Shown: one piece after another, positions 1 through 61,429 of the stretch
Position numbering within the stretch: the first letter of the stretch is position 1
How the letters are laid out: each line of letters starts with the position of its first letter
Assembly (NCBI GenBank): GCA_001825665.1
Contig: MHXZ01000072.1
Coordinates: 1-61,429, forward strand
DNA length: 61,429 nt
Direction: 5' to 3'
From: Planctomycetes bacterium GWF2_41_51
Lineage (GTDB): Bacteria; Planctomycetota; Phycisphaerae; Sedimentisphaerales; UBA12454
The notes under the pieces: generated by a model
Database searches by the model: none
What the model saw: only the letters and a program-made list of their open reading frames with translations
What the model was told of the DNA's origin: nothing
Position numbers and translations under genes: made by a program

Positions 1-1
1 A

Positions 2-646
2 GAAGATGTCGCGGCATATAAAGCGGACGGCAGTGTTATTTCTGTCGATATACAATCCGGCATCGTGTTTATCGATTTGGGCAGCGAGAGCAAAGTATAT
101 CCCGGCCTGACTTTCGCGGTTTATGACAGAAGCGCACCAATTCCGAGCGATGGAACAAGCAAAGGCGAAATTGAAATTTTCGATGTCGCAAAGAACACCG
201 CGACCGCGAGAATAACGACACAAAGCAAACGAAATCCTGTCGCCGAAGGCGATGTCATTATTAATCTTATCTGGGACAGCGCATCAACCAATACATTCGT
301 AGTCGCGGGTGAATTCGATTTTAACGGCAACGGAACAATCGACCGTGACGGAGATGCGAAAGTAAAACAGCTTGTCGAAAACTGGGGCGGCAAAACGGAA
401 GAGAGCGTAACGATTGACACCGATTACGTAGTGCTCGGTACCGAGCCGCGTATTTTGCAGAAACCAACTCTTGAAGAAATTGAAACCGACCCGCTGGCGA
501 ATGAAAAATACGAGGCGTCTGTGAAAGCTTCAGAAAGATACCAGGAAGTAAAAGCACAGGCGAAAGATTTGTACATACCTGTGTTCAATTTGAAAAGATT
601 TTTGAACTTCACCGGTTACGAATCGCTGGCGGGTAAAACGAAATAA
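2..646 (+). CDS. C-terminal part of an unknown protein (5' end outside window)
   Basis: The frame is open from base 2, so this is the last 214 codons of a longer gene; a GTG at 65 is internal and probably not the start. I do not recognise the family. A beta-rich part is followed by a stretch with alternating D/N/G residues (bases about 310-360) that resembles a calcium-binding EF-hand or dockerin-like loop. Next comes a segment ending in TDYVVLG, which recalls a BRCT-type fold. The C-terminal 60 residues are charged and probably helical. Function unknown; the gene is certainly coding, and the domain suggestions are weak. Confidence 0.7.
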   Translation, partial: EDVAAYKADGSVISVDIQSGIVFIDLGSESKVYPGLTFAVYDRSAPIPSDGTSKGEIEIFDVAKNTATARITTQSKRNPVAEGDVIINLIWDSASTNTFVVAGEFDFNGNGTIDRDGDAKVKQLVENWGGKTEESVTIDTDYVVLGTEPRILQKPTLEEIETDPLANEKYEASVKASERYQEVKAQAKDLYIPVFNLKRFLNFTGYESLAGKTK

Positions 647-647
647 T

Positions 648-1337
648 TTATACCGGCTCTATTCCTATCGAAGCGATGTAAACGGCGCCGGTATATTCGA
701 TTGAGCGCTGATTCTGAAAGCCTTTTTTCGCCGCAACGAAAGTCACAGTTGAAATCGCTTTTATCGCGGTGCTCATCGATTCACCATTATCGCAATCAAG
801 TCCGGATGGAATATCAACAGCGATGACCGGTTTATTAATCGAATTGATTGCATTAATAAGTGCAGCGAAGTTTCCTGCAAGCTCACCTGAAAGGCCGGTT
901 CCAAAAATCGCATCGACAATCAAATCACAATCCCCCGCTAATCGCCTGACATCCTCATTTACTTTTTCCGGTGTAAGCGATAATTCTGTAATTGGGATTT
1001 GCATATTGACCGCAATTTTATAATTGATTTGTGCATCGCCTTTGATTTTTGCTGTCGGGCCGCAGAGAAGGATTTTCACTTTGTAACCAGCGTTTGTCAG
1101 CAGGCGAGCAATAACAAAACCGTCTCCTCCGTTGTTGCCAGTTCCACAGAAGATGCAGACCTTTGAACCGCCCCTCTTTTTCAGTTCGGAGATAATGATT
1201 TCGGTGCATCCTCTTCCTGCGTTCTCCATAAGTACAACGCCGGGAACGCCGAGGGTGTTAATCGCCCATGCGTCAACATCACGAATCTGCTGACGGGTTA
1301 GAACCGTGTCATTTTGCCTGTCGAATTTTCTTATCAT
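648..1337 (-). CDS. nnrE: NAD(P)H-hydrate epimerase (YjeF N-terminal domain)
   Basis: The protein repairs damaged NAD(P)H by interconverting the R and S epimers of NAD(P)HX, feeding the dehydratase encoded by nnrD at 16969-17835. The 229-residue length fits the stand-alone YjeF_N fold. The glycine-rich motif GTGNNGGDGF lies at about residues 66-75 and DAIFGTGLSGE at about 142. Many bacteria fuse epimerase and dehydratase in one protein; here they are separate genes 15 kb apart. There is no Shine-Dalgarno sequence. A -10 box ends 9 nt before the ATG, so the mRNA is predicted to be leaderless. Confidence 0.9.
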   Translation of the reverse strand: MIRKFDRQNDTVLTRQQIRDVDAWAINTLGVPGVVLMENAGRGCTEIIISELKKRGGSKVCIFCGTGNNGGDGFVIARLLTNAGYKVKILLCGPTAKIKGDAQINYKIAVNMQIPITELSLTPEKVNEDVRRLAGDCDLIVDAIFGTGLSGELAGNFAALINAINSINKPVIAVDIPSGLDCDNGESMSTAIKAISTVTFVAAKKGFQNQRSIEYTGAVYIASIGIEPV

Positions 1338-1346
1338 GCTGCGTTA

Positions 1347-1374
1347 ATTATACTGCTAAACGATAAGTTTTCAA
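1347..1374 (-). promoter_or_regulatory. Promoter of nnrE, predicted leaderless
   Basis: Read on the minus strand, TTGAAA (1369-1374) and TATAAT (1347-1352) are 16 bp apart. Nine nucleotides separate the -10 from the ATG at 1337, so transcription should begin within about 0-3 nt of the start codon. No Shine-Dalgarno sequence fits in that space. Confidence 0.7.
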
Positions 1375-1388
1375 TTAGTTGATTTATG

Positions 1389-1416
1389 TTGAATATTTAT
1401 GGTTTGGCGGTACATT
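1389..1416 (+). promoter_or_regulatory. Probable promoter upstream of surE
   Basis: TTGAAT (1389-1394) and TACATT (1411-1416) are 16 bp apart. The predicted transcript start is near 1422-1424. That coincides with an ATG at 1423 that opens a six-codon reading frame, so surE mRNA would carry a leader of about 100 nt beginning with a leaderless mini-ORF. The -10 is only moderately good. Confidence 0.45.
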
Positions 1417-1422
1417 AACTGG

Positions 1423-1443
1423 ATGAATCCCGCACCTTCTTAG
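1423..1443 (+). other. Possible leaderless leader-peptide ORF upstream of surE (MNPAPS)
   Basis: ATG at 1423 followed by five codons and TAG gives the peptide MNPAPS. The ATG lies 6 nt after the putative -10 box, the same geometry as the leaderless genes in this window. Most of the mini-ORF (from 1429) is the arm complementary to the surE Shine-Dalgarno region, so translating it could expose the surE start. This is inference from sequence; translation is unproven. Confidence 0.35.
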
Positions 1444-1525
1444 TTCATAATGAAGGCCGGGCTTATGATAGATAAAACTTTACACAAAAATCCACAGAAA
1501 AGGATTAAAAATAGAAGGTGTCGGG
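1429..1525 (+). promoter_or_regulatory. Alternative pairing in the surE leader that could mask its ribosome binding site
   Basis: The arm at 1429-1439 (CCCGCACCTTC) can pair with 1452-1461 (GAAGGCCGGG) as a local hairpin. It can also pair with 1514-1525 (GAAGGTGTCGGG), which contains the surE Shine-Dalgarno GAAGG and abuts the ATG at 1526. The two pairings are mutually exclusive, the layout expected of a translational switch. No known riboswitch class is recognised. Confidence 0.45.
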
Positions 1526-2269
1526 ATGAATATACTACTGACAAATGACGATGGCATAATGGCTCCGGGAATCGCGGCGGCTTATAAAGAATTGGTCAAG
1601 CTGGGCGATGTAACGGTTGTCGCGCCTTCGGGCAGAATGAGCGGAGCAGGACACAGCATTACGGTATTTGAGCCGCTGGTCTGCGAGAAAATCACAATCG
1701 AAGACCAGTTTACAGGATACAGCGTAAGCGGTTCACCGGCGGATTGCGTTAAACTTGCGATTATGGAACTATGCCCCCAAAAGCCCGACCTTGTGGTAAG
1801 CGGCATAAATCACGGGGCGAACGTCGGCATCAATGTTTATTATTCGGGAACAGTTGCGGCGGCTATGGAAGCGGCGTTTTACAGGATACCTGCAATCGCA
1901 CTTAGCGCAGCGGGTGAGGAACATATAGATTTTAAAAACGCAGCAATTTATTCTGTCGAGGTAATAGGAAAGTTGAAGCCGATCGATTGGCGAGGCGTAA
2001 TAAATATAAATATTCCGCGGCTTTCGAAAGGTAAACCGAAAGGAATAAAAATTGTTCCGCAATCGACGATGGGTTTCGATGAACATTATGTCAAAACGCA
2101 AAATGATGCGGGGCAAACGCTCTATCAGCTTGCAGGCGGAATACATCGCGACGTGGATTTGCCGAGCGATACGCTTGAACTGATTGACGGTTTCATTACT
2201 GTTACAGCACTTGGTTTCGATATGACAGATTACAAGGGAATGGAAAAACTCCATCAAATGAAATTTTAA
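1526..2269 (+). CDS. surE: 5'/3'-nucleotidase SurE
   Basis: SurE is a metal-dependent phosphatase acting on nucleoside 5'- and 3'-monophosphates and is linked to stress survival. The 247-residue protein is normal for the family. The N-terminal motif LLTNDDG supplies metal ligands D8 and D9, S39 lies in the PSGRMSGAGHS loop, and N95 in SGINHG completes the metal site. The start at 1526 has the Shine-Dalgarno GAAGG seven nt upstream, which may be masked by leader pairing. The ACT-domain gene follows after 10 bp and is probably cotranscribed. Confidence 0.95.
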   Translation: MNILLTNDDGIMAPGIAAAYKELVKLGDVTVVAPSGRMSGAGHSITVFEPLVCEKITIEDQFTGYSVSGSPADCVKLAIMELCPQKPDLVVSGINHGANVGINVYYSGTVAAAMEAAFYRIPAIALSAAGEEHIDFKNAAIYSVEVIGKLKPIDWRGVININIPRLSKGKPKGIKIVPQSTMGFDEHYVKTQNDAGQTLYQLAGGIHRDVDLPSDTLELIDGFITVTALGFDMTDYKGMEKLHQMKF

Positions 2270-2279
2270 GGAAGAACCA

Positions 2280-2567
2280 ATGGCCTCTAAAAAAAGTCAG
2301 ATTTGTATTTGCACCGTTACGGGCAAGGATAGAGTCGGCATAATCGCCAGGCTTGCAGTGGCGATGGCGAAAGCGAATATTAATATCGTCGATGTCAATC
2401 AGAAGATCATGGAAAATTATTTTGTTATGACGATGGCCTGCGATATCGCCAAAGCAACTCTGACAATTCCGCAAATCCATAAAAAGCTGGATGCGATAGC
2501 AGAAGAAATGAAATTGAAAATCAACTTCCAGGATGAATCGATTTTCAAAATGATGCACAGGGTCTAA
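2280..2567 (+). CDS. ACT domain protein (UPF0237-like)
   Basis: This 95-residue protein is essentially one ACT domain, a small ligand-binding fold that usually senses amino acids. The segment GKDRVGIIARLAVAMAKANINIVDVNQ (residues about 14-40) has the typical ACT beginning: a glycine-containing turn, a helix, then a strand. Stand-alone ACT proteins of this size are thought to be regulators, but the ligand is unknown. It follows surE by 10 bp with a usable AAGGA before the start, suggesting one operon. It is separated from the convergent tex gene by about 30 bp of AT-only repeat. Confidence 0.85.
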   Translation: MASKKSQICICTVTGKDRVGIIARLAVAMAKANINIVDVNQKIMENYFVMTMACDIAKATLTIPQIHKKLDAIAEEMKLKINFQDESIFKMMHRV

Positions 2568-2599
2568 AAATTTTAAATATTTAAAGATTTGAAATTTTA
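2567..2599. repeat. AT-only palindromic repeat (family G)
   Basis: A stretch made almost only of AAATTTTAAATATT-type words lies between the convergent ACT-domain gene and tex. Similar words recur at 13875-13911, 30784-30814 and 57112-57132, always between genes. The sequences are simple enough that independent origin is possible. Confidence 0.45.
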
Positions 2600-4873
2600 T
2601 GAGCCAAAAGTTAGTTTCGATGCAAGCGAACCACTTGGAGATTTATTATTTGCAGGCTTCGGCTGGTGAGCTGCAATCATTGGCTTTTTGTTCGGTTTCA
2701 GCGGCTGATGTTTTTCGCTGTGGTCAGATTTTTTGCTTTGGCCCGCCTCTTTTTTCATGCTCATCGATATTCTTTTTCTTGCGATATCGACTTCCAGCAC
2801 ACGTACTTTTACTTTCTGATAAACTTTAACAACATCAGCAGGGTCTTTTACAAACTGGTCTGAAAGCTCGCTGATATGCACAAGACCATCCTGGTGAACA
2901 CCTACATCCACAAACGCACCGAAGGCCGTGATGTTCGTTACGATTCCGGGCAATTCCATTCCAACTTCCAAATCGCTGATCTCCTTAATGCCTTCTTTAA
3001 AACTGAACAGCTCAAACTGCTTTCGAGGGTCTCTGCCGGGCTTGCTTAATTCTGCTTTGATATCCATCAGAGTCGGCAGGCCAACAGTTTCGGTAACATA
3101 TTTTTCGAGCTTTATCTTTTCACGCAATTCCGAATTACTTATCAAATCGGCAACCGAACAATTTAAGTCCTTTGCCATCGCTTCTACTATATCATAGCTT
3201 TCGGGATGCACGGCGCTTGCATCGAGCGAATTTTTAGCATTGCGAATCCTGAGAAAGCCTGCGCATTGTTCGAATGTCTTGCCGCCAAGGCCGGAAACTT
3301 TTTTTATTTTCGACCTTGATTCGAACGGCCCGTTTTCGTTTCTGTGCTGCACTATGTTTTCAGCAAGTTTAGGCCCTACTCCGGAAACATAAGTCAAAAG
3401 CTGTTTGCTTGCGGTGTTGACCTCGACGCCGACCGCATTTACGCAACTGCTGACGGTATCATCGAGACTGCGTTTAAGAAGCGTCTGGTCAACATCGTGC
3501 TGATATTGGCCGACACCGATAGATTTAGGGTCAATCTTTACAAGTTCTGCAAGCGGATCCATTAGGCGTCTTCCAATCGATACCGCTCCCCTGACTGTGA
3601 TGTCATAATCTGGGAATTCATCCCTGGCAGCCTCCGAAGCTGAATAAACGCTTGCCCCGCTTTCGTTGACCATTACAATATTTATTTCTTTCGGCAGGCC
3701 GATAGCACGTACAAAGCTTTCAGTTTCTCTGCTTGCGGTTCCGTTACCTATCGCAATCGCTTCGATTTTGTATTTCTGGCACCACGCCATAATTTTTATA
3801 CCTTCGTGTTTGGCAGCTTCGGCACCAAGCAGATATATGACATCGTTGTACAGCAGTTTGCCCTGCCTGTCGAGACAAACCACTTTGCAGCCTGTACGAA
3901 AACCCGGGTCGATAGCCAAAATGCTTTTTTCGCCTAACGGTGAGCTTAAAAGCAATTGCCTGATATTTTCTACAAAAACCCTTATCGCCTCTTCATCAGC
4001 CTTCTTTTTGCTCTCAATACGAATTTCAGTTTCCATCGAAAGCATTATCAGCCTTTTGAAGCTGTCTTTAATCGCAAGCTTTACCTGCTCGGATGCGGAA
4101 TTATTACTTTTAATAAACAATGAATTAAGGATTGAGACAGCCTGGTCATCATCGACTATCACTCGCAATAACAGAAGTTCTTCCTTTGCACCGCGGCGCA
4201 TCGCAAGTACACGATGTGATGGAGCCGAAGCGAGCGGTTCCGACCAGTCGTAATAGTCCTTGTATTTTATCGCCTCTTTTTCTTTGCCGGGTACCACTTT
4301 GCAAACGTATTTGCTTGTTTTCTGATATAGCAGCCTTATATCGGCTCTTGCCTGCTGGTCCTCGCTTATCCACTCGGCAATTATATCGCGTGCCCCCGCA
4401 ATCGCGGCTTCAATTGTCTCCACCTCTTTTTCAGCGCTGATGAATTTTTCAGCTTCTTTTTCCACATCGAAACTTGCCTGCTCGAAAATCAATTTTGCCA
4501 AAGGCTCAAGTCCCTTTTCCTTGGCAACAGTTGCGCGTGTTCGCCGTTTCGGTCTGAACGGCAGATAAATATCCTCCAGCACAGCCATTGTCTCGGCTGC
4601 CGTTACTTTGTCTTTTAGTTCGGGCGTGAGATGCCCAAGTTTTTCAAGGGATTCGAGTATCGCCTCCCGTCTTTTATCAAGTTCTGCTAGCTGTTCGAGC
4701 CTGTCGCGAATATTTGTTATCGCAACCTCATCAAGGCTTCCTGTCGCTTCTTTGCGATAGCGTGCAATAAACGGAACTGTGGCGTTTTCAGCCAACAGCG
4801 CACCGACAGCGCCGACCTGTTTGGCGGTTATGTTCAATTCACCTGCTATTTTAGCTATATGTTTTTCTTCCAT
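2597..4873 (-). CDS. tex: RNA-binding transcription accessory protein Tex
   Basis: Tex is a cytoplasmic nucleic-acid-binding protein associated with transcription and RNA turnover. At 758 residues it has the family's usual length. The N-terminal helical Tex domain is followed by a YqgF/RuvX-like RNase H fold (AIDPGFRTGCKV, middle of the protein) and helix-hairpin-helix motifs (SGVGPKLAENIV). Near the C-terminus is an S1 RNA-binding domain, roughly residues 637-706 (GAFVDVGVHQDGLVHISEL). It ends in a lysine/proline-rich tail. It is transcribed alone and converges with the surE operon. Confidence 0.95.
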   Translation of the reverse strand: MEEKHIAKIAGELNITAKQVGAVGALLAENATVPFIARYRKEATGSLDEVAITNIRDRLEQLAELDKRREAILESLEKLGHLTPELKDKVTAAETMAVLEDIYLPFRPKRRTRATVAKEKGLEPLAKLIFEQASFDVEKEAEKFISAEKEVETIEAAIAGARDIIAEWISEDQQARADIRLLYQKTSKYVCKVVPGKEKEAIKYKDYYDWSEPLASAPSHRVLAMRRGAKEELLLLRVIVDDDQAVSILNSLFIKSNNSASEQVKLAIKDSFKRLIMLSMETEIRIESKKKADEEAIRVFVENIRQLLLSSPLGEKSILAIDPGFRTGCKVVCLDRQGKLLYNDVIYLLGAEAAKHEGIKIMAWCQKYKIEAIAIGNGTASRETESFVRAIGLPKEINIVMVNESGASVYSASEAARDEFPDYDITVRGAVSIGRRLMDPLAELVKIDPKSIGVGQYQHDVDQTLLKRSLDDTVSSCVNAVGVEVNTASKQLLTYVSGVGPKLAENIVQHRNENGPFESRSKIKKVSGLGGKTFEQCAGFLRIRNAKNSLDASAVHPESYDIVEAMAKDLNCSVADLISNSELREKIKLEKYVTETVGLPTLMDIKAELSKPGRDPRKQFELFSFKEGIKEISDLEVGMELPGIVTNITAFGAFVDVGVHQDGLVHISELSDQFVKDPADVVKVYQKVKVRVLEVDIARKRISMSMKKEAGQSKKSDHSEKHQPLKPNKKPMIAAHQPKPANNKSPSGSLASKLTFGS

Positions 4874-5181
4874 GATGTCAAACCTTCAATATTTTCCTAT
4901 TCATTTTTTTGATAACTTTACTGCCGATTCCTTTTGAAGTCCAAAATAATACAGCTTACCCCTAATTTTCTTGCAAAATCGAGCGGTCGAATGTAGAGTA
5001 ACTGAAAATTCGCAAGACCGTGTTTTATGTTTTTTTGGGTATCTTTTTGTAATATAAGTAAAATCTTTAATTACAATCAGCAAGAAAATAGAATTTTAAG
5101 ATTTTATTATAGCCGTAAAAACGTTATAGTAAAGAAAATTACAAAATAAAAGCGGTATAAGTCTTTTATTTATAAAGTCTT
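4874..5181. other. Intergenic region between tex and tRNA-Arg
   Basis: About 308 bp, AT-rich. It should hold the promoters of tex (leftward) and of the tRNA (rightward). I see no convincing gene or conserved RNA in it; the open frame here has no ribosome binding site or recognisable family. Confidence 0.5.
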
Positions 5182-5255
5182 GCGCCCGTAGCTCAACTGG
5201 ATAGAGTGCCGGCCTACGAAGCCAGAGGTTACAGGTTCGACTCCTGTCGGGCGTA
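5182..5255 (+). tRNA. tRNA-Arg (anticodon ACG)
   Basis: A complete 74-nt cloverleaf can be drawn. The acceptor stem is 5182-5188 with 5248-5254 (one terminal G-U pair), with discriminator A5255. The anticodon loop is 5214-5220 with ACG at 5216-5218, and the T-loop contains GGTTCGACTCC. The ACG anticodon would be edited to ICG by TadA to read CGU/CGC/CGA. The anticodon stem has a C-A mismatch (5210/5224). CCA is not encoded. Confidence 0.95.
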
Positions 5256-5263
5256 TTATACTT

Positions 5264-5335
5264 AGCCGCAAAGGCACTAAGACACTAAAAATATTCTGTT
5301 TATATTTTTCTTTGTGCCTTGGTGTCTTAGCGGCT
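5264..5335. repeat. Inverted repeat of the AGCCGC...AAGACAC type (family F)
   Basis: The left arm at 5264-5285 (AGCCGCAAAGGCACTAAGACAC) and the right arm at 5314-5335 share AGCCGC at their outer ends. Inside they contain the same two words, AAGGCAC and TAAGACAC, in swapped order. The unit sits between tRNA-Arg and pta, and the T-rich stretch after the right arm may help terminate tRNA transcription. Closely similar repeats are, from memory, common in environmental bacterial genomes. Confidence 0.6.
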
Positions 5336-5356
5336 ATTTTTGTTTAAGGATATAAA

Positions 5357-6352
5357 ATGGGAAATAAAGATTTTTCACAGGTAATACTCGAAAAAGCAGC
5401 ATCACTTTACAAACATATCGCCCTGCCGGAAGGCGAAGACATCAGGACGATTGAAGCGGCCAAAAAAATCGCCGACATGAAAATGGCAAAGCTCACGCTT
5501 TTCGGGGACGAAAAGAAAATGAGCGATGAGCTTAAAAAAATGGGGGCCAAGACAAACGACATCACAATCATCAATCCTAAAACAAGTCCAAAATTAAAAG
5601 AATACGCTGAAAAATTCTATCAGCTCCGCAAAAATAAAGGCGTTACACAGGAGCAGGCTCTCGAAATAGTGAAAGACGAAGTTTACTTCGCGACGATGAT
5701 GGTTAAGACCGATGAAGTAGATGGTCTCGTTTCCGGCGCCGTTCATTCGACACCCGATACCGTACGCCCAGCTTTGCAAATCATCAAGGCGGCAAAAGGC
5801 GTTGCGACCGTTTCGAGTATGTTCTTTATGACAAAAGGCGATACAACCCTGCTGTACGCAGATTCCGGTTTGAACCAGGACCCAACCGCGGAACAGCTTG
5901 CGGACATCGCGCTGACAACCGCTCGAACAGCGAAACAATTCGGCTTCGCTGCGAAAATCGCAATGCTCTCATATTCAACTAAAGGCTCGGCAAAAGGAAC
6001 CGGCCCGGACAAAATGATTAAAGCAGCCGGACTTGCTAAAGAAAAACTCGCGAAGGAATTCGACGGCGAATATGCAATTGACGGCGAACTGCAATTCGAC
6101 GCTGCTTTCGTCCCATCGGTCGCGGCAAAGAAAGCACCGGGCAGTCCATTAAAAGGCCAGGCAAATGTTTTTATCTTCCCCGATTTAGGCGTTGGCAATA
6201 TTTGCTACAAAATGACAGAGAGACTTGCCGGCTATAACGCTTACGGCCCAATCCTTCAGGGAATCGCAAAGCCGGTTAATGACCTTTCGAGAGGCTGCAA
6301 TAGCGATGATATCGTCGCCGCTGTTGCGATCACAGCGATTCAGTCAGTTTAA
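5357..6352 (+). CDS. pta: Phosphate acetyltransferase
   Basis: Pta interconverts acetyl-CoA plus phosphate and acetyl phosphate plus CoA, the first step of acetate formation or the last of acetate uptake. At 331 residues it is the short form, without the N-terminal regulatory domain of E. coli Pta. It begins with the typical ALPEGEDIRTIEAA stretch and contains the conserved SGAVHSTPDTVRPALQII region and a C-terminal FPDLGVGNICYKM motif. The Shine-Dalgarno AAGGA precedes the ATG. No ackA is adjacent. The phosphate butyryltransferase relative is a less likely alternative. Confidence 0.88.
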   Translation: MGNKDFSQVILEKAASLYKHIALPEGEDIRTIEAAKKIADMKMAKLTLFGDEKKMSDELKKMGAKTNDITIINPKTSPKLKEYAEKFYQLRKNKGVTQEQALEIVKDEVYFATMMVKTDEVDGLVSGAVHSTPDTVRPALQIIKAAKGVATVSSMFFMTKGDTTLLYADSGLNQDPTAEQLADIALTTARTAKQFGFAAKIAMLSYSTKGSAKGTGPDKMIKAAGLAKEKLAKEFDGEYAIDGELQFDAAFVPSVAAKKAPGSPLKGQANVFIFPDLGVGNICYKMTERLAGYNAYGPILQGIAKPVNDLSRGCNSDDIVAAVAITAIQSV

Positions 6353-6493
6353 AATTCGAATTACGAAACCCGAAATACGAAACAAATTCAAAACATAATT
6401 TTTCGAATGTTTTTCAAAGTTATCAGTTTCAATCATTTGAATTTTGGTAATTCGGATTTGTTTCGGATTTCGATATTAGGATTTCGGATTTTA
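6351..6493. repeat. Inverted repeat of the TTCGAATTACGAAA type (family B)
   Basis: The left arm (about 6351-6403) consists of words such as ATTACGAAA, CCGAAATACGAAAC and AAATTCAAA. The right arm (about 6437-6493) is their approximate reverse complement: TTTGAATTTTGGTAATTCGG, TTTCGGATTTCG, ATTTCGGATTTT. It starts inside the stop codon of pta and runs into the start of the next gene, so it supplies that gene's 5' leader. Confidence 0.6.
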
Positions 6494-6837
6494 TGAAAGA
6501 TATATCAAATATCCCATTGAAACGAAAATTCGTCATCCATAAACATACTCGAGAGACTGACGTCCATTGGGATTTGATGATTGAATGGCCAGATGTTTTA
6601 AAAACTTGGCGACTGGATAGTCCACCTGAAAAATTAACAAACGAGAAAACCAAAGCAACGCCCATCCAGGACCACGATAAAAAATTTCTCACATATCAAG
6701 GCCCAGTCAACAACGGCACAGGAACTGTTGAATTAGCAGATGAAGGAACATGTACAATCGAGTCGGATGATGGTAAAATATTAAAAATTGCTTTTACCGG
6801 CAGAATATTGAAAAGGGCACTTATATTAGAGAAATAA
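6493..6837 (+). CDS. Stand-alone LigD-type 3'-phosphoesterase domain protein
   Basis: The 114-residue protein matches the N-terminal phosphoesterase domain of DNA ligase D, which trims 3' ends during end-joining repair. Active-site positions can be aligned: H18, H25 and D27 in HKHTRETDVHWDLMIE, and H61 in IQDHDK, followed by the TYQGPV...GTGTVELAD stretch. The arginine normally two residues after the aspartate is methionine (M29), so activity is uncertain. No ligase or polymerase domain, Ku gene or ligD is nearby. The membrane-protein gene begins 5 bp downstream. Confidence 0.75.
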   Translation: MKDISNIPLKRKFVIHKHTRETDVHWDLMIEWPDVLKTWRLDSPPEKLTNEKTKATPIQDHDKKFLTYQGPVNNGTGTVELADEGTCTIESDDGKILKIAFTGRILKRALILEK

Positions 6838-6842
6838 AAATA

Positions 6843-7394
6843 ATGAATAAGTATATTCGAATAGTATGTTTACTATTAACGCCTATAGTCTTTTTTACAG
6901 TCTTGATTATATTTATTCCTCCTGTTTGGCGATGGTGTGAAAAAGGATTTATTCAAGAGTACACTGAAAAAACATCCCGCTTATTCCCAATTCTCATTAA
7001 ATCACATGCAGATGATAAAAATTACAGAATTATCTCTTTTTCAGAAATAGCACCAGATACCCCGATTGTTACGGAAGTAGATGAAGAAGATTTGACAAAA
7101 ATCAACAATGATTTAAGGTCAACTATTTTAGGACATATCAGCCGCAGGTACTTTGAAATCATTGATAAAGGGTCAGATTATATTGATGTATCTCTTGAAA
7201 AACCGACAACACATGATTCTATGCTGAAAGGCTGGTACAGAATCCAAGATAAGAAAATAATACCTCAAAAAGTATTAATGTACGGGCCCGGATTCGCTTT
7301 TGTTGCCATGTCCCCCACCTTATTGATAGCTGCTATCTGTTCAGCTTTATATATTTGGGCAGTGATAAAACTCACAAAAAAAAGAAAAGCTTAA
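6843..7394 (+). CDS. Hypothetical membrane protein with two membrane segments
   Basis: The 183-residue protein has a hydrophobic segment at about residues 6-28, a soluble part of roughly 120 residues, and a second hydrophobic segment at about 150-175 followed by a lysine/arginine-rich tail. This implies an extracytoplasmic middle domain with both ends in the cytoplasm. I recognise no family. It starts 5 bp after the phosphoesterase gene and its stop overlaps the convergent DUF2442 gene by 4 bp. The local composition is more AT-rich than the surrounding housekeeping genes, which may mean an acquired patch. Confidence 0.6.
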   Translation: MNKYIRIVCLLLTPIVFFTVLIIFIPPVWRWCEKGFIQEYTEKTSRLFPILIKSHADDKNYRIISFSEIAPDTPIVTEVDEEDLTKINNDLRSTILGHISRRYFEIIDKGSDYIDVSLEKPTTHDSMLKGWYRIQDKKIIPQKVLMYGPGFAFVAMSPTLLIAAICSALYIWAVIKLTKKRKA

Positions 7395-7666
7395 CTTGCA
7401 ATCAACTTGTATTTTTCCGGATTTTCAATAATGTTGATTGATAAATCGACATCGAGAGCGGGCCAGTAAAGATGTGTTTTGTGCAAAAGCTGGATATTTG
7501 TTAAATCGGCAATGGAGGCTTCCCTGAACCATGGGAATTTTTCAAACGGCAGGAAATATTCTTTGCCGCTGAGCAAAATCCAGAAGCCATGCTGCGATAT
7601 ATTTGTAACTTCAAGCTTTGAAGTGTTTTTGCCACGCTTTAATGATTTCACTTTTATGTTCCTCAA
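7391..7666 (-). CDS. DUF2442 family protein
   Basis: A 91-residue protein with the DUF2442 signature, including GFWILLSGKEYFLPFEKFPWF and a C-terminal LYWPALDVDLSI. Function is unknown; such genes are usually paired with a DUF4160 gene, as here, and the pair has the size and layout of a toxin-antitoxin system, which is inference only. The reading frame from 7666 overlaps the end of the DUF4160 gene by 56 bp; an internal start would shorten it, but the conserved part begins near the given start. Confidence 0.75.
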   Translation of the reverse strand: MRNIKVKSLKRGKNTSKLEVTNISQHGFWILLSGKEYFLPFEKFPWFREASIADLTNIQLLHKTHLYWPALDVDLSINIIENPEKYKLIAS

Positions 7667-7850
7667 CTAATTTTTGAATTTTATTTAATTGTGTTTTCGA
7701 TAAACCGCTATAAGCTGCAAGTGCTATCGTTGGTTCTACCCAGAATTTTGCCTCGCCATCAGGTGAAACAATATGCACGTGCATTCTTTCCTCTTCTCTC
7801 GAGAAAAAATAGAACCTGTAACTTCCTATTTGAAAAACAGTAGGACTCAT
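7611..7850 (-). CDS. DUF4160 family protein
   Basis: A 79-residue protein beginning MSPTVFQIGSYRFYFFS, followed by the conserved RMHVHIVSPDGEAKFW motif that marks DUF4160. It is the upstream member of the DUF4160/DUF2442 pair. An in-frame TTG at 7871 would add seven residues, but it lies upstream of the predicted transcription start. A near-consensus promoter (TTGACA, 17 bp, TATACT) ends 6 nt before the ATG at 7850, so I place the start at 7850 with a leaderless mRNA. Confidence 0.75.
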   Translation of the reverse strand: MSPTVFQIGSYRFYFFSREEERMHVHIVSPDGEAKFWVEPTIALAAYSGLSKTQLNKIQKLVEEHKSEIIKAWQKHFKA

Positions 7851-7856
7851 ATATTC

Positions 7857-7885
7857 AGTATAAAACAACAACTTAATTATGTCAA
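7857..7885 (-). promoter_or_regulatory. Near-consensus promoter of the DUF4160/DUF2442 pair, predicted leaderless
   Basis: On the minus strand, TTGACA (7880-7885) and TATACT (7857-7862) are 17 bp apart, with 6 nt between the -10 and the ATG at 7850. This is one of the strongest promoters visible in the window, and it decides the start codon. Confidence 0.75.
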
Positions 7886-7967
7886 ACAGTAAATAATGCC
7901 CCTAAAAGGGCAACCATCCTCAAAAAACCATACACTCTTTTTCATGATTCTCATAAACTCGTCACGA

Positions 7968-8041
7968 GATAAAATCAATGAAATCAGCGTAATCAGTGAT
8001 TAAAAATTTGTGTCAATTCGTGTTAATTCGCGGTTTATTTT
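7968..8041. repeat. Dispersed repeat with AATTCGTGTTAATTCGCGG core (family A)
   Basis: The unit includes the words AATCAGCGTAATCAGTG and GTCAATTCGTGTTAATTCG followed by CGGTTTA. It lies immediately downstream of the leftward gltA-like gene and contains that gene's TAA stop (8035-8037). Related copies are at 26731-26760 and 57134-57160. Confidence 0.6.
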
Positions 8042-9507
8042 TTCGCAAGATATTCATTAATTCCTGCGGCGGCGGTACGGCCCTGACCCATAGCTAATAT
8101 CACTGTCGCGGCGCCGAGAACTATATCTCCGCCGGCATAAACGCCATCGAGCGAAGTTTTGCAATTATCATCAACTGTAATATTGCCCCATTTATTTAAA
8201 GCCAGGCCATCAGTAGTTTGGCCGATGAGCGGATTTGCTCCGTTGCCGATTGCGACAACGACCGTATCGACATCAATCGTAAATTCCGAGCCTTCGATTG
8301 GAACAGGTCTGCGTCTGCCGGATGCATCGGGTTCGCCAAGCTCAAATTTCAAACATTCGATTGCATTTACGACGCCGTCGCCGTTGCCGATGATTCGTTT
8401 GGGATTGCGCAAAAGATGGAATTCGATTCCTTCTTCTTTTGCGTGATGGACTTCCTCAACTCGCGCGGGCATTTCCTTTTCGCTTCTGCGATAAATCAAA
8501 TATACCTTTTCCGCGCCAAGCCGAACGGCTGTTCTTGCCGAGTCCATAGCGACGTTTCCGCCGCCGACAACCGCGACGCGTTTTGACATTGCGATTGGCG
8601 TATCAGCACCTTTGCCGAAATCGTAGGCCTTCATAAGATTTGCGCGTGTGAGATATTCATTTGCGCTGTAAACGCCGACGAGGTGTTCGCCTTCGATGTT
8701 CATAAACATCGGCAGACCCGCCCCTACGCCGATATAGACAGCATCGAAGCCGTCTTTTTCCATAAGTTCTTTTACGGTCTTGGTTCTGCCTGCGACGAAA
8801 TTGCGGATAATCTTGACGCCCATTTTTTCAAGGCCGTCGATTTCTTCCTGAACGATAGCTTTCGGCAGACGAAATTCGGGAATGCCGTAAACCATCACAC
8901 CGCCGGGCTTGTGAAACGCCTCGAATATCGTAACATCGTGCCCTGCTCTTCGGACATCTGTAGCGACAACGATACCACCGGGGCCTGAGCCGAGAATGGC
9001 GACTTTTTTGCCGGTCGGTGCGGCGACAGCCGGAGTAGAATTTTCGTGTTGTTTTCTGCCCCAGTCGGAAACGAATCTTTCGAGCCTGCCGATTGAGACG
9101 GACATATCGACGTTTTTAAATTTCTTGCCGACGGTGCACGGAAGCTGGCATTGAACTTCCTGTGGGCAAACTCTTCCGCAAACTGCTGGAAGAAGTGAAT
9201 TTTCCCTGATGATGCCGAGCGCTTTCTGGAAATTGCCTTCGACGATTTCAACGATGAAATCTTTTATTTTAATTCTTACCGGGCAGCCTTCCATACAAGG
9301 TGCGTTTTTACAGCCAAGGCAGCGCAGCGCTTCGAGCCGAGCCTGAGTTTCATTATATCCAAGTGCAACCTCTTCGACATTAGAACGCCTTGCGACCCCA
9401 TCCTGCTGAGGCATCGCCTGCGGAGGAATATTGTACCTGTCGGCTGGTTTTAATGTACCCGCTTTATGTTTATTCAGTAGTTCTTCCAGTAACTGTTTAT
9501 CGTTCAA
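8035..9507 (-). CDS. NADPH-dependent glutamate synthase small-subunit-like protein / NfnB
   Basis: The 490-residue flavoprotein has an N-terminal region with two 4Fe-4S cysteine sets (CLGCKNAPCMEGCP and CGRVCPQEVQCQLPC). An FAD-binding motif follows (GSGPGGIVVATDV, about residue 173), then an NADPH-binding motif (VVGGGNVAMDSARTA). It follows a NfnA-like gene in the same operon with a 12-bp gap. Together they resemble NfnAB, the electron-bifurcating NADH-dependent ferredoxin:NADP+ oxidoreductase. A plain glutamate synthase small subunit is less likely because no large subunit is seen. The stop codon lies inside a dispersed repeat. Confidence 0.85.
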   Translation of the reverse strand: MNDKQLLEELLNKHKAGTLKPADRYNIPPQAMPQQDGVARRSNVEEVALGYNETQARLEALRCLGCKNAPCMEGCPVRIKIKDFIVEIVEGNFQKALGIIRENSLLPAVCGRVCPQEVQCQLPCTVGKKFKNVDMSVSIGRLERFVSDWGRKQHENSTPAVAAPTGKKVAILGSGPGGIVVATDVRRAGHDVTIFEAFHKPGGVMVYGIPEFRLPKAIVQEEIDGLEKMGVKIIRNFVAGRTKTVKELMEKDGFDAVYIGVGAGLPMFMNIEGEHLVGVYSANEYLTRANLMKAYDFGKGADTPIAMSKRVAVVGGGNVAMDSARTAVRLGAEKVYLIYRRSEKEMPARVEEVHHAKEEGIEFHLLRNPKRIIGNGDGVVNAIECLKFELGEPDASGRRRPVPIEGSEFTIDVDTVVVAIGNGANPLIGQTTDGLALNKWGNITVDDNCKTSLDGVYAGGDIVLGAATVILAMGQGRTAAAGINEYLAKK

Positions 9508-9519
9508 TTTAGTATCCTA

Positions 9520-10368
9520 TTATTTATCGAGACCGATTTTGCATTTATGTTTATATTCTTCCAGAGCCTGCTGCTCCTGTTTTTTATACGCCTGCATTCT
9601 TTTCATCATTAAATCGAAATTGACTTTACTGCCGTCGAACTCAGGGCCATCCACACAGACAAATTTTGTTTGACCCCCTACTTCTACTCTGCATCCGCCG
9701 CACATACCGGTACCGTCAATCATTATCGTATTAAGAGATACGACGACAGGAATATTATGTTTGACCGCAGTTTGACTTGCGAACTTCATCATTATCGCAG
9801 GACCTATCGCGACAACCATATCGACTTTCTGCGATTGACATATTTCATCAAGCGGAACGGTAACTACAGCTTTCCTGCCATAAGAACCGTCATCTGTAAC
9901 AATAATCAATTCATCGCTGATGGCTTTAAAATCGTCTTCGAGAATTAAAAGCGATTTATTCCTTGCTCCTAAAATGCTTATAACTTTGTTGCCCGCCTGT
10001 TTCATACCTTTTGCAATCGGAAGAAGTGGAGCATTTCCAATTCCGCCGCCGACGCAAACAACGGTTCCGAAGTTTTCGATATGTGTCGGCTTGCCTAATG
10101 GGCCTAAAACATTTTCAAGTTCATCGCCAACTTTAAGGTGGCCGAATTCCGCAGTGCTTTTGCCGACAGCCTGCCAAATAAGCCGAATTGAACCATTTTT
10201 TTCATCAGTGCCGGCGATAGTCAATGGAATACGTTCACTGTAAGTAGTTTGCAGGCAAATAATTACAAATTGGCCGGGTTTAGCAGCCGCTGCAACCAGC
10301 GGAGCCTCTATGTCAGCTATATAGACATCTTTACATAACTCTTTTTTTGACAAGATTTTATGAGACAA
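9520..10368 (-). CDS. NfnA-like FAD/NAD-binding subunit (sulfide dehydrogenase / dihydroorotate dehydrogenase electron-transfer family)
   Basis: The 282-residue protein has a ferredoxin-reductase-type FAD domain (the RIPLTIAG stretch, about residues 46-53), an NAD-binding domain (VCVGGGIGNAPLLPIAKGM) and a C-terminal 2Fe-2S site (DGTGMCGGCRV with FVCVDGP). This is the layout of the small Nfn subunit, which passes electrons from NADH to its partner. The frame opens with TTG at 10368; no ATG is available nearby and an in-frame stop lies just upstream, so TTG is the likely start. It is the first gene of a two-gene operon. Confidence 0.85.
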   Translation of the reverse strand: MSHKILSKKELCKDVYIADIEAPLVAAAAKPGQFVIICLQTTYSERIPLTIAGTDEKNGSIRLIWQAVGKSTAEFGHLKVGDELENVLGPLGKPTHIENFGTVVCVGGGIGNAPLLPIAKGMKQAGNKVISILGARNKSLLILEDDFKAISDELIIVTDDGSYGRKAVVTVPLDEICQSQKVDMVVAIGPAIMMKFASQTAVKHNIPVVVSLNTIMIDGTGMCGGCRVEVGGQTKFVCVDGPEFDGSKVNFDLMMKRMQAYKKQEQQALEEYKHKCKIGLDK

Positions 10369-10526
10369 TTCAGCAGCCTTTCACACTTGGTTAAATGAAA
10401 GCGAGATTATTACTTATTTGCTCGGTCAGGTCAAGCAATTATGCCGGTTTTATGCATATTTTTAGCTGTTTTAAACACTATATTGGGCATTTTAAGGATT
10501 TAACTTAAAAATTATGGAAAAATTAC

Positions 10527-10555
10527 TTGATGGTTAGAAGTCTTTGCTGTATAGT
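10527..10555 (+). promoter_or_regulatory. Probable promoter of the HU gene
   Basis: TTGATG (10527-10532) and TATAGT (10550-10555) are 17 bp apart, with the coding start about 96 bp further on. The transcript would have an ordinary leader ending in the Shine-Dalgarno GAGG, in contrast to the leaderless genes nearby. Confidence 0.55.
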
Positions 10556-10650
10556 GGTTTGCGGTTTGTTTGAAAATAAAATAGTGAATGTAATTGCAGC
10601 CTAATGCAGCTTAAAAAAAATTTGAAACACTCTGTAGAACGAGGTACTCT

Positions 10651-10962
10651 ATGGGCACAGTAACGAAGAAAGAATTAATTGACAGGATTGCGGAACAAAC
10701 ACAGGCAAAAAGAGTTGTCGTCAAGCGAGTAGTACAATCGTTTCTTGACGAAATTATTTCCGAGCTTATCGGCAATAATCGTTTGGAATTCCGTGACTTC
10801 GGAGTTTTCGAAGTAAGAACACGCGAGGCAAGAGTCGCTCAAAACCCAAAAACTCTCGAACGAGTTGAAGTGCCATCAAAACGCACTGTTAAATTTAAAA
10901 TGGGCCGATTAATGAAAGAAAAACTCGGCGGCGATGACGAAGCACCTGATTCTGAAGATTAA
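10651..10962 (+). CDS. HU/IHF family DNA-binding protein
   Basis: A 103-residue nucleoid protein that binds and bends DNA as a dimer. It has the standard order: helix-rich dimerisation part (TKKELIDRIAEQTQAKR), the conserved RLEFRDFGVFEVRTREARVAQNPKT stretch with the GVF turn and beta arm including the intercalating NP, then the closing VPSKRTVKFKMGRLMKEKL. The last ten residues are acidic, slightly longer than in E. coli HU. The Shine-Dalgarno GAGG precedes the ATG. The cold-shock gene follows 79 bp downstream. Confidence 0.92.
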   Translation: MGTVTKKELIDRIAEQTQAKRVVVKRVVQSFLDEIISELIGNNRLEFRDFGVFEVRTREARVAQNPKTLERVEVPSKRTVKFKMGRLMKEKLGGDDEAPDSED

Positions 10963-11041
10963 CCTGTAAACCATCATATTATAAAGAAATAGCTCTAATA
11001 CCTATTTCGGATTACAGAGGAATTTATAAGGAGGCCACCCC

Positions 11042-11245
11042 ATGGCAGAGGGAGTAGTTAAATGGTTCGACCCCAAAAAGGGTTACGGCTTTATTGACGG
11101 AGCAGGCCAACCCGATATTTTCGCTCATCATACAGGCTTTAAAGAAAAAACTTTGAAGATTCTAAATCAGGGCGACAAAGTCAGCTTTGAAATAGTTCAA
11201 GGTGAAAAAGGCCCCCGCGCGGAAAACATAGACCTGGTTAAATAA
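11042..11245 (+). CDS. Cold-shock domain protein
   Basis: A 67-residue single-domain RNA/DNA-binding protein of the CspA type. RNP1 is KGYGFID (about residues 13-19) and RNP2 is DIFAHH (about 25-30), where most relatives have a valine and one histidine. Such proteins melt RNA secondary structure during cold or growth transitions. A strong Shine-Dalgarno (AAGGAGG) lies 8 nt before the ATG, consistent with high expression. The 79-bp space after HU may hold its own promoter, but I could not point to a clear one. Confidence 0.93.
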   Translation: MAEGVVKWFDPKKGYGFIDGAGQPDIFAHHTGFKEKTLKILNQGDKVSFEIVQGEKGPRAENIDLVK

Positions 11246-11310
11246 TTTTTAATCGAAGCGTTGTTTCTTTTAGGCAATAAAGAACTTACAGGCATTTCCA
11301 AAATTACTGC

Positions 11311-11727
11311 TTATTTTTTCGTGCGCTTTTTGTACCGTTCTCGCATTTCCTGAAAATCTTTATTCCATTTTTCGAATTGCTCGGGTGTGAGTACCGAATT
11401 CATTTCTGCGGTTATCTGTTTGGCGTAAATATCCCTTTTTGCTGACTGAGCTTCGTCATCTAACTTCCTTTGTTCAAAAGAATTAGTTATGATTTTCCGA
11501 ACCTGCTCAATTTGCTGAGGATTTAAATCGTACTTTTTGGTAACCATTTCTGTAATATCGTTTGCGTCTTTCGGCATCCTGCTGATCCAAATAACACGAT
11601 GTTTAACCATCAGAATTGTTCCGCCAACGCCTATCGCTATGCCTGAAGCGAGAATTATAAAAGCACATAAAAGCCTTACCCACAACTTATTACAAGGCAG
11701 ATTCTGAATAGTGTTTTCTTCTACCAT
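11311..11727 (-). CDS. Membrane-anchored Spy/CnrX-like periplasmic sensor (predicted)
   Basis: The 138-residue protein has one membrane anchor at about residues 17-39 and a helical periplasmic part. The repeated LxPxQ-type motifs YDLNPQQIEQVRKII and SVLTPEQFEKW are typical of the Spy/CpxP/CnrX-like (heavy-metal resistance, periplasmic) fold. It overlaps the upstream small membrane gene by 7 bp and is the third gene after an ECF sigma factor. By analogy with CnrYXH it could be the sensing part of a sigma/anti-sigma/sensor set. The ligand is unknown and the assignment rests on motif pattern. Confidence 0.65.
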   Translation of the reverse strand: MVEENTIQNLPCNKLWVRLLCAFIILASGIAIGVGGTILMVKHRVIWISRMPKDANDITEMVTKKYDLNPQQIEQVRKIITNSFEQRKLDDEAQSAKRDIYAKQITAEMNSVLTPEQFEKWNKDFQEMRERYKKRTKK

Positions 11728-11987
11728 AATGATACCCCCTGATACGGAGCGAACAATTGATAAAACGGATTTACGATGTTATGCCAGGCCTGTATCGAAA
11801 AGAAAATCACAATCGAAGCGGCTACAGCAGTAAGACCTGCGAAAACTTCCAAAGGCAGCAGACTTGGCTTTTGTCCCCGCATCAGGCTGATTCGGGTCAT
11901 AACACCATTAGATACATCGATTTGTGGCAGAATCTCGCTTTGCGCCCTTTCGGCCAATTTATCAAGAATTTCAATTATTTTATCCAT
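11721..11987 (-). CDS. Small single-span membrane protein, candidate anti-sigma factor
   Basis: An 88-residue protein with a soluble N-terminal half of about 45 residues and one membrane segment at about 48-66. It overlaps the end of the ECF sigma gene by 13 bp and the start of the Spy-like gene by 7 bp, so translation is probably coupled. Short proteins in this position, with a cytoplasmic helix and one span, are often anti-sigma factors (CnrY type), but I see no zinc-binding anti-sigma motif. Function is inferred only from position. Confidence 0.55.
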   Translation of the reverse strand: MDKIIEILDKLAERAQSEILPQIDVSNGVMTRISLMRGQKPSLLPLEVFAGLTAVAASIVIFFSIQAWHNIVNPFYQLFAPYQGVSLW

Positions 11988-12538
11988 TCGAATCTCTCCG
12001 AAAAATTTTCTTTCTCAGCGATTTTTTTCAACTTTCCGCGAGCTCTCATCGCCCGCATTTTCGTACCCGCCCTGGTCCAGCCCATCCTGTGAGCTATTTC
12101 CTCAATCGAACATTCCTCGAAATACATTAACGTAAGTACAAGCCTGTCATCGGTTTCCATTCGCCCAAGCAGCACATGCAAAGCCACGGCCGCTTCTGAT
12201 GGGTCGATTTCATCGGCATTTTCCTTTACGTTAACGGCATCGAAATCTTCAACCTCAACAAACAATTTGGCTCGTTCCTGCTGCTTCCAATACTTGTAGC
12301 CGACGCGAGTCGCGATTTTTTTCAGCCAGTGCAAAAACGGCCCGGTGCCCTTGTACCCTTTCAGGCTGAAATACGCCTCGACAAAGACATCTTCAACAAG
12401 ACATTCCAGTTCGGCTTTATCTCGGGTAAAACGCCACATAAGCCTAACTATCTGCGGCTGATAGAGTTGCACCAACCGGCGATAGGCTTCACCGTCACCA
12501 TTTAAACTGGCAAGAATGTCGTCCAAATCCTGTTCCAC
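11975..12538 (-). CDS. ECF-family RNA polymerase sigma factor
   Basis: The 187-residue protein has sigma region 2 (LVQLYQPQIVRLMWRFTRD through LHWLKKIATRVGYKYWKQQ). Region 4 has a helix-turn-helix (LVLTLMYFEECSIEEIAHRMGWTRAGTKMRAMRARGKL), and there is no region 3, as expected of ECF factors. The start is GTG. A perfect TATAAT lies 6 nt before it and there is no Shine-Dalgarno sequence. The gene heads an overlapping three-gene unit with two membrane proteins that probably control it. Confidence 0.9.
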   Translation of the reverse strand: MEQDLDDILASLNGDGEAYRRLVQLYQPQIVRLMWRFTRDKAELECLVEDVFVEAYFSLKGYKGTGPFLHWLKKIATRVGYKYWKQQERAKLFVEVEDFDAVNVKENADEIDPSEAAVALHVLLGRMETDDRLVLTLMYFEECSIEEIAHRMGWTRAGTKMRAMRARGKLKKIAEKENFSERFEWIK

Positions 12539-12544
12539 AAAAGT

Positions 12545-12550
12545 ATTATA
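12545..12550 (-). promoter_or_regulatory. -10 box 6 nt before the ECF sigma gene, predicted leaderless
   Basis: A perfect TATAAT on the minus strand at 12545-12550, followed by 6 nt and the GTG start. No convincing -35 is seen at 16-18 bp spacing, so the site may depend on an activator or be weak. Confidence 0.5.
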
Positions 12551-12703
12551 ATGAAAAAGAACAAAATTGACACTGTTTTCAGAGCCTATCTCAACTATTA
12601 AGTGGAAAGATTATTTAAGAGGTAACATAAATTTTGTTAGTTGATTTTAAATAACGACTCAAAAAGTCTACTTTAATATCCTTTTATAACATTTCACAAC
12701 GGT

Positions 12704-12709
12704 TATAAT
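12704..12709 (+). promoter_or_regulatory. -10 box 9 nt before dinB, predicted leaderless
   Basis: TATAAT at 12704-12709 ends 9 nt before the dinB ATG at 12719. There is no Shine-Dalgarno sequence and only a poor -35 (TTTTAT near 12682). I do not see an obvious LexA-type operator of the E. coli kind here. Confidence 0.5.
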
Positions 12710-12718
12710 TAAAACAAT

Positions 12719-13879
12719 ATGCCAAAAGAAAGATACATACTGCACATTGATATGGACGCGTTTTATGCTTCGGTGGAGCAGATGGACAATCCATCATTAA
12801 AGGGCAAGCCAGTTATCGTCGGTGGAACGGTGCAGCAAAGAGGTGTTGTCGCGGCGGCATCGTACGAATCACGAAAATTCGGCATTCATTCGGCTATGCC
12901 GACTTCGCAGGCTCTTAAACTCTGCCCCAATGCGATTCTGCTTCCGGTGCGGATGGGAAGATATGCAGAGCTTTCAAGACAAATAATAAAAATCTTCAAT
13001 GACTACACACCGCAGGTTGAGCAAATCTCTCTTGATGAAGCATTTCTCGATGTCAGCGGCTCAATCACTCTTTTCGGCTCTGCTGAAAAAATCGGACAGG
13101 AAATCAAGACAAGAATCAAAAATGAAACAGGCCTGACTGCTTCGGTCGGAATTGCGCCCAATAAATTTCTCGCTAAAATGGCAAGCGACCTTCAAAAACC
13201 AAACGGCTTTGTAATAATCACAGAAGAAAATAAACAAAAGATTCTCGACCCGTTGGATGTTTCCAAAATATGGGGTGTCGGAAAAGTTACAGCGAAACAT
13301 TTATACGACAGAGGAATTCGAACTATCGAGCAGTTAAGAAAAACACCATTGAAAATCCTGCAAACCATATTAGGAAATCAGGCCGAGGATATCGTTTTGC
13401 TTGCACAGGGAATTGACAACCGCCCTGTCGAGGCAAACAGAGAGGCGAAAAGTATATCTGCGGAAGAAACGTTTGCGCAGGATATTATCGATAAAGATTT
13501 TTTGCTGAACGTACTGTTCAAACAGGTTGAGGAAGTCGCCGCAAGGCTGCGCGAGGAAAAACTGGAGGGAAAGACCATAACGCTTAAACTGCGATATAAA
13601 AATTTCAAGACCGTAACCAGAAGTCATACATTTGAAAATCCCACGAATGTGAGTCAAACTTTATGGCAGGAAGCAAAAAGGGCATTTGAAAAATGGTACG
13701 CTGATGAGGCCGGGGAATTGCGTTTATTGGGATTCGGTATTTCTGGATTAACCCGGCAAGGCAGCGGACAGAAATTATTATTTTCCGAACCTCAAAATAG
13801 CAAGCAGAAAAAAATCGACGAAGTCTTCGACAAGATAAAAAAGAAGTACGGCGATGACAGCGTTCAGCGAAAAATTTAA
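12719..13879 (+). CDS. dinB: DNA polymerase IV (Y-family)
   Basis: An error-prone translesion polymerase. The 386-residue length fits Pol IV. The N-terminus has the metal-binding DMDAFYASVEQ motif (about residues 11-21), followed by SLDEAFLDVS with the second catalytic acids, SVGIAPNKFLAKMASD, and the helix-hairpin-helix region (IWGVGKVTAKHLYDRGI). The C-terminal little-finger domain follows. A late QKLLF sequence looks like a sliding-clamp binding motif. The mRNA is predicted to be leaderless. The gene is followed by an AT-only repeat and the convergent GH172 gene. Confidence 0.95.
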   Translation: MPKERYILHIDMDAFYASVEQMDNPSLKGKPVIVGGTVQQRGVVAAASYESRKFGIHSAMPTSQALKLCPNAILLPVRMGRYAELSRQIIKIFNDYTPQVEQISLDEAFLDVSGSITLFGSAEKIGQEIKTRIKNETGLTASVGIAPNKFLAKMASDLQKPNGFVIITEENKQKILDPLDVSKIWGVGKVTAKHLYDRGIRTIEQLRKTPLKILQTILGNQAEDIVLLAQGIDNRPVEANREAKSISAEETFAQDIIDKDFLLNVLFKQVEEVAARLREEKLEGKTITLKLRYKNFKTVTRSHTFENPTNVSQTLWQEAKRAFEKWYADEAGELRLLGFGISGLTRQGSGQKLLFSEPQNSKQKKIDEVFDKIKKKYGDDSVQRKI

Positions 13880-13911
13880 AATTATAAATATAAATTTTAA
13901 ATTTATTGCGG
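13875..13911. repeat. AT-only palindromic repeat (family G)
   Basis: A stretch of ATTTAAAATTATAAATATAAATTTTAAATT type fills the short gap between the convergent dinB and DUF2961 genes, running slightly into both gene ends. Confidence 0.4.
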
Positions 13912-15003
13912 TGTATATCCCGGCGCTATCCGAGTTTCATAGTCCGGCATCGGCTCAAGTGCTTTGCTCGGAACAGGTTCATACCAGAATGCCGCTGCAC
14001 TCACATCTTCCTGCTTGTTGCGATAACCGCCGCCCTGAACATCGCTTGCTCCAATCTGCTGAAGCGTTATTCTAATATCTTTTTTCCAGTAAATCGGGTC
14101 AGGTAAATGCCAGCGATATAGCGTATAAAGTTTGTCATCCCGAAAAGCCATACCACCGTAGAGGAATGCATTATTATGGAATCCCCATGCGTGTCCAATG
14201 TAGTCTTCTGTTCCTGTGCCGCAGATAGTCGGAAATTTTTCATCGCCGTCAAGAAACATTTTCACCTCGCCCTCGCCCCACCATTTGTTGTCGACGTTAT
14301 TTATTCCGAGAACGCAGCCGAGGAATCGGCCCATACCGGAGCGTTTCGGAAGTATCGTAAAATCTTCGCCGAGGGTCGTCGGATTTTCACGGCGGAATGA
14401 AACGTGCAGCCTGCCGATATCATTTGGCAATTTTTCATTTATCGTATAATCAACCTGATAATAAAATGGAACATCTTTTTCCGTGCCTTCGTTGGTTATT
14501 GTAAATTTCGCATGTTTAAGAAAAGGCATTTGCAGATACATCGACATTCCGGCAGTATCGGTCATGGAATGAACCGCCGACTGATACGCCTTTGCTATTC
14601 CATTTGCGGAGCCGAAAAAATAACCTATCGGAGCTTCAATCGATGGAGTCTTCTGGCTATCCCAATACCCCCTGACAACAAAGCCCAGCAGGTTTTCTTT
14701 TTTGGCAGGCAGCGTAACCCAAATCCTGCGAATAACGGCCGGGCCTTTTATATCGCATAGCGTAATCTTTTTGCCGGGGTTGAGATTCAGCAGCGCCCTG
14801 CCTTTTCTGCCAACGCCGAGATTGCTGGCCGTCATACCGCCTTTGCCTTTTTCGCCGGTGGGATTTTCAGCAGTAATTGAACGCGATTCAACAGGCACAT
14901 TGACGATATAAGGTTTGTCAATTGCATCCTGAACATCGCAAAGAGAGAATTGAGCACTGACCATAACAAACAACAAAACTGTTAATACTGATTTTCTCGA
15001 CAT
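13903..15003 (-). CDS. DUF2961 / GH172 family secreted protein
   Basis: A 366-residue protein with a signal peptide (hydrophobic residues 6-20, cleavage near 22), so exported. DUF2961 proteins form glycoside hydrolase family 172, whose characterised members act on fructofuranosides and D-arabinofuranosides. Conserved blocks are IRRIWVTLP, the WWGEGEVKMFLDGD block and GTGTEDYIGHAWG; the catalytic glutamates are probably among E244/E246 and E266. No sugar transporter is adjacent, so the substrate cannot be guessed from context. GGAG precedes the ATG. Confidence 0.88.
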   Translation of the reverse strand: MSRKSVLTVLLFVMVSAQFSLCDVQDAIDKPYIVNVPVESRSITAENPTGEKGKGGMTASNLGVGRKGRALLNLNPGKKITLCDIKGPAVIRRIWVTLPAKKENLLGFVVRGYWDSQKTPSIEAPIGYFFGSANGIAKAYQSAVHSMTDTAGMSMYLQMPFLKHAKFTITNEGTEKDVPFYYQVDYTINEKLPNDIGRLHVSFRRENPTTLGEDFTILPKRSGMGRFLGCVLGINNVDNKWWGEGEVKMFLDGDEKFPTICGTGTEDYIGHAWGFHNNAFLYGGMAFRDDKLYTLYRWHLPDPIYWKKDIRITLQQIGASDVQGGGYRNKQEDVSAAAFWYEPVPSKALEPMPDYETRIAPGYTPQ

Positions 15004-15147
15004 TTGAGCAACTCCGTTTAATTTATTACTGTTCGTTATTTTTGATTGTCTTTATATAAACAAAAATGCGGTTGAGAGCAACAACGAATCAAAAATTCTG
15101 CCCCTAATTGAATAAGTTTATACATCCGGAAATAATATAAATTTAAC

Positions 15148-15176
15148 TTGAAAAAACACACATTTTGTGGTATTAA
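15148..15176 (+). promoter_or_regulatory. Probable promoter of the HNH endonuclease gene
   Basis: TTGAAA (15148-15153), a 17-bp spacer and TATTAA (15171-15176), about 27 bp before the ATG, which has a weak AGGGA ribosome binding site. The -10 is a moderate match. Confidence 0.4.
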
Positions 15177-15203
15177 GCTGTATGAATTTAGCCTGGCAGG
15201 GAA

Positions 15204-15839
15204 ATGGCAAATATCGAACCACAATTTGGTTTGACGTGCAGTGTGCTTGTGCTGAACAAACACTATATGCCGCTGCGCATCATAGATGTCAAACGAGCCT
15301 TCTGCATGCTCTGCAGAGACCTTGCGGAAGTCATATCTTATGAGCAAGGCCAATATTACAACTACGATTTCGAGAGCTGGCGTGACATCAGCCAGATGAG
15401 ACTTTCCTTCGAACCAAACCAACACGACTGGATTTCAACGGTAAACTTCCATATCGCCGTGCCGAGAATTGTTCGGCTGCTGTTTTATGATAGACTGCCG
15501 CGAAACGATGTAAAATTCAATCGGCGAAATATCTTCGCCCGCGACAGTAACCGCTGCCAATACTGCGGTAAAAAATTTCCCACCTCTGAATTATCACTTG
15601 ACCACGTTATTCCAAAAAGCTGCGGCGGAACGGCGACATGGGAAAATCTCGTCTGCGCCTGCACAAGATGCAATGCGAAAAAAGGCGGCAAAAGGCCCAA
15701 GGAAGCCGGAATGGCACTTATAAAACAGCCGGTTAAACCAAAACGCAACCCCACTATCCACCTGCACCTCAATCACGAGCGGTATCATAGCTGGAAACAA
15801 TTCCTCGACCACGCATATTGGTCAGTGGAATTAACGTAA
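15204..15839 (+). CDS. HNH endonuclease domain protein
   Basis: The 211-residue protein has an unassigned N-terminal half and a C-terminal HNH nuclease domain. The zinc-binding cysteines C118/C121 (CQYC) and C153/C156 (CTRC) flank the LSLDHVIPKSCGG motif with catalytic D133/H134 and the following N148. This is the stand-alone layout common in many bacteria, where its role is not established; it is not next to restriction or phage genes. Its own promoter is likely. The reverse-strand frame across its start is a shadow. Confidence 0.88.
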   Translation: MANIEPQFGLTCSVLVLNKHYMPLRIIDVKRAFCMLCRDLAEVISYEQGQYYNYDFESWRDISQMRLSFEPNQHDWISTVNFHIAVPRIVRLLFYDRLPRNDVKFNRRNIFARDSNRCQYCGKKFPTSELSLDHVIPKSCGGTATWENLVCACTRCNAKKGGKRPKEAGMALIKQPVKPKRNPTIHLHLNHERYHSWKQFLDHAYWSVELT

Positions 15840-15946
15840 AATAAGCATTCATCCTGCGATGAATGCAGCTTATCGTTAATTGTATTCATTCACAACCGTA
15901 AGACGTGCAACGATACGAGCTGCGCAACCGTAACCGAATCCCTTTC

Positions 15947-16966
15947 TCATGCGTCTCTTCCGATTGCTTTGGCGATTGCTTTAATCTGCGGCATTAGTTC
16001 TGACAGTGCCAACGGCGTAATCGACTGAGCGCCGTCGCTGAGCGCATGTTCAGGGTCGGGATGGCATTCAATCAGCAATCCATCGGCGCCTGCCGCGATT
16101 GCCGCCCGACACATCGCAGGAACAAGATGCGCGTGGCCTGTGCCGTGAGATGGATCGACAACTACCGGCAAATGCGTTTTGGCTTTTAATTCCGGAACCA
16201 TTGCAAGCGCAAGTGTGTTGCGGACATATTCTTCAAAAGTCCTGATTCCTCTTTCACAGAGAATGACCTGCGAATTTCCTGCGTTTATGATATATTCGGC
16301 GGCGAGCAGAAATTCATCGAGCTGCGCGCTCATGCCGCGTTTTAACAGTACCGGCTTTTTTACTTTTCCAAGCGCCTCGAGCAGTGGATAATGCTGCATA
16401 TTTCGCGCTCCTATTTGCAGAATATCAACGTATTCGGCAACGATATCAATGTGCTCAACTGCGACAACTTCCGTAACGACCGCAAGGCCGGTTTGCTTTT
16501 TAGCTTTCGCTAAAATTTTCAAACCTTCAACACCAAGCCCCTGAAAGCTGTACGGACTTGTTCGCGGTTTGAATGCTCCGGCGCGTAAACCTACGCATCC
16601 GGCTGCGGCAACTTTTTCAGCCGTCTGTAAAAGCTGTGTTTCATTTTCAACTGAACACGGGCCTGCGATTACTCCGATTTTCGTTCCGCCAAGCGGAAAA
16701 CCTTTCGAGCCGATTTTTATCTGCGTATATTCTTTTTTAACTTCGCGCGACGCGATTTTATATGGTGCAAGAATAGGCACAATGCGTTCAACACCGGCGG
16801 CATTTTCTATCGCCCCTTTATCGACGTTGCGTTTATCGCCAAGGCAGGCGATTACGGTGCGGTTCGTACCGACGATGACGTGCTCTTTCAAGCCGTAGTC
16901 ATTGACGAGTTCAACAACGTGTTGAACATCCTGCTCGCTTGCACCAGGTTGCATAATTACTATCAT
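15947..16966 (-). CDS. aroF: 3-deoxy-7-phosphoheptulonate synthase (type I beta)
   Basis: DAHP synthase condenses phosphoenolpyruvate and erythrose 4-phosphate in the first step of aromatic amino-acid synthesis. The 339-residue protein has the N-terminal ferredoxin-like regulatory domain of the Bacillus/Thermotoga type (residues 1-70), then the barrel with GVIAGPCSVEN, GAFKPRTSPYSFQG, LLKRGM and VVDPSHGTGH, which hold substrate- and metal-binding residues. It starts 2 bp after the nnrD stop with AGGAG inside the nnrD end. It is the third gene of tsaD-nnrD-aroF. Confidence 0.93.
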   Translation of the reverse strand: MIVIMQPGASEQDVQHVVELVNDYGLKEHVIVGTNRTVIACLGDKRNVDKGAIENAAGVERIVPILAPYKIASREVKKEYTQIKIGSKGFPLGGTKIGVIAGPCSVENETQLLQTAEKVAAAGCVGLRAGAFKPRTSPYSFQGLGVEGLKILAKAKKQTGLAVVTEVVAVEHIDIVAEYVDILQIGARNMQHYPLLEALGKVKKPVLLKRGMSAQLDEFLLAAEYIINAGNSQVILCERGIRTFEEYVRNTLALAMVPELKAKTHLPVVVDPSHGTGHAHLVPAMCRAAIAAGADGLLIECHPDPEHALSDGAQSITPLALSELMPQIKAIAKAIGRDA

Positions 16967-16968
16967 AG

Positions 16969-17835
16969 TTAGTCTCCTGAAATGGCTTTAAAAGCCTGGG
17001 GAAGATAATCAATTAAATCTGTTGCAATCAAACTTACCTGCCCTTTGTCTTTGGCGGCAAAATCACCTGCAAGACCGTGAACGTAAACCCCTAATTGGGC
17101 GGCGGCAAAATTTTCGAGTTTCTGGCCGTAAAGCGATGTAATTATTCCTGTCAGCACATCGCCTGTGCCTGCCGTTGCCATTCCGGGATTGCCGGTTGTG
17201 TTGATGTAAAATTTTTCTCTGTCAGCAACAATTGTCTGGTAACCTTTTAAAACAAGGACAACTCCGCTTTCTTTAACAAAATCAGAAGCGGCAGTTTCTC
17301 TTTCCTGTGGCATCAGTTTTCTCAAAAGCCCGCTCCAAAGCCTTTTCATTTCGCCGGGGTGAGGAGTAATAATCACATTCGCTTTAGTAATCTTAGGCCA
17401 ATTTTTTATATTCGCAAGATTGTTCAAACCATCAGCGTCAATAACGAGTTTTAAATTTTTAACTTTAAGAAGATTTTCGAGAATTATTTTTACGCCGGCG
17501 CAAATTCCAATACCCGGCCCAAACGCGATTACATCATTATCTGCGATAGCCTTTAAAACAGTATCAATTGCTTTGACAGAAATTTTCCCGGTCGAATCCT
17601 CTGCAAGCGGAATTGTTGTGTAGCACGGTTCAATCGAGGCAACAATCGGCAAAATGCTTTTCGGCACAGCGACCCGAACAAGACCTGACCCGCTGCGAAG
17701 TGCGCTTTTGCCTGCAAGTGCCGCGGCGCCGCTGAAACCCGCACTGCCCGCGATTATACAGACTTTGCCGAAATCGCCTTTATGGCAATATTCCTTGCGA
17801 ACCGGCAGCTTTGGTAATTTAGTTATCTTTTGCAT
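16969..17835 (-). CDS. nnrD: ADP-dependent NAD(P)H-hydrate dehydratase (YjeF C-terminal domain)
   Basis: The protein dehydrates S-NAD(P)HX back to NAD(P)H at the expense of ADP and works with NnrE (648-1337). The 288-residue ribokinase-like fold shows AGSAGFSGAAALAG near the N-terminus, ITPHPGEMKRLW in the middle and the nucleotide-binding GTGDVLTGIITSL near the C-terminus. It lies between tsaD (9-bp gap) and aroF (2-bp gap). The start has a GAGAGGA ribosome binding site. Confidence 0.92.
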   Translation of the reverse strand: MQKITKLPKLPVRKEYCHKGDFGKVCIIAGSAGFSGAAALAGKSALRSGSGLVRVAVPKSILPIVASIEPCYTTIPLAEDSTGKISVKAIDTVLKAIADNDVIAFGPGIGICAGVKIILENLLKVKNLKLVIDADGLNNLANIKNWPKITKANVIITPHPGEMKRLWSGLLRKLMPQERETAASDFVKESGVVLVLKGYQTIVADREKFYINTTGNPGMATAGTGDVLTGIITSLYGQKLENFAAAQLGVYVHGLAGDFAAKDKGQVSLIATDLIDYLPQAFKAISGD

Positions 17836-17844
17836 AGAATCCTC

Positions 17845-18879
17845 TCAATCATCAACTCCTGCTTTGGCTTCGAGCGACATATCAGCGAAAATACCTGCTT
17901 TATATTTATGATATGCAAGTGAGGCAATCATAACCGCATTGTCGGTACAGTATTTTTTTGGGGCGACAAGTAATTTTCTGCCGGTTTGATTCGCCATATT
18001 TTCAAGTTCGTTTCGCAACATAGTATTTGCCGCTACTCCCCCGCCGAGCAGAATTGTTTTTGCACTGAATTTATCAGCGGCCATTTTAGTTTTTCTGACG
18101 AGCACATCTATAACAGTTGCCTGGAAAGATGCCGCGATATCAGCGATTTCCTTTTGGCTCATTTGCGCGACCCTGCTGCATCCTTTCATATCCTGCCCGC
18201 AGCAGTGATACAGAACCGCGGTTTTCAATCCGCTTAAAGAAAAATCGAGCGAATCCTTAGCAAGCATCGTACGCGGAAAATGTATCGCTTTGGGATTTCC
18301 TTCTTTAGCCGCCTTTTCAATGCTCGGTCCGCCAGGATATGGCAGATTCAAAATCGACGCGACTTTATCGAATGCTTCGCCTGCCGCATCGTCAATCGTT
18401 GAGCCGAGCAGGTGAAGGTCCAAAATATTTTCACATTCATACAGACTCGTATGTCCGCCGGAGACGACCAGCGCAACTGCCGGAAGATTTAAATCCGCAA
18501 CGTCCATCATCGCCGATTGAAGATGCGCGTGAATGTGATTAATCGCAATCAGCGGTTTTCCTAAAGCCAGCGCAAGAGTTTTCGCCGCCGTAAGACCCAC
18601 AATAAGAGCAACGGTCAGACCCGGCTGATTTGCGACTGCCACCGCATCAATATCGTTTTTATCAAGCTGTGATTGTTCGATTGCCTGCTGAACAATTGGA
18701 TAAATTTTTTCAATGTGCGCACGTGACGCGATTTCAGGAACAACGCCGCCGTATTTCTGATGAAGTTCAATTTGCGATGATATGATATTCGACAAGATCT
18801 GCGAGCCGTTGCGTACAATGGCCGCAGCAGTTTCATCACAGCTTGTTTCTATACCCAGAATATTTACATCTGTTTTCAT
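17845..18879 (-). CDS. tsaD: tRNA N6-threonylcarbamoyladenosine synthase subunit TsaD
   Basis: TsaD transfers the threonylcarbamoyl group to A37 of tRNAs reading ANN codons, with TsaB and TsaE. The 344-residue protein begins with the nucleotide-binding LGIETSCDETAAA and has the metal-binding NHIHAH histidines (about residue 110). ASRAHIE, VSGGHTSLY and the C-terminal LLGGGVAANTMLR also match. The other Tsa genes are not in this window. The gene has no Shine-Dalgarno sequence and a near-perfect promoter 9 nt upstream; it heads tsaD-nnrD-aroF. Confidence 0.96.
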   Translation of the reverse strand: MKTDVNILGIETSCDETAAAIVRNGSQILSNIISSQIELHQKYGGVVPEIASRAHIEKIYPIVQQAIEQSQLDKNDIDAVAVANQPGLTVALIVGLTAAKTLALALGKPLIAINHIHAHLQSAMMDVADLNLPAVALVVSGGHTSLYECENILDLHLLGSTIDDAAGEAFDKVASILNLPYPGGPSIEKAAKEGNPKAIHFPRTMLAKDSLDFSLSGLKTAVLYHCCGQDMKGCSRVAQMSQKEIADIAASFQATVIDVLVRKTKMAADKFSAKTILLGGGVAANTMLRNELENMANQTGRKLLVAPKKYCTDNAVMIASLAYHKYKAGIFADMSLEAKAGVDD

Positions 18880-18888
18880 TAAGCTGAA

Positions 18889-18917
18889 ATGATAATATAA
18901 TATTGATGATATGTCAA
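18889..18917 (-). promoter_or_regulatory. Strong promoter of tsaD-nnrD-aroF, predicted leaderless
   Basis: On the minus strand, TTGACA (18912-18917), a 17-bp AT-rich spacer and TATCAT (18889-18894), then 9 nt to the tsaD ATG at 18879. No ribosome binding site lies in the remaining space. Confidence 0.7.
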
Positions 18918-18940
18918 TTTAGGAGAGTGCGGCCAAAAAC

Positions 18941-19393
18941 TTAAAATTTGAATATTCTGCGGCAAAAATCAGGATAATTTTTAAGCATATATGCCTGTTC
19001 TTTATTAATCACGGCCGATGAAATTTCCTTTTCAAAGATGCTGATGAAAATACTTTTACCGGTTCCATCGCGTTTTTGAAAAATTTTACCCCAGCCTTCA
19101 ACGATTTGACCGTCATGGAATTTAATTTTTAGTTCAACTCTGCTGTCGACATTAAACTTCGAAGCGGCTTCTGCGGGAAGTTCAAATTTAACGGCGTGAA
19201 CAGAGATATCGATTATCTTCGCCGAAAGATTTATAATTTCAGGCGATTCATTTATGGGATAAACTACTCTGAAAAATTGCCGTCTCTGGGCAACCCTTCT
19301 TTCCTCCTGTTGGTGCTCGCTTTCCTCGCGATTGTCATCCGAATCTGGGTCTCTTCTATCTTCCTGACGTTTTTCTGTATCAAACCAACTCAT
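18941..19393 (-). CDS. PilZ domain protein
   Basis: PilZ domains bind cyclic di-GMP. In this 150-residue protein the first motif is R38-QFF-R42, preceded by a highly charged, probably disordered N-terminal 35 residues. The second motif is DISVHA at 62-67, where the usual final glycine is alanine, so binding may be altered. The remaining beta-barrel segments (RVELKIKFHDGQIVEGWGKI) fit the fold. No diguanylate cyclase is nearby. It appears to be a single-gene unit. Confidence 0.8.
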   Translation of the reverse strand: MSWFDTEKRQEDRRDPDSDDNREESEHQQEERRVAQRRQFFRVVYPINESPEIINLSAKIIDISVHAVKFELPAEAASKFNVDSRVELKIKFHDGQIVEGWGKIFQKRDGTGKSIFISIFEKEISSAVINKEQAYMLKNYPDFCRRIFKF

Positions 19394-19420
19394 ATCTATT
19401 CTCGTTTAATATACTAAAGC

Positions 19421-20371
19421 TTAAGAAGTCTGCCGGGATTTAGCAAGGATAAAAATCTGTCTTATAATACTTTTAATTATCCGCAAAGGCGAAAATCTCA
19501 GCGGTATTAGCTGAGCGGCCTCCAATTCTACCTGCTCTTTTATCGGGTCTAAATCACCTGCTGCTTCAATATTTTGTTCATTGGAACAGCCAAAACGCAG
19601 TTTTTGTGCTGTTTTAATCACTGGCAAATCTTCAGGATTGCACCCTATTAACCTGCAACAAACGGTTTCTGCTGCAATAGGGTCAACAGAAGCCGCCATC
19701 CAGCCGAGATGTCTGGGCTTTCCTCTTATCGGACCTGGTCCTTCCATCGCGACAACCGCATCGACAATGGTTATTACAGGATTCAGCAATTTATAAATAT
19801 CGATGAGCATCGTGCAGAATTCTTCGAAAGTTTCGCCTTTTTTGTAATGCCAGACTGCTTTGGCTTTTCCGCTGACACAACCGAACATATTTTTAACGGC
19901 AATCGTCACGACAAGCTGCTGATGCGTTTTCAGCTTCGGCAGATTTATGATTTTATCCGCCTCGAGCGCATATCGGCTGATACCAACGCGCGTTCGGCAG
20001 GTTTCAAGCCTGCGTTTCACCGGTTCATCGAGCTGCCTGATTTCAACGCCGAGTTTCTTCAAAGGCTCAATAATGCCGATCGCCTTTGCGCAAGCCATTG
20101 TATTTGCCCACGCCGGCGAATCTCCCACAAAAGGCTTAGCTCCGTAATCAACAAGCAATTTAGCAAGCCCGACAATAACTGCCGGGTCGGTTTGAGTCGC
20201 ACATTCAGCAGGCCTTGGCGCTATCATATTCGGCTTAATTAGAACCTTATCGCCCCTGCTCACAAAAGAATCAATCCCGCCGAGAAGTTCGAAATGCTTC
20301 ATCAAGGCAGCCTCAACCGTCCGCTCATTATAATCGGGACATTTAATTAGCGATACTTTTACTTGATTCAT
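19421..20371 (-). CDS. DUF362 domain protein
   Basis: The protein begins MNQVKVSLIKCPDYNER and has conserved KVLIKPNMI, GDSPAW, LKTHQQLVVTIAVKNMFGCV and GWMAASVDPIAAETV blocks of DUF362, a family of unknown function often linked to iron-sulfur proteins. Here there is no ferredoxin domain. An upstream in-frame start at 20443 is possible, but it lies beyond the predicted promoter (-10 at 20381-20386, 9 nt before the ATG at 20371). I therefore choose 20371, giving 316 residues and a leaderless mRNA. It is divergent from the M20 peptidase gene. Confidence 0.85.
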   Translation of the reverse strand: MNQVKVSLIKCPDYNERTVEAALMKHFELLGGIDSFVSRGDKVLIKPNMIAPRPAECATQTDPAVIVGLAKLLVDYGAKPFVGDSPAWANTMACAKAIGIIEPLKKLGVEIRQLDEPVKRRLETCRTRVGISRYALEADKIINLPKLKTHQQLVVTIAVKNMFGCVSGKAKAVWHYKKGETFEEFCTMLIDIYKLLNPVITIVDAVVAMEGPGPIRGKPRHLGWMAASVDPIAAETVCCRLIGCNPEDLPVIKTAQKLRFGCSNEQNIEAAGDLDPIKEQVELEAAQLIPLRFSPLRIIKSIIRQIFILAKSRQTS

Positions 20372-20407
20372 AGCCAATACTTTATACAATCTGGCGGAGT
20401 TGTTCAA
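20363..20407. promoter_or_regulatory. Overlapping divergent promoters of the DUF362 and M20 genes
   Basis: Leftward: TTGAAC (20402-20407, minus strand), a 15-bp spacer and TATAAA (20381-20386), ending 9 nt before the DUF362 ATG. Rightward: TTGATT (20363-20368), a 16-bp spacer and TACAAT (20385-20390), 18 nt before the M20 ATG, which has GGAG. The two -10 boxes overlap, so the promoters should compete. Confidence 0.5.
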
Positions 20408-20408
20408 T

Positions 20409-21500
20409 ATGAAAGCACTATTAAAAAAACTGATTGAGGCCAAATCGACAACGGATGTCGGCGAACTGAACTGCGCCCGAATTCTCGCGGACTATTTCAA
20501 ATCGGCAGGTCTTAAACCTAAAATCGATATTTGGGACAAAACCCGCGCAAATATTACTGTTCATCTGAAATCAACAGGCGAAAAACCCGGACTTCTGTTT
20601 GTCGGCCATCTCGATGTCGTACCGGCCGAAGGCGATTCGATGTTCAAACCCGCCGAACGAGACGGTAAGATTTTCGGCAGAGGCGCCTGCGATATGAAAG
20701 GCGGCCTTGTCGCATCGGCAGCGGCCATCGTCGAAATTGCCAAATCGAATATCAAATTAAAAGGCGATATTATCTACTCCGCAACCGCAGGCGAAGAAAC
20801 AGACAGCAGCGGAATAAAGAAATTCATAAAATCATTTAAAAATAAAAATCTCTGCGGAATCATAGTCCCCGAACCGACCGATTTCGGCCTCGTAGCCGCA
20901 CATCGCGGACTTTTATGGCTCCGGATTATTACAAAAGGAAAATCGGCGCACAGCTCGATGCCTCATCTTGGAATCAACGCAATCGATTCGATGCGAATAT
21001 TCCTCAATGAACTTGCGAAGTTTAAAATCCCCGGCACAAATAAACTGCTCGGCAAAGCTTCACTGAGCGTAAATAAAATCAATGGCGGCGCAGCTTCGAA
21101 TATCGTGCCGGAATTATGCTCGACCGAAATTGATATTCGCACCGTGCCCGGCCAGGACATAAAAAGCATTGTCGAAGGTATAAATGAAATAATTGACAGG
21201 CTCGCCAAAATAAATCCGAACTTCCAGGCACAATTGCAAATCCTGCGTCAGGCCGGTTCGCTCCAAACCGATACAAAAAGCAAATTCGTAAAACAACTGA
21301 CAAATATCTTAAAAACGCAGCCAAAACCCGTGCCTTTCACCACTGATGCGCCATTTCTATCAGCTTTAAACATACCGATTGTTATTTTCGGCCCTGGCCT
21401 GCCGGGACTTTGTCACAAACCAAACGAACATATTAAAATTAAAGATTTAAAAAATGGGGTGGAACATTATAAACGGATTTTTAAACATCTTTTGGTTTAA
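20409..21500 (+). CDS. M20 family metallopeptidase (ArgE/DapE/CPG2 type)
   Basis: A zinc-dependent amidohydrolase of the deacylase/desuccinylase group. Conserved metal-ligand blocks are FVGHLDVVP, GRGACDMKGG and ATAGEETDSSG, followed by the dimerisation domain and the final GLCHKPNEHI histidine. Likely substrates are N-acylated amino acids (ArgE- or DapE-like), but the sequence alone does not say which. The frame is open from a TTG at 20400; I prefer the ATG at 20409 (363 residues), which has GGAG nine nt upstream. Confidence 0.87.
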   Translation: MKALLKKLIEAKSTTDVGELNCARILADYFKSAGLKPKIDIWDKTRANITVHLKSTGEKPGLLFVGHLDVVPAEGDSMFKPAERDGKIFGRGACDMKGGLVASAAAIVEIAKSNIKLKGDIIYSATAGEETDSSGIKKFIKSFKNKNLCGIIVPEPTDFGLVAAHRGLLWLRIITKGKSAHSSMPHLGINAIDSMRIFLNELAKFKIPGTNKLLGKASLSVNKINGGAASNIVPELCSTEIDIRTVPGQDIKSIVEGINEIIDRLAKINPNFQAQLQILRQAGSLQTDTKSKFVKQLTNILKTQPKPVPFTTDAPFLSALNIPIVIFGPGLPGLCHKPNEHIKIKDLKNGVEHYKRIFKHLLV

Positions 21501-21562
21501 TTGCATTTTAAGCAATAATCCGCACCACTTAAACGTCTTAAATATTTTATGGATGATAAATT

Positions 21563-22552
21563 ATGACAAGAATCACAATTTTATTAATTAGCTTTTTTAT
21601 GTTTTTTTCAGGTTGCAGCACCTGGAGAGGCATTCCAAGCCATGGCGGCGGAAAAAGATTTGATGAAGAACAGCGAGTCGTGGCATCTGCAATACGTCAG
21701 GCTGTCGCCGATATGAATATCAGTGAACTTCGCGGCCTGAAGGTTATGGTTACCATCGACGCAATGAGCCAAAATGGTGGCGGGCAGTTAACTCTGCCGG
21801 GCTTGAGCAGCATTTCAGCAGGTTACAGCAATCTCGAAAATGATGGTAAAACGAATAATCTTTATACTCGTGAAGGCTGGGACGCAAGAGCTTCGATTTC
21901 TACAGATACGGATCTCAGACCCACCGTCTTCGCAACAGACGGCGATTTAAAATATTTTGAAGCCGCGCTGAATATGAAATTGAGACATTCGGGCGTAAGT
22001 TTTGCCGCTAAAAATCCCGATTGTGTTTTATACGTTCTCGTCGATGTCCTCGGCACTAACCGCAGCAGAAACGACAGTATGATTTTATGGAAAGACAATC
22101 TTCGCGCGACCTGCGAACTTACTTACTATGCGGTCGAGCCGAAGCAGAATGGATTATTTTTCGAGGCAAGACGTTCAAGCGCAGAATCAGTATATTTTGA
22201 AAAAAGTCTCCTGCTGTTCAATAATTACGAAACTGGCCGCGCCTTGGAAACTATAACGCCGACCTATATGCCCGTTAATGGCAATTTCGTCGATGCGTCT
22301 CCAAACATCGTCTCAACAGCAGAACCCGCCCCTGTCATCGAGCCGAATGATAACAGCCAGAGCCAGTTTGCGAAAATGAGAAAAAGACTTGAAAAAAGAT
22401 TGAACGAAGCCAACAGTTATTTGCAGTCCGGCAATGTCACCGCCGCAGAGAAAATCGTTAATGAGATTCGCACTATCGACCCTGAATATCCCGGCCTCGA
22501 TGCTGTCTATTCACGCCTCGAAGCCGCTAAAAACCAGGACCCGAATCATTAA
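21563..22552 (+). CDS. Unknown lipoprotein
   Basis: A 329-residue protein with a lipoprotein signal: hydrophobic residues 4-15, then FFSGC with the acylated cysteine at C18. The body (residues about 30-230) is an unrecognised alpha/beta domain. A proline-rich linker follows, then a C-terminal helical stretch of about 60 residues (MRKRLEKRLNEANSYLQSGNVTAAEKIVNEI) that looks like a tetratricopeptide-type repeat. The protein probably sits on the outer membrane. It stands alone between the M20 gene and the convergent dnaA. I do not recognise the family. Confidence 0.7.
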   Translation: MTRITILLISFFMFFSGCSTWRGIPSHGGGKRFDEEQRVVASAIRQAVADMNISELRGLKVMVTIDAMSQNGGGQLTLPGLSSISAGYSNLENDGKTNNLYTREGWDARASISTDTDLRPTVFATDGDLKYFEAALNMKLRHSGVSFAAKNPDCVLYVLVDVLGTNRSRNDSMILWKDNLRATCELTYYAVEPKQNGLFFEARRSSAESVYFEKSLLLFNNYETGRALETITPTYMPVNGNFVDASPNIVSTAEPAPVIEPNDNSQSQFAKMRKRLEKRLNEANSYLQSGNVTAAEKIVNEIRTIDPEYPGLDAVYSRLEAAKNQDPNH

Positions 22553-22565
22553 ATAATACGAAAAA

Positions 22566-23972
22566 TCATGCGAAATTGTCGCCGAGCTGAGCGAGAATAT
22601 CACACGCTTTTGCAAGCCTGTTGCCATTGGCGCTTTGCCAGTTGACCTGGGAATTGTTTTTAAGAAAGTCCTCTATTTTCCTGCACGCCAGAATAACCGT
22701 CGCGTGATTTTTATTCCCCATCAGTCTTCCGATTTCCGGAAAAGACATATCAGTGTATTTTCTTGCAAGATACATACTGAACGACCGTGCCAGACTTACT
22801 GTTCTGTCCTTTTTGGAAGAATGAATATCTGCCGGTGTAATTCCGAAATACGCGGTAACAGCCGATTCAATATCAGAAAGATGAACGATGGGGTCAGTCC
22901 GCGAAATATGCTCCGCCAGAACCTGTCGCGCTGCTTCGGAAGTAATCTTCTCATTGCATAGCGATGAATAAGCGATGAGTTTCAAAATTGCGCCTTCAAT
23001 TTCGCGAATATTCAAACGAATATTCTCAGCGATATACGTTACGACTTTATCGTCGAGATGCTTATTCATCGCGGCAGCTTTCTGCTGAATGATTTTGCAC
23101 CTCGTTTTGAAATCCGGCGGCTCAATCTTCACAACCATACCGGATACGAACCTGTTCACAAGGCTCTCGCAGAGCTGGCCTATCAATTTCGGATGGGCGT
23201 CCGATGCCAGAACCACTTTTTTGCCCGCCATATTTATCGTATTAAACGTATGCAGGAATTCCTCCTGCGTTGAAGGCTTGCTGGCCAGGAAGTGAATGTC
23301 GTCTATTGCCAACAAATCCGTTTGTCGATAGCGCCTCCTGAAAGCTTCCAGCTTCCGTGTCTTCAAGGCCAGCACAAACTGATTAGTAAAATCCTCCGCA
23401 GAAACATACAGCCAATTGGCTGTCGGTCTGGTTCGGCTCATCATATTGCAGATCCCTTGCATCAAATGGGTCTTGCCAAGTCCATATCCTCCATGAATGA
23501 ACAGCGGATTGAACGGACTTACTTCTTCAGATATCAAACTCTTTGCTGCGTTGTAGGCCAACTGGTTCGATGGCCCCACGACAAACGAATCAAGCGTCAT
23601 CTTTAACGGCCGTTCGATTGCCTGATGCTCACTGATTCTGCTTCGCGTCGTTTTGTTCTGCGCCTGCTGAACAAGCTGCGCCTGGCTGTCAAGCTGCGTT
23701 CTTCGCTGATTGCCGCTCAACTCCGGCTCGATATTAAAGGTAACTTTTTTAGCAGAACCGCAAACAGCCTCTACAGCAGCGGTTATATCACTTAAAAAAT
23801 GGCTTTCAATCCAGCTTCCGACGAACGGGTTGGGCACGCCAACCTTCAAATAATCGTCGGCAATCGTGAACCTGGTCGAATTCTTGAACCAGATTCTGTG
23901 TTTCTGCTGACCAATCCTTTCAGCAAGAAACTGATTGATTGCACTTATCTCATCCGTGATTGTGTTCTGCAT
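22566..23972 (-). CDS. dnaA: Chromosomal replication initiator DnaA
   Basis: DnaA binds DnaA boxes at the origin and opens the DNA. The 468-residue protein has the N-terminal domain I and a glutamine-rich linker. The AAA+ core has Walker A GGYGLGKTHL and Walker B LLAIDDIHFL, and the C-terminal box-binding domain ends in the signature NKNHATVILACRKI. No dnaN, recF or gyrB is adjacent. The region upstream contains DnaA-box-like sites, so autoregulation is likely. I see no Shine-Dalgarno sequence before the ATG. Confidence 0.97.
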   Translation of the reverse strand: MQNTITDEISAINQFLAERIGQQKHRIWFKNSTRFTIADDYLKVGVPNPFVGSWIESHFLSDITAAVEAVCGSAKKVTFNIEPELSGNQRRTQLDSQAQLVQQAQNKTTRSRISEHQAIERPLKMTLDSFVVGPSNQLAYNAAKSLISEEVSPFNPLFIHGGYGLGKTHLMQGICNMMSRTRPTANWLYVSAEDFTNQFVLALKTRKLEAFRRRYRQTDLLAIDDIHFLASKPSTQEEFLHTFNTINMAGKKVVLASDAHPKLIGQLCESLVNRFVSGMVVKIEPPDFKTRCKIIQQKAAAMNKHLDDKVVTYIAENIRLNIREIEGAILKLIAYSSLCNEKITSEAARQVLAEHISRTDPIVHLSDIESAVTAYFGITPADIHSSKKDRTVSLARSFSMYLARKYTDMSFPEIGRLMGNKNHATVILACRKIEDFLKNNSQVNWQSANGNRLAKACDILAQLGDNFA

Positions 23973-24086
23973 CTTTTATTAATTTTCTTATTAAGTTTTG
24001 AGCGATAGTAACGATTTATTAGAAAAACGTTAAGTAAAAATATAAGCCCGCTCCATAACTAAATCAATGCAGTTCTTTGAAAAATC

Positions 24087-24234
24087 TTTTCCACTTTCGG
24101 ATAGTATTTAATTACAATACCTTGCGCGAAATAATTTTTTATTTTGAACAGGTTATACACACTCTTAATTTAGGTTTGTGGAAAAAATGTGGAAGAAAAA
24201 TCAGCTAAAAATCCCCGTTATCAGTACTGATAAC
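24087..24234. other. Candidate origin/DnaA-binding region upstream of dnaA
   Basis: Within the 413-bp gap upstream of dnaA there is one exact DnaA-box consensus TTATACACA (24153-24161). Near-matches follow at 24177-24185 (TGTGGAAAA), 24188-24196 (TGTGGAAGA) and 24087-24095 (TTTTCCACT). The surroundings are AT-rich and end at an 18-bp perfect palindrome (24217-24234). This fits either a dnaA-autoregulatory region or part of oriC. The sites were found by eye. Confidence 0.5.
24217..24234. promoter_or_regulatory. Perfect 18-bp palindrome GTTATCAGTACTGATAAC
   Basis: The sequence equals its own reverse complement over all 18 bases. It lies between the DnaA-box-like cluster and the decayed rsmB 3' end, directly next to that remnant's stop codon. 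It may be an operator for a dimeric regulator or an origin-associated site; no regulator can be named. Confidence 0.55.
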
Positions 24235-24294
24235 TTATTTTTTTTGTAAAATTGCACAATATCCACCATCACAATCAAATGTCAAATATGTTTA
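24235..24294 (-). pseudogene. Decayed duplicate of the rsmB 3' end
   Basis: On the minus strand this reads TYLTFDCDGGYCAILQKK followed by TAA. It closely resembles the true rsmB end, which reads IDCDGGYAAVIMRK then stop. The frame is closed upstream at about 24292-24294. A dispersed repeat (24317-24364) separates it from the intact rsmB stop at 24386. It looks like the older end of the gene left behind after a rearrangement. Confidence 0.55.
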
Positions 24295-24316
24295 GCCGCT
24301 TTCGGCACGAAAGCGT

Positions 24317-24364
24317 GTCATTTCGACCGGAGTGAACCCGAAGGGCGAACGAAGCGGAGAAATC
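24317..24364. repeat. Dispersed repeat GTCATTTCGACCGGAG...GGAGAAATC (family C)
   Basis: The unit begins GTCATTTCGACCGGAGTGAA and ends GAAGCGGAGAAATC, with GAAGGGCGAACGAAG in between. Sequences of this form are, from memory, frequent intergenic repeats in many bacterial phyla. It is inserted between the functional rsmB 3' end and a decayed second copy of that end. Confidence 0.6.
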
Positions 24365-24385
24365 AAATAAAACAGATTCCTTTAC

Positions 24386-25756
24386 TTACTTCCTCATAAT
24401 CACCGCCGCATAACCACCATCGCAATCAATACTTGCAGCAGACGGCAATGTCAACTTTTCTTTTTCGAGTGAAAATTCTTTATGATTCTTCAAAAAGTTA
24501 TTTACAATTTCATTGTTTTCTTCATTTAATATGCTGCACGTGCTGTAACAGATTCTCCCGCCTTTGCTTATAAACTTTGAAGCAGATTCCAGAAGCTGAC
24601 TTTGAATTTTCGCAATCTCATGAATCTGCTTTTTATCCAATCGCAATCTGACTTCAGCCCTTTTCGCCAAAACTCCTGTATTTGAACAAGGCACATCAAG
24701 CAAAACTGCTTCAACAGGAATTAACTTTGACGATTCTTTTAGAAAATCATTATAACTCAAAATCTTAACCGATTTAACTCCGAGCCTGTTTACATTCTCA
24801 TTGATTTTATGCAATCTCGAATCATCTATATCAGTTGCAGTCACAAGCTCTTTATCATCAGCCATTTCCGCAATATGCGTCGTCTTTGTTCCCGGCGCTG
24901 CACAAATATCAAATATTTTCCAGCCCGATTGAGGGTTCAAAAATGAAACAACAGATGATGCGGTCAAATCCTGAATTGTAAAAAGGCCGTTCTTAAAACT
25001 TTCAAGCTGTGCAATATTGCCTGTTTTATTCAGTTTCACCATTTTATACTGTTCGACGATTTCGCAATCGACATTTTCGGATTTTAAAACATTTATCAAC
25101 TCTTCTGCCGTAGTTTTAAGCCGATTAGGCCTTGCGTAAATCGAAGGCCTTCGATTTGAAGCAAAACAAACATTTTTAGCCTTTTCGTAACCGAATTGAG
25201 AAATCCAAAGTTCTATCAGCCACAGCGGAAGCGAAAACGCCCTGCTCAAATATTCAGCTTTATCTTTTTTTTCGGCAGGAAGAATCTCGATTGTAAATTC
25301 GCAACCTGCCTCGCTTGTTAGAGGCAGCGTCTTTTTCGAATCAGTTTCGCTTAATTTGGCATTTTTATTCTTTATCGATGCGACAACTTTGCGCAAAACA
25401 GCGTTTATAAACCCTGAAGCTTTTTTCGAGCCTGTTTGCTTCGCCAGTTCGACCGCTTCATTTACTATCGCATATTGAGCCTGCTCAGTGAAAACTAATT
25501 CATAAACTGCGATGCGAAGGCAATTAACAAGTTTTGGCTGAATGTTTTTTGTAGGTCTTCCGGAGATTTGAGAAATGAAATTATCTATGAAAATAGAATT
25601 TCTTATTACGCCGAAAGTTATATCAATGACCGCCGCTCGATTTTCAGTTTTTGCTGAAAATTTATCAATAAGCAAAGAGGCATCTTGCTTCTCGGCTTTG
25701 AATTGATTTAAAACTTCCCATACCGCCCTGCGAGCAGAATATTTCACATCAACCAT
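24386..25756 (-). CDS. rsmB: 16S rRNA (cytosine-967-C5)-methyltransferase RsmB
   Basis: RsmB methylates C967 of 16S rRNA. The 456-residue protein has the N-terminal NusB-like RNA-binding domain (about residues 1-140) and a C-terminal SAM-dependent domain. The SAM site is DICAAPGTKTTHIAEM, and the two catalytic cysteines are in LDVPCSNTGV and CYSTCSIL. Its start overlaps the fmt stop by 1 bp; it is the last gene of lptB-def-fmt-rsmB. Confidence 0.94.
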   Translation of the reverse strand: MVDVKYSARRAVWEVLNQFKAEKQDASLLIDKFSAKTENRAAVIDITFGVIRNSIFIDNFISQISGRPTKNIQPKLVNCLRIAVYELVFTEQAQYAIVNEAVELAKQTGSKKASGFINAVLRKVVASIKNKNAKLSETDSKKTLPLTSEAGCEFTIEILPAEKKDKAEYLSRAFSLPLWLIELWISQFGYEKAKNVCFASNRRPSIYARPNRLKTTAEELINVLKSENVDCEIVEQYKMVKLNKTGNIAQLESFKNGLFTIQDLTASSVVSFLNPQSGWKIFDICAAPGTKTTHIAEMADDKELVTATDIDDSRLHKINENVNRLGVKSVKILSYNDFLKESSKLIPVEAVLLDVPCSNTGVLAKRAEVRLRLDKKQIHEIAKIQSQLLESASKFISKGGRICYSTCSILNEENNEIVNNFLKNHKEFSLEKEKLTLPSAASIDCDGGYAAVIMRK

Positions 25757-26709
25757 TATTTAATGTCCTCAGAGACAGTAAAAAAATCTCCTGTCCCGCC
25801 CGCCCTGCCATTGAGGAACGATTTGAAGTCCATCAGCTTTCCGCCGTGAGGTTTCAGCTCGAGAATTTTCAGTGTCCCAATTCCGCATTCGACATTTAAT
25901 TCCGGATTAATCAGCCCCGGCTGATGTTTGATTGTATTTTCAACCACCTTTGTTTTGGCCAACGTTACAGTAAATCTCTTGCCGCTCTTTGCCGAAACAA
26001 AATCCGCAACAGCACCAGGCCAATACCAAAGCCCCCTGATTCTATTATGAATTTCCAGAGCCGACTTGCTAAAATCAATTATGCCGTCCGATTTTTTCAG
26101 CTTCGGCGCTTTTGTTGCTGTAGAATTATCCTGTTTCGTATAAACTGCCGTTCCCGCTTCTATTTTATCAATGGTTTCAATAAGCAATGGTGCTGCAAGT
26201 TTCGCAAGTTCATCGTGAACGATTTCTGCGGTAGCATCGTCGCTGATTTCCATTTCAGCCGTTGCGAGCATTTCGCCCGCATCCATTGTTTGCGCCAGTG
26301 TAATTATCGTAACACCCGTTTTCTTATCGCCGTTGATTATCGCCCAGTTAATAGGCGCTGCGCCGCGATATTGGGGAAGCAGTGAACCATGAACGTTAAT
26401 TGCGCCTTTAGTTGGTATTGAAATAATATCAGGTGAAATTTTTTGGCCGAACGCGATGACAACAAGCAAATCCGGTTTAAATTTTTCCAAAATATCAACG
26501 CATGAAGGAACATTTATATTTTCAACAGTAATAAAGGGAATGTTATTTTGCTGCGCCCATTGTTCGACATCATTGGGTCGACATTTTCTTCCCCTGCCGG
26601 CAGGTTTTTCAGGATGAGTGAATATATAAAGTATCTGATGATTCGATGCCTTGATTGCATTTAATGAATCAACACCAAACCGCCCGCATCCGCAATATAC
26701 AATTCTCAT
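25756..26709 (-). CDS. fmt: Methionyl-tRNA formyltransferase
   Basis: Fmt formylates initiator Met-tRNA with 10-formyl-tetrahydrofolate. The 317-residue protein has the catalytic VHGSLLPQYRGAAPINWAI block and the DAGEM loop (QTMDAGEMLAT), followed by a C-terminal tRNA-binding domain. It lies after def in the same operon, the usual bacterial partnership of adding and removing the formyl group. A family A repeat fills the 50-bp gap between def and fmt, so the fmt ribosome binding site is within or next to repeat sequence. Confidence 0.95.
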   Translation of the reverse strand: MRIVYCGCGRFGVDSLNAIKASNHQILYIFTHPEKPAGRGRKCRPNDVEQWAQQNNIPFITVENINVPSCVDILEKFKPDLLVVIAFGQKISPDIISIPTKGAINVHGSLLPQYRGAAPINWAIINGDKKTGVTIITLAQTMDAGEMLATAEMEISDDATAEIVHDELAKLAAPLLIETIDKIEAGTAVYTKQDNSTATKAPKLKKSDGIIDFSKSALEIHNRIRGLWYWPGAVADFVSAKSGKRFTVTLAKTKVVENTIKHQPGLINPELNVECGIGTLKILELKPHGGKLMDFKSFLNGRAGGTGDFFTVSEDIK

Positions 26710-26730
26710 TTTTCAATCACAGAAAAAAAG

Positions 26731-26760
26731 TGTTTATTCGTGTTCATTCGTGGTTTATCT
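26731..26760. repeat. Dispersed repeat, TGTTCATTCGTGGTTTA core (family A)
   Basis: A copy of the family A repeat (TGTTTATTCGTGTTCATTCGTGG) sits in the gap between def and fmt and ends at the def stop codon (26760-26762). It matches the copies at 8011-8036 and 57134-57160 with a few changes. Confidence 0.6.
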
Positions 26761-27287
26761 TATGCATCTTTATGCTGTTCGTAATTCTCTCGAAGCTGTT
26801 TGAGTTTTCGCCGTGCCCCGATTTTCGCAACCGTCGAAAATTTATCTGCTATCAGTGTCCCGTCAAGATGGTCGCACTCATGCTGAAAAATTCTCGCACG
26901 AAGTCCTTCAGCATTTTCCGATATTTCTTTGCCCTCAAGGTCGAGCGCCTTAATCGAGCATTTCGAACTTCTGTGTATATTGCCGTAAATATTTGGAAGC
27001 GACAAACATCCTTCCTCATTAGTTACGATAGAGCCGGAAAGAACTATTTCCGGATTTATATAAACTTTGGCGTTTTCTTTTGTGCCGTCCTCGGATGCGA
27101 CAAAAATCCTCAGTCCCACCCCCGCCTGCGGCCCGGCCAGCCCCACGCCTTTAAATTCAACCATAATATCTTTCATCTTTTCCGCAAGTGCACGAATACT
27201 ATCATCTATTTTATCTATTGGTTTGGATTTTTCCAAAAGCACCGGCGAAGGCCACCGCGTCATTTTACATTTTTCAACATCTATCAT
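26760..27287 (-). CDS. def: Peptide deformylase
   Basis: Def removes the formyl group from nascent proteins and needs a bound metal ion, usually iron. The 175-residue protein has all three motifs: GVGLAGPQAG, EGCLSLP with the metal-binding cysteine, and QHECDHLDG with the two histidines and the catalytic glutamate. The start overlaps the lptB stop by 1 bp, indicating translational coupling. Confidence 0.96.
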   Translation of the reverse strand: MIDVEKCKMTRWPSPVLLEKSKPIDKIDDSIRALAEKMKDIMVEFKGVGLAGPQAGVGLRIFVASEDGTKENAKVYINPEIVLSGSIVTNEEGCLSLPNIYGNIHRSSKCSIKALDLEGKEISENAEGLRARIFQHECDHLDGTLIADKFSTVAKIGARRKLKQLRENYEQHKDA

Positions 27288-28042
27288 TATCCGCTCCTGT
27301 CGGCCGTGTCGTCAAACTCGTCTCCTTTGAACGTGTGACCGAGATAACTCTTGCGAACAAGATCATTTTTTACAATTTCAGCCGGACTTCCTTCGGCAAT
27401 CACTCTGCCATGGTCAATGATGTATGCTTTATCTGAAACTTCGAGCGTCCGCTCTACATTGTGGTCAGTAATAAGAATGCTCACACCCGATTCGACAAGC
27501 CTGTGAATCTCACCCTGCAATTCCTCGACAGCTATAGGGTCAACGCCGCTGAACGGTTCATCAAGAAGAATCAGCGATGGATTAGTTACCATCGCGCGTG
27601 CAATCTCAAGTTTTCTTCTCTCACCGCCGGAAAGGAATCTCGCCTGGCTTTTCGCGACTTCCGTCAGTGCGAATCTTGCAATAAGCTCTTCAGCTCTTCG
27701 CTTGCGTTCTGTCGCCGTCAGCGTCATCGTCTCAAGAATTGCAAGCAGATTATCACGTACGCTAAGCCTTTGAAAAACGCTCGGCTCCTGCGAAAGATAC
27801 CCCATCCCAAGCCGTGCCCGTTTATACATCGCCATATTCGTAACATCCGACCCTTCGAAAACCACCGTTCCTTCATTTGGCGTAATCATGCCCATACACA
27901 TCCTGAATGTTGTGGTTTTGCCCGCCCCGTTTCTGCCAAGCAGACCGACTATGCTTCGCTGCTCAACTGCAATCGATACCTGATTGACAACCGTTCTGCC
28001 GGAATATTTCTTTATCAAACTATTTGTTTCAAGAAGAATCAT
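27287..28042 (-). CDS. lptB: LPS export ABC transporter ATP-binding protein LptB
   Basis: LptB powers extraction of lipopolysaccharide from the inner membrane through LptFGC. The 251-residue ATPase has Walker A GRNGAGKTTT, signature LSGGERRKLEIARA and Walker B LILLDEPFSGVDP, with the family-typical insertion after Walker A. It supports a Gram-negative outer membrane. It is the first gene of the operon and has GGAG before the ATG. LptC/LptA genes are not adjacent, which is unusual compared with proteobacteria. Confidence 0.9.
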   Translation of the reverse strand: MILLETNSLIKKYSGRTVVNQVSIAVEQRSIVGLLGRNGAGKTTTFRMCMGMITPNEGTVVFEGSDVTNMAMYKRARLGMGYLSQEPSVFQRLSVRDNLLAILETMTLTATERKRRAEELIARFALTEVAKSQARFLSGGERRKLEIARAMVTNPSLILLDEPFSGVDPIAVEELQGEIHRLVESGVSILITDHNVERTLEVSDKAYIIDHGRVIAEGSPAEIVKNDLVRKSYLGHTFKGDEFDDTADRSG

Positions 28043-28102
28043 TTCTGCTCCAAATTATTCCACCTATACGAACCCTTCGGGCATTTTGGCCGGTATAAAT
28101 GG

Positions 28103-28131
28103 TTGACTATTTTATTATAAGGTCTTAATAT
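28103..28131 (+). promoter_or_regulatory. Promoter of the parvulin-type PPIase gene
   Basis: TTGACT (28103-28108), a 17-bp spacer and TAATAT (28126-28131), about 58 bp before the ATG at 28190. This gives a normal leader with the Shine-Dalgarno AAAGGTGAG. Confidence 0.65.
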
Positions 28132-28189
28132 ACTCATAAAGTATCAAATAGTCCAGTTTAAACGTTGTTGTTTTTAAAGGTGAGAAAAA

Positions 28190-29086
28190 ATGAAAAAAAA
28201 TGCTATTTTATTACTTGTCGTGTCCGCAATCCTTTTAACATCTCAAATTGGTTTCAGCGCCGATGCCAATACTCCGGCAGTGCCGAAAGACCCTAATACC
28301 ATGATTATGGTTCTCGATGGCAACGAACTGACTCTCGGACAGGTAAATTCGTTAGCTCCCGATGCGGATTTAAACACTATTAAAAACGTTGCAGATTATT
28401 GGCTCAATACCCAGCTTCTTTATGAAGAGGCCGCCAAAAGAGGCATCGACAAAGACGCTAAAACAAAATTCCAGGCTGAAATGAATTATAAAAAATCATT
28501 TGCGACTGCTCTGATTGACCAGGTTCAGAAAGATGTAAAAATCAGCGATGAAGAAATAAAGAAATATTACGATGATAACAAGGAAACCGACCCTCGCCTT
28601 TCCGAGCCGACATACCTTAGCTTTTCCCATATTAACGTGGACACTCTCGAAAAAGCGCAGGACATCCGCAAAAAAATTGAAGAAGGCGCAGAAATCAACG
28701 AGCTTGCAAAAACAGAATCAACCGCTTCAGATGCAAAATCAGGCGGAAGAGCTGCAAAAGTCAGAGAAGATTCCATTCGCGCAAAATATGGCCAGGAACT
28801 TCTCGATGCGTTGCTCAATGCCTCGGAAGGTCAGTTAATCGGCCCCATTAAAAACAAGGAAGGCAAATACGAAATCGTCAGACACGAAGGCAAACGTGCC
28901 GCACGCGTTATGGAATTCGACAAAGTTAAAGACCAGATAAAATCGACTCTCGAAAATCAGGCAAAGAAAAACGCCGTCGAAAATCTGATTGCCGGTCTCC
29001 AGGAAAAAGCAAAAAACAGATACAACAAAGCGGACTTCCTGAAAGAACAAAAAACTGAAGAAAAAGAAAAAATTTCTGAAAAATAA
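28190..29086 (+). CDS. Exported parvulin-type peptidyl-prolyl isomerase (PpiC/SurA-like)
   Basis: A 298-residue protein with a signal peptide (hydrophobic residues 5-22, cleavage near the FSA site at about 24). An N-terminal SurA-like helical part is followed by one PpiC/parvulin domain at about residues 135-235 (LSFSHINVDTLEKAQDIRKKI, GGRAAKVREDSI, NKEGKYEIVRHEGKR) and a charged helical tail. It probably assists outer-membrane protein folding in the periplasm. It has its own promoter and is followed by a terminator at 29148-29197. Confidence 0.88.
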   Translation: MKKNAILLLVVSAILLTSQIGFSADANTPAVPKDPNTMIMVLDGNELTLGQVNSLAPDADLNTIKNVADYWLNTQLLYEEAAKRGIDKDAKTKFQAEMNYKKSFATALIDQVQKDVKISDEEIKKYYDDNKETDPRLSEPTYLSFSHINVDTLEKAQDIRKKIEEGAEINELAKTESTASDAKSGGRAAKVREDSIRAKYGQELLDALLNASEGQLIGPIKNKEGKYEIVRHEGKRAARVMEFDKVKDQIKSTLENQAKKNAVENLIAGLQEKAKNRYNKADFLKEQKTEEKEKISEK

Positions 29087-29147
29087 GCATAATTAACTAT
29101 TGACAGATTTTTTTCTCGACGTTAGCATAGAGTTGTGCAATTTAAAA

Positions 29148-29197
29148 GGTTGCTTTAAGACGAATATTTTTTGTCATCCACAAAGCAGCCTTTTTTT
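29148..29197 (+). terminator. Intrinsic terminator after the PPIase gene
   Basis: The stem arms GGTTGCTTT (29148-29156) and AAAGCAGCC (29182-29190), with one G-U pair, are followed by seven T residues (29191-29197). The loop is about 25 nt. The structure overlaps the 3' end of the convergent TPR gene and may work in both directions. Confidence 0.6.
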
Positions 29198-30537
29198 ATT
29201 TTCAATTTTTTAAGCCACTCTTTGAAATTCGCCGCAGCTTTTATCATCCCTAATCCGCTGAAAATTTTATCATGTCGATTCAGCGCCTCGATAGTATCGA
29301 GCACTACCCTCGATTTGCCCGCCGCAAGATAAATACGCAATACTTTCTCCACCAGCTCATTATTATCACAGTCCAGTTCAAGTGCATAATCGAGAAACTG
29401 CTGTGCATCTTCCATCTCCCCGCGAGCAGCAAGTACTTTACCCAGATAATAATAATTCATCGCATTAGTCGGCTGAAGCTCAGAAACCCGCAAAAAACAG
29501 TGCGTCGCATAATCCGTCTGCCCCATCTCCATCATCATCACGCCCATCGCTTCGAGAACTTCCGGCCTGCGTATATCAAGCTCCATTTCCGCTGAAAGCA
29601 GCGATGAAGCTTTTTCCTTTTCACCGTTCTGATGCGCAAACTGTGCAAGCCGAAATCTCGGCCCCGGCATATTCATATCGCACCGCATTGATTGCGCATA
29701 ATATTCTATCGCTTCCTCTTTTCTGCCCGCGTTCAATTCTATTTCACCCAGATAAAACAACGCCGCCGCGTTTTGCGGTTCCAGTTCAATTATCCTGTGA
29801 AATTTTTCACGTGCGTTTGCAGTATCGCCGCAGTTCAGAAGAAACAAACCAAAATCAAAAATCACTTCCTTATCGCCCGGATTTTTTCTGAGCTCAAGAA
29901 TAAAATATTCACGCGCCTTATTTTTCTCACCCTGGTTCCAGAATCCCTGCGCAATATGATAATCTATCTGAGGATGGTTCGGCTCAATAGATGCAGTCTT
30001 CTGCCAGCACCACACCGCTTTTTTATAATTGCCCTGGATGAAAAATGAATTTCCTATATTATAAAAACAAAGAGGACAGGAATCATTTATCTGCTGAGCC
30101 AGGTAAAACATCTGCTCAGCCATATCATAATTGCCCATTTCCGTATAAGTGATAATTCTGTTGCAAAAGCTCGGCTCGAACTGCGGGTCTGTCTTTTCGA
30201 TTTGCGAAAACAAATCCAGTGCCAAATCATATTGCCCTGTGCGTGTATAATCGACCGCAAGGCAATTGAGCGTCTCAATATCGCCTGAGTTAAGATTCAA
30301 TGCGCATTTATATTCTTCAATCGCTTCTTCGAATCGTTCCATCGCGTCAAGCGTCAGAGCCTTATTGAAGTGCCACCTGTCGTTAGCGGGATTAATATCT
30401 ATCGCTTCGTTCATCGCCGTAAGCGCTTCATTCATCTGACCATCCTCATAAAGCTCGAAAGCCTTAATCGCTTTCTGCTCAGCCTGGTCCCATGAATTAA
30501 ATTCATCGCCGCGTTCAAATCCATTGTCAAAATTCAT
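29155..30537 (-). CDS. Tetratricopeptide repeat protein
   Basis: A 460-residue protein consisting almost wholly of TPR units: about ten 34-residue repeats with the usual W/L-G-Y-A-F-A-P pattern (for example AIEEYKCALNLNSGDIETLNCLA and AREKFHRIIELEPQNAAALFYLGE). There is no signal peptide or membrane segment, so it is probably a cytoplasmic scaffold. Partner unknown. The start at 30537 is directly preceded by TATAAT with AGGA slightly further upstream; the former is too close to act as a -10 for this start. Confidence 0.85.
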   Translation of the reverse strand: MNFDNGFERGDEFNSWDQAEQKAIKAFELYEDGQMNEALTAMNEAIDINPANDRWHFNKALTLDAMERFEEAIEEYKCALNLNSGDIETLNCLAVDYTRTGQYDLALDLFSQIEKTDPQFEPSFCNRIITYTEMGNYDMAEQMFYLAQQINDSCPLCFYNIGNSFFIQGNYKKAVWCWQKTASIEPNHPQIDYHIAQGFWNQGEKNKAREYFILELRKNPGDKEVIFDFGLFLLNCGDTANAREKFHRIIELEPQNAAALFYLGEIELNAGRKEEAIEYYAQSMRCDMNMPGPRFRLAQFAHQNGEKEKASSLLSAEMELDIRRPEVLEAMGVMMMEMGQTDYATHCFLRVSELQPTNAMNYYYLGKVLAARGEMEDAQQFLDYALELDCDNNELVEKVLRIYLAAGKSRVVLDTIEALNRHDKIFSGLGMIKAAANFKEWLKKLKIKKGCFVDDKKYSS

Positions 30538-30783
30538 ATTATACTGATCCTAATTAAATTTTTCCGCCAATCCTCGGGTAACTTCTTTTAAAATAAACTT
30601 ACCATTTCAACCGCGGGAATTTTCTACCCTTCAAGGGTATTTCCCTGAAATTCCATTGCAAATTGAAATCGACACTTTTATCCAGCCTGTTAATGTGCAA
30701 AATCGGACTTTTTTGAAATTAAAAAAATATGTTATTTTTTAAATTCCCGAGCCATAACTGATTGTCAATTAAATGTTTATAGA

Positions 30784-30814
30784 AATTTTAAATATTAAAT
30801 ATTAAATTTTAAAT
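30784..30814. repeat. AT-only palindromic repeat (family G)
   Basis: The stretch AATTTTAAATATTAAATATTAAATTTTAAAT type lies upstream of ribH. It is strongly self-complementary and matches the other family G copies in composition and word pattern. Confidence 0.45.
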
Positions 30815-30832
30815 CCCGTTTGTGCCTTTTTC

Positions 30833-30861
30833 TGGAAAAAATTGCCTTTAGGTCTTATAAT
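30833..30861 (+). promoter_or_regulatory. Probable promoter of ribH-nusB-parA-rsmE
   Basis: TGGAAA (30833-30838), a 17-bp spacer and TATAAT (30856-30861), about 35 bp before the ATG. The leader is ordinary, with AAGGAG before the start. Confidence 0.55.
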
Positions 30862-30896
30862 GCTTCGATAATTGACAGATTTACTAAGGAGTAAAA

Positions 30897-31361
30897 ATGA
30901 TTAAACAGATACAAGGACAGCTTTCAGCCGGAACCGCCAGGTTCGCGATTGTTGTCAGCCGTTTCAACGAGTTCATAACCTCAAAGCTTCTTGGCGGCGC
31001 AATCGACTCGTTGCAAAGGCACGGAGCATCCGATGAGCAGATTACCGTCATCTGGGTTCCGGGCGCGATTGAAATTACGCCCGTTGCCAAAAAACTCGCC
31101 GCCGGCGGAAAGTACAACGCAGTGATTTGTCTCGGTGCCGTAATTCGCGGCTCGACAAACCACTACGATTACGTCTGCCAGCAGGTCAGCAGGGGCATCG
31201 GCCAGATTAATTACGAAACCGGCGTACCGACCATCTTCGGCGTTCTTACCTGCGACACAATCGAGCAGGCTATCGAACGCGCAGGAACAAAAGCGGGCAA
31301 CGCAGGCTCTAACGCCGCAGCTTCCGCTATGGAAATGGTCAACGTGCTCTGTCAAATATAG
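30897..31361 (+). CDS. ribH: 6,7-dimethyl-8-ribityllumazine synthase
   Basis: RibH makes the lumazine precursor of riboflavin and forms a pentameric or 60-subunit shell. The 154-residue length is standard. Conserved segments are FNEFIT near the N-terminus, [16 protein letters not shown], and [23 protein letters not shown] with the catalytic histidine in the loop. AAGGAG lies 6 nt before the start. nusB follows after 7 bp, a common arrangement in bacteria. Other rib genes are absent here and no FMN riboswitch is evident. Confidence 0.96.
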
Positions 31362-31368
31362 GAATAAA

Positions 31369-31821
31369 ATGCCTTCAACCGATAGAAGAACAATGGCAAG
31401 AGAGCTTACTATGCAGGCTATCTGCCAAATGGACGTCCAGGGCGAATCTGCCCTCGCTACACTCGATAGATTTTTCACTGAAAACACCGACGACCCGGAA
31501 GTTCGCAAACTCGCGGAAAAATGGTCGAAAGGCGTTTGGCTCTCGATGAAGGAATGTGATGCTCTTATTACGGTAGCAGCCGTTAAATGGGAGTTATCAA
31601 GATTGAACCAGGTCGATAGAAGCATCCTTCGCCTTGGTGCATATCAGTTAAAATATTGTCACGACATACCGGAAAAAGTCGTGATTAACGAAGCGATTGA
31701 ACTCGCGAAAAAGTACAGTGCCGAGTCGTCGCCGGCATTTGTTAATGGCGTTATGGATGCGATTTTAAAGAAACTTAGAATGGACTCTCCCAGGGATTCG
31801 GAAAACAAATGCGAAAAATAG
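31369..31821 (+). CDS. nusB: Transcription antitermination factor NusB
   Basis: NusB binds boxA RNA with NusE (S10) during rRNA transcription. The 150-residue all-helical protein shows ARELTMQAICQMDVQG near the N-terminus, WELSRLNQVDRSILRLGAYQL and the C-terminal VVINEAIELAKKYSAESSPAFVNGVMDAIL block. It follows ribH by 7 bp and overlaps the ParA start by 13 bp, so the four genes ribH-nusB-parA-rsmE are probably one unit. Confidence 0.95.
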   Translation: MPSTDRRTMARELTMQAICQMDVQGESALATLDRFFTENTDDPEVRKLAEKWSKGVWLSMKECDALITVAAVKWELSRLNQVDRSILRLGAYQLKYCHDIPEKVVINEAIELAKKYSAESSPAFVNGVMDAILKKLRMDSPRDSENKCEK

Positions 31822-32756
31822 CAATGCTCAATCAAAAAGGCGGAGTTGGCAAGACCACCTCGGTAGTCAATATCGCTGCCGCTCTCGCGCAAAGCGGTGC
31901 AAAAGTAGTCGTTGCGGATTTTGACCCGCAGGCACATCTCACCATCCACCTCGGCGTCGAACCAGACAGCGTACAGGCAGGTTCCTATGAAGTCCTTACT
32001 TCACAGGCCGATTTCGACGATGCGCTGATTGAAGTTCGTCCGAATCTGTTTCTATTAGGCGCAAATATTCATCTCGTCGGCGCAGAAAGCGAACTCGTCA
32101 GCGTCGTCGGCAGGGAAATAATTTTCCGTGAAGCTGTAACAAAATCGCAGCACAATTTTGATTTCCTGATTATCGACTGCCCTCCTTCGCTTGGCCTGTT
32201 AACTTTGAATTCGCTTGCCGCAGTTGATGAAGTCATAATCCCCCTCCAGCCGCATTTTCTTGCGCTTCAGGGACTTGGCAAACTCCTGCAAACTGTCCAG
32301 CTTGTAAATAAAAGAATAAATCCAAAATTAAAAGTCAGCGGCGTACTTCTTTGTATGTTCGACAGCAGAATTTCACTTTCCGAAGAAGTCAAAAACGATA
32401 TCGATAAATTCCTCGAGGCCGCAAGAGGCACAGACCTGCCCTGGAGTACCGCGCAGGTCATTCCCGTTTACGTGCGAAGAAATATAAAACTTGCTGAAGC
32501 GCCAAGCTATGGCAAAACAGTTTTCGAATACGAACCGGAATGCAACGGCTCAAAAGATTACCAGCAAATCGCCGATTTCCTCCGCAATGGTGCATCCAGT
32601 TTAGCCCCCGCACCCGTGGCGGGGGATCGTATCCGCGACCATCGGGAAGCGGATAGTTTAAATCCCGCACCTGTACCGGCGGATCATAACCCCGACCCCA
32701 ACGAAACAGCAATTAGCCCCCAGATTCATTCTGGGGGTTCCGAGCCCCGACCATAA
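31809..32756 (+). CDS. ParA/MinD-type ATPase with a repeat-derived C-terminal tail
   Basis: The 315-residue protein has the deviant Walker A KGGVGKTTS (about residues 10-18), IIDCPPSLGLL (Walker B region) and VRRNIKLAEAPSYGKTVFEYEP, typical of Soj/ParA-like ATPases. The family domain ends at about residue 262 (IADFLRNG). The remaining roughly 50 residues, rich in proline and aspartate, are encoded by GC-rich palindromic repeats (32600-32756) and are probably not part of the functional fold. No parB lies next to it, so its cargo is unknown. It overlaps nusB by 13 bp. Confidence 0.88.
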   Translation: MRKIAMLNQKGGVGKTTSVVNIAAALAQSGAKVVVADFDPQAHLTIHLGVEPDSVQAGSYEVLTSQADFDDALIEVRPNLFLLGANIHLVGAESELVSVVGREIIFREAVTKSQHNFDFLIIDCPPSLGLLTLNSLAAVDEVIIPLQPHFLALQGLGKLLQTVQLVNKRINPKLKVSGVLLCMFDSRISLSEEVKNDIDKFLEAARGTDLPWSTAQVIPVYVRRNIKLAEAPSYGKTVFEYEPECNGSKDYQQIADFLRNGASSLAPAPVAGDRIRDHREADSLNPAPVPADHNPDPNETAISPQIHSGGSEPRP

Positions 32757-32764
32757 GGGAGGGG
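32600..32764. repeat. Cluster of GC-rich palindromic repeats inside the parA 3' end (family E)
   Basis: Hairpins in order: CCCCCGC/GCGGGGG (32605-32625), TATCCGC/GCGGATA (32630-32655), CCGC/GCGG in AATCCCGCACCTG (32661-32683) and CCCCCAGA/TCTGGGGG (32717-32737). They share flanks of the TTAGCCCC...GGGGNTCC type with 35437-35466. All are read through in frame as the ParA tail, and the last part (AGGGAGGGG) supplies the rsmE ribosome binding site. Confidence 0.65.
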
Positions 32765-32775
32765 TCAGATTAACT

Positions 32776-33489
32776 ATGCGAATCATACGTTTCTACTGCG
32801 ACTCCATCACACAGAACACTACATTGGCCGATTCTCAATTTCGCCATCTTACAAAAGTTCTGCGTCTCCATCAGGGCGATTGCTGTGAACTGGTCGATGG
32901 CAAAGGCACACTCGCAAAAGCGGTCATAAAAAAAATCGAAAAAAATCTCGCCGTTTTCACAATTTTGGATTCGCAGACTTTTCCAAAACCGCAAAACCGC
33001 AGAATCATCATCGTCCCAAGCATCGCCAAAGGCGAGCGTTTCGACCTGCTCACTGCAAAATGTACGGAACTCGGTGTCGATGCAATTGCTCCGACTATTT
33101 ACGAAAGAACTGTAAAACAGACAATCCAGCCGCACCGCCTCGAAATGATTGCGATTGAATCTTTAAAACAGTGCCATAGATTATTCCTGCCGACAATCGC
33201 GCAGGCAATGACTCTTCCCCAGACAATTGAAAAAGTGAAGATTGATTATCCCGATGCCAAATTTATTTTCTGTTCATTGTCCCAGGGCTCAACTTCGATA
33301 ATAAATTTCAATGCACATGAAAATGATTGCGTTGTTTTCGTCGGCCCCGAAGGCGGCCTGACAGATACGGAAGAAAATTTGTTAAAGGGTATAAATGCCC
33401 AGCCGGTTAGTTTAACCGATACGGTTTTAAGAATTGAAACAGCCGCTATCGCCGCCGCAAGTATACTTACAATCAAAAGAGATATTTAA
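32776..33489 (+). CDS. rsmE: 16S rRNA (uracil-1498-N3)-methyltransferase RsmE
   Basis: RsmE is a SPOUT-fold methyltransferase acting on U1498. The 237-residue protein has the N-terminal PUA-like part (DSQFRHLTKVLRLHQGD), then IIVPSIAKGERFDLLTAKCTELGVD. The knotted SAM site holds VFVGPEGGLTDTEE and VSLTDTVLRIETAAIAA. It begins 19 bp after the ParA stop, and its strong Shine-Dalgarno GGGAGGGG is formed by the end of the palindromic repeat cluster. Confidence 0.94.
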   Translation: MRIIRFYCDSITQNTTLADSQFRHLTKVLRLHQGDCCELVDGKGTLAKAVIKKIEKNLAVFTILDSQTFPKPQNRRIIIVPSIAKGERFDLLTAKCTELGVDAIAPTIYERTVKQTIQPHRLEMIAIESLKQCHRLFLPTIAQAMTLPQTIEKVKIDYPDAKFIFCSLSQGSTSIINFNAHENDCVVFVGPEGGLTDTEENLLKGINAQPVSLTDTVLRIETAAIAAASILTIKRDI

Positions 33490-33491
33490 GA

Positions 33492-34013
33492 TTACTTGGT
33501 AACAATTACATTCAAACTGATTGGTGTATCTTTTACTCTCACAGTGCTTGCATCTTTAAAAATCCCCAATTCTTTTACCCGCGTCATTTGTGTAAAACCT
33601 GCCGATCCAAGATAGAGCCCAAGAATATCGCTATCGAATCCGGTAAAATGATAATCATATCTGTTCATATGCCCGCCGAACATCATTCTCATCACCAGCA
33701 AACGATCTTTAAATTCCAACTGATCTTTCGCCAGGAATAATTTACTCAGTATCTCAAGGTCCGGCACACTTATATACAGTTTCCCATCCGGCTTGAGAAC
33801 ACGCCGCCACTCTTTCAAGGTTTTTACCAAACCATATTGATAATCGAAATGTTCCAGGACGTGCGAAGCGTATATTTCATCAAAAGTATTTTCGTCAAAT
33901 CGCGAAAGATCGCCCGCATCCCCGACATGATCCACATGTTCACCTGCCTGAATATTAAATATCTCCCATTCAGGATGCGCCTTTTCACCACCGATGTGCA
34001 GCTTCCGTGCCAT
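33492..34013 (-). CDS. SAM-dependent methyltransferase-like protein
   Basis: The 173-residue protein looks like a short class I methyltransferase: DEIYASHVLEHFDY (motif around residue 50) and EWRRVLKPDGKLYISVPDLE (about 69-88) are typical post-I motifs. The glycine-rich SAM motif I is reduced, with only GGEKAHPEWEIFNIQ at the start. Similar proteins occur in polysaccharide or sugar-modification contexts. It converges with rsmE with 2 bp between the stops. Substrate unknown. Confidence 0.75.
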   Translation of the reverse strand: MARKLHIGGEKAHPEWEIFNIQAGEHVDHVGDAGDLSRFDENTFDEIYASHVLEHFDYQYGLVKTLKEWRRVLKPDGKLYISVPDLEILSKLFLAKDQLEFKDRLLVMRMMFGGHMNRYDYHFTGFDSDILGLYLGSAGFTQMTRVKELGIFKDASTVRVKDTPISLNVIVTK

Positions 34014-34563
34014 ATATAATCCAAATTAACAATCTCAATAGTTATATCGGCATATACCTTAATTAAAAGAAAATTCTGATTCCACTAAAATATGGTGCGG
34101 GCCTGTGTGGAATTCTACAGCATTATGTACCCACAATTATATGTAATTTACCCCTAAAACCACTGCTTTTTTAGCCAATTTTCATCAAAACACATCAAAT
34201 TTTTTGCTATTTATGCCAATTTTTCGTTATTTTTTGTAATTCTGCACAAATCCCTGTAAAATAAGAACTTACTGCTTTAAAATTGTTCATAACCCTTTTA
34301 TTTACGTTGTTTGAGCGATCACGTTAAAAAACCTGAAAATCGCTCATAAGTCCTTATTTTCCTGGGCAGAATTGAGACCAAAAATCATGGTAAAAATATA
34401 ACTCAAACGAACATTTTAGCAAATTCGCTGCAAGTTTTTTCAGCGGGGTTTTTTAATTTTCATATTTCGTATTTCAAAGTTTTTTGGTAAAATCCCCCTC
34501 AGTTGGTAAAGGCATTGTGAATTTTTATTCTAAACCCTATACCTTATCCCCCTAAACCCTAAT
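34014..34563. other. 550-bp AT-rich intergenic region before accD
   Basis: No gene is visible. It contains an 8-bp inverted repeat TGAGCGAT/ATCGCTCA (34312-34319 and 34339-34346) with a 19-nt loop, long T-rich stretches, and near the end CTAAACCCTA-type words twice. The accD promoter is likely TTGTGA (34515-34520), 17 bp, TATACC (34538-34543). There is no Shine-Dalgarno sequence before accD. Confidence 0.5.
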
Positions 34564-35430
34564 ATGAGTACAACTGAAAATATGGTAAAAAAAACGCAGT
34601 CTAAATGGGACGGCTTTAGTTTAAAGCCGAGGAAAGATATGCCCGCAGGCCTGTGGCTTAAATGCCCCGGCTGTGCCAAAACGCTTTTCAAGAAAACAGT
34701 TACGGAAAATCTCGATATTTGTCCCGAATGTAATTATCACTTTAGAATTGGTGCAAAGGAACGGATTGCCTACCTCGCCGATGAAGGCACATTTGAGCAG
34801 TTTTTGACCGAACTGGTAACAACCGACCCCTTGACTTTCGTTTGTAAGGGTACTAAATATTGTGAACGGGCAAAGTTAGCCGAAAAAACCGCCGCCGGCA
34901 AAGAAGCGATGCTCGTCGGCAAAGCCTTTATTAAAGGCCGCCCTATTATGCTCGCCGTGATGGATTTTAACTATTTAGGCGGCTCAATGGGCGCCGTTGT
35001 CGGCGAAAAACTCTGCTGTGCCATTGAAAAAGCCATTGAAGAAAATCTGCCCCTGCTTATCGTCAGTTCAACCGGCGGAGCAAGAATGCACGAAGGGGTC
35101 GTTTCGCTTGCCCAAATGGCAAAAACCAGTGCCGCTCTGGCGAAATACGACGACCATGGCGGGCTTTTTATTTCACTTTTAACAGACCCCACAACTGGCG
35201 GCGTAACAGCAAGTTACGCAATGTTAGGCGATATTATTATAGCAGAACCCGGCGCTTTGATTGGTTTTGCAGGCCCAAGAACAATTTACGAAACGATAAA
35301 AGTAGAGCTTCCAAAAGGTTTCCAAAGAGCCGAATTTCTGCTCGAACACGGCTTTGTAGATATGATTGTCCATCGCAAAGACCTGCGTAGTGAAATCGCC
35401 CGTCTTATCGACTATTGCACCAAAAAGTAA
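34564..35430 (+). CDS. accD: Acetyl-CoA carboxylase carboxyltransferase subunit beta
   Basis: AccD with AccA transfers carboxyl from biotin to acetyl-CoA, making malonyl-CoA for fatty acids. The 288-residue protein has the N-terminal zinc ribbon (CPGCAK and CPECNYHF, about residues 36-60). The carboxyltransferase core includes GGSMGAVVGEK, SSTGGARMHEG and the oxyanion-hole region TTGGVTASYAMLGD, followed by IGFAGPR. It stands alone, with a hairpin after the stop and no visible ribosome binding site. Confidence 0.96.
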   Translation: MSTTENMVKKTQSKWDGFSLKPRKDMPAGLWLKCPGCAKTLFKKTVTENLDICPECNYHFRIGAKERIAYLADEGTFEQFLTELVTTDPLTFVCKGTKYCERAKLAEKTAAGKEAMLVGKAFIKGRPIMLAVMDFNYLGGSMGAVVGEKLCCAIEKAIEENLPLLIVSSTGGARMHEGVVSLAQMAKTSAALAKYDDHGGLFISLLTDPTTGGVTASYAMLGDIIIAEPGALIGFAGPRTIYETIKVELPKGFQRAEFLLEHGFVDMIVHRKDLRSEIARLIDYCTKK

Positions 35431-35436
35431 ACCGGT

Positions 35437-35466
35437 AATTAGCCCCGTGCTCTGCACGGGGTTCCT
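35437..35466 (+). repeat. GC-rich hairpin repeat after accD (family E), possible terminator
   Basis: TTAG-CCCCGTGC-TCT-GCACGGGG-TTCC forms a perfect 8-bp stem with a 3-nt loop (35443-35461). It shares its flanks with the hairpin at 32717-32737. The T content after the stem is low, so it may stop transcription or protect the mRNA end rather than act as a classical terminator. Confidence 0.6.
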
Positions 35467-35514
35467 TTGTAACTCCCAAATCGTTTAATAATCAATCCTG
35501 CCCAAAATCTCACT

Positions 35515-35542
35515 TTGCAAACCGCAATTTTCTGCGTATAAT
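35515..35542 (+). promoter_or_regulatory. Promoter of the hisC operon, predicted leaderless
   Basis: TTGCAA (35515-35520), a 16-bp spacer and TATAAT (35537-35542), with 10 nt to the hisC ATG at 35553. No Shine-Dalgarno sequence is present. This promoter could drive the long run through manA. Confidence 0.7.
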
Positions 35543-35552
35543 CCTTAAAATT

Positions 35553-36602
35553 ATGTCCTATTTCCGTGAAAATATTGAAAAAATGTCCGGCTACGAACCC
35601 GGCTTTCAGCCCAAAAATTCTGATGTAGTAAAGCTGAATACCAATGAAAATCCGTACCCGCCCAGTCCGAAAGTTCTCGAGGCGATAAAAAATTTAACTC
35701 CGGAACAGCTAAGAAGATACCCGCAGCCGTTAGCGGATTCATTCAGGGAAGCGGCTGCGAAAATCTTCGATGTAAAACCGGAAAACATCATCTGCGCAAA
35801 CGGCGGCGATGATTTATTGAATATGGCAATTCGCGCAATTTGCGATGAAAACCGCCCCGTCGCTTATCCTTCACCCACTTATTCGCTTTATCCCGAGCTT
35901 GCAAAAATCCAGAACTGCCCTGTCATCGAAATCCCTTATGATGCGGAATTCAATCTCCCCGCGAAACTTACATCGACCGGCGCAGCTTTGACAATCGTTT
36001 GCAATCCAAATGCCCCTACCGGCACATTCATTCCCTGTCAGGAACTGCGTCAGCTCGCCGAAGAAATAAAAGGTGTGCTTTTAATTGACGAAGCGTATGC
36101 GGATTTCGCGGATGGCAACTGTGTGGAATTAGCTAAGAATTTAGAGAACGTAATTATCCTTCGTTCTATGAGCAAAGGATATTCGCTTGCCGGAATGAGA
36201 TTCGGTTTTGGAATCGCAAGTGAAGGCCTGATAAAGGGTTTGATGAAAGTCAAAGATTCTTACAATGTCGATGCGGTATCAATCGCAGCAGCAACGGCAG
36301 CAATCAATGACCAGAAATATTTTAAAGAAAACGTAGAAAAAATAAAAATCGAACGAAAAAATCTGACTGAAAAATTGACCCAAATGGGATTTGAAGTGCA
36401 GCCAAGCCAAACCAATTTTCTTTTCGCAAAGCCTTTAAAAGCAAGGGCCATAGACATTTACAATAAACTTAAAGAGAAGAATATATACGTTCGTTATTGG
36501 GCGTATCCTGATATAAAAGACAAATTGAGAATTACAGTCGGAACGGCCGAGCAAAATCAAAAACTCATAAACGCGTTAAATGAATTAATTGCCAGGGACT
36601 AA
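35553..36602 (+). CDS. hisC: Histidinol-phosphate aminotransferase
   Basis: HisC converts imidazole acetol phosphate to histidinol phosphate using PLP. The 349-residue class-II-like aminotransferase has NTNENPYPPSP near the N-terminus, NPNAPTGTF (substrate and PLP contacts), IDEAYADFA and the PLP lysine in RSMSKGYSLAGMRFGF. It is followed by hisB with a 3-bp gap, supporting the histidine assignment over other aromatic aminotransferases. Its mRNA is predicted to be leaderless. Confidence 0.93.
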   Translation: MSYFRENIEKMSGYEPGFQPKNSDVVKLNTNENPYPPSPKVLEAIKNLTPEQLRRYPQPLADSFREAAAKIFDVKPENIICANGGDDLLNMAIRAICDENRPVAYPSPTYSLYPELAKIQNCPVIEIPYDAEFNLPAKLTSTGAALTIVCNPNAPTGTFIPCQELRQLAEEIKGVLLIDEAYADFADGNCVELAKNLENVIILRSMSKGYSLAGMRFGFGIASEGLIKGLMKVKDSYNVDAVSIAAATAAINDQKYFKENVEKIKIERKNLTEKLTQMGFEVQPSQTNFLFAKPLKARAIDIYNKLKEKNIYVRYWAYPDIKDKLRITVGTAEQNQKLINALNELIARD

Positions 36603-36605
36603 ATT

Positions 36606-37190
36606 ATGGCTGACAGAAAAGCGAAAATCACTCGTAAAACCAATGAAACAGATATTAGCCTCCAGATAAACCTCGACGGCCAGGGAAAATACGAACTCAA
36701 TACCGGCATCGGCTTTCTCGACCACATGCTTTCGCATTTGAGCAAGCACAGCAAAATAGATATGACTCTCAAAGCCAAAGGCGACCTCGAAGTTGACCAG
36801 CACCACACGGTTGAGGATGTCGCGATTTGCATGGGCGAGGCGCTTTGCCAGGCCCTTGGCGACAAAAAAGGAATAGCACGCTATGGCAACAGTGCAGTTC
36901 CGATGGAAGACGCTCTTGCAAATGTTGCGCTGGATTTATCAGGCAGACCGTTTTGCGTTTATAATGTTGAATACAGAACCGAAAAAATCGGCGATTTTGA
37001 TGTCGAATGTGTGGAAGAGCTTCTCAGAAGCTTTGCAAATCACGGCAAACTGAACTTGCACATAACTGTTCCACATGGAACCAACAGCCATCATATCGCT
37101 GAAGCGATTTTTAAAGCGCTCGGCCAAGCAATCGGGCAGGCAGTTAAAATCGTCGGCAAGGACATCCCAAGCACAAAAGGCTCGTTGTGA
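36606..37190 (+). CDS. hisB: Imidazoleglycerol-phosphate dehydratase
   Basis: HisB catalyses the step before HisC in histidine synthesis. The 194-residue single-function form (no phosphatase domain) has the metal-binding motifs FLDHMLSHLSKH, DQHHTVEDVAI and the later SFANHGKLNLHI and NSHHIAEAIFKA. It lies between hisC (3-bp gap) and ispF (4-bp overlap), so it is cotranscribed. A weak AGGGA precedes the start. Confidence 0.96.
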   Translation: MADRKAKITRKTNETDISLQINLDGQGKYELNTGIGFLDHMLSHLSKHSKIDMTLKAKGDLEVDQHHTVEDVAICMGEALCQALGDKKGIARYGNSAVPMEDALANVALDLSGRPFCVYNVEYRTEKIGDFDVECVEELLRSFANHGKLNLHITVPHGTNSHHIAEAIFKALGQAIGQAVKIVGKDIPSTKGSL

Positions 37191-37699
37191 TTAGCGATTT
37201 GAATTACGAATACAGGACAGGAATCGGCACCGATATTCACCGCCTCGTCGAAGGCAGAGAACTGAAGCTCGGCGGAGTCCTTGTGCCTTTCGATAAAGGA
37301 TTACTTGCGCATTCTGACGGCGACGTGGTACTTCATGCGATGATGGATGCCGTTATCGGCGCAGCCGGTCTCGGCGATATTGGGATGTTTTTTCCTGATA
37401 CCGACCCGCAATTCAAGAATATCGACAGCAAGGAACTTGTGCTGAAAGTGCGGGATTACATCTCTTCGAAGAATTGGGAAGTCGTGAATATAGATATTAT
37501 TATTAACGCTGAAGAGCCAAAACTTGGCAAGTTTAAAATGCAGATGAAAAGGTGCATTGCAGACCTGATGGGTATCGATTTTATTAATGTAAATGTTAAA
37601 GCCAAAACAAACGAAGGCCTCGGCGAAATCGGCTCAGGCCTTGCGATATCAGCGATTGCAAACGTTATGCTTAGAAGAAGGTTAAAAAGAACACTATGA
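37187..37699 (+). CDS. ispF: 2-C-methyl-D-erythritol 2,4-cyclodiphosphate synthase
   Basis: IspF forms the cyclic diphosphate in the MEP isoprenoid pathway; the dxr gene of the same pathway ends the window at 61298. The 170-residue protein has the metal-binding GTDIHRL and the LAHSDGDVVLHAMMDAVIGAAGLGDIGMFFPDTD block and the C-terminal AKTNEGLGEIGSGLAISAI. The GTG start overlaps the hisB stop, and cysS overlaps its end by 4 bp. Confidence 0.95.
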   Translation: MISDLNYEYRTGIGTDIHRLVEGRELKLGGVLVPFDKGLLAHSDGDVVLHAMMDAVIGAAGLGDIGMFFPDTDPQFKNIDSKELVLKVRDYISSKNWEVVNIDIIINAEEPKLGKFKMQMKRCIADLMGIDFINVNVKAKTNEGLGEIGSGLAISAIANVMLRRRLKRTL

Positions 37700-39123
37700 A
37701 GTTATACAATACGTTAACCCATAAAATTGAAGAATTTGTGCCGATGCAGCAGGGAAAAGTCGGGATGTATAGCTGCGGGCCGACGGTTTATTCGCATCCG
37801 CATATTGGAAATTTCAGAAGCTTTCTCGTCGCTGACCTGTTGAAACGCTTTTTTGAATTCAAGGGTTTTCAAGTAACTCACATAATGAATATTACTGACG
37901 TCGGTCATCTGGTTGATGACGCCGATGAAGGCGCAGACAAGCTCGAAGAGGCGGCCAAAAAACAAAAAAAAGACCCGATGGAAATTGCGCAGTTTTATAC
38001 AGATTCGTTTATGCAGGCAAGCAAACTGCTGAATATAAAACCTGCAAATAAATATCCCAAGGCAACAGAGCATATCAATGAGATGATTGAAATAATTAAA
38101 AAGCTCATCGATAAAGGCTATGCCTATGTTGTGGACAACAATGTTTATTACAATGTTGAAAAATTTGCTGATTACGGCAAACTTTCGGGCAATACCCTCG
38201 AAGAATTAAACGCAGGCGCAAGAATTGAAGTTAATCAGGAAAAAACAAATCCGCAGGATTTCGCCCTCTGGAAGCACGACCCCAAACATCTCCAGCAATG
38301 GGACAGCCCATGGGGCAAAGGTTTTCCCGGTTGGCATATCGAATGCTCGGCGATGAGTTCGAAATATCTCGGCGCGGAATTCGATATTCACACCGGCGGA
38401 GAAGATAATATATTTCCACATCACGAATGCGAAATCGCACAATCTGAAGCGGCAAGCGGAAAGAAATTCGTTCATTACTGGCTGCATACACGTTTCCTGA
38501 TGTTCGATGGCGAAAAGATGTCCAAATCAAAGGGCAATCTTTATACGATTCAGGAGCTTGTCGAAAAAGGATTCAGGAAAAATGCGATTCGGTATTCGCT
38601 TATCTCTTCGCATTATAGACAAAATTATAATTTTACTTTCGACGGTTTAAAAGCCGCTCAACAGGCAATTGATAAAATTCAGCAATGCGTTTTAAGACTT
38701 GAAGACTTGCGCAAAAATGCAAAAGCAGGCGAAATCAGGCCGGAATTAAAGGATTTATCGTCCAATTGCCTCAAAGATTTTGATGAATCACTTTCAGATG
38801 ATTTGAATATTTCGAAAGCACTCGGTGTTTGCTTTGATTTTATACGCGAAGCCAATAAAGCTGAAAATATGAATTCAACAGAGGCTGCCGCCCTGCTTGA
38901 TACAATAAATAAAATTGATTCCGTGCTCGGTGTTCTTGAAGCAGGTGAAAGCGAAGTGCCTGTGAACATTATAGAACTTGCGGAAAAACGAAAAGCGGCA
39001 AAACTTGCAAAAGACTGGAAAACGGCAGACGCAATGAGAGCCCAAATCACTTCGCTCGGCTGGACAGTCGAGGACACTCCCGGCGGAGGATACAGACTCA
39101 AACGCGCGGGAGAAGCGGGATGA
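37696..39123 (+). CDS. cysS: Cysteinyl-tRNA synthetase
   Basis: CysS charges tRNA-Cys. The 475-residue protein has the class I HIGH-like PTVYSHPHIGNFRS near residue 29, with zinc-binding C27. WDSPWGKGFPGWHIECSAMSSK and GGEDNIFPHHECE complete the zinc site, and EKMSKSKGN is the KMSKS motif. The ispF-cysS neighbourhood is common in bacteria. Its stop TGA overlaps an ATG (ATGA) opening a 14-codon reading frame that contains the left arm of the ruvC inverted repeat. Confidence 0.97.
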   Translation: MKLYNTLTHKIEEFVPMQQGKVGMYSCGPTVYSHPHIGNFRSFLVADLLKRFFEFKGFQVTHIMNITDVGHLVDDADEGADKLEEAAKKQKKDPMEIAQFYTDSFMQASKLLNIKPANKYPKATEHINEMIEIIKKLIDKGYAYVVDNNVYYNVEKFADYGKLSGNTLEELNAGARIEVNQEKTNPQDFALWKHDPKHLQQWDSPWGKGFPGWHIECSAMSSKYLGAEFDIHTGGEDNIFPHHECEIAQSEAASGKKFVHYWLHTRFLMFDGEKMSKSKGNLYTIQELVEKGFRKNAIRYSLISSHYRQNYNFTFDGLKAAQQAIDKIQQCVLRLEDLRKNAKAGEIRPELKDLSSNCLKDFDESLSDDLNISKALGVCFDFIREANKAENMNSTEAAALLDTINKIDSVLGVLEAGESEVPVNIIELAEKRKAAKLAKDWKTADAMRAQITSLGWTVEDTPGGGYRLKRAGEAG

Positions 39124-39164
39124 GTCCCGTTAGACCTCTTTTAGAAATATCGGTTTTTTATTAG
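39120..39164 (+). other. Possible leader ORF between cysS and ruvC
   Basis: ATG at 39120 overlaps the cysS stop in an ATGA sequence and runs 14 codons (MSPVRPLLEISVFY) to TAG. Its first codons form the arm complementary to the ruvC ribosome-binding region. Ribosomes finishing cysS could reinitiate here and open the structure. Translation is unproven. Confidence 0.35.
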
Positions 39165-39226
39165 TGAGATGATAATATGTTTTATATAGGTTTTGCAAAG
39201 TCGAAACTAAGTGAGGTCTAACGGGA
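39125..39226 (+). promoter_or_regulatory. 14-bp perfect inverted repeat enclosing the ruvC leader and covering its ribosome binding site
   Basis: The left arm at 39125-39138 (TCCCGTTAGACCTC) is the exact reverse complement of 39213-39226 (GAGGTCTAACGGGA). The loop is 74 nt. The right arm contains the Shine-Dalgarno GAGG and the first base of the ruvC ATG. The left arm can instead pair with CGGGA just upstream (CGGGA-TGAG-TCCCG hairpin). Confidence 0.6.
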
Positions 39227-39696
39227 TGAAAATTCTCGGTATTGACCCCGGACTGCATATTTGCGGATATGCAATTATCGACGCAGACAGGAATAATATG
39301 AAACTGCTCGAAGCGGGTATTTGCCGAACAAATACGAAGCTGCCGATTGAAAAAAGACTGGTGCAGATAACGCAGGATATAAATTCGATATTGGAAAAGT
39401 TTAACCCGAAATATATATCCGTGGAAGAGTTATATTCGCATTATGCGCATCCAAAAACCGCAATCTTGATGGGACACGCAAGAGGTGTTATACTTGCGGC
39501 GGCCTGTAAAAACGGCACGGATGTAAGGAGCTTTGCGGCGACAAGAATCAAAAAATCACTGACAGGAAACGGAAGAGCTTCAAAACTTCAGATGCAAAGA
39601 AGCATTACAACTTTGCTGGGGCTTGCGAAAGTGCCGGAGCCGGCCGATGTCGCTGATGCTATCGCGGCGGCGCTTTGCTGTGCAAACTCGATTTAA
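39226..39696 (+). CDS. ruvC: Crossover junction endodeoxyribonuclease RuvC
   Basis: RuvC cuts Holliday junctions together with RuvAB, whose genes follow. The protein begins MKILGIDPGLHICGYA with the first catalytic aspartate; the SVEELYSH region supplies the next glutamate, and ADVADAIAAALC the C-terminal acids. The frame is open from a GTG at 39211, but ATG 39226 fits the family and has GAGG nine nt upstream, giving 156 residues. That ribosome binding site lies inside a perfect inverted repeat. Confidence 0.94.
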   Translation: MKILGIDPGLHICGYAIIDADRNNMKLLEAGICRTNTKLPIEKRLVQITQDINSILEKFNPKYISVEELYSHYAHPKTAILMGHARGVILAAACKNGTDVRSFAATRIKKSLTGNGRASKLQMQRSITTLLGLAKVPEPADVADAIAAALCCANSI

Positions 39697-39722
39697 AAAG
39701 ACAGCATGGAAAAGGGATTGCT

Positions 39723-40907
39723 ATGAAAAAACAAGTTAATAAAAAAGCAGGTTTTTCAACTACGGCTGTTCACGCCGGTGAAATACGTTATAATGAATAC
39801 GGCTCAATAACCACACCAATCGTTCAAACCTCCACATTTATTTTCAAAAACACAGAGGACATAAAAAAACTTGCGCAAGGTGTAAAAGACCGTTTTGAAT
39901 ACGGCCGTTACGGCCATCCAACGCAGGTTGCCGCCGAAGGCAAACTTGCGGCTTTGGAAAACGCGGAAGAGGCTGTTTTGTTTTCGACGGGAATGAGCGC
40001 GATAACAACTACGCTCTTTGCCCTGCTGAAATCCGGCGACCACATCATAATAACTGATGACGCCTACAAACGAACTCTCGATTTTTCGCTGAGATGTCTG
40101 GAAAGATTCAATATCGGATGCAGCGTTGTGAAGATGGGCGATTATGAAGCAATAAAAAACGCGATAAAACCAAATACGAAGATTTTCTTTTCGGAATCGC
40201 CAACCAATCCATACTTGAATATAATGGATTTGGATAAATTGATTGGCATTTTCAAAGGAAAAGGCATTCTTGTAATCTCAGACAGCACTTTTGCGACCCC
40301 TTACAATCAAAAACCGCTTGAGTACGGCGTGGATTTAGTCATTCACAGCGCAACTAAATATCTTGGCGGGCATAATGATTTGCTCAGCGGCGTTGTGCTG
40401 GGAAGAAAAGAGTTGACCGGCGGTATCCGCGATTATCTAAAAATAACCGGAGGCTGCATCGACCCCCATTCGTCTTACTTCTTGATTCGAGGCTTGAAAA
40501 CCTTCGAACTTCGTATGCAGCGGCACAACGAGAATGGACAAAAAATCGCGGAATTTCTCGAAAGCCATCCGCAGGTTCGGCGGGTTTACTATCCGGGACT
40601 TGAAAGTCATACGCATCACCAAATCGCAAAAAAACAAATGAAGGGTTTCGGCGGCGTTGTTACTTTCGAAGTAAAAGACGATGTCGCTTATGCACTGGAA
40701 TTTCTGAGCAAACTTAAAATTATCTGTATCGGGCCGAGCCTCGGTGGTGTAGAATCGCTCGTTACGCATCCGGCTACGATAAGCTATTACGGAATCAGCA
40801 GAGAAGAACGGCTGGCACTGGGAATCAAAGACGGGCTTATCCGGCTTGCGGTTGGAATAGAAAACGCTGAAGATATTATTGAAGACCTAAATCAGGCACT
40901 GGCATAA
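39723..40907 (+). CDS. Cys/Met-metabolism PLP-dependent enzyme (cystathionine gamma-synthase/lyase type)
   Basis: A PLP enzyme of the trans-sulfuration family. Marks are GFSTTAVHAGE at the start, FEYGRYGHPTQ, the FSTGMSAITTTLFAL phosphate-binding region, DSTFATPYNQKPLEYG, and the PLP lysine in HSATKYLGGHND. Reaction specificity (gamma-synthase, gamma-lyase or beta-lyase) cannot be decided from sequence alone. The frame starts at 39675, but ATG 39723 has AAAGGGA upstream and gives the normal N-terminus (394 residues). It lies between ruvC and ruvA in the same run. Confidence 0.87.
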   Translation: MKKQVNKKAGFSTTAVHAGEIRYNEYGSITTPIVQTSTFIFKNTEDIKKLAQGVKDRFEYGRYGHPTQVAAEGKLAALENAEEAVLFSTGMSAITTTLFALLKSGDHIIITDDAYKRTLDFSLRCLERFNIGCSVVKMGDYEAIKNAIKPNTKIFFSESPTNPYLNIMDLDKLIGIFKGKGILVISDSTFATPYNQKPLEYGVDLVIHSATKYLGGHNDLLSGVVLGRKELTGGIRDYLKITGGCIDPHSSYFLIRGLKTFELRMQRHNENGQKIAEFLESHPQVRRVYYPGLESHTHHQIAKKQMKGFGGVVTFEVKDDVAYALEFLSKLKIICIGPSLGGVESLVTHPATISYYGISREERLALGIKDGLIRLAVGIENAEDIIEDLNQALA

Positions 40908-40910
40908 TTT

Positions 40911-41543
40911 ATGATAGTACAAATTGAAGGAAAACTCGTTCATCTGGATAGTGACAAAGCGATGGTGCAGGTCGGGCAAATTTGCTACGAAGTGCTTGTG
41001 CCGGGGTATCTTGCGAGTCTGCTTGCGGGAAAAATCGGACAGCCGATTGTCCTTTCAACAATGGAATATTACGAAGGATCGCCGGGCGGAGGAAATCTTA
41101 TTCCGCAAATGGTTGGATTCGTAAGCGCCGGAGAAAAAGAATTTTTCAAAAGATACACCAGCGTCAAGGGCATAGGCATTAGAAAAGGCCTTAAATCTCT
41201 TGCGATGCCGATATCGACTATTGCGGCGGCAGTCGAAGGCGGAGACGAAAAAACTCTAACCGCCCTGCCTGGTATCGGCAAAAGACTTGCGCAGCATATC
41301 ATTGCCGAACTGAAAGGCAAATTAGTCAGTTATGCCGCCGATGCCCAGCTATCCGGAACAAAGGAAGAAACTATGCTCGCAGGGTTCCAGATTGAAGCAC
41401 TTGAAATTCTTATCGCCTGGGGCGAAAAACGCAACGAAGCGGCTGAACTTATAAATATGGCGTGCAAAAAACATCCGCAGATAAAATCGGCGGAAGAACT
41501 TGTGCCGCTGATTTACAGAATTAAACAGGGAATTGAGGTATAA
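40911..41543 (+). CDS. ruvA: Holliday junction helicase subunit RuvA
   Basis: RuvA binds four-way junctions and loads RuvB. The 210-residue protein has the N-terminal OB fold (MIVQIEGKLVHLD...YEVLVPGYL), two helix-hairpin-helix motifs (TSVKGIGIRKGLKSL and LTALPGIGKRLAQHIIAELKGKL) and a C-terminal RuvB-binding domain. It follows the PLP-enzyme gene by 3 bp and precedes ruvB by 3 bp. Before the start there is no clear Shine-Dalgarno sequence, so translation is probably coupled. Confidence 0.94.
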   Translation: MIVQIEGKLVHLDSDKAMVQVGQICYEVLVPGYLASLLAGKIGQPIVLSTMEYYEGSPGGGNLIPQMVGFVSAGEKEFFKRYTSVKGIGIRKGLKSLAMPISTIAAAVEGGDEKTLTALPGIGKRLAQHIIAELKGKLVSYAADAQLSGTKEETMLAGFQIEALEILIAWGEKRNEAAELINMACKKHPQIKSAEELVPLIYRIKQGIEV

Positions 41544-41546
41544 ACG

Positions 41547-42581
41547 ATGGCGATAGACAGGGTTTTAAACTCTGATTCGATGAACGAACAGGAAGAAAAC
41601 TTTAACGCTTCGCTTAGGCCGGTTAGTTTCGATGAATGTATCGGCCAGAAAAACGTTAAAGAAAAACTTGCAATCGCAATCGAAGCCGCCAAACAAAGAG
41701 GCGAACCGCTTGAGCATATCCTTTTTTATGGCCCTCCCGGACTTGGAAAAACTACGCTTGCGCACGTAATCGCAAACGAAATGAATGCTAAAATTAAAAC
41801 GACTTCTGGGCCGGCACTTGTAAAGCAAGGCGATGTAATGGGATTGCTTAGCAATGTAAATACCGGCGATATACTCTTTATAGATGAGATACACCGGCTA
41901 AGCACTGTTGTTGAAGAATTTATTTATCCTGCAATGGAAGACTTCCGGGTCGATTTCACAGTAGATAGCGGGATGCACGCAAAAACGATCAATTTCCCGC
42001 TGAAAAGATTTACGCTTATCGGCGCAACAACAAGAGCGGGACTTTTGAGCGCACCGCTTAGGGGCAGATTCGGAATGCTGTACCATCTTGATTTTTACAG
42101 CAGCGACGAACTTGCGCAAATAATCGAACGGTCTGCGAAACTTTTAAATCTTGTCAGCCAGGACTCAGCAATTGAGCTAATCGCCAAAAGAAGCAGAGGA
42201 ACGCCTCGAATTGCAAACAGGCTTTTGAAACGTGTACGCGATTATGCGCAAGTTAAAGGCAAAGGCAAATTGACAACCGACATAGTCGCAAGCTCGCTTA
42301 AAATGGAACAAATTGACGAACTTGGACTTGACGAACTGGATAGATCATTTTTGAAAGCTTTGGCGAATATCTATAATGGCGGCCCGGCAGGTATTGAAGC
42401 AATTGCGGCAACACTGGGCGAGGAAAAAGATACATTGGAGGATGTGGTTGAACCTTATTTATTGCAGATAGGGTTTCTCCGCAGAACAAATCGGGGCAGA
42501 GAAATCACAGAACAGGCTTGCAAACATTTAGATATTACATTAAAAACAAAAAAGCAGCCAGACGATACGGAATTATTATAG
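41547..42581 (+). CDS. ruvB: Holliday junction branch-migration ATPase RuvB
   Basis: RuvB is the AAA+ motor of branch migration. The 344-residue protein has the N-terminal SLRPVSFDECIGQ, Walker A YGPPGLGKTTLAH, Walker B LFIDEIHRL, sensor region IGATTRAGLLSAPLRGRFG with the arginine finger, and the C-terminal winged-helix domain (YNGGPAGIEAIAATLGE...GFLRRTNRGR). GAGG precedes the start. With ruvC and ruvA it completes the RuvABC resolvasome set in one operon. Confidence 0.97.
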   Translation: MAIDRVLNSDSMNEQEENFNASLRPVSFDECIGQKNVKEKLAIAIEAAKQRGEPLEHILFYGPPGLGKTTLAHVIANEMNAKIKTTSGPALVKQGDVMGLLSNVNTGDILFIDEIHRLSTVVEEFIYPAMEDFRVDFTVDSGMHAKTINFPLKRFTLIGATTRAGLLSAPLRGRFGMLYHLDFYSSDELAQIIERSAKLLNLVSQDSAIELIAKRSRGTPRIANRLLKRVRDYAQVKGKGKLTTDIVASSLKMEQIDELGLDELDRSFLKALANIYNGGPAGIEAIAATLGEEKDTLEDVVEPYLLQIGFLRRTNRGREITEQACKHLDITLKTKKQPDDTELL

Positions 42582-42612
42582 CTGCTTATTTAATAAACAA
42601 AGGAATGGAAAA

Positions 42613-43578
42613 ATGAGACGAAATTTATCAATGGTTTTATTGCTGGCAATCACTGCTTTAGCGGTTACAGGCTGTCAGCAGCAACAGGTAAAACAAACGC
42701 AAACAAAAAGCAAAATTAAAGATGAGATAATGGTCAATGTTTATTATCTTGCCGGCAAGCTCGGTATGAGCATCACATCTATCACCGAAGAAAAAATCAG
42801 TTTTAACGATACGCTAAATACCGTAACGATTTACCCGAAACAAAACCAGGTTTTCGTGAATGAAAGTTTCATAAGCGCACTTGGCAAAACTAAAAAGATT
42901 GAAGGTCTGCTGAATGTCAGACTTTCTTTGCTTGATGAAATCAAAAAAAATCTCAATACCCCGCCGATAAAGCCAATTATTGTTCCTGCACCCAGGCCGC
43001 AGATTCAGCAGGAGCCGAAAAAAGCATGGGAACTTACTGGAAAAACAATCATCATCGACCCCGGTCATGGCGGCAAAGACCCCGGCGCTATCAGTTATTA
43101 CGGCTTTTATGAAAAAACAGTGAATCTTGATGTCGGACTTCAAATAACAGAAATGCTTCGCGATAAAGGACACAGAGTGATTATGACTCGCGACAGCGAC
43201 GTATTTATCGAGCTTGAGGAACGTGCGGAAATCGCAAACCGCGCAAAAGCGGATGTATTTATCAGCATTCACTCGGATTCATCAGCAAGGAGCAGCACAA
43301 ACGGCTTTACGGTATATATCGCAAAAAGCGCATCATGGTCCGCGGACAAGCTGGCAAACTCTATAGACGACCAAATGACCCGCACAAGCATCAGCAGTAA
43401 CGGCGTTAAGAAAGCCGATTATCGTGTGCTTACACGTACGCAATGCCCCGCCGTTTTAGTGGAGCTTGGGTATCTGTCAAACTACTGGGAAGCCAAACAA
43501 CTGCGAAATGTCGATATGCAGAAAAAACTTGCACAGGCTATTGTGGACGGCATAACAAATTATCTCAATCGCAAATAG
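42613..43578 (+). CDS. N-acetylmuramoyl-L-alanine amidase (lipoprotein)
   Basis: The enzyme cleaves the amide bond between MurNAc and the stem peptide of peptidoglycan. The 321-residue protein has a lipobox (LAVTGC, C21) and an N-terminal domain of about 100 residues that resembles a copper-amine-oxidase-N-type module. A proline-rich linker is followed by an Amidase_3 domain (residues about 145-320). Zinc ligands are in IIIDPGHGGKDPG, YEKTVNLDVGL (glutamate) and ISIHSDSS; the catalytic glutamate is in VLVELGYLSN. It implies a peptidoglycan wall. Confidence 0.9.
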   Translation: MRRNLSMVLLLAITALAVTGCQQQQVKQTQTKSKIKDEIMVNVYYLAGKLGMSITSITEEKISFNDTLNTVTIYPKQNQVFVNESFISALGKTKKIEGLLNVRLSLLDEIKKNLNTPPIKPIIVPAPRPQIQQEPKKAWELTGKTIIIDPGHGGKDPGAISYYGFYEKTVNLDVGLQITEMLRDKGHRVIMTRDSDVFIELEERAEIANRAKADVFISIHSDSSARSSTNGFTVYIAKSASWSADKLANSIDDQMTRTSISSNGVKKADYRVLTRTQCPAVLVELGYLSNYWEAKQLRNVDMQKKLAQAIVDGITNYLNRK

Positions 43579-43581
43579 AAT

Positions 43582-44394
43582 ATGTTTACAGAAAATCTGG
43601 CTATAGCTTTTGGACTGACTGTTTTCGCAGGTCTGGCAACCGGCATCGGCAGCGCTATGGCTTTCTTTGCCAAAAAAACTAACACTTCATTTCTATCGAC
43701 ATCGCTGGGGTTTTCGGCAGGCGTTATGATTTATGTTTCGCTGATTGAAATATTCGCGAAAGCAAAAGCAGGTCTTATCGAAGAAATGGGGCCGGCAAAA
43801 GGATACTGGGTTACTGTCGGAGCATTTTTTACAGGCATTCTCCTGATTGCAGCAATAGATAAATTGATACCGGGTATTGATAATCCACACGAAGTAAAAA
43901 GTATCGAAACACTCGGCGATACCGCGGAGGCAGAAAAATTCCGTCACCTGTATCGTATGGGAATTTTTACCGCACTTGCTGTTGCTATTCACAATTTTCC
44001 TGAAGGACTTGCGACTTTTACTGCCGCGATGAAGGATGTCCGATTAGGCATTCCAATCGCAGTAGCCATAGCGATACATAACATCCCGGAAGGCATAGCG
44101 GTTTCTGTGCCGGTGTATTATGCAACAGGAAGCAAAAAAGAAGCATTCTGGCTTTCATTTCTCTCCGGACTTGCTGAACCAATCGGAGCTATCCTCGGAT
44201 ATATTCTATTAACTAAATTTTTAAATGGTGCAGTTTCCAGCATTATCTTTGCGGCAGTAGGCGGAATTATGGTTTTCATTTCGATAGACCAGCTTCTGCC
44301 GACTGCGGAAAAATACGGCAAACATCATTACGCTGTTTACGGCTTTATCGCTGGTATGGTCGTAATGGCAATGAGTTTATTAATGTTTATTTAG
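43582..44394 (+). CDS. zupT: ZIP-family zinc/divalent metal transporter ZupT
   Basis: ZupT imports zinc and other divalent metals across the inner membrane. The 270-residue protein has about eight membrane segments. The metal-site motifs [12 protein letters not shown] and [23 protein letters not shown] lie on helices 4 and 5, followed by [14 protein letters not shown] cytoplasmic loop with a few histidines and acids lies between segments 3 and 4. It follows the amidase gene by 3 bp with no clear ribosome binding site, so coupling is likely. Confidence 0.92.
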
Positions 44395-44402
44395 GAAGTA
44401 AA

Positions 44403-45344
44403 ATGAATATCTATCCTTTGAAATTCACACCAATCTACAAAGAACTAATCTGGGGCGGTCATAAACTTAATAATATTTTTGGCAAAGATTTTCCCGCTGA
44501 TAAAAAAATCGGTGAAAGCTGGGAGCTTGTAGATTTACCGAACGATAAATCGCAAATTGCTAACGGTGAATTCACGGGCAAAACACTTTCCGAATTGTTG
44601 GAGAAATATTCAGAACAAATTACAGGCAAAAAGTATATCCCCCCTTTTGGTTTGCTAATTAAATTCATCGATGCCGCTGATGTACTTAGCGTACAGGTTC
44701 ATCCTGACACTGAAACGGTAAAGAAACTTGGAACCGGGAGCCTAAAAACCGAGTGCTGGTATATTATCGATGCAGAAAAAGGTGCATGCATATACAAAGG
44801 ACTTAAAAGCGGAACAACAAGGCAGCAATTCGAACAATCGATTAAAGATGGAAGCTGCGCAGAGCTTCTCAATAAAGTTGCTGTAAAACCGGGCGAATGT
44901 CATTTTCTCCCCGCAGGCACTGTTCACGCTATCGGCGCAGGACTTCTAATCGCAGAAATTCAAACGCCATCTGATACAACTTACAGAGTTTTCGATTGGA
45001 ACAGATTACAAAATGGCAAACCAAGGCAGCTGCATATTGAACAGGCATTGGAAAGCATTCATTTCAATCAAAACCCAAATGAATTATCCGTCGCGACATC
45101 GGGCAGATTAGTCAATTGTGATTATTTCAAAGTTGATAAAATAAAAGCCGCTGCAAATTCCTCTAACAATACTGCTAAAGGCATAATGAAGGTTTTGGTT
45201 GTCATTAACGGAAACGGGCAAATCATTTCGGGAAATTCTCAACCTGTAGATTTTTCAAAAGGCGAGACTATCCTCTTGCCTGCCGCATTTGAAGGTAAAA
45301 TCAATTTTGCAAGCGATACCACGTATTTAGAAACAATAATTTGA
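44403..45344 (+). CDS. manA: Mannose-6-phosphate isomerase, class I
   Basis: ManA interconverts fructose 6-phosphate and mannose 6-phosphate, supplying GDP-mannose for polysaccharides. The 313-residue cupin enzyme has WGGHKL near the N-terminus, GESWELVD, the zinc-binding SVQVHPDTE (about residue 98) and GECHFLPAGTVHAIGAGLLIAEIQTPSDTTYRVFDW. Size matches the short Bacillus-type enzyme. AGGAAG precedes the start. It is the last gene of the hisC run; a new promoter begins 4 bp after its stop. Confidence 0.92.
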   Translation: MNIYPLKFTPIYKELIWGGHKLNNIFGKDFPADKKIGESWELVDLPNDKSQIANGEFTGKTLSELLEKYSEQITGKKYIPPFGLLIKFIDAADVLSVQVHPDTETVKKLGTGSLKTECWYIIDAEKGACIYKGLKSGTTRQQFEQSIKDGSCAELLNKVAVKPGECHFLPAGTVHAIGAGLLIAEIQTPSDTTYRVFDWNRLQNGKPRQLHIEQALESIHFNQNPNELSVATSGRLVNCDYFKVDKIKAAANSSNNTAKGIMKVLVVINGNGQIISGNSQPVDFSKGETILLPAAFEGKINFASDTTYLETII

Positions 45345-45347
45345 GTT

Positions 45348-45376
45348 TTGACAATTCAGGTATTTAAGCATACAAT
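45348..45376 (+). promoter_or_regulatory. Near-consensus promoter of the NusG-like gene, predicted leaderless
   Basis: TTGACA (45348-45353), a 17-bp spacer and TACAAT (45371-45376), then 6 nt to the ATG at 45383. It starts 4 bp after the manA stop. No ribosome binding site can fit, so a leaderless mRNA is expected. Confidence 0.75.
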
Positions 45377-45382
45377 ACTGTC

Positions 45383-45943
45383 ATGTTAAAACCAGAAGAA
45401 AATCCTCCTGTTATTTGGCCGCCGGATAAAAGTATTAAAGACTTTCAAGGCGTCTGGTGGGTTGCGCATACAAAGAGCCGAAACGAGAAGGCGCTTGCAT
45501 GGCAGATGCAGAAAAGAAATATAAGCTATTTTCTGCCGATGACGGAAAAGGTTTACAAAAAAAGCAGAAGAATATTTCGTTCAATGCTGCCGCTTTTTGG
45601 AGGCTATCTGTTTTTCTGCTGCGATGAATCGCAAAGAGTAGAGGTTCTTAAAACCAATCGTGTGGCAAGCCTGATTGAAGTAAAAAATCAGGAACATTTA
45701 ATTACTGACCTTCTGCCGATTGAAAAGGCTATTTTAAGCGGTGCCGAGCTTGCGCCATATAATTACATAAAAGCCGGCCAGCGATGCAGAGTTATAGCAG
45801 GCCCTCTTATGGGCACAGAAGGTATGGTATCAAATGACCAAAACAAAACTAAACTTGTCCTTCAAATAGATATGCTCGGCAAAGCGACTTGTCTTGAGAT
45901 TGATGCGTCTCTCCTCGAAGTAATTCCTGAAAGCACAATTTAA
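45383..45943 (+). CDS. NusG-family antitermination protein (specialised paralogue)
   Basis: A 186-residue protein with an N-terminal NGN domain (WWVAHTKSRNEKALAWQMQKR, about residues 23-43, and LPLFGGYLFFCC) and a C-terminal KOW domain (IKAGQRCRVIAGPLMGTEGMV). It diverges from the housekeeping NusG and looks like RfaH/UpxY/LoaP-type paralogues that help RNA polymerase read long polysaccharide operons. Which operon it serves is unknown; the nearest envelope cluster starts at about 51.8 kb. It has its own leaderless promoter. Confidence 0.85.
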   Translation: MLKPEENPPVIWPPDKSIKDFQGVWWVAHTKSRNEKALAWQMQKRNISYFLPMTEKVYKKSRRIFRSMLPLFGGYLFFCCDESQRVEVLKTNRVASLIEVKNQEHLITDLLPIEKAILSGAELAPYNYIKAGQRCRVIAGPLMGTEGMVSNDQNKTKLVLQIDMLGKATCLEIDASLLEVIPESTI

Positions 45944-45958
45944 ATTTAAGGAGTACTT

Positions 45959-46321
45959 ATGACCTGGCTGAAAATTGTTTCTATCCTGCTTGTGATTGAT
46001 TCTATTATTATTTTATTCAGACCCGATTTTTTGAAAAAATATGCAGCCGTAATGGCTGAAGGCGCGAAAATATACCTTGCCGCCGCTATTAAAGCTGTGG
46101 TCGGCACAGTTTTTCTTTTCGGCGTTTCAGATAAATGCACATTTCCGCAAGTGATAATGATATTCGGCATCCTCGCGATTGCCGGCGCAGTTTTTGTTAT
46201 AGCTCTTCCGCACAATGCAAGGACAATTACGAAATGGTTCGCTGTGAAGAGCAGCTTTACTCTGCGAGTATTTGCTTTAATTTATCTGCTTGTCGCTGCG
46301 CTGCTTGTTTATTCCGCCTAA
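45959..46321 (+). CDS. Small integral membrane protein
   Basis: The 120-residue protein has about four hydrophobic segments (residues about 3-20, 38-56, 64-83, 100-118) and short loops. It starts 15 bp after the NusG-like gene with AAGGAG, so it is probably cotranscribed. I recognise no family. Its stop overlaps that of the convergent OprB-like gene by 4 bp. Confidence 0.65.
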   Translation: MTWLKIVSILLVIDSIIILFRPDFLKKYAAVMAEGAKIYLAAAIKAVVGTVFLFGVSDKCTFPQVIMIFGILAIAGAVFVIALPHNARTITKWFAVKSSFTLRVFALIYLLVAALLVYSA

Positions 46322-47556
46322 AGAGTCAAATGCACCCGAACCGCGAATACTGTCGCGTTATCTGTATCGAGTGCTCCCGGATGCGTGATATATTGTATTG
46401 AAGGCGTAACATTAACATTCGGCATAACCTGCGCGTTATAATAAATCTCATAAACAGATTCTGCATCCTGCGTATATGTAACATTTGCCTGATCGCTTAT
46501 GAAACCTTTCGCGAAGCCAAAGCCAAGCACATCATCATCTCTGCCTTCGAATAATCCCTGATATTGAAAACCGGCACTGACAAAAGTTGTTAAATCATTT
46601 GTTTTACTTGGAGCGTAGCCGTAACGGAAAAATGTTCCAAAACCCTGCGTGTCATCCGGATTTTCCCTATAAAGCATCTGGTCAAAAGAAAGATAAAAAC
46701 CTCTGTCATCACGATAAAGTTTTTCACTATCTGAATTGCTTTTGGGCTGAGGATCATACCACATACCAAATCTGTACGCACCAACCATCGGGCCATTTGC
46801 AGAATCAAGTTCTGTAACAAAGCCGGTTTCAGCTATACTGAAAAAATAATCCTCTTTATGAAAAGCTGTTCGAAAACCAGTCTCCCTGAAATCAGCCTGT
46901 GCATCGGCGATACCAGCCGAAATGTACCACCATTCGATGGGATTATAAAAAGCTACAACGCCCAAACCTTCATACGGGAATGGAATCGTGGGGTTGTTAA
47001 CCAAAGCACCATTCATAAATTGCGAAGTTTCATCATTGGCATAACTGCTGCCGTCAAAACTGACATAGCAGCCTTTACATTCGAATCCGCCGGTAAGGTC
47101 TATTTTACCAACTCTTAAAAGAAGTTTATTATCTGCGAAACCCTGCTGATACCAGAACTCGACAATATCAAAAGCTCTGTCGCCGTATGCGTTGGTATTT
47201 ACACCGAAATAGCTGCCGACCGAAAGCGGGTCAGTCCCGCCTTCATGTTTCCAGCTTCCCCTGCCGTGCAGATAAAACATCGAATTTTCCAAACCGAGAA
47301 TTTTATTTCCATCGAAAGTAAATTCAACATCATATCGTCCGGAATATCTGCCTTTATGATTATGCGTACTTAGCCCGCCTTTTACATTCGCCTGATATAT
47401 ATGGGTGGTTGAAAGATCTAACTGAATACCGCTGTTCTCCAGATTGTGTCCGAAGAAATTTTCTCGGTCAATCAATGTATCGCCGGCATATACACCTGAA
47501 GCATTTAAAATAAAAGCTGCAATCAAAACAAATACTTTTTTCATTTTTGTATCCAT
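46318..47556 (-). CDS. OprB-type carbohydrate porin
   Basis: A 412-residue outer-membrane protein: a signal peptide (cleavage near residue 24), then an extended set of amphipathic beta strands with many aromatic residues, ending in AVRVHLTL with a hydrophobic C-terminus as in porins. Motifs such as FFGHNLENSGIQLDLSTTHIYQANVKGG and AGFQYQGLFEGRDDDVLGFGFAKG match OprB, which admits sugars. It confirms an outer membrane. Two nearby starts are possible (47556 and 47544); the signal peptide is intact with either. Confidence 0.85.
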   Translation of the reverse strand: MDTKMKKVFVLIAAFILNASGVYAGDTLIDRENFFGHNLENSGIQLDLSTTHIYQANVKGGLSTHNHKGRYSGRYDVEFTFDGNKILGLENSMFYLHGRGSWKHEGGTDPLSVGSYFGVNTNAYGDRAFDIVEFWYQQGFADNKLLLRVGKIDLTGGFECKGCYVSFDGSSYANDETSQFMNGALVNNPTIPFPYEGLGVVAFYNPIEWWYISAGIADAQADFRETGFRTAFHKEDYFFSIAETGFVTELDSANGPMVGAYRFGMWYDPQPKSNSDSEKLYRDDRGFYLSFDQMLYRENPDDTQGFGTFFRYGYAPSKTNDLTTFVSAGFQYQGLFEGRDDDVLGFGFAKGFISDQANVTYTQDAESVYEIYYNAQVMPNVNVTPSIQYITHPGALDTDNATVFAVRVHLTL

Positions 47557-47668
47557 TCAAATTAAGTCAAGGCTTATCCTTTTGAAAAACCAACCTCAGG
47601 TGTTATCGGTAAATTCTTAGTGTGATTTAACTATTATGCCGAATATAACGAGTTTGCACATTTAGATA

Positions 47669-47681
47669 TGCCTATATGGCA
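47669..47681. repeat. Short palindrome TGCC-TATAT-GGCA upstream of the OprB gene
   Basis: A near-perfect 13-bp palindrome lies about 110 bp upstream of the porin start, between it and the prepilin gene. It could be an operator or a small hairpin; it is isolated and short. Confidence 0.3.
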
Positions 47682-47708
47682 CTTTTTATCGGACAATAAA
47701 ACTATGCC

Positions 47709-48575
47709 TTATCGCGACCTTCCCCATAAATCATTTCTGCCATTTTGATGGTCAGGTATAACGTTGCCGCTATCATCCAATATATAGCCTAATTGTTCAA
47801 GTGACATTCTTTTAGCGCTGCCGTCAACAAAAGAGATATTGGCTTTATTATTGTGCCGATTCGAAGCGGGTGAATGCTGTATTTGCTCAGTTGTTCCGGG
47901 AGAAAAACTTTTTGCGCCCGCTTCGCGAGCTACTTTTGGCGGGTCAAGTGCGTATGAATGTCCGCCATGCGGAATACCGCCTCCGCGACTGTCAGCGACA
48001 ATTACAGTTTCGCCCGGTCTGCGAATGTTCGAAGCCTTAACCGGAAAATTATCGTACCGGCCTGCGGTCACTTTCGAATTACCAAGATACTGCCAATTAT
48101 ATCCGTACGATCCGTTACGAATATCACGCCTGTCCCAACCGACATATTTAAACGACGGACAAATAAAATATTCATTAGTCATTAACAATGAATCATTATC
48201 TCCGAAAGAATACTTTTGTTTGTACGGCAGAGGATCAATTACCGGCCCCACACCATGATCAAAATACCATTGCCATCTTGGCCTTTCCGCACCATATTTA
48301 TTTATATAAACCCCTACATTCAGTGAGGCCATTCTGAATGGCGGAAATGCATTTTGTTCATCAGCATATATTGTTCCCGCCAGAGCCAGACGTTTGACAT
48401 TGGCAAGACAAACTATTGATTGGGCAGATTGACGGGCTCTGCCCAAAGCCGGCATAAGAATACCCAGCAGCATTGCTATGATGCTTATTACAACCAGCAA
48501 CTCGACCAGTGTAAATCCTTTATTCATAATAAATTTAAATCTTTTCTCAATTTTAAGTTTTTTCTTTTGGTCCAT
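47709..48575 (-). CDS. Prepilin-type protein with H-X9-DG domain
   Basis: A type II secretion/pilin-like protein. The class III leader ends MNKG, followed by FTLVELLVVISIIAMLLGILMPAL (a 20-residue hydrophobic helix preceded by the G/F cleavage site). The C-terminal H-X9-DG motif is at RHNNKANISFVDG. This combination is expanded in planctomycetes and Lentisphaerae. A longer frame starts at 48632, but the ATG at 48575 has GAAAGGA upstream and avoids the terminator at 48606-48648. A start at 48527 (MNKGFTL) is also possible. Confidence 0.85.
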   Translation of the reverse strand: MDQKKKLKIEKRFKFIMNKGFTLVELLVVISIIAMLLGILMPALGRARQSAQSIVCLANVKRLALAGTIYADEQNAFPPFRMASLNVGVYINKYGAERPRWQWYFDHGVGPVIDPLPYKQKYSFGDNDSLLMTNEYFICPSFKYVGWDRRDIRNGSYGYNWQYLGNSKVTAGRYDNFPVKASNIRRPGETVIVADSRGGGIPHGGHSYALDPPKVAREAGAKSFSPGTTEQIQHSPASNRHNNKANISFVDGSAKRMSLEQLGYILDDSGNVIPDHQNGRNDLWGRSR

Positions 48576-48605
48576 AGCTAATATCCTTTCTTTTAGTTTT
48601 AGCAC

Positions 48606-48648
48606 AAAAAAAAGAGCAACAGATAGTTCCATTTACTATCTATTGCTC
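48606..48648 (-). terminator. Strong intrinsic terminator of the iron operon
   Basis: On the minus strand a 14-bp stem (48648-48635 pairing with 48627-48614, one G-U pair) with a 7-nt loop is followed by eight T residues (48613-48606). It lies about 50 bp after the hemP stop and just before the prepilin gene. Confidence 0.85.
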
Positions 48649-48700
48649 CCTTGCTGGCTTTTTAGCTTGCTGGGTCGCAAGTATTTTTTTAATACTTCTA

Positions 48701-48865
48701 TTATTTATTCATAATTAATTTACCATTTCTTGTTATTCGTAATCTGTAAACCGAACCTTGATGACGAATCATTATTTCATTATCGCTGCCGAACAATTGA
48801 GACGATTCGAGCAGACGCGTTTCTCGTTTTATATCACTTTCATTTGCTTTATTTTTAATCTCCAT
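48701..48865 (-). CDS. hemP: HemP-like hemin uptake protein
   Basis: A 54-residue protein beginning MEIKNKANESDIK and ending LFGSDNEIMIRHQGSVYRLRITRNGKLIMNK. The pattern I-R-H-x-G-x-x-Y-R-L-R-I-T-R-x-G-K-L-I is the HemP signature. The gene starts 5 bp after the feoB stop. HemP proteins are usually found with heme-uptake genes; here it is the last gene of a ferrous-iron operon, in the place FeoC has in enterobacteria. A longer frame from 49009 overlaps feoB and is not needed. Confidence 0.82.
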   Translation of the reverse strand: MEIKNKANESDIKRETRLLESSQLFGSDNEIMIRHQGSVYRLRITRNGKLIMNK

Positions 48866-48870
48866 AACTA

Positions 48871-50922
48871 TTAAAGTCCCAAAAACCTCCCCGCCTGATA
48901 AACAATCAAAGTTATGATATAAGCCATAGCTGTCAAGCCGCCGAACTGAAGAACAGCCCATTTCCATGCTCCTGTTTCCGAACGAGTAACTGCGGCAGTC
49001 GCGACACATGGCGCACTAATAAGACAAAACAGCATTATGCAAAAACCCTGCAAAGGCGTATAATCGCTGCTGAGTTTTTGCTGCAATACAGAAATATCAT
49101 CGTGCTCTGTTACCGCATAAACAATACCCATCTGCGCGACAAAAACTTCCTTGGCTGCGAGAGCACCAATTAACGCCGTTCCAATTTTATAATCGAAGCC
49201 AATAGGTTTTATTAATGGTTCTATCGCTGTTCCTGCCCTGCCGATTACACTATGCTTTAACATAGCCGTCTGCGTATCTTGTTCATTCAAGTCAGCAAGT
49301 TTTGCTGTTTCAATCCGCGGATACCTTGCGGCCGCCCAAAGAATTATTGAAAGAAGAAGGATAACAGTGCCCGCCTTTCTCAGATAGAGCCAACCCCGCT
49401 CCCACATATGCAGCAGAATGGATTTCATCGTAGGCATACGGTATGGCGGCAGCTCCATCACATAAGGAATCGTTTCACCTTTCAGCAGAGTAATTCTTAA
49501 AATCCGTGCCATTATGACCGCAAGAGCAATTCCAATAAAATAAATCGACCACATTACAGGTCCGCGCAATTCATGGCGGAAAAACGCAGGAATAATCAAA
49601 GCATATATAGTCAGTCTTGCACCGCAGCTCATCAGCGGCATAATAAGGATAGTCGTGATTCTATTGCGATTGTTTTCGAGAATCCTGCATGCCATTATCG
49701 CAGGAACCGAACAGCCGAAACCAATCAGCATCGGAATAAAACTCTTGCCGTGCAGACCGATTTTGTGCATAAACCTGTCTGTAACAAAAGCCGCTCTTGC
49801 CATATAACCTGTTCCTTCAAGAATGGCTATTGCCGCAAAGAGAAGCAAAATATTCGGAAGAAATATAATCACACCGCCTACACCGCTGATAATGCCGTCA
49901 ACCAAAAGCGACTTTAATATATTATCGCTGCCCTCAGGCCAAAATCCTGCAACAAATCTTCCCAGCCAGCCGAATAACAATTCAAGCCCGTTCATCGGCA
50001 ACTCGCCAAAACGGAAAGTCAAATCAAACACAACATACATCAGCCCGATAAATATCGGCAGACCCCAAAATTTATGCGTAACAACAGAATCAATCATATC
50101 GCTATGATTGTGCCTGCTCTCAATAGTTGATTTAACGCACTCCATACACGCGCCTGAAATAAAACCATATCGCTTATCAGCAATGATTATTTCAGGGTCC
50201 TCGCCGAGAATACTCTTTAAACGAAGAATGCTTTCCATAACAGAAATGACAATTTCCTCGTTATTAATATGCTTGAAAATATCAGCATCCTGTTCGAGAA
50301 GTTTGATCCACGTCCATTTACTTAACCCTGAATCCGGAAATTTCTGCTGAAGTTTAATAATTTCATTTTCGATTTCACTTCCATAATTTATCAAAGAAGC
50401 AAGATTTTTCGCTGGTTCCCCGGAAGTCTGTAAAACCACATCTAAAAGCCCATCGATTCCCTTGTTTTTATTACCTACAGTCTGAACAATTTTAACGTCC
50501 AGAAGTGTCGAAAGTTTTTCGATATCGAAAACAAGTCCTTTTTGTCTTGCAATATCGCTCATATTAAAAGCAAGAACAAGCGGAACATTTAATTCCATCA
50601 ACTGCACAGCAAGATAAAGATTTCTCTCGATATTCGATGAGTCTATAACACTGACTACTACATCAGGTTTCTGTTCGATGATAAAATTTCTCGAAACGAC
50701 CTCTTCTGTCGAATACGCTGTCAAACTATATGTTCCAGGCAAATCGATAATATTCAGCTCGTATCCCTTGTACCGGCAAGCTCCTTCTTTTTTCTCAACT
50801 GTAACGCCGGGATAATTGCCGACGTGCTGACGCAGACCTGTCAAAGAATTGAAAATGGTTGTTTTGCCGCTGTTGGGATTGCCTGCCAAAGCCACGGCAA
50901 TCTTCTTTGTATTATCAATCAT
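48871..50922 (-). CDS. feoB: Ferrous iron transporter FeoB
   Basis: FeoB imports Fe2+ across the inner membrane. The 683-residue protein has an N-terminal G domain with G1 GNPNSGKT (about residues 14-21), G3 DLPGTYSL and G4 NMSD, a helical GDI domain, then two Gate motifs among about eight membrane segments (SCGARLTIYALIIPAFF and SAPCVATAAV). It is somewhat shorter than E. coli FeoB (773 residues) but complete. It follows feoA by 5 bp and is followed by hemP. Confidence 0.96.
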   Translation of the reverse strand: MIDNTKKIAVALAGNPNSGKTTIFNSLTGLRQHVGNYPGVTVEKKEGACRYKGYELNIIDLPGTYSLTAYSTEEVVSRNFIIEQKPDVVVSVIDSSNIERNLYLAVQLMELNVPLVLAFNMSDIARQKGLVFDIEKLSTLLDVKIVQTVGNKNKGIDGLLDVVLQTSGEPAKNLASLINYGSEIENEIIKLQQKFPDSGLSKWTWIKLLEQDADIFKHINNEEIVISVMESILRLKSILGEDPEIIIADKRYGFISGACMECVKSTIESRHNHSDMIDSVVTHKFWGLPIFIGLMYVVFDLTFRFGELPMNGLELLFGWLGRFVAGFWPEGSDNILKSLLVDGIISGVGGVIIFLPNILLLFAAIAILEGTGYMARAAFVTDRFMHKIGLHGKSFIPMLIGFGCSVPAIMACRILENNRNRITTILIMPLMSCGARLTIYALIIPAFFRHELRGPVMWSIYFIGIALAVIMARILRITLLKGETIPYVMELPPYRMPTMKSILLHMWERGWLYLRKAGTVILLLSIILWAAARYPRIETAKLADLNEQDTQTAMLKHSVIGRAGTAIEPLIKPIGFDYKIGTALIGALAAKEVFVAQMGIVYAVTEHDDISVLQQKLSSDYTPLQGFCIMLFCLISAPCVATAAVTRSETGAWKWAVLQFGGLTAMAYIITLIVYQAGRFLGL

Positions 50923-50927
50923 AGCTG

Positions 50928-51173
50928 CTAACTTTCTAATGGCTTGACAACGACCTTACCTGCCATACCCCTGCCGAGAACAATTCTCGAACCTTTAAAA
51001 TCTATAACGAATGGGCCCGGATGGCCGTTGTTTATAATTTTGAATTGTACCCCCGGTAAAAGCCCCATCGCGGCGAGTCTTGCCTTCAAAGCCTGCCCCG
51101 CTTCAATTTTCAGCAGCCTGACTTTTAAATTATCAACCGCATCTTTTAAAAAAATTCGTTCCTGCGCAGTCAT
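50928..51173 (-). CDS. feoA: FeoA domain protein
   Basis: FeoA is a small SH3-like protein that works with FeoB. The core NLKVRLLKIEAGQALKARLAAMGLLPGVQFKIINNG followed by IVLGRGMAGKVVV is the full domain. The frame is open from 51239, which would overlap the regulator gene by 62 bp; the ATG at 51173 (81 residues) lies 4 bp after the regulator stop and gives the usual length. I prefer 51173, although neither start has a strong ribosome binding site. Confidence 0.88.
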   Translation of the reverse strand: MTAQERIFLKDAVDNLKVRLLKIEAGQALKARLAAMGLLPGVQFKIINNGHPGPFVIDFKGSRIVLGRGMAGKVVVKPLES

Positions 51174-51177
51174 CGAA

Positions 51178-51627
51178 TTAAAGACCTTTCGAACGGCAAT
51201 ATTTTTGAAAATCAGCGATAAAGTCCGTTCCTTTTTCACTGTAATATGTCGAAAATTCTGTAAAATTCAAAAGTTTGGAAATTACAACCGGCCCAAGGGC
51301 GTGCTCGGCTTTACAGGCTGCCTGTTCTGCTATCTGTTGTTCAACGCCGAGTACATTCACAAAAAACGATTCAATAATATTATGCCTGCGAACGACCGAT
51401 TGTGCCTTTTGAACACCTTTTTCGGTTAAAATTATAAACCCATAAGGCTTATAATCTATTAAACCCTTGCTGTTCAATAACTTAAGAGCACCTGTTACAG
51501 ATGCCCTCGCGACACCGAGAATTTGCGCAATATCCTTGCTTCTGGCTACCTTACCTTTTTGGCTAAGGTTAAAAATCGCTTCCAGATAATCTTCCAGTGA
51601 TGAGCTTAATTGTCGTTTTTGAACCAT
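51178..51627 (-). CDS. DtxR/MntR-family metal-dependent repressor
   Basis: A 149-residue regulator with an N-terminal winged helix (SLEDYLEAIFNLSQKGKVARSKDIAQILGVARASVTGALKLLNSKGLI). The dimerisation/metal-binding part contains ESFFVNVLGVEQQIAEQAACKAEHALG, with the usual glutamate and histidine ligands. There is no SH3 domain, as in the short MntR-like forms. Its location at the head of feoA-feoB-hemP, and a DtxR-type operator in the promoter, point to iron-dependent autorepression. An iron rather than manganese role is inferred from context. Confidence 0.92.
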   Translation of the reverse strand: MVQKRQLSSSLEDYLEAIFNLSQKGKVARSKDIAQILGVARASVTGALKLLNSKGLIDYKPYGFIILTEKGVQKAQSVVRRHNIIESFFVNVLGVEQQIAEQAACKAEHALGPVVISKLLNFTEFSTYYSEKGTDFIADFQKYCRSKGL

Positions 51628-51742
51628 ATTTTAAAACCATTATCATTTAGGACCGTTAGCTCGAACCACTGCAAGGCCTGAACTACTATCCGATTTACGT
51701 TCGACGATAAACGAAACGAGCCTCTCAACCGTAACACGTTCA

Positions 51743-51784
51743 ATTAGCTACGTCTAATATAGTTAGCCGTACCTAACTTTGCAA
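51743..51784 (-). promoter_or_regulatory. Promoter and DtxR-type operators of the dtxR-feoA-feoB-hemP operon
   Basis: On the minus strand, -35 TTGCAA (51779-51784), a 17-bp spacer and -10 TATATT (51756-51761). The spacer and -10 contain TTAGGTACGGCTAACTATA (51758-51776), which matches 15 of 19 positions of the DtxR/IdeR consensus as I recall it. A second imperfect palindrome ATTAG-CTACGT-CTAAT (51743-51758) overlaps the -10. Bound repressor would block RNA polymerase. The leader to the ATG at 51627 is about 120 nt. Confidence 0.72.
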
Positions 51785-51793
51785 GAAAAAAAT

Positions 51794-52738
51794 TTATTTA
51801 TTGTAAAGATTTTCTTTTTTGAAGTCTGCCGGCGAATTAAACCGCAGCAAACAAGTGCAAAAACCTCCAACAGTAAACGCCCAGATTAAAGTTATGCCTC
51901 TGTCAATTAACGCAGCGGTTACCCCCGCTTCCAAAGGAACACCCAAAATTACAGCACCTGCGCCAAGAACAGCCTCGCGAACTCCAAGCGCTCCGGGAGT
52001 AAAATTTGCAAACAGAACAATATACCCGAGAACTCCCAGCACGAGAAAGCCTGCCGGATGTATTTCCACGCCCATACTATAGTAAATAACGCCAATTCGA
52101 ATCGATGAAACAATGAAATTCAAAAAAAGGAAAAACGATGCGATTAGCAATGCCTTATTGTCTTTGGTTACAAATGAGCGTCCGCTGATAAAATCTCTTA
52201 TAAAGATAGATAATTTTGATTGTCCTTTAGGAATCGGCAACGGCAGGAAAATCATCAAAACTGATGCAATAAAGATAATCAGAAAAGCAATCGCAAGAAG
52301 CTGCTTTTGGACATCTGCAACCCCATAAACAAAAACCATCACAAGAACGCCCATAAAACAGGAAATTGCGGCAATCAGCAAAGTCAAAAAAACTGAAAAT
52401 GTGCCAAAATGTGAAAATTTCAGGCCATAGTGCCTTTTAAGATAATTCGCAAAAAAAAGTGTGCCCAATTTCATAGGGACATAGTTCAGCAGCATACAGG
52501 TGTTCTGCAGCATAAACATATTCCAAAAATACGCCCTTATGCCCATAGGCCTGAGAATTTCCATAACTACAACTGCGCTGTTAATTGAGCCGATTAACGC
52601 CGTAAGGTAAATTATTATAATGTCCCGGAAGTCAAGTTTTAGCAAATGTTTGACATCATGCCAATTCACAGCAAGATACCACAACAGGAATCCAACTATT
52701 AGAAAGCCAAGGAGGTATTTAATCCATTTAAGTATCAT
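51794..52738 (-). CDS. Lysylphosphatidylglycerol synthase-type (UPF0104/YbhN) flippase-like membrane protein
   Basis: The 314-residue polytopic protein has about eight membrane segments and the LPG-synthase transmembrane-region pattern (MLNYVPMKLGTLFFANYLKRHYGL, and FTPGALGVREAVLGAGA near the C-terminus). Such proteins without the soluble synthase domain are suspected lipid or polyprenol-glycolipid flippases. The gene lies next to glycosyltransferases, which fits a role in envelope glycoconjugates. It is divergent from the GT39 gene, with 160 bp between. Confidence 0.8.
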   Translation of the reverse strand: MILKWIKYLLGFLIVGFLLWYLAVNWHDVKHLLKLDFRDIIIIYLTALIGSINSAVVVMEILRPMGIRAYFWNMFMLQNTCMLLNYVPMKLGTLFFANYLKRHYGLKFSHFGTFSVFLTLLIAAISCFMGVLVMVFVYGVADVQKQLLAIAFLIIFIASVLMIFLPLPIPKGQSKLSIFIRDFISGRSFVTKDNKALLIASFFLFLNFIVSSIRIGVIYYSMGVEIHPAGFLVLGVLGYIVLFANFTPGALGVREAVLGAGAVILGVPLEAGVTAALIDRGITLIWAFTVGGFCTCLLRFNSPADFKKENLYNK

Positions 52739-52898
52739 ATTAGGTTTAACAGCCTTAAAGACAAAACTCCGCTGATTATGCTTATTTTCGCAATTTTTTC
52801 AATTTAAAAAGAAACAATATTGATTGGAAAAAGTATATATTACTTGTTAAGTTATACCCATAATACGTTTGTATTTATTCCAAATGGATTAGGAAATA

Positions 52899-54536
52899 AT
52901 GGCAAAAAAAGAAATTCTCGAACAAAATACCTTAAAAATTAGATATTTTTGGTTTGTTGCAATCTGCATCCTTGTCTTATTGGCAGCAATTTTAGCTCAC
53001 GACATCACAAGACCCTTTTATGGGATGCACAGTTGGGCACAGGCAAGCGGAGCCTGGGCGGCGCGCTCGCATGTTAAGTACGGTCTTGACTATACAAAGG
53101 GGGTTTCAACATGGGCAGTCGGGATGCCTCCAGTCGAAAATCCTGACCGATACTGGGACCATCCGCAACTGAACATTCTGGTTGCTTCAGGTTTTATGAA
53201 GATTTTCGGCATTCACGAATGGAGCCTTCGCCTCACAGATATTCTCATCGCATTGCCTACATTGCTGGTCTTTATGCTGATGGTAAGAGATATTTCAAAC
53301 AGCAAGACCGCATTACTCTCCGGTTTCATCTATGTCGCATTTCCAATTACTGGTTACTTCAGCATGGGCGGCTTTCCGGTACTATTCGGCACTCTCGCGA
53401 TGTGGCTGTATCTGATAATTTCAGGCCATACTCCGCGAAAAATTAGAAAAATATATTACGCTCTTTTAGCATTATCATTATTTTTAGCCATTCAATTTAG
53501 CTGGGTTGGCTTTTTCTTCGCGATGGGCATCGGTTTCCATTACGTCCTCGGGTGCATCATAAAGAAGAAAATGCCGAATTGGCCCCTGCTTGTGATTCTC
53601 GCTGCTGCGCCCCTGTTAAGCATGATTTTAAATTTCACCGTAATGGCCGCAGGCTATGGCTGGGATGTAAGCAAAATAACCACGTTATTCAAATGGCGTT
53701 CAGCGAAAGGCGAAATGGAAAGTTACATGCAGCATGGCTTCGACTGGGCTGCATGGTTCGCAAAAATGTGGGAACATGCCGCCACAAACTTCACCGTAAC
53801 AGGTCTCATCATCGCCATTGTTTATCTAATATTCGGCCAGCTTTTCATTACAGCCGCCTTGAAAAACAAAGACACCAAACGCCAGTTGCTCTATCCCTGC
53901 TTCTGGTTATTTTTCCTTATCCCGTTCTTTCAGCTTTTCGTACTCAAAGGCTGCCTCTGGCAGCATCAGACATGGGAAATGCCTTTAGCTCCGTTTTTCG
54001 CCATTGCCCTTGCCCTTGCGATTATAAGCACAGGCAGCATACTCAAACAGCTTGCGAATAAATATTTTGCATTAACCATTCAGGCCATTTTATTAGCTGG
54101 CTTATTGACCGCTTGCTTTTTCGGAACAAAATATTATTACGATGTCCGCTGGCAGCCGCCGGAAAAGATCGAGTTTTTCACAAAATTGAACAAGCAAATT
54201 CCGCCCGACAAAGCGTTGTTGAGCTTCGAGGATTTTATTGTAAATCAAAACGAAGCTAAAGGCGGCTTTATTCGGCCGGAAATCGCATGGCATCTTGACC
54301 GCCGTATTGTTTCAGCTCAATCTTATAATGAGGTCAAGCAATTCGCCTCGACAGGCAAATATCCGGTTTATATCTGCCCCGCAGTTAGTGAATTGAAGCC
54401 CTTAATGGATCAGCTCGTACAGGATTATCCGTATGAGGTTGTCCCCGGCGTTAACGGCGAGCGTACAAAAGACGGCAAATTCCTAAAAGCCGGCATGTAC
54501 CCGTATGTGATTTTCAATCTTAAAGAAAAAAAATAA
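52899..54536 (+). CDS. Glycosyltransferase family 39-like membrane protein
   Basis: The 545-residue protein has roughly ten to twelve membrane segments and a C-terminal soluble part (about residues 420-545). The N-terminus carries the catalytic-type acid in the first loop (LAHDITRPFYGMHSW, then WDHPQLN), the ArnT/PMT layout of polyprenol-phosphate-sugar transferases. It would glycosylate a lipid or protein on the periplasmic side. AGGA precedes the ATG. It heads the rightward run with a methyltransferase, GT9 and another methyltransferase gene. Confidence 0.78.
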   Translation: MAKKEILEQNTLKIRYFWFVAICILVLLAAILAHDITRPFYGMHSWAQASGAWAARSHVKYGLDYTKGVSTWAVGMPPVENPDRYWDHPQLNILVASGFMKIFGIHEWSLRLTDILIALPTLLVFMLMVRDISNSKTALLSGFIYVAFPITGYFSMGGFPVLFGTLAMWLYLIISGHTPRKIRKIYYALLALSLFLAIQFSWVGFFFAMGIGFHYVLGCIIKKKMPNWPLLVILAAAPLLSMILNFTVMAAGYGWDVSKITTLFKWRSAKGEMESYMQHGFDWAAWFAKMWEHAATNFTVTGLIIAIVYLIFGQLFITAALKNKDTKRQLLYPCFWLFFLIPFFQLFVLKGCLWQHQTWEMPLAPFFAIALALAIISTGSILKQLANKYFALTIQAILLAGLLTACFFGTKYYYDVRWQPPEKIEFFTKLNKQIPPDKALLSFEDFIVNQNEAKGGFIRPEIAWHLDRRIVSAQSYNEVKQFASTGKYPVYICPAVSELKPLMDQLVQDYPYEVVPGVNGERTKDGKFLKAGMYPYVIFNLKEKK

Positions 54537-54572
54537 TTCATTGAGAATACAAATCAATTGAAAGGCTAAATA

Positions 54573-55283
54573 GTGGTTGATTATGCAAGCATTAAAGAAT
54601 GGTACAATCAAAAGCATTTAAAATATGGGAATTCAGCTTGGCGCCCTTATGAAGCATATTCAATTTTTCTAAAACTCCTCAAACCGGTATCGAGCAAAAA
54701 ATTACTGGATGTAGGATGCGGAACTGGTTTCTTTCTTAGAACCGCTGCAGAAAATGGACTTGAAACCTACGGAGTTGACATCTCTGCCCAGGCAGTTAAA
54801 TTAAGCAAACAAAACAGCCCCTCATCAAATATTAAAGAGGTGAATGACGAAAACCTTCCATTTCATAACGGCTTTTTTGATTATGTTTGCTGTCTTGGCG
54901 CTCTTGAACATTTTGTTGATATGGATAAAGGTGTGAAGGAATTTAAAAGGACTGCCAAGCCATCAGCTAAATTTTTGATAATAGTTCCAAATGTAAATTA
55001 CATTTATTGGAAAATCACAGGCAAACTGGGAACAGAGCAGCAGGAAATAAATGAAAGATTATATCCTCTCAAACAATGGAAATCTTATTTTGAAAATCAT
55101 GGATTCAAAATAATCAAAATTTATCAGGATACGTGGGAATTTAAGAATGTCTTGCACAGAAAATCAAAGAATATCTTCGAGTTGTTTTTAAGATATATAT
55201 GCCGATTTTTTTATTTTTTAATTCCGCTTAGATATACCGAACAATTTATTTTTGTAATGGAAAGAAATGCCGCTGCCGACTAA
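54573..55283 (+). CDS. Class I SAM-dependent methyltransferase
   Basis: The 236-residue protein has motif I LLDVGCGTGFFLRTAAENGLETYGVDIS (about residues 47-74), motif II DYVCCLGALEHFVDMDKGV and a C-terminal positively charged, partly hydrophobic region. It belongs to the UbiE/SmtA-like group, often found in glycan or lipid clusters. The start is GTG with GAAAGG upstream. It lies 36 bp after the GT39 gene and 12 bp before the GT9 gene. Substrate unknown, probably a sugar or glycolipid. Confidence 0.82.
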   Translation: MVDYASIKEWYNQKHLKYGNSAWRPYEAYSIFLKLLKPVSSKKLLDVGCGTGFFLRTAAENGLETYGVDISAQAVKLSKQNSPSSNIKEVNDENLPFHNGFFDYVCCLGALEHFVDMDKGVKEFKRTAKPSAKFLIIVPNVNYIYWKITGKLGTEQQEINERLYPLKQWKSYFENHGFKIIKIYQDTWEFKNVLHRKSKNIFELFLRYICRFFYFLIPLRYTEQFIFVMERNAAAD

Positions 55284-55295
55284 AGGACGAGAAAA

Positions 55296-56372
55296 ATGAA
55301 AATACTGCTGTTCTTCTCTTCCGGGTTAGGCGATGCATTGTTTATTGCGCCGACATATTTCGCCTTGAGAGAACTTCACCCGGACTCTGATATCACCGCG
55401 ATCGTTCCACAATTGAAACATAATGCTTTTTTGCTGCAGGAAATTTTTAAATTTGACAAAGTAATCAATCTGCGGCGGTTGCGGAGCTTTTCACCCAATG
55501 CGATTATTTCTTATATGAAATATTTTTATGCTCTCTCAAAGAACATACGCAAACAAAAATATGATTTGGTCATTCCAACCATAGAAGCTCGTTTGCCTGA
55601 TCAATATTTTCTTACCTTTTTATCTGGTGCTAAAAACCGCATAGGGCCTAAATATTGGTATAATCATAATAATATATTCAGATTTATTCTCACAAATCAG
55701 GTGTATTCATCTAACCGAAATATGGCCGCACTTCATTTTGATCTTGTACGCGCGATTGAAAAGAACGTTGATATGAAAAGGTATATAGAGAAAACCAAAA
55801 ATGTTTTATTGGAAGCTTCTAAAGATTCAAATATAGCATTGGCTGCAACTAAAATGCTTGTTATTTCACCGGGAAGCGGTTCACAGCCTTACAAACGCTG
55901 GCCATTTAAAAACTTTATAGAAGTGATTACTTATGCCCTCGCCAATTATAACTGTGACGTTGCAGTTGTTTCAGGTTCCGGAGAATATGATACTGCACTT
56001 ATCCCGCAGGAAATCGTCAATAATCCTAAATTTCACAATATATCTGACACCCTAACATTGCCTCAGATTATACACCTATTTAATAAGGCCAATTTAATTA
56101 TTGGTAACGATAACGGCCTTTTACATCTCGCAGAATTTTTGGATAAACCGACAATTGGCATATATGCGGGAAATTGGCATCTATTTTCAAAAAGATTTCT
56201 CGATAATGACAGAAAACATATAGTCTTACCAAAAAACAGAACAGATATTTTAGCTAACCACATCATGGACAAAATATGGAGAAACAGGAAAATACAAAAT
56301 ATATATTCCCAGACCGTCAATAGTGTTCAGGTTAATGATGTAATTGATGAAATAAAGGCTGCATTAGATTAA
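55296..56372 (+). CDS. Glycosyltransferase family 9 (heptosyltransferase-like)
   Basis: The 358-residue protein has the GT9 layout: an N-terminal Rossmann domain starting KILLFFSSGLGDALFIAPTYFALRELHPDSDITAIVP. The second domain has LVISPGSGSQPYKRWPFKNFIEVI and the nucleotide-sugar site IIGNDNGLLHLAEFLDKPTIGIYAG. Family members add heptose or related sugars to LPS core. It sits in a small envelope cluster. Its codon and base use is AT-richer than the central operon, as for other genes of this cluster. Confidence 0.85.
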   Translation: MKILLFFSSGLGDALFIAPTYFALRELHPDSDITAIVPQLKHNAFLLQEIFKFDKVINLRRLRSFSPNAIISYMKYFYALSKNIRKQKYDLVIPTIEARLPDQYFLTFLSGAKNRIGPKYWYNHNNIFRFILTNQVYSSNRNMAALHFDLVRAIEKNVDMKRYIEKTKNVLLEASKDSNIALAATKMLVISPGSGSQPYKRWPFKNFIEVITYALANYNCDVAVVSGSGEYDTALIPQEIVNNPKFHNISDTLTLPQIIHLFNKANLIIGNDNGLLHLAEFLDKPTIGIYAGNWHLFSKRFLDNDRKHIVLPKNRTDILANHIMDKIWRNRKIQNIYSQTVNSVQVNDVIDEIKAALD

Positions 56373-56402
56373 TTTATTAATTTGCTTACAGGAGCAATCA
56401 AT

Positions 56403-57086
56403 ATGAACAGAGTGTTTCAAGATATCGTTCGGAAATTATTCAGTTTAGCTGGTTTAAAAGTTCATAAGTATGACAGACTCTTTCCTGAATTATGGAGCTC
56501 GAATAAAGAATTTCAGTTATTGTTCAAAGAAATTGACGGGCGAACTTTAGTATCTCAAGACCGCTGTTTCATGCTTTATCAATTATCACAATATGCTAAT
56601 AACAAAAATGGCGAAATTGCTGAATTAGGAGTTTACAAGGGAGGAACTGCAAGGCTGATTGCAAAGACCTGCCCCAATAAGCGGGTCCATCTTTTTGATA
56701 CATTTGAAGGAATGCCCCTTTCGGATAAAACCATAGATTTTCACAAATTGGGAGATTTTTCAGATACTTCACTTGATTCCGTAAAAGCTTTCCTTAAAGG
56801 CTGCGATAATGTTATATTTCATCCTGGTTTTTTCCCTTCGACAGGCGATGAGGTCAGGGATAACAAATTTAGTTTAGTTTATATCGATGTTGATATTTAT
56901 AAATCGATCAAAGATTGTCTTGAGTTTTTCTATGACAGAGTAGTACCGGGGGGCGTTATACTGATTGATGACTATGAATCAAAATATTGCACAGGAGTAA
57001 AAAAAGCAATAACAGAATTTCTGTCTGATAAGCCGGAAAAACAAATAGTTACTGCAAAATATCAATGTATGATATTGAAATATTGA
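56403..57086 (+). CDS. TylF/MycF-like O-methyltransferase
   Basis: The protein begins MNRVFQDIVRKL and has GEIAELGVYKGGTARLIAKTCPNKRVHLFDTFEGMP (SAM-binding motif I, the TylF signature) and SLVYIDVDIYKSIKDCLEFFYDRVVPGGVILIDDYES with metal-binding aspartates. The family usually methylates sugars. The frame is open from a TTG at 56382, but ATG 56403 has AGGAG and gives 227 residues. It is the last gene of the rightward cluster. Confidence 0.82.
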   Translation: MNRVFQDIVRKLFSLAGLKVHKYDRLFPELWSSNKEFQLLFKEIDGRTLVSQDRCFMLYQLSQYANNKNGEIAELGVYKGGTARLIAKTCPNKRVHLFDTFEGMPLSDKTIDFHKLGDFSDTSLDSVKAFLKGCDNVIFHPGFFPSTGDEVRDNKFSLVYIDVDIYKSIKDCLEFFYDRVVPGGVILIDDYESKYCTGVKKAITEFLSDKPEKQIVTAKYQCMILKY

Positions 57087-57111
57087 GAGAAATGCAGTAC
57101 AAAGGCATCCC

Positions 57112-57132
57112 GAAATTTAAATATTAAATTAT
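57112..57132. repeat. AT-only palindromic repeat (family G)
   Basis: GAAATTTAAATATTAAATTATTA lies directly beside a family A repeat, between the convergent methyltransferase and DUF354 genes. Confidence 0.4.
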
Positions 57133-57133
57133 T

Positions 57134-57160
57134 AGTGTTAATTCGCGTTAATTCGTGGTT
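57134..57160. repeat. Dispersed repeat GTGTTAATTCGCGTTAATTCGTGG (family A)
   Basis: A copy of the family A repeat covers the stop codon of the leftward DUF354 gene (57148-57150) and encodes its last residues (TTN). It matches the copies at 8011-8036 and 26731-26760. Confidence 0.65.
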
Positions 57161-58176
57161 TCCTCTTTCACCGTCCGAAACATAAACTCGTTTATATCTT
57201 CGCTTTCATCGAGAAGTTTTTTACGCCTTTGCTGCCAAAGCTCTTTAAGATTATCGATATTCAAAAGTTTTTCTGCAATTTCAAACCCTGCATCAAAGTT
57301 TTCACAATTGTAAACCAGTTGATAATCCTTCTCCATCGCCTTTAGATATCCCAGCGGCAGAGGATTGCAAAATATCGCCGGCGTTCCCAGCACAGCAGCT
57401 TCGGCAGCCATTGTTGCTCCTTCACCTATATATAACAATGCCATCGCAAGCAAATGATGAACTTTTTCAGGAGATACAGGATTGCGGTATTGAGCCATTG
57501 ACTGAGGCAAAGCACCTTCAGAGCTGATAATAATCCGCCCGTATTTTGATAATTTGTTTATGATCTCGAGATATTGTTTTTCAGTATAACCATGCAGACC
57601 TGTATCATGAGCCGCAGACCACGAAACCATTCTCAAAACAATAAAAGGTTCGCTGCTATCTATCCCCGCATCTGTAAGAACAGAAGCATCAGGTGTAAAG
57701 TATTCTGGGTTCAGATATGACTGCACCCAAACGCCTTTGAATTTCCGTTCGCGTCTGCCGTGATTTCCTAAATAACCCAGCCCGGTCATAATAATCGAAA
57801 CAAAAGGCAGCCCTATCATTCGCTGTAATTTAGCATGTTCGGTATCCTCTTCGACAATTCTTGGTATCCTCAGCAAGAGGCCAATTAAACCAATTGTAAC
57901 GCCAGTTTCAGCGATCAAAATATCAGGCTTAAAACGTTTTACAATAATCCACATCAAAACATAACGTAAAATAAGTTCGCGAGCCATCGAAAATACACCG
58001 CCGGTCTGATGACTTAGGCAAATATGTTTAAAATTTAGATTTTTCAGCAAATCGAGAGTAACATCTTTTCCGCGTGCAGTTATGAGAACCTTATCTTTAT
58101 TTTTGCGAAACTTCAAAATAAGATTCTTGAAGAAATGAACCTGGGAAGGATGGCTGATATCGACTATTACTCGCAT
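57148..58176 (-). CDS. DUF354 family protein (glycosyltransferase-like)
   Basis: The 342-residue protein has a GT-B-like, two-Rossmann appearance. The N-terminus MRVIVDISHPSQVHFFKNLI is characteristic of DUF354, and the second half has LYIGEGATMAAEAAVLGTPAIF, similar to the UDP-GlcNAc-binding segment of MurG/WecB-type proteins. The exact function is not established. Its last codons and stop come from a dispersed repeat. It sits downstream of the GT2 gene, separated by a family D repeat. Confidence 0.78.
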   Translation of the reverse strand: MRVIVDISHPSQVHFFKNLILKFRKNKDKVLITARGKDVTLDLLKNLNFKHICLSHQTGGVFSMARELILRYVLMWIIVKRFKPDILIAETGVTIGLIGLLLRIPRIVEEDTEHAKLQRMIGLPFVSIIMTGLGYLGNHGRRERKFKGVWVQSYLNPEYFTPDASVLTDAGIDSSEPFIVLRMVSWSAAHDTGLHGYTEKQYLEIINKLSKYGRIIISSEGALPQSMAQYRNPVSPEKVHHLLAMALLYIGEGATMAAEAAVLGTPAIFCNPLPLGYLKAMEKDYQLVYNCENFDAGFEIAEKLLNIDNLKELWQQRRKKLLDESEDINEFMFRTVKEETTN

Positions 58177-58194
58177 TCATTTCCTCTGCTCAAT

Positions 58195-58234
58195 GTCATT
58201 GCGAGGAGTCCCTTTGGGACGACGAAGCAATCTC
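58195..58234. repeat. Dispersed repeat GTCATTGCGAGGAG...GAAGCAATCTC (family D)
   Basis: GTCATTGCGAGGAGTCCCTT followed by TGGGACGACGAAGCAATCTC contains an inner hairpin GTCCC-TTT-GGGAC. This type of repeat is, from memory, common between genes in many bacterial phyla. It occupies the gap between the GT2 and DUF354 genes. Confidence 0.65.
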
Positions 58235-58280
58235 TGATCTTCGAATTTTTAAAGGCGTCCTTCATTTTTATATTTAATAA

Positions 58281-59237
58281 TTATTTTTTTTCGTATTCAT
58301 TTTTGCGAAGCAGAAACAACTGTTCATCCTGCAAAATCCTTAGCCTGTTAAGCATTCCTGCCAGAAGTGCCGTGATATAACAAATCAAAGCAATAAATCC
58401 GAATCCCGCAGCCGCGAACGCAACGAAGACATAAGGAAAGAACGCGCCAGTTCGCAAATAATGTATCATTACAAACCCGCCGCAGAATATTGCAAGAATA
58501 AGGAAAAATGCACTAATGCTCCCGAATACAACCATAGGTTTATAATCCCTAAGCGCCCGAAACATAATGCACAAACTTCGCCAGCCGTAAGTGAAAACAT
58601 TGGAAGCCACTTTGCTTTCGCCGAATTTGCGAACGCCCTGCACTTTCACAGGAACTTCTTCGATTCGCAAGCCTCGAAACGCCATATCAAGAATTACTTC
58701 GTGAGTATATGTATGTCCGCCAAGCAATGTAACCCGCAAAGCGGCATCACGTTTATACGCCCTGAATCCGCACGATACGTCTTTCATATTCAGGCCGCAA
58801 AGATTATTAACGATATTCGCGACACGCCTGTTGCCCCATTTTTTTACCCATGGCATTTCAGGAACAAGCGAAGGGTCTGCAAATCTGCTTGCAGTTACCA
58901 TATCCGCCTTGTTGTTTAGAATTGGTTCTAAAAGCTTTGGAATATCTTTCGAATCAAACTGTCCGTCAGCATCAATATTGACTATAATATCCGCGCCGAG
59001 TGATAGAGCTGTACGAATGCCCTGTGAAAACGCCGCACCCAATCCTTTATTATGCCCAAAACTAAACACTAATGCTCCCGCCTGTGAAGCAGCCTGTGAT
59101 GTAGAGTCTGTGCTTCCATCGTCTATTACAACGATTTTTATTTCATCAATTCCTTTTATCTCTTTGGGAATATCTGAAATTACCTGTCCTACCGTTGCCT
59201 GCTCATTATAAGCAGGAATTGTAACAACAAGCATCAT
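58281..59237 (-). CDS. Glycosyltransferase family 2 (polyprenol-phosphate mannosyltransferase-like)
   Basis: The 318-residue protein has a GT-A catalytic domain with VTIPAYNEQATVGQVI, the VVIDDGSTDSTSQ block, and DIIVNIDADGQFD containing the DxD metal motif. Two C-terminal membrane segments (about residues 230-255 and 265-290) follow. This is the DPM1/GtrB-like form that loads sugars onto a polyprenyl phosphate, a donor for GT39-type enzymes such as the one at 52899. AAGGAG precedes the start, 12 bp after rseP. Confidence 0.87.
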   Translation of the reverse strand: MMLVVTIPAYNEQATVGQVISDIPKEIKGIDEIKIVVIDDGSTDSTSQAASQAGALVFSFGHNKGLGAAFSQGIRTALSLGADIIVNIDADGQFDSKDIPKLLEPILNNKADMVTASRFADPSLVPEMPWVKKWGNRRVANIVNNLCGLNMKDVSCGFRAYKRDAALRVTLLGGHTYTHEVILDMAFRGLRIEEVPVKVQGVRKFGESKVASNVFTYGWRSLCIMFRALRDYKPMVVFGSISAFFLILAIFCGGFVMIHYLRTGAFFPYVFVAFAAAGFGFIALICYITALLAGMLNRLRILQDEQLFLLRKNEYEKK

Positions 59238-59249
59238 TGGCGAACTCCT

Positions 59250-61319
59250 TTATTTGCCAAAAACCCATCTCAAAATATCATTGTAAGTTACAAGCAGAAC
59301 CAATCCAATGATTAAGACAAGACCGATATAAACCAGGCCTTCCTGTATTTTCTGATGAACAGGAGAACCTTTAAGTTTTTCAATTATCAAAAGGACCACA
59401 AGCCCGCCATCGAATATCGGCAGCGGCAGAAAATTCATAACAGCCAGACACGCGCTTATCATTCCCATAAAGTAGCAATACTGCATAAAGTCACGGTCGG
59501 AAATAATTTTTGTGCTCGCCGCAATCATTCCCACAGGCCCCATCAGGCTCTTCGGGCTTATATCGCGTACAATCAATCCTTTCAGCGTCATATAAGTCTG
59601 GCCGACAAATTCGAGCGTCTTTCTGCTGCCTATTTTTATCGCATCAGCAGGACCCGATGCCTTATAAAGTTTTCTCAAAATCTTAAACGGCGGTATTCCT
59701 GAAATCTGTGCCTGCACCGCAACAGCATTTTCATTTACCGGCACATCAAAAGATATTTCTTCAACATCAAGTAAACCTTTATACTTTACCTTTACAGTTT
59801 TACCCTGATTTTCTTTGAGCACTTTGGCGATATCAAAATAATTTTCTACTTCTGTTCCACTAATGGAAACAATTTCGCTGCCTGCAATATCGCTTGGCCA
59901 TGGATAATTATTTGTATCGGTCGTCGCCGCCGCAACCGTGCTTTCAACATCTATCGCAACTCCGATGCCTATAACCGCTCTGCCGTCAGTTCCTTTCTTG
60001 GGTGTTACTTTCACATCTACCGGTTCTCCATTGCGCAAAACAACCATACTTAATTCCTGTTCAACGCTTGCCGTCGTTAAGTCCCTGAGTTCCTTATAAG
60101 TGGGATTTATTTTATCACCGGCCTGAGCAATTACATCGCCTGTTTGCAGCACATCATTGATTTCCGATATCTGAATTGAGGAAACTTTAAGCCTTGGAAT
60201 CAATCCAAAAATATGAGTTGGAATAAACTCACCCCCATCGACGTATTCAATCGCGGAAGTATATTGCAGTTCAAGATTTGTCTCGATAAGTTCATCCTGC
60301 CCTTTCCTTGAATATGAAAGAGTAATATTCGGCTCAAATATATTCTGCAATTTTTCATTAAACTGCCATGCATGTTCTATCTTCTCACCATTAACCGCAG
60401 CCAGAACATCGCCGGTTTTCAATCCGAACTGTTCATCTAACTTTTTAGCGTCATCGATTTTGGCGACTTCAAGAGTCCCCGGTTGTTCTATACCGAAACC
60501 TTTCATTCCCATTCCCGGAATCTGCATCGCAATAAGATTTACATCCTCGATTGTCCCGTCTGTTTTTTTCACTTTCAAATAGACGGGCTTGTCTCTGCCC
60601 GAAAGTGCGGCCGCGAAAGCGACACTGCTGAAATCTACATCATGGTTTCTGCCGTTAATGGCAATAATTTCATCACCTGCTTCCAATCCCGCCTTTGCCG
60701 CAGGATAACCCGGAAGAACATCACCAACAATCGCAGGCGGAAGATTTATTCCTCTCATAAAAACAAAAATAAAAATCAAACCTGCCAAAACAACGTTCAA
60801 AGTAACACCCGCCGAAACGGTAACTATTCGCTTCCATATAGGCACATTCACAAATGAACGCGGGTCATCGCTGGGTTTATCTGAGCCTAAGTCTTCCTGT
60901 CCGACAAGCTTTACAAATCCGCCGACCGGAAAAATACGAATCTGGTATTCTGTCTCCCCCGCTTTGCCGCTCATTGGAACTTTCAGGCAAAGAAGTCCCG
61001 CCTGTTCAGGGTCGTTTTCTTTTTCAAGTATTGTCGGAAAAATTCTGATTTGAAGATAATTTTCTATCTTCTTTACGCCAAGCACAATCGGCCCGAAACC
61101 TATCGCGAACGCTTCTACCCTGATGCCGCAAAATTTACCAGCCGCAAAATGTCCCAGTTCGTGAATGAAAATCACCACACCTAAACCAACAAAAGACAGA
61201 ATTACGCTGCTGCTCGTGTTGAACTTTTTAGTTAAAAAATAAAATATCACCGCGATTATCGATAAAAGTATAAAAGCATTGATTAAGTTTTTGTTTTTTA
61301 TCCCTTTTTGTTCAGACAT
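59250..61319 (-). CDS. rseP: Intramembrane site-2 metalloprotease RseP, long form
   Basis: RseP cleaves anti-sigma factors within the membrane in envelope stress signalling. The 689-residue protein is about 240 residues longer than E. coli RseP. The zinc motif HELGH is at residues 53-57, PDZ-like domains follow (around 195-235, 300-330 and further divergent ones up to about 520), and the second zinc site is in NFLPLPIFDGG near the C-terminal membrane segments. Extra periplasmic PDZ modules explain the length. It overlaps the end of dxr by 22 bp; GAGG precedes the ATG. Confidence 0.92.
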   Translation of the reverse strand: MSEQKGIKNKNLINAFILLSIIAVIFYFLTKKFNTSSSVILSFVGLGVVIFIHELGHFAAGKFCGIRVEAFAIGFGPIVLGVKKIENYLQIRIFPTILEKENDPEQAGLLCLKVPMSGKAGETEYQIRIFPVGGFVKLVGQEDLGSDKPSDDPRSFVNVPIWKRIVTVSAGVTLNVVLAGLIFIFVFMRGINLPPAIVGDVLPGYPAAKAGLEAGDEIIAINGRNHDVDFSSVAFAAALSGRDKPVYLKVKKTDGTIEDVNLIAMQIPGMGMKGFGIEQPGTLEVAKIDDAKKLDEQFGLKTGDVLAAVNGEKIEHAWQFNEKLQNIFEPNITLSYSRKGQDELIETNLELQYTSAIEYVDGGEFIPTHIFGLIPRLKVSSIQISEINDVLQTGDVIAQAGDKINPTYKELRDLTTASVEQELSMVVLRNGEPVDVKVTPKKGTDGRAVIGIGVAIDVESTVAAATTDTNNYPWPSDIAGSEIVSISGTEVENYFDIAKVLKENQGKTVKVKYKGLLDVEEISFDVPVNENAVAVQAQISGIPPFKILRKLYKASGPADAIKIGSRKTLEFVGQTYMTLKGLIVRDISPKSLMGPVGMIAASTKIISDRDFMQYCYFMGMISACLAVMNFLPLPIFDGGLVVLLIIEKLKGSPVHQKIQEGLVYIGLVLIIGLVLLVTYNDILRWVFGK

Positions 61320-61429
61320 TTAGTTACCTCATTTCTTGCCCAGGTATCCGCCAAAAGCAAATCTTCCAGGCTTGCATCAGTTTTATTATTGTGCTTATCC
61401 AGACATTCTTCAATCAATTCGACTATATT
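61298..61429 (-). CDS. dxr: 1-deoxy-D-xylulose 5-phosphate reductoisomerase, C-terminal fragment
   Basis: The minus strand is open from the window edge to TAA at 61298-61300, giving 43 residues that include ASLEDLLLADTWARNEV. This matches the conserved end of Dxr (usually ASLEDILAADAWAR-like), the second enzyme of the MEP isoprenoid pathway. The order dxr-rseP is found in many bacteria and supports the call. The gene overlaps rseP by 22 bp, so translation is coupled. The 5' part lies outside the window. Confidence 0.85.
   Translation of the reverse strand, partial: NIVELIEECLDKHNNKTDASLEDLLLADTWARNEVTKCLNKKG

Follow-up and report, generated by a model that had tools for sequence, protein, structure and literature searches.

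Miniature mobile hairpin elements inserted at gene start codons in planctomycete bacteria

Bacterial genomes harbour several kinds of short, dispersed repeat. Miniature inverted-repeat transposable elements (MITEs), such as RUP, BOX and SPRITE of pneumococcus (PMC3049150), MITEAba12 (PMC6382973) and the Nezha and Correia elements, are short, lack a transposase gene, carry terminal inverted repeats and a target-site duplication, occur in many dispersed copies and are able to fold as RNA. REP/REPIN/BIME palindromes with RAYT (PMC3733652) are GTAG- or CGTC-tagged units of 20-40 bp, and have also been reported in Planctomycetes. Some mobile elements, such as the Correia elements (PMC3049150), supply an expression signal (i.e. 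a promoter) to the gene on which they land, while Rickettsia palindromic elements (PMC3733652) insert in frame inside ORFs, where they are tolerated because reading of the gene is preserved. Here we analysed an inverted repeat at the start of ruvC in Planctomycetes bacterium GWF2_41_51, located in a window of 61,429 nucleotides (GCA_001825665.1, contig MHXZ01000072.1, positions 1 to 61,429 of the forward strand), which turns out to be one copy of a family of about 100-base mobile DNA elements found in several related planctomycete bacteria.

The preliminary description of this locus had noted a perfect 14-bp inverted repeat enclosing 74 nt, of which the right arm covers the ribosome-binding site and start of ruvC and the left arm belongs to a 14-codon ORF coupled to the cysS stop, as well as a surE leader built on the same plan. 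This observation is confirmed. The arm TCCCGTTAGACCTC at 39125-39138 and its exact reverse complement at 39213-39226 are 74 nt apart, and the extended arms (39125-39144/39207-39226) are complementary at 18 of 20 positions, making this the top inverted repeat of the window. The start of ruvC at ATG 39226 is supported by orthologues. The surE leader has ATGAATCCCGCACCTTCT at 1423 and AGAAGGTGTCGGGATGAA ending next to the surE ATG at 1526, although its proximal arm has a one-base bulge, so that this second, diverged copy is not perfect. One detail needs correction: the equal 74-nt loop of the two leaders is incidental, since copies range from about 45 to 125 nt. The features are as follows.
37696-39123, plus strand: cysS (PF01406/PF09190), the upstream gene, whose stop overlaps the insertion site.
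39120-39164, plus strand: the 14-codon upstream ORF (MSPVRPLLEISVFY), which starts at the duplicated start codon; its ATG overlaps the cysS stop (TGA 39121-39123).
39121-39124, plus strand: left copy of the 4-bp target duplication (TGAG; TGAA in the empty site of a sister species), which overlaps the cysS stop and completes the upstream ATG at 39120.
39125-39226, plus strand: the inserted element, TCCCG...CGGGA, 102 bp, of the CCCGTTAGACCTC subfamily.
39125-39138, plus strand: distal terminal inverted repeat TCCCGTTAGACCTC, complementary to the ribosome-binding site of ruvC.
39213-39226, plus strand: proximal terminal inverted repeat GAGGTCTAACGGGA, which supplies the Shine-Dalgarno GAGG and the A of the ruvC ATG.
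39226-39696, plus strand: ruvC (PF02075, E 8e-41).
39227-39230, plus strand: right copy of the target duplication (TGAA), in the first codons of ruvC.
1428-1526, plus strand: the second copy in the window, of the CCCGCACCTTCT subfamily, at the surE start codon, with the target duplication TGAA at 1424-1427 and 1527-1530.
1526-2269, plus strand: surE (PF01975, E 2e-59).

The exact right arm occurs twice in the window and twice, with the same spacing, on another contig (C118) before a glycosyltransferase gene. A pattern for the plan, ATGARTCCCG-N75-105-CGGGATGA, has four matches in the 4.8-Mb genome and none for the reversed-pattern control. A covariance model adds two more, before lpxC-fabZ and before a gene for a 223-residue predicted membrane protein, which brings the total to six copies. 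Related Planctomycetota/Phycisphaerae assemblies (denoted G plus a number; all genomes are draft assemblies) together hold over 100 copies, the strict pattern giving 29 in G009, 20 in G006, 11 in G003 and 7 in G010, again with 0 for the controls, and none or few in others, while none of 85 further genomes of the order gave a convincing match. In a sample of 392 genomes of the phylum, four clear copies (not an exhaustive count) were found in G395, a GC-rich planctomycete of another class, at rpoN, purH, lnt and a peptidase gene, with arms that differ from copy to copy yet still pair at 11 to 14 of 14 positions. It had been set beforehand that the idea would fail if only two copies existed genome-wide or if the arms varied without compensation. 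Neither occurred: copies are many, and the arms vary mostly in matched fashion between subfamilies and in G395, albeit with some unmatched drift and with only weak compensatory change within the ruvC subfamily. In viral contigs, only 5 exact matches of a 17-mer were found, none with a partner arm, which is about the number expected by chance, and there was no match for the other subfamily. A pattern search for chained copies (CRGGATGANTCCNG) was uninformative.

Alignment of copies with their flanks shows an element TCCCG...CGGGA (sometimes CCCCG...CGGGG) with complementary ends of about 14 nt in several subfamilies, most copies matching at 11 or more of 14 end positions, flanked by a 4-bp direct repeat. 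This repeat is mostly TGAA, but where it is TGTA, TGCG, TGGA, TGAG, TAAA, CGAA or TTAG both sides agree (4/4 in nearly all copies), which is the mark of a target duplication. Orthologous empty sites support insertion. In ruvC of G005, a closely related species, gcgggATGAAAATTC stands against gcggg-ATGAG-[element]-TGAAAATTC, i.e. gcggg-ATGAA-AATTC where the present genome has gcggg-ATGAG-[element]-TGAA-AATTC; ten species are empty at this site, whereas G006 and G010 carry another subfamily at the same ATG. Several further genes have empty orthologues. In one filled/empty pair (extracted loci, denoted L plus a number, L044:237/L113) the empty species starts with GTGAAG and the filled one reads GTGAA-[element]-TGAAG, so that the last A of the element turned the start codon into ATG, which also fixes the duplication at 4 bp. 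Copies are also found nested in other copies and in tandem. Two almost identical copies in direct tandem in G005 (contig C173, 5430-5649; L221, L233) share the duplicated tetramer, which looks like a recent event, and other dispersed repeats (GTCATTTCGACCGGAGTGAGTCCCGATAAATCGGGAC..., GTCATTGCGAGGAGCAAAGCGACGAAGCAATCTC) lie inside or next to copies of the element at L141:1194-1463 and, near contig ends, in L151 and L153.

Two of the searches did not require an ATG, and of the 109 copies thus obtained that could be read, 91 stand exactly at the start codon of an ORF of at least 60 codons. The other 18 are largely from subfamilies without a Shine-Dalgarno-like end (CCCGTTAGAGA, CCCGTTAGAAA), or are nested, tandem or C/G-ended copies, although some of them are Shine-Dalgarno-bearing. 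A short (~65 nt) subfamily, CCCGTTAGAGAC/GTCTCTAACGGG, with the same ends and 4-bp duplications, occurs in G009 and G006 (e.g. L144:320-377, L144:423-486, L015:2052-2115), with dozens of copies in G009 that are mostly not at start codons. TGAA makes up 86% of the duplications at starts, against 17% of the ATG-starting genes in the window. The gene-side end pairs with the 16S tail at a mean of -7.7 kcal/mol, compared to -4.4 for the sequence that stood upstream before insertion and -4.4 for copies not at starts. Random landing alone cannot give this; targeting, selection or both can, and the data do not separate them fully.

In mRNA the two arms are predicted to pair and to bury the Shine-Dalgarno sequence (ruvC leader -38.7 kcal/mol, z -3.4), the predicted probability that the Shine-Dalgarno region is unpaired being 0.13-0.30 with the element and 0.37-0.55 without the distal arm. 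The frame of the upstream ORF lacks stops in 40 of 103 bodies, against 16 and 9 for the other two frames, and in 31 of 103 copies it spans the whole element and overlaps the gene start as ATGA. Such full-length ORFs are commonest where the upstream gene itself ended in an ATGA overlap (15 of 31, against 5 of 31 with no upstream gene; pooled Fisher p 0.03). Related copies are, however, not independent counts, and the ruvC copy itself has only a 14-codon ORF. Substitutions in the upstream ORF are spread evenly over codon positions (57/57/59), so the peptide sequence itself is not selected and a selected micropeptide can be rejected. These results fit a relay that would keep neighbouring genes translationally coupled; for ruvC, re-initiation at 39120 would melt the distal arm, which is where the ORF begins.

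When the same subfamily sits at orthologous genes of two species, the inner body is usually far better conserved than the fourfold-degenerate sites of the gene (for example 98% against 51%, 92% against 60% and 89% against 48%) and than the DNA upstream. Bodies are 82-98% identical in 14 of 19 same-subfamily pairs, while fourfold sites are 34-70% identical, but a few pairs are less conserved (64-74%), and the bodies of some are only moderately above shuffled similarity. The degree of conservation is unexplained before a small predicted lipoprotein gene (L016:1504-1614, L017:1506-1616, L187:1231-1341), where bodies are 96-98% identical across three species of two genera, while the proteins are 69-86% identical and the upstream DNA is near random similarity. 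Different genes in one genome carry different bodies, in loose sub-lineages, and a guide-like match between element body and target flanks showed no convincing excess (a small excess upstream only, 6.96 against 6.46 nt). The conservation of the bodies suggests domestication; either the body gains a function after insertion or the elements move between species into the same sites.

Following these results, we consider with fairly high confidence that the repeat is a non-autonomous, MITE-like transposable element of planctomycetes, with complementary ends (TCCCG...CGGGA plus about 10 subfamily-specific nt), which inserts with a 4-bp target duplication and favours NTGAA, the NTG being in most copies the start codon of a gene. 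Because the element ends in Shine-Dalgarno...CGGGA and the duplicated TGAA follows, insertion in this view rebuilds an ATG start behind an element-supplied ribosome-binding site (AAGGAGGT, GAAGGTG or AAGGAT), so that the gene can still be translated, while the old start codon becomes an upstream ORF, which overlaps the stop of the preceding gene in many operons. Mobility (from empty sites, duplications and nesting), location, Shine-Dalgarno content and the conservation of most orthologous bodies are directly established by the analysis. It is by inference only that an unseen transposase acts on the ends, that start codons are favoured because Shine-Dalgarno-bearing ends keep or raise expression there (with or without true targeting), and that the distal arm masks the Shine-Dalgarno sequence in mRNA, so that a ribosome arriving from the upstream gene and re-initiating on the upstream ORF could open it and couple translation. 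No autonomous copy was found among exact ends in G003, G006 and G009, where paired ends lie within about 45-300 nt. The interpretation offered in the preliminary description (a shared control element or a shared repeat family, with coincidence possible) is thus partly supported: the repeat family is right and goes further than was proposed, whereas a shared control element is neither shown nor excluded, regulation being plausible from the predicted masking of the ribosome-binding site, the many upstream ORFs kept open and the conservation of most orthologous bodies alone.

Of the alternatives, the one that survives best, as a tentative possibility, is that the element is the same but that insertion is random and only selection places copies at start codons, where Shine-Dalgarno-bearing elements survive or spread by keeping or raising translation. 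Subfamilies without a Shine-Dalgarno sequence do lie mostly elsewhere, and nested copies occur at TAAA and TGAA outside starts. On the other hand, Shine-Dalgarno-bearing copies are almost absent from other intergenic sites, where Shine-Dalgarno-free copies persist, and the TGAA bias is strong even among start codons. It is unlikely that the repeat is in origin a conserved cis-regulatory leader RNA (attenuator- or riboswitch-like), shared by a regulon, ancient at these genes and lost in some species. The masked Shine-Dalgarno sequence, the high conservation of most orthologous bodies and the recurrence at the same genes with different subfamilies in different species (ruvC, efp, coaX, pgsA and others) are in its favour. 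However, the duplications follow the target sequence, the empty sites are precise, copies are nested, in tandem and outside starts, the genes hit have no common function, and no Rfam family scored at or near its gathering threshold (a tRNA elsewhere in the window was the only hit there, and the best weak hit had 24 bits against 100 required). As the origin this reading is already largely refuted by the duplications and empty sites, but it survives as a secondary function of some copies. A REP/BIME-like palindrome spread by a RAYT (Y1) transposase is very unlikely: although these are short dispersed palindromes and Y1_Tnp genes exist in 12 of 13 genomes, copy number does not follow these genes (G003 has 11 strict copies and 0 genes, G002 0 copies and 8 genes), there is no GTAG foot, and a 4-bp target duplication is not expected of Y1 single-strand transposition. 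Chance inverted repeats are refuted by the copy counts with zero controls.

A further reading, which is possible but remains doubtful, is that these are a class of mobile elements, present in at least two classes of the phylum, whose insertion machinery targets translation start sites, and whose ends have evolved into a portable, self-masking ribosome-binding site with a relay ORF (ATGA-ORF-ATGA) that inserts into ATGA-coupled gene junctions and can be domesticated as a translational control leader. Mobile elements that bring promoters are known; one that lands on the start codon itself, rebuilds it and supplies the ribosome-binding site would be a different route by which translation of core genes is rewired (here ruvC, surE, lpxC, murG, ispH, efp, tsaD, rpoN, purH and others). 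The filled and empty orthologues form a natural series for measuring what such an insertion does. The element also explains MNPAPSKYS/MNPVRPL-type peptides at the starts of small ORFs in these genomes, and can mislead start-codon and small-ORF annotation.

No description of elements inserting at start codons with their own ribosome-binding site was found in the (open-access) literature searched, and the repeat is best described as a start-codon-inserting variety of MITE. It shares with the bacterial MITEs named above a short length, the lack of a transposase gene, terminal inverted repeats, a target-site duplication, many dispersed copies and a predicted ability to fold as RNA. Compared to them, it differs in its insertion register at the start codon, in a terminal repeat that doubles as ribosome-binding site and rebuilds the start codon, in ends that are diversified but matched, and in that no parental insertion sequence was seen; in the pneumococcal study the BOX-derived ORFs lacked good Shine-Dalgarno candidates (PMC3049150). 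With the REP/REPIN/BIME palindromes (PMC3733652) it shares a dispersed, palindromic nature, but it has a 4-bp duplication, TCCCG ends and no link with Y1 genes. Like promoter-carrying elements such as the Correia elements (PMC3049150), it supplies an expression signal to the gene on which it lands, although here the signal is for translation initiation, at single-base register. As with the Rickettsia palindromic elements (PMC3733652), insertion is tolerated because reading of the gene is preserved, but whereas those insert in frame within ORFs, the present elements sit at the start codon and leave the protein unchanged.
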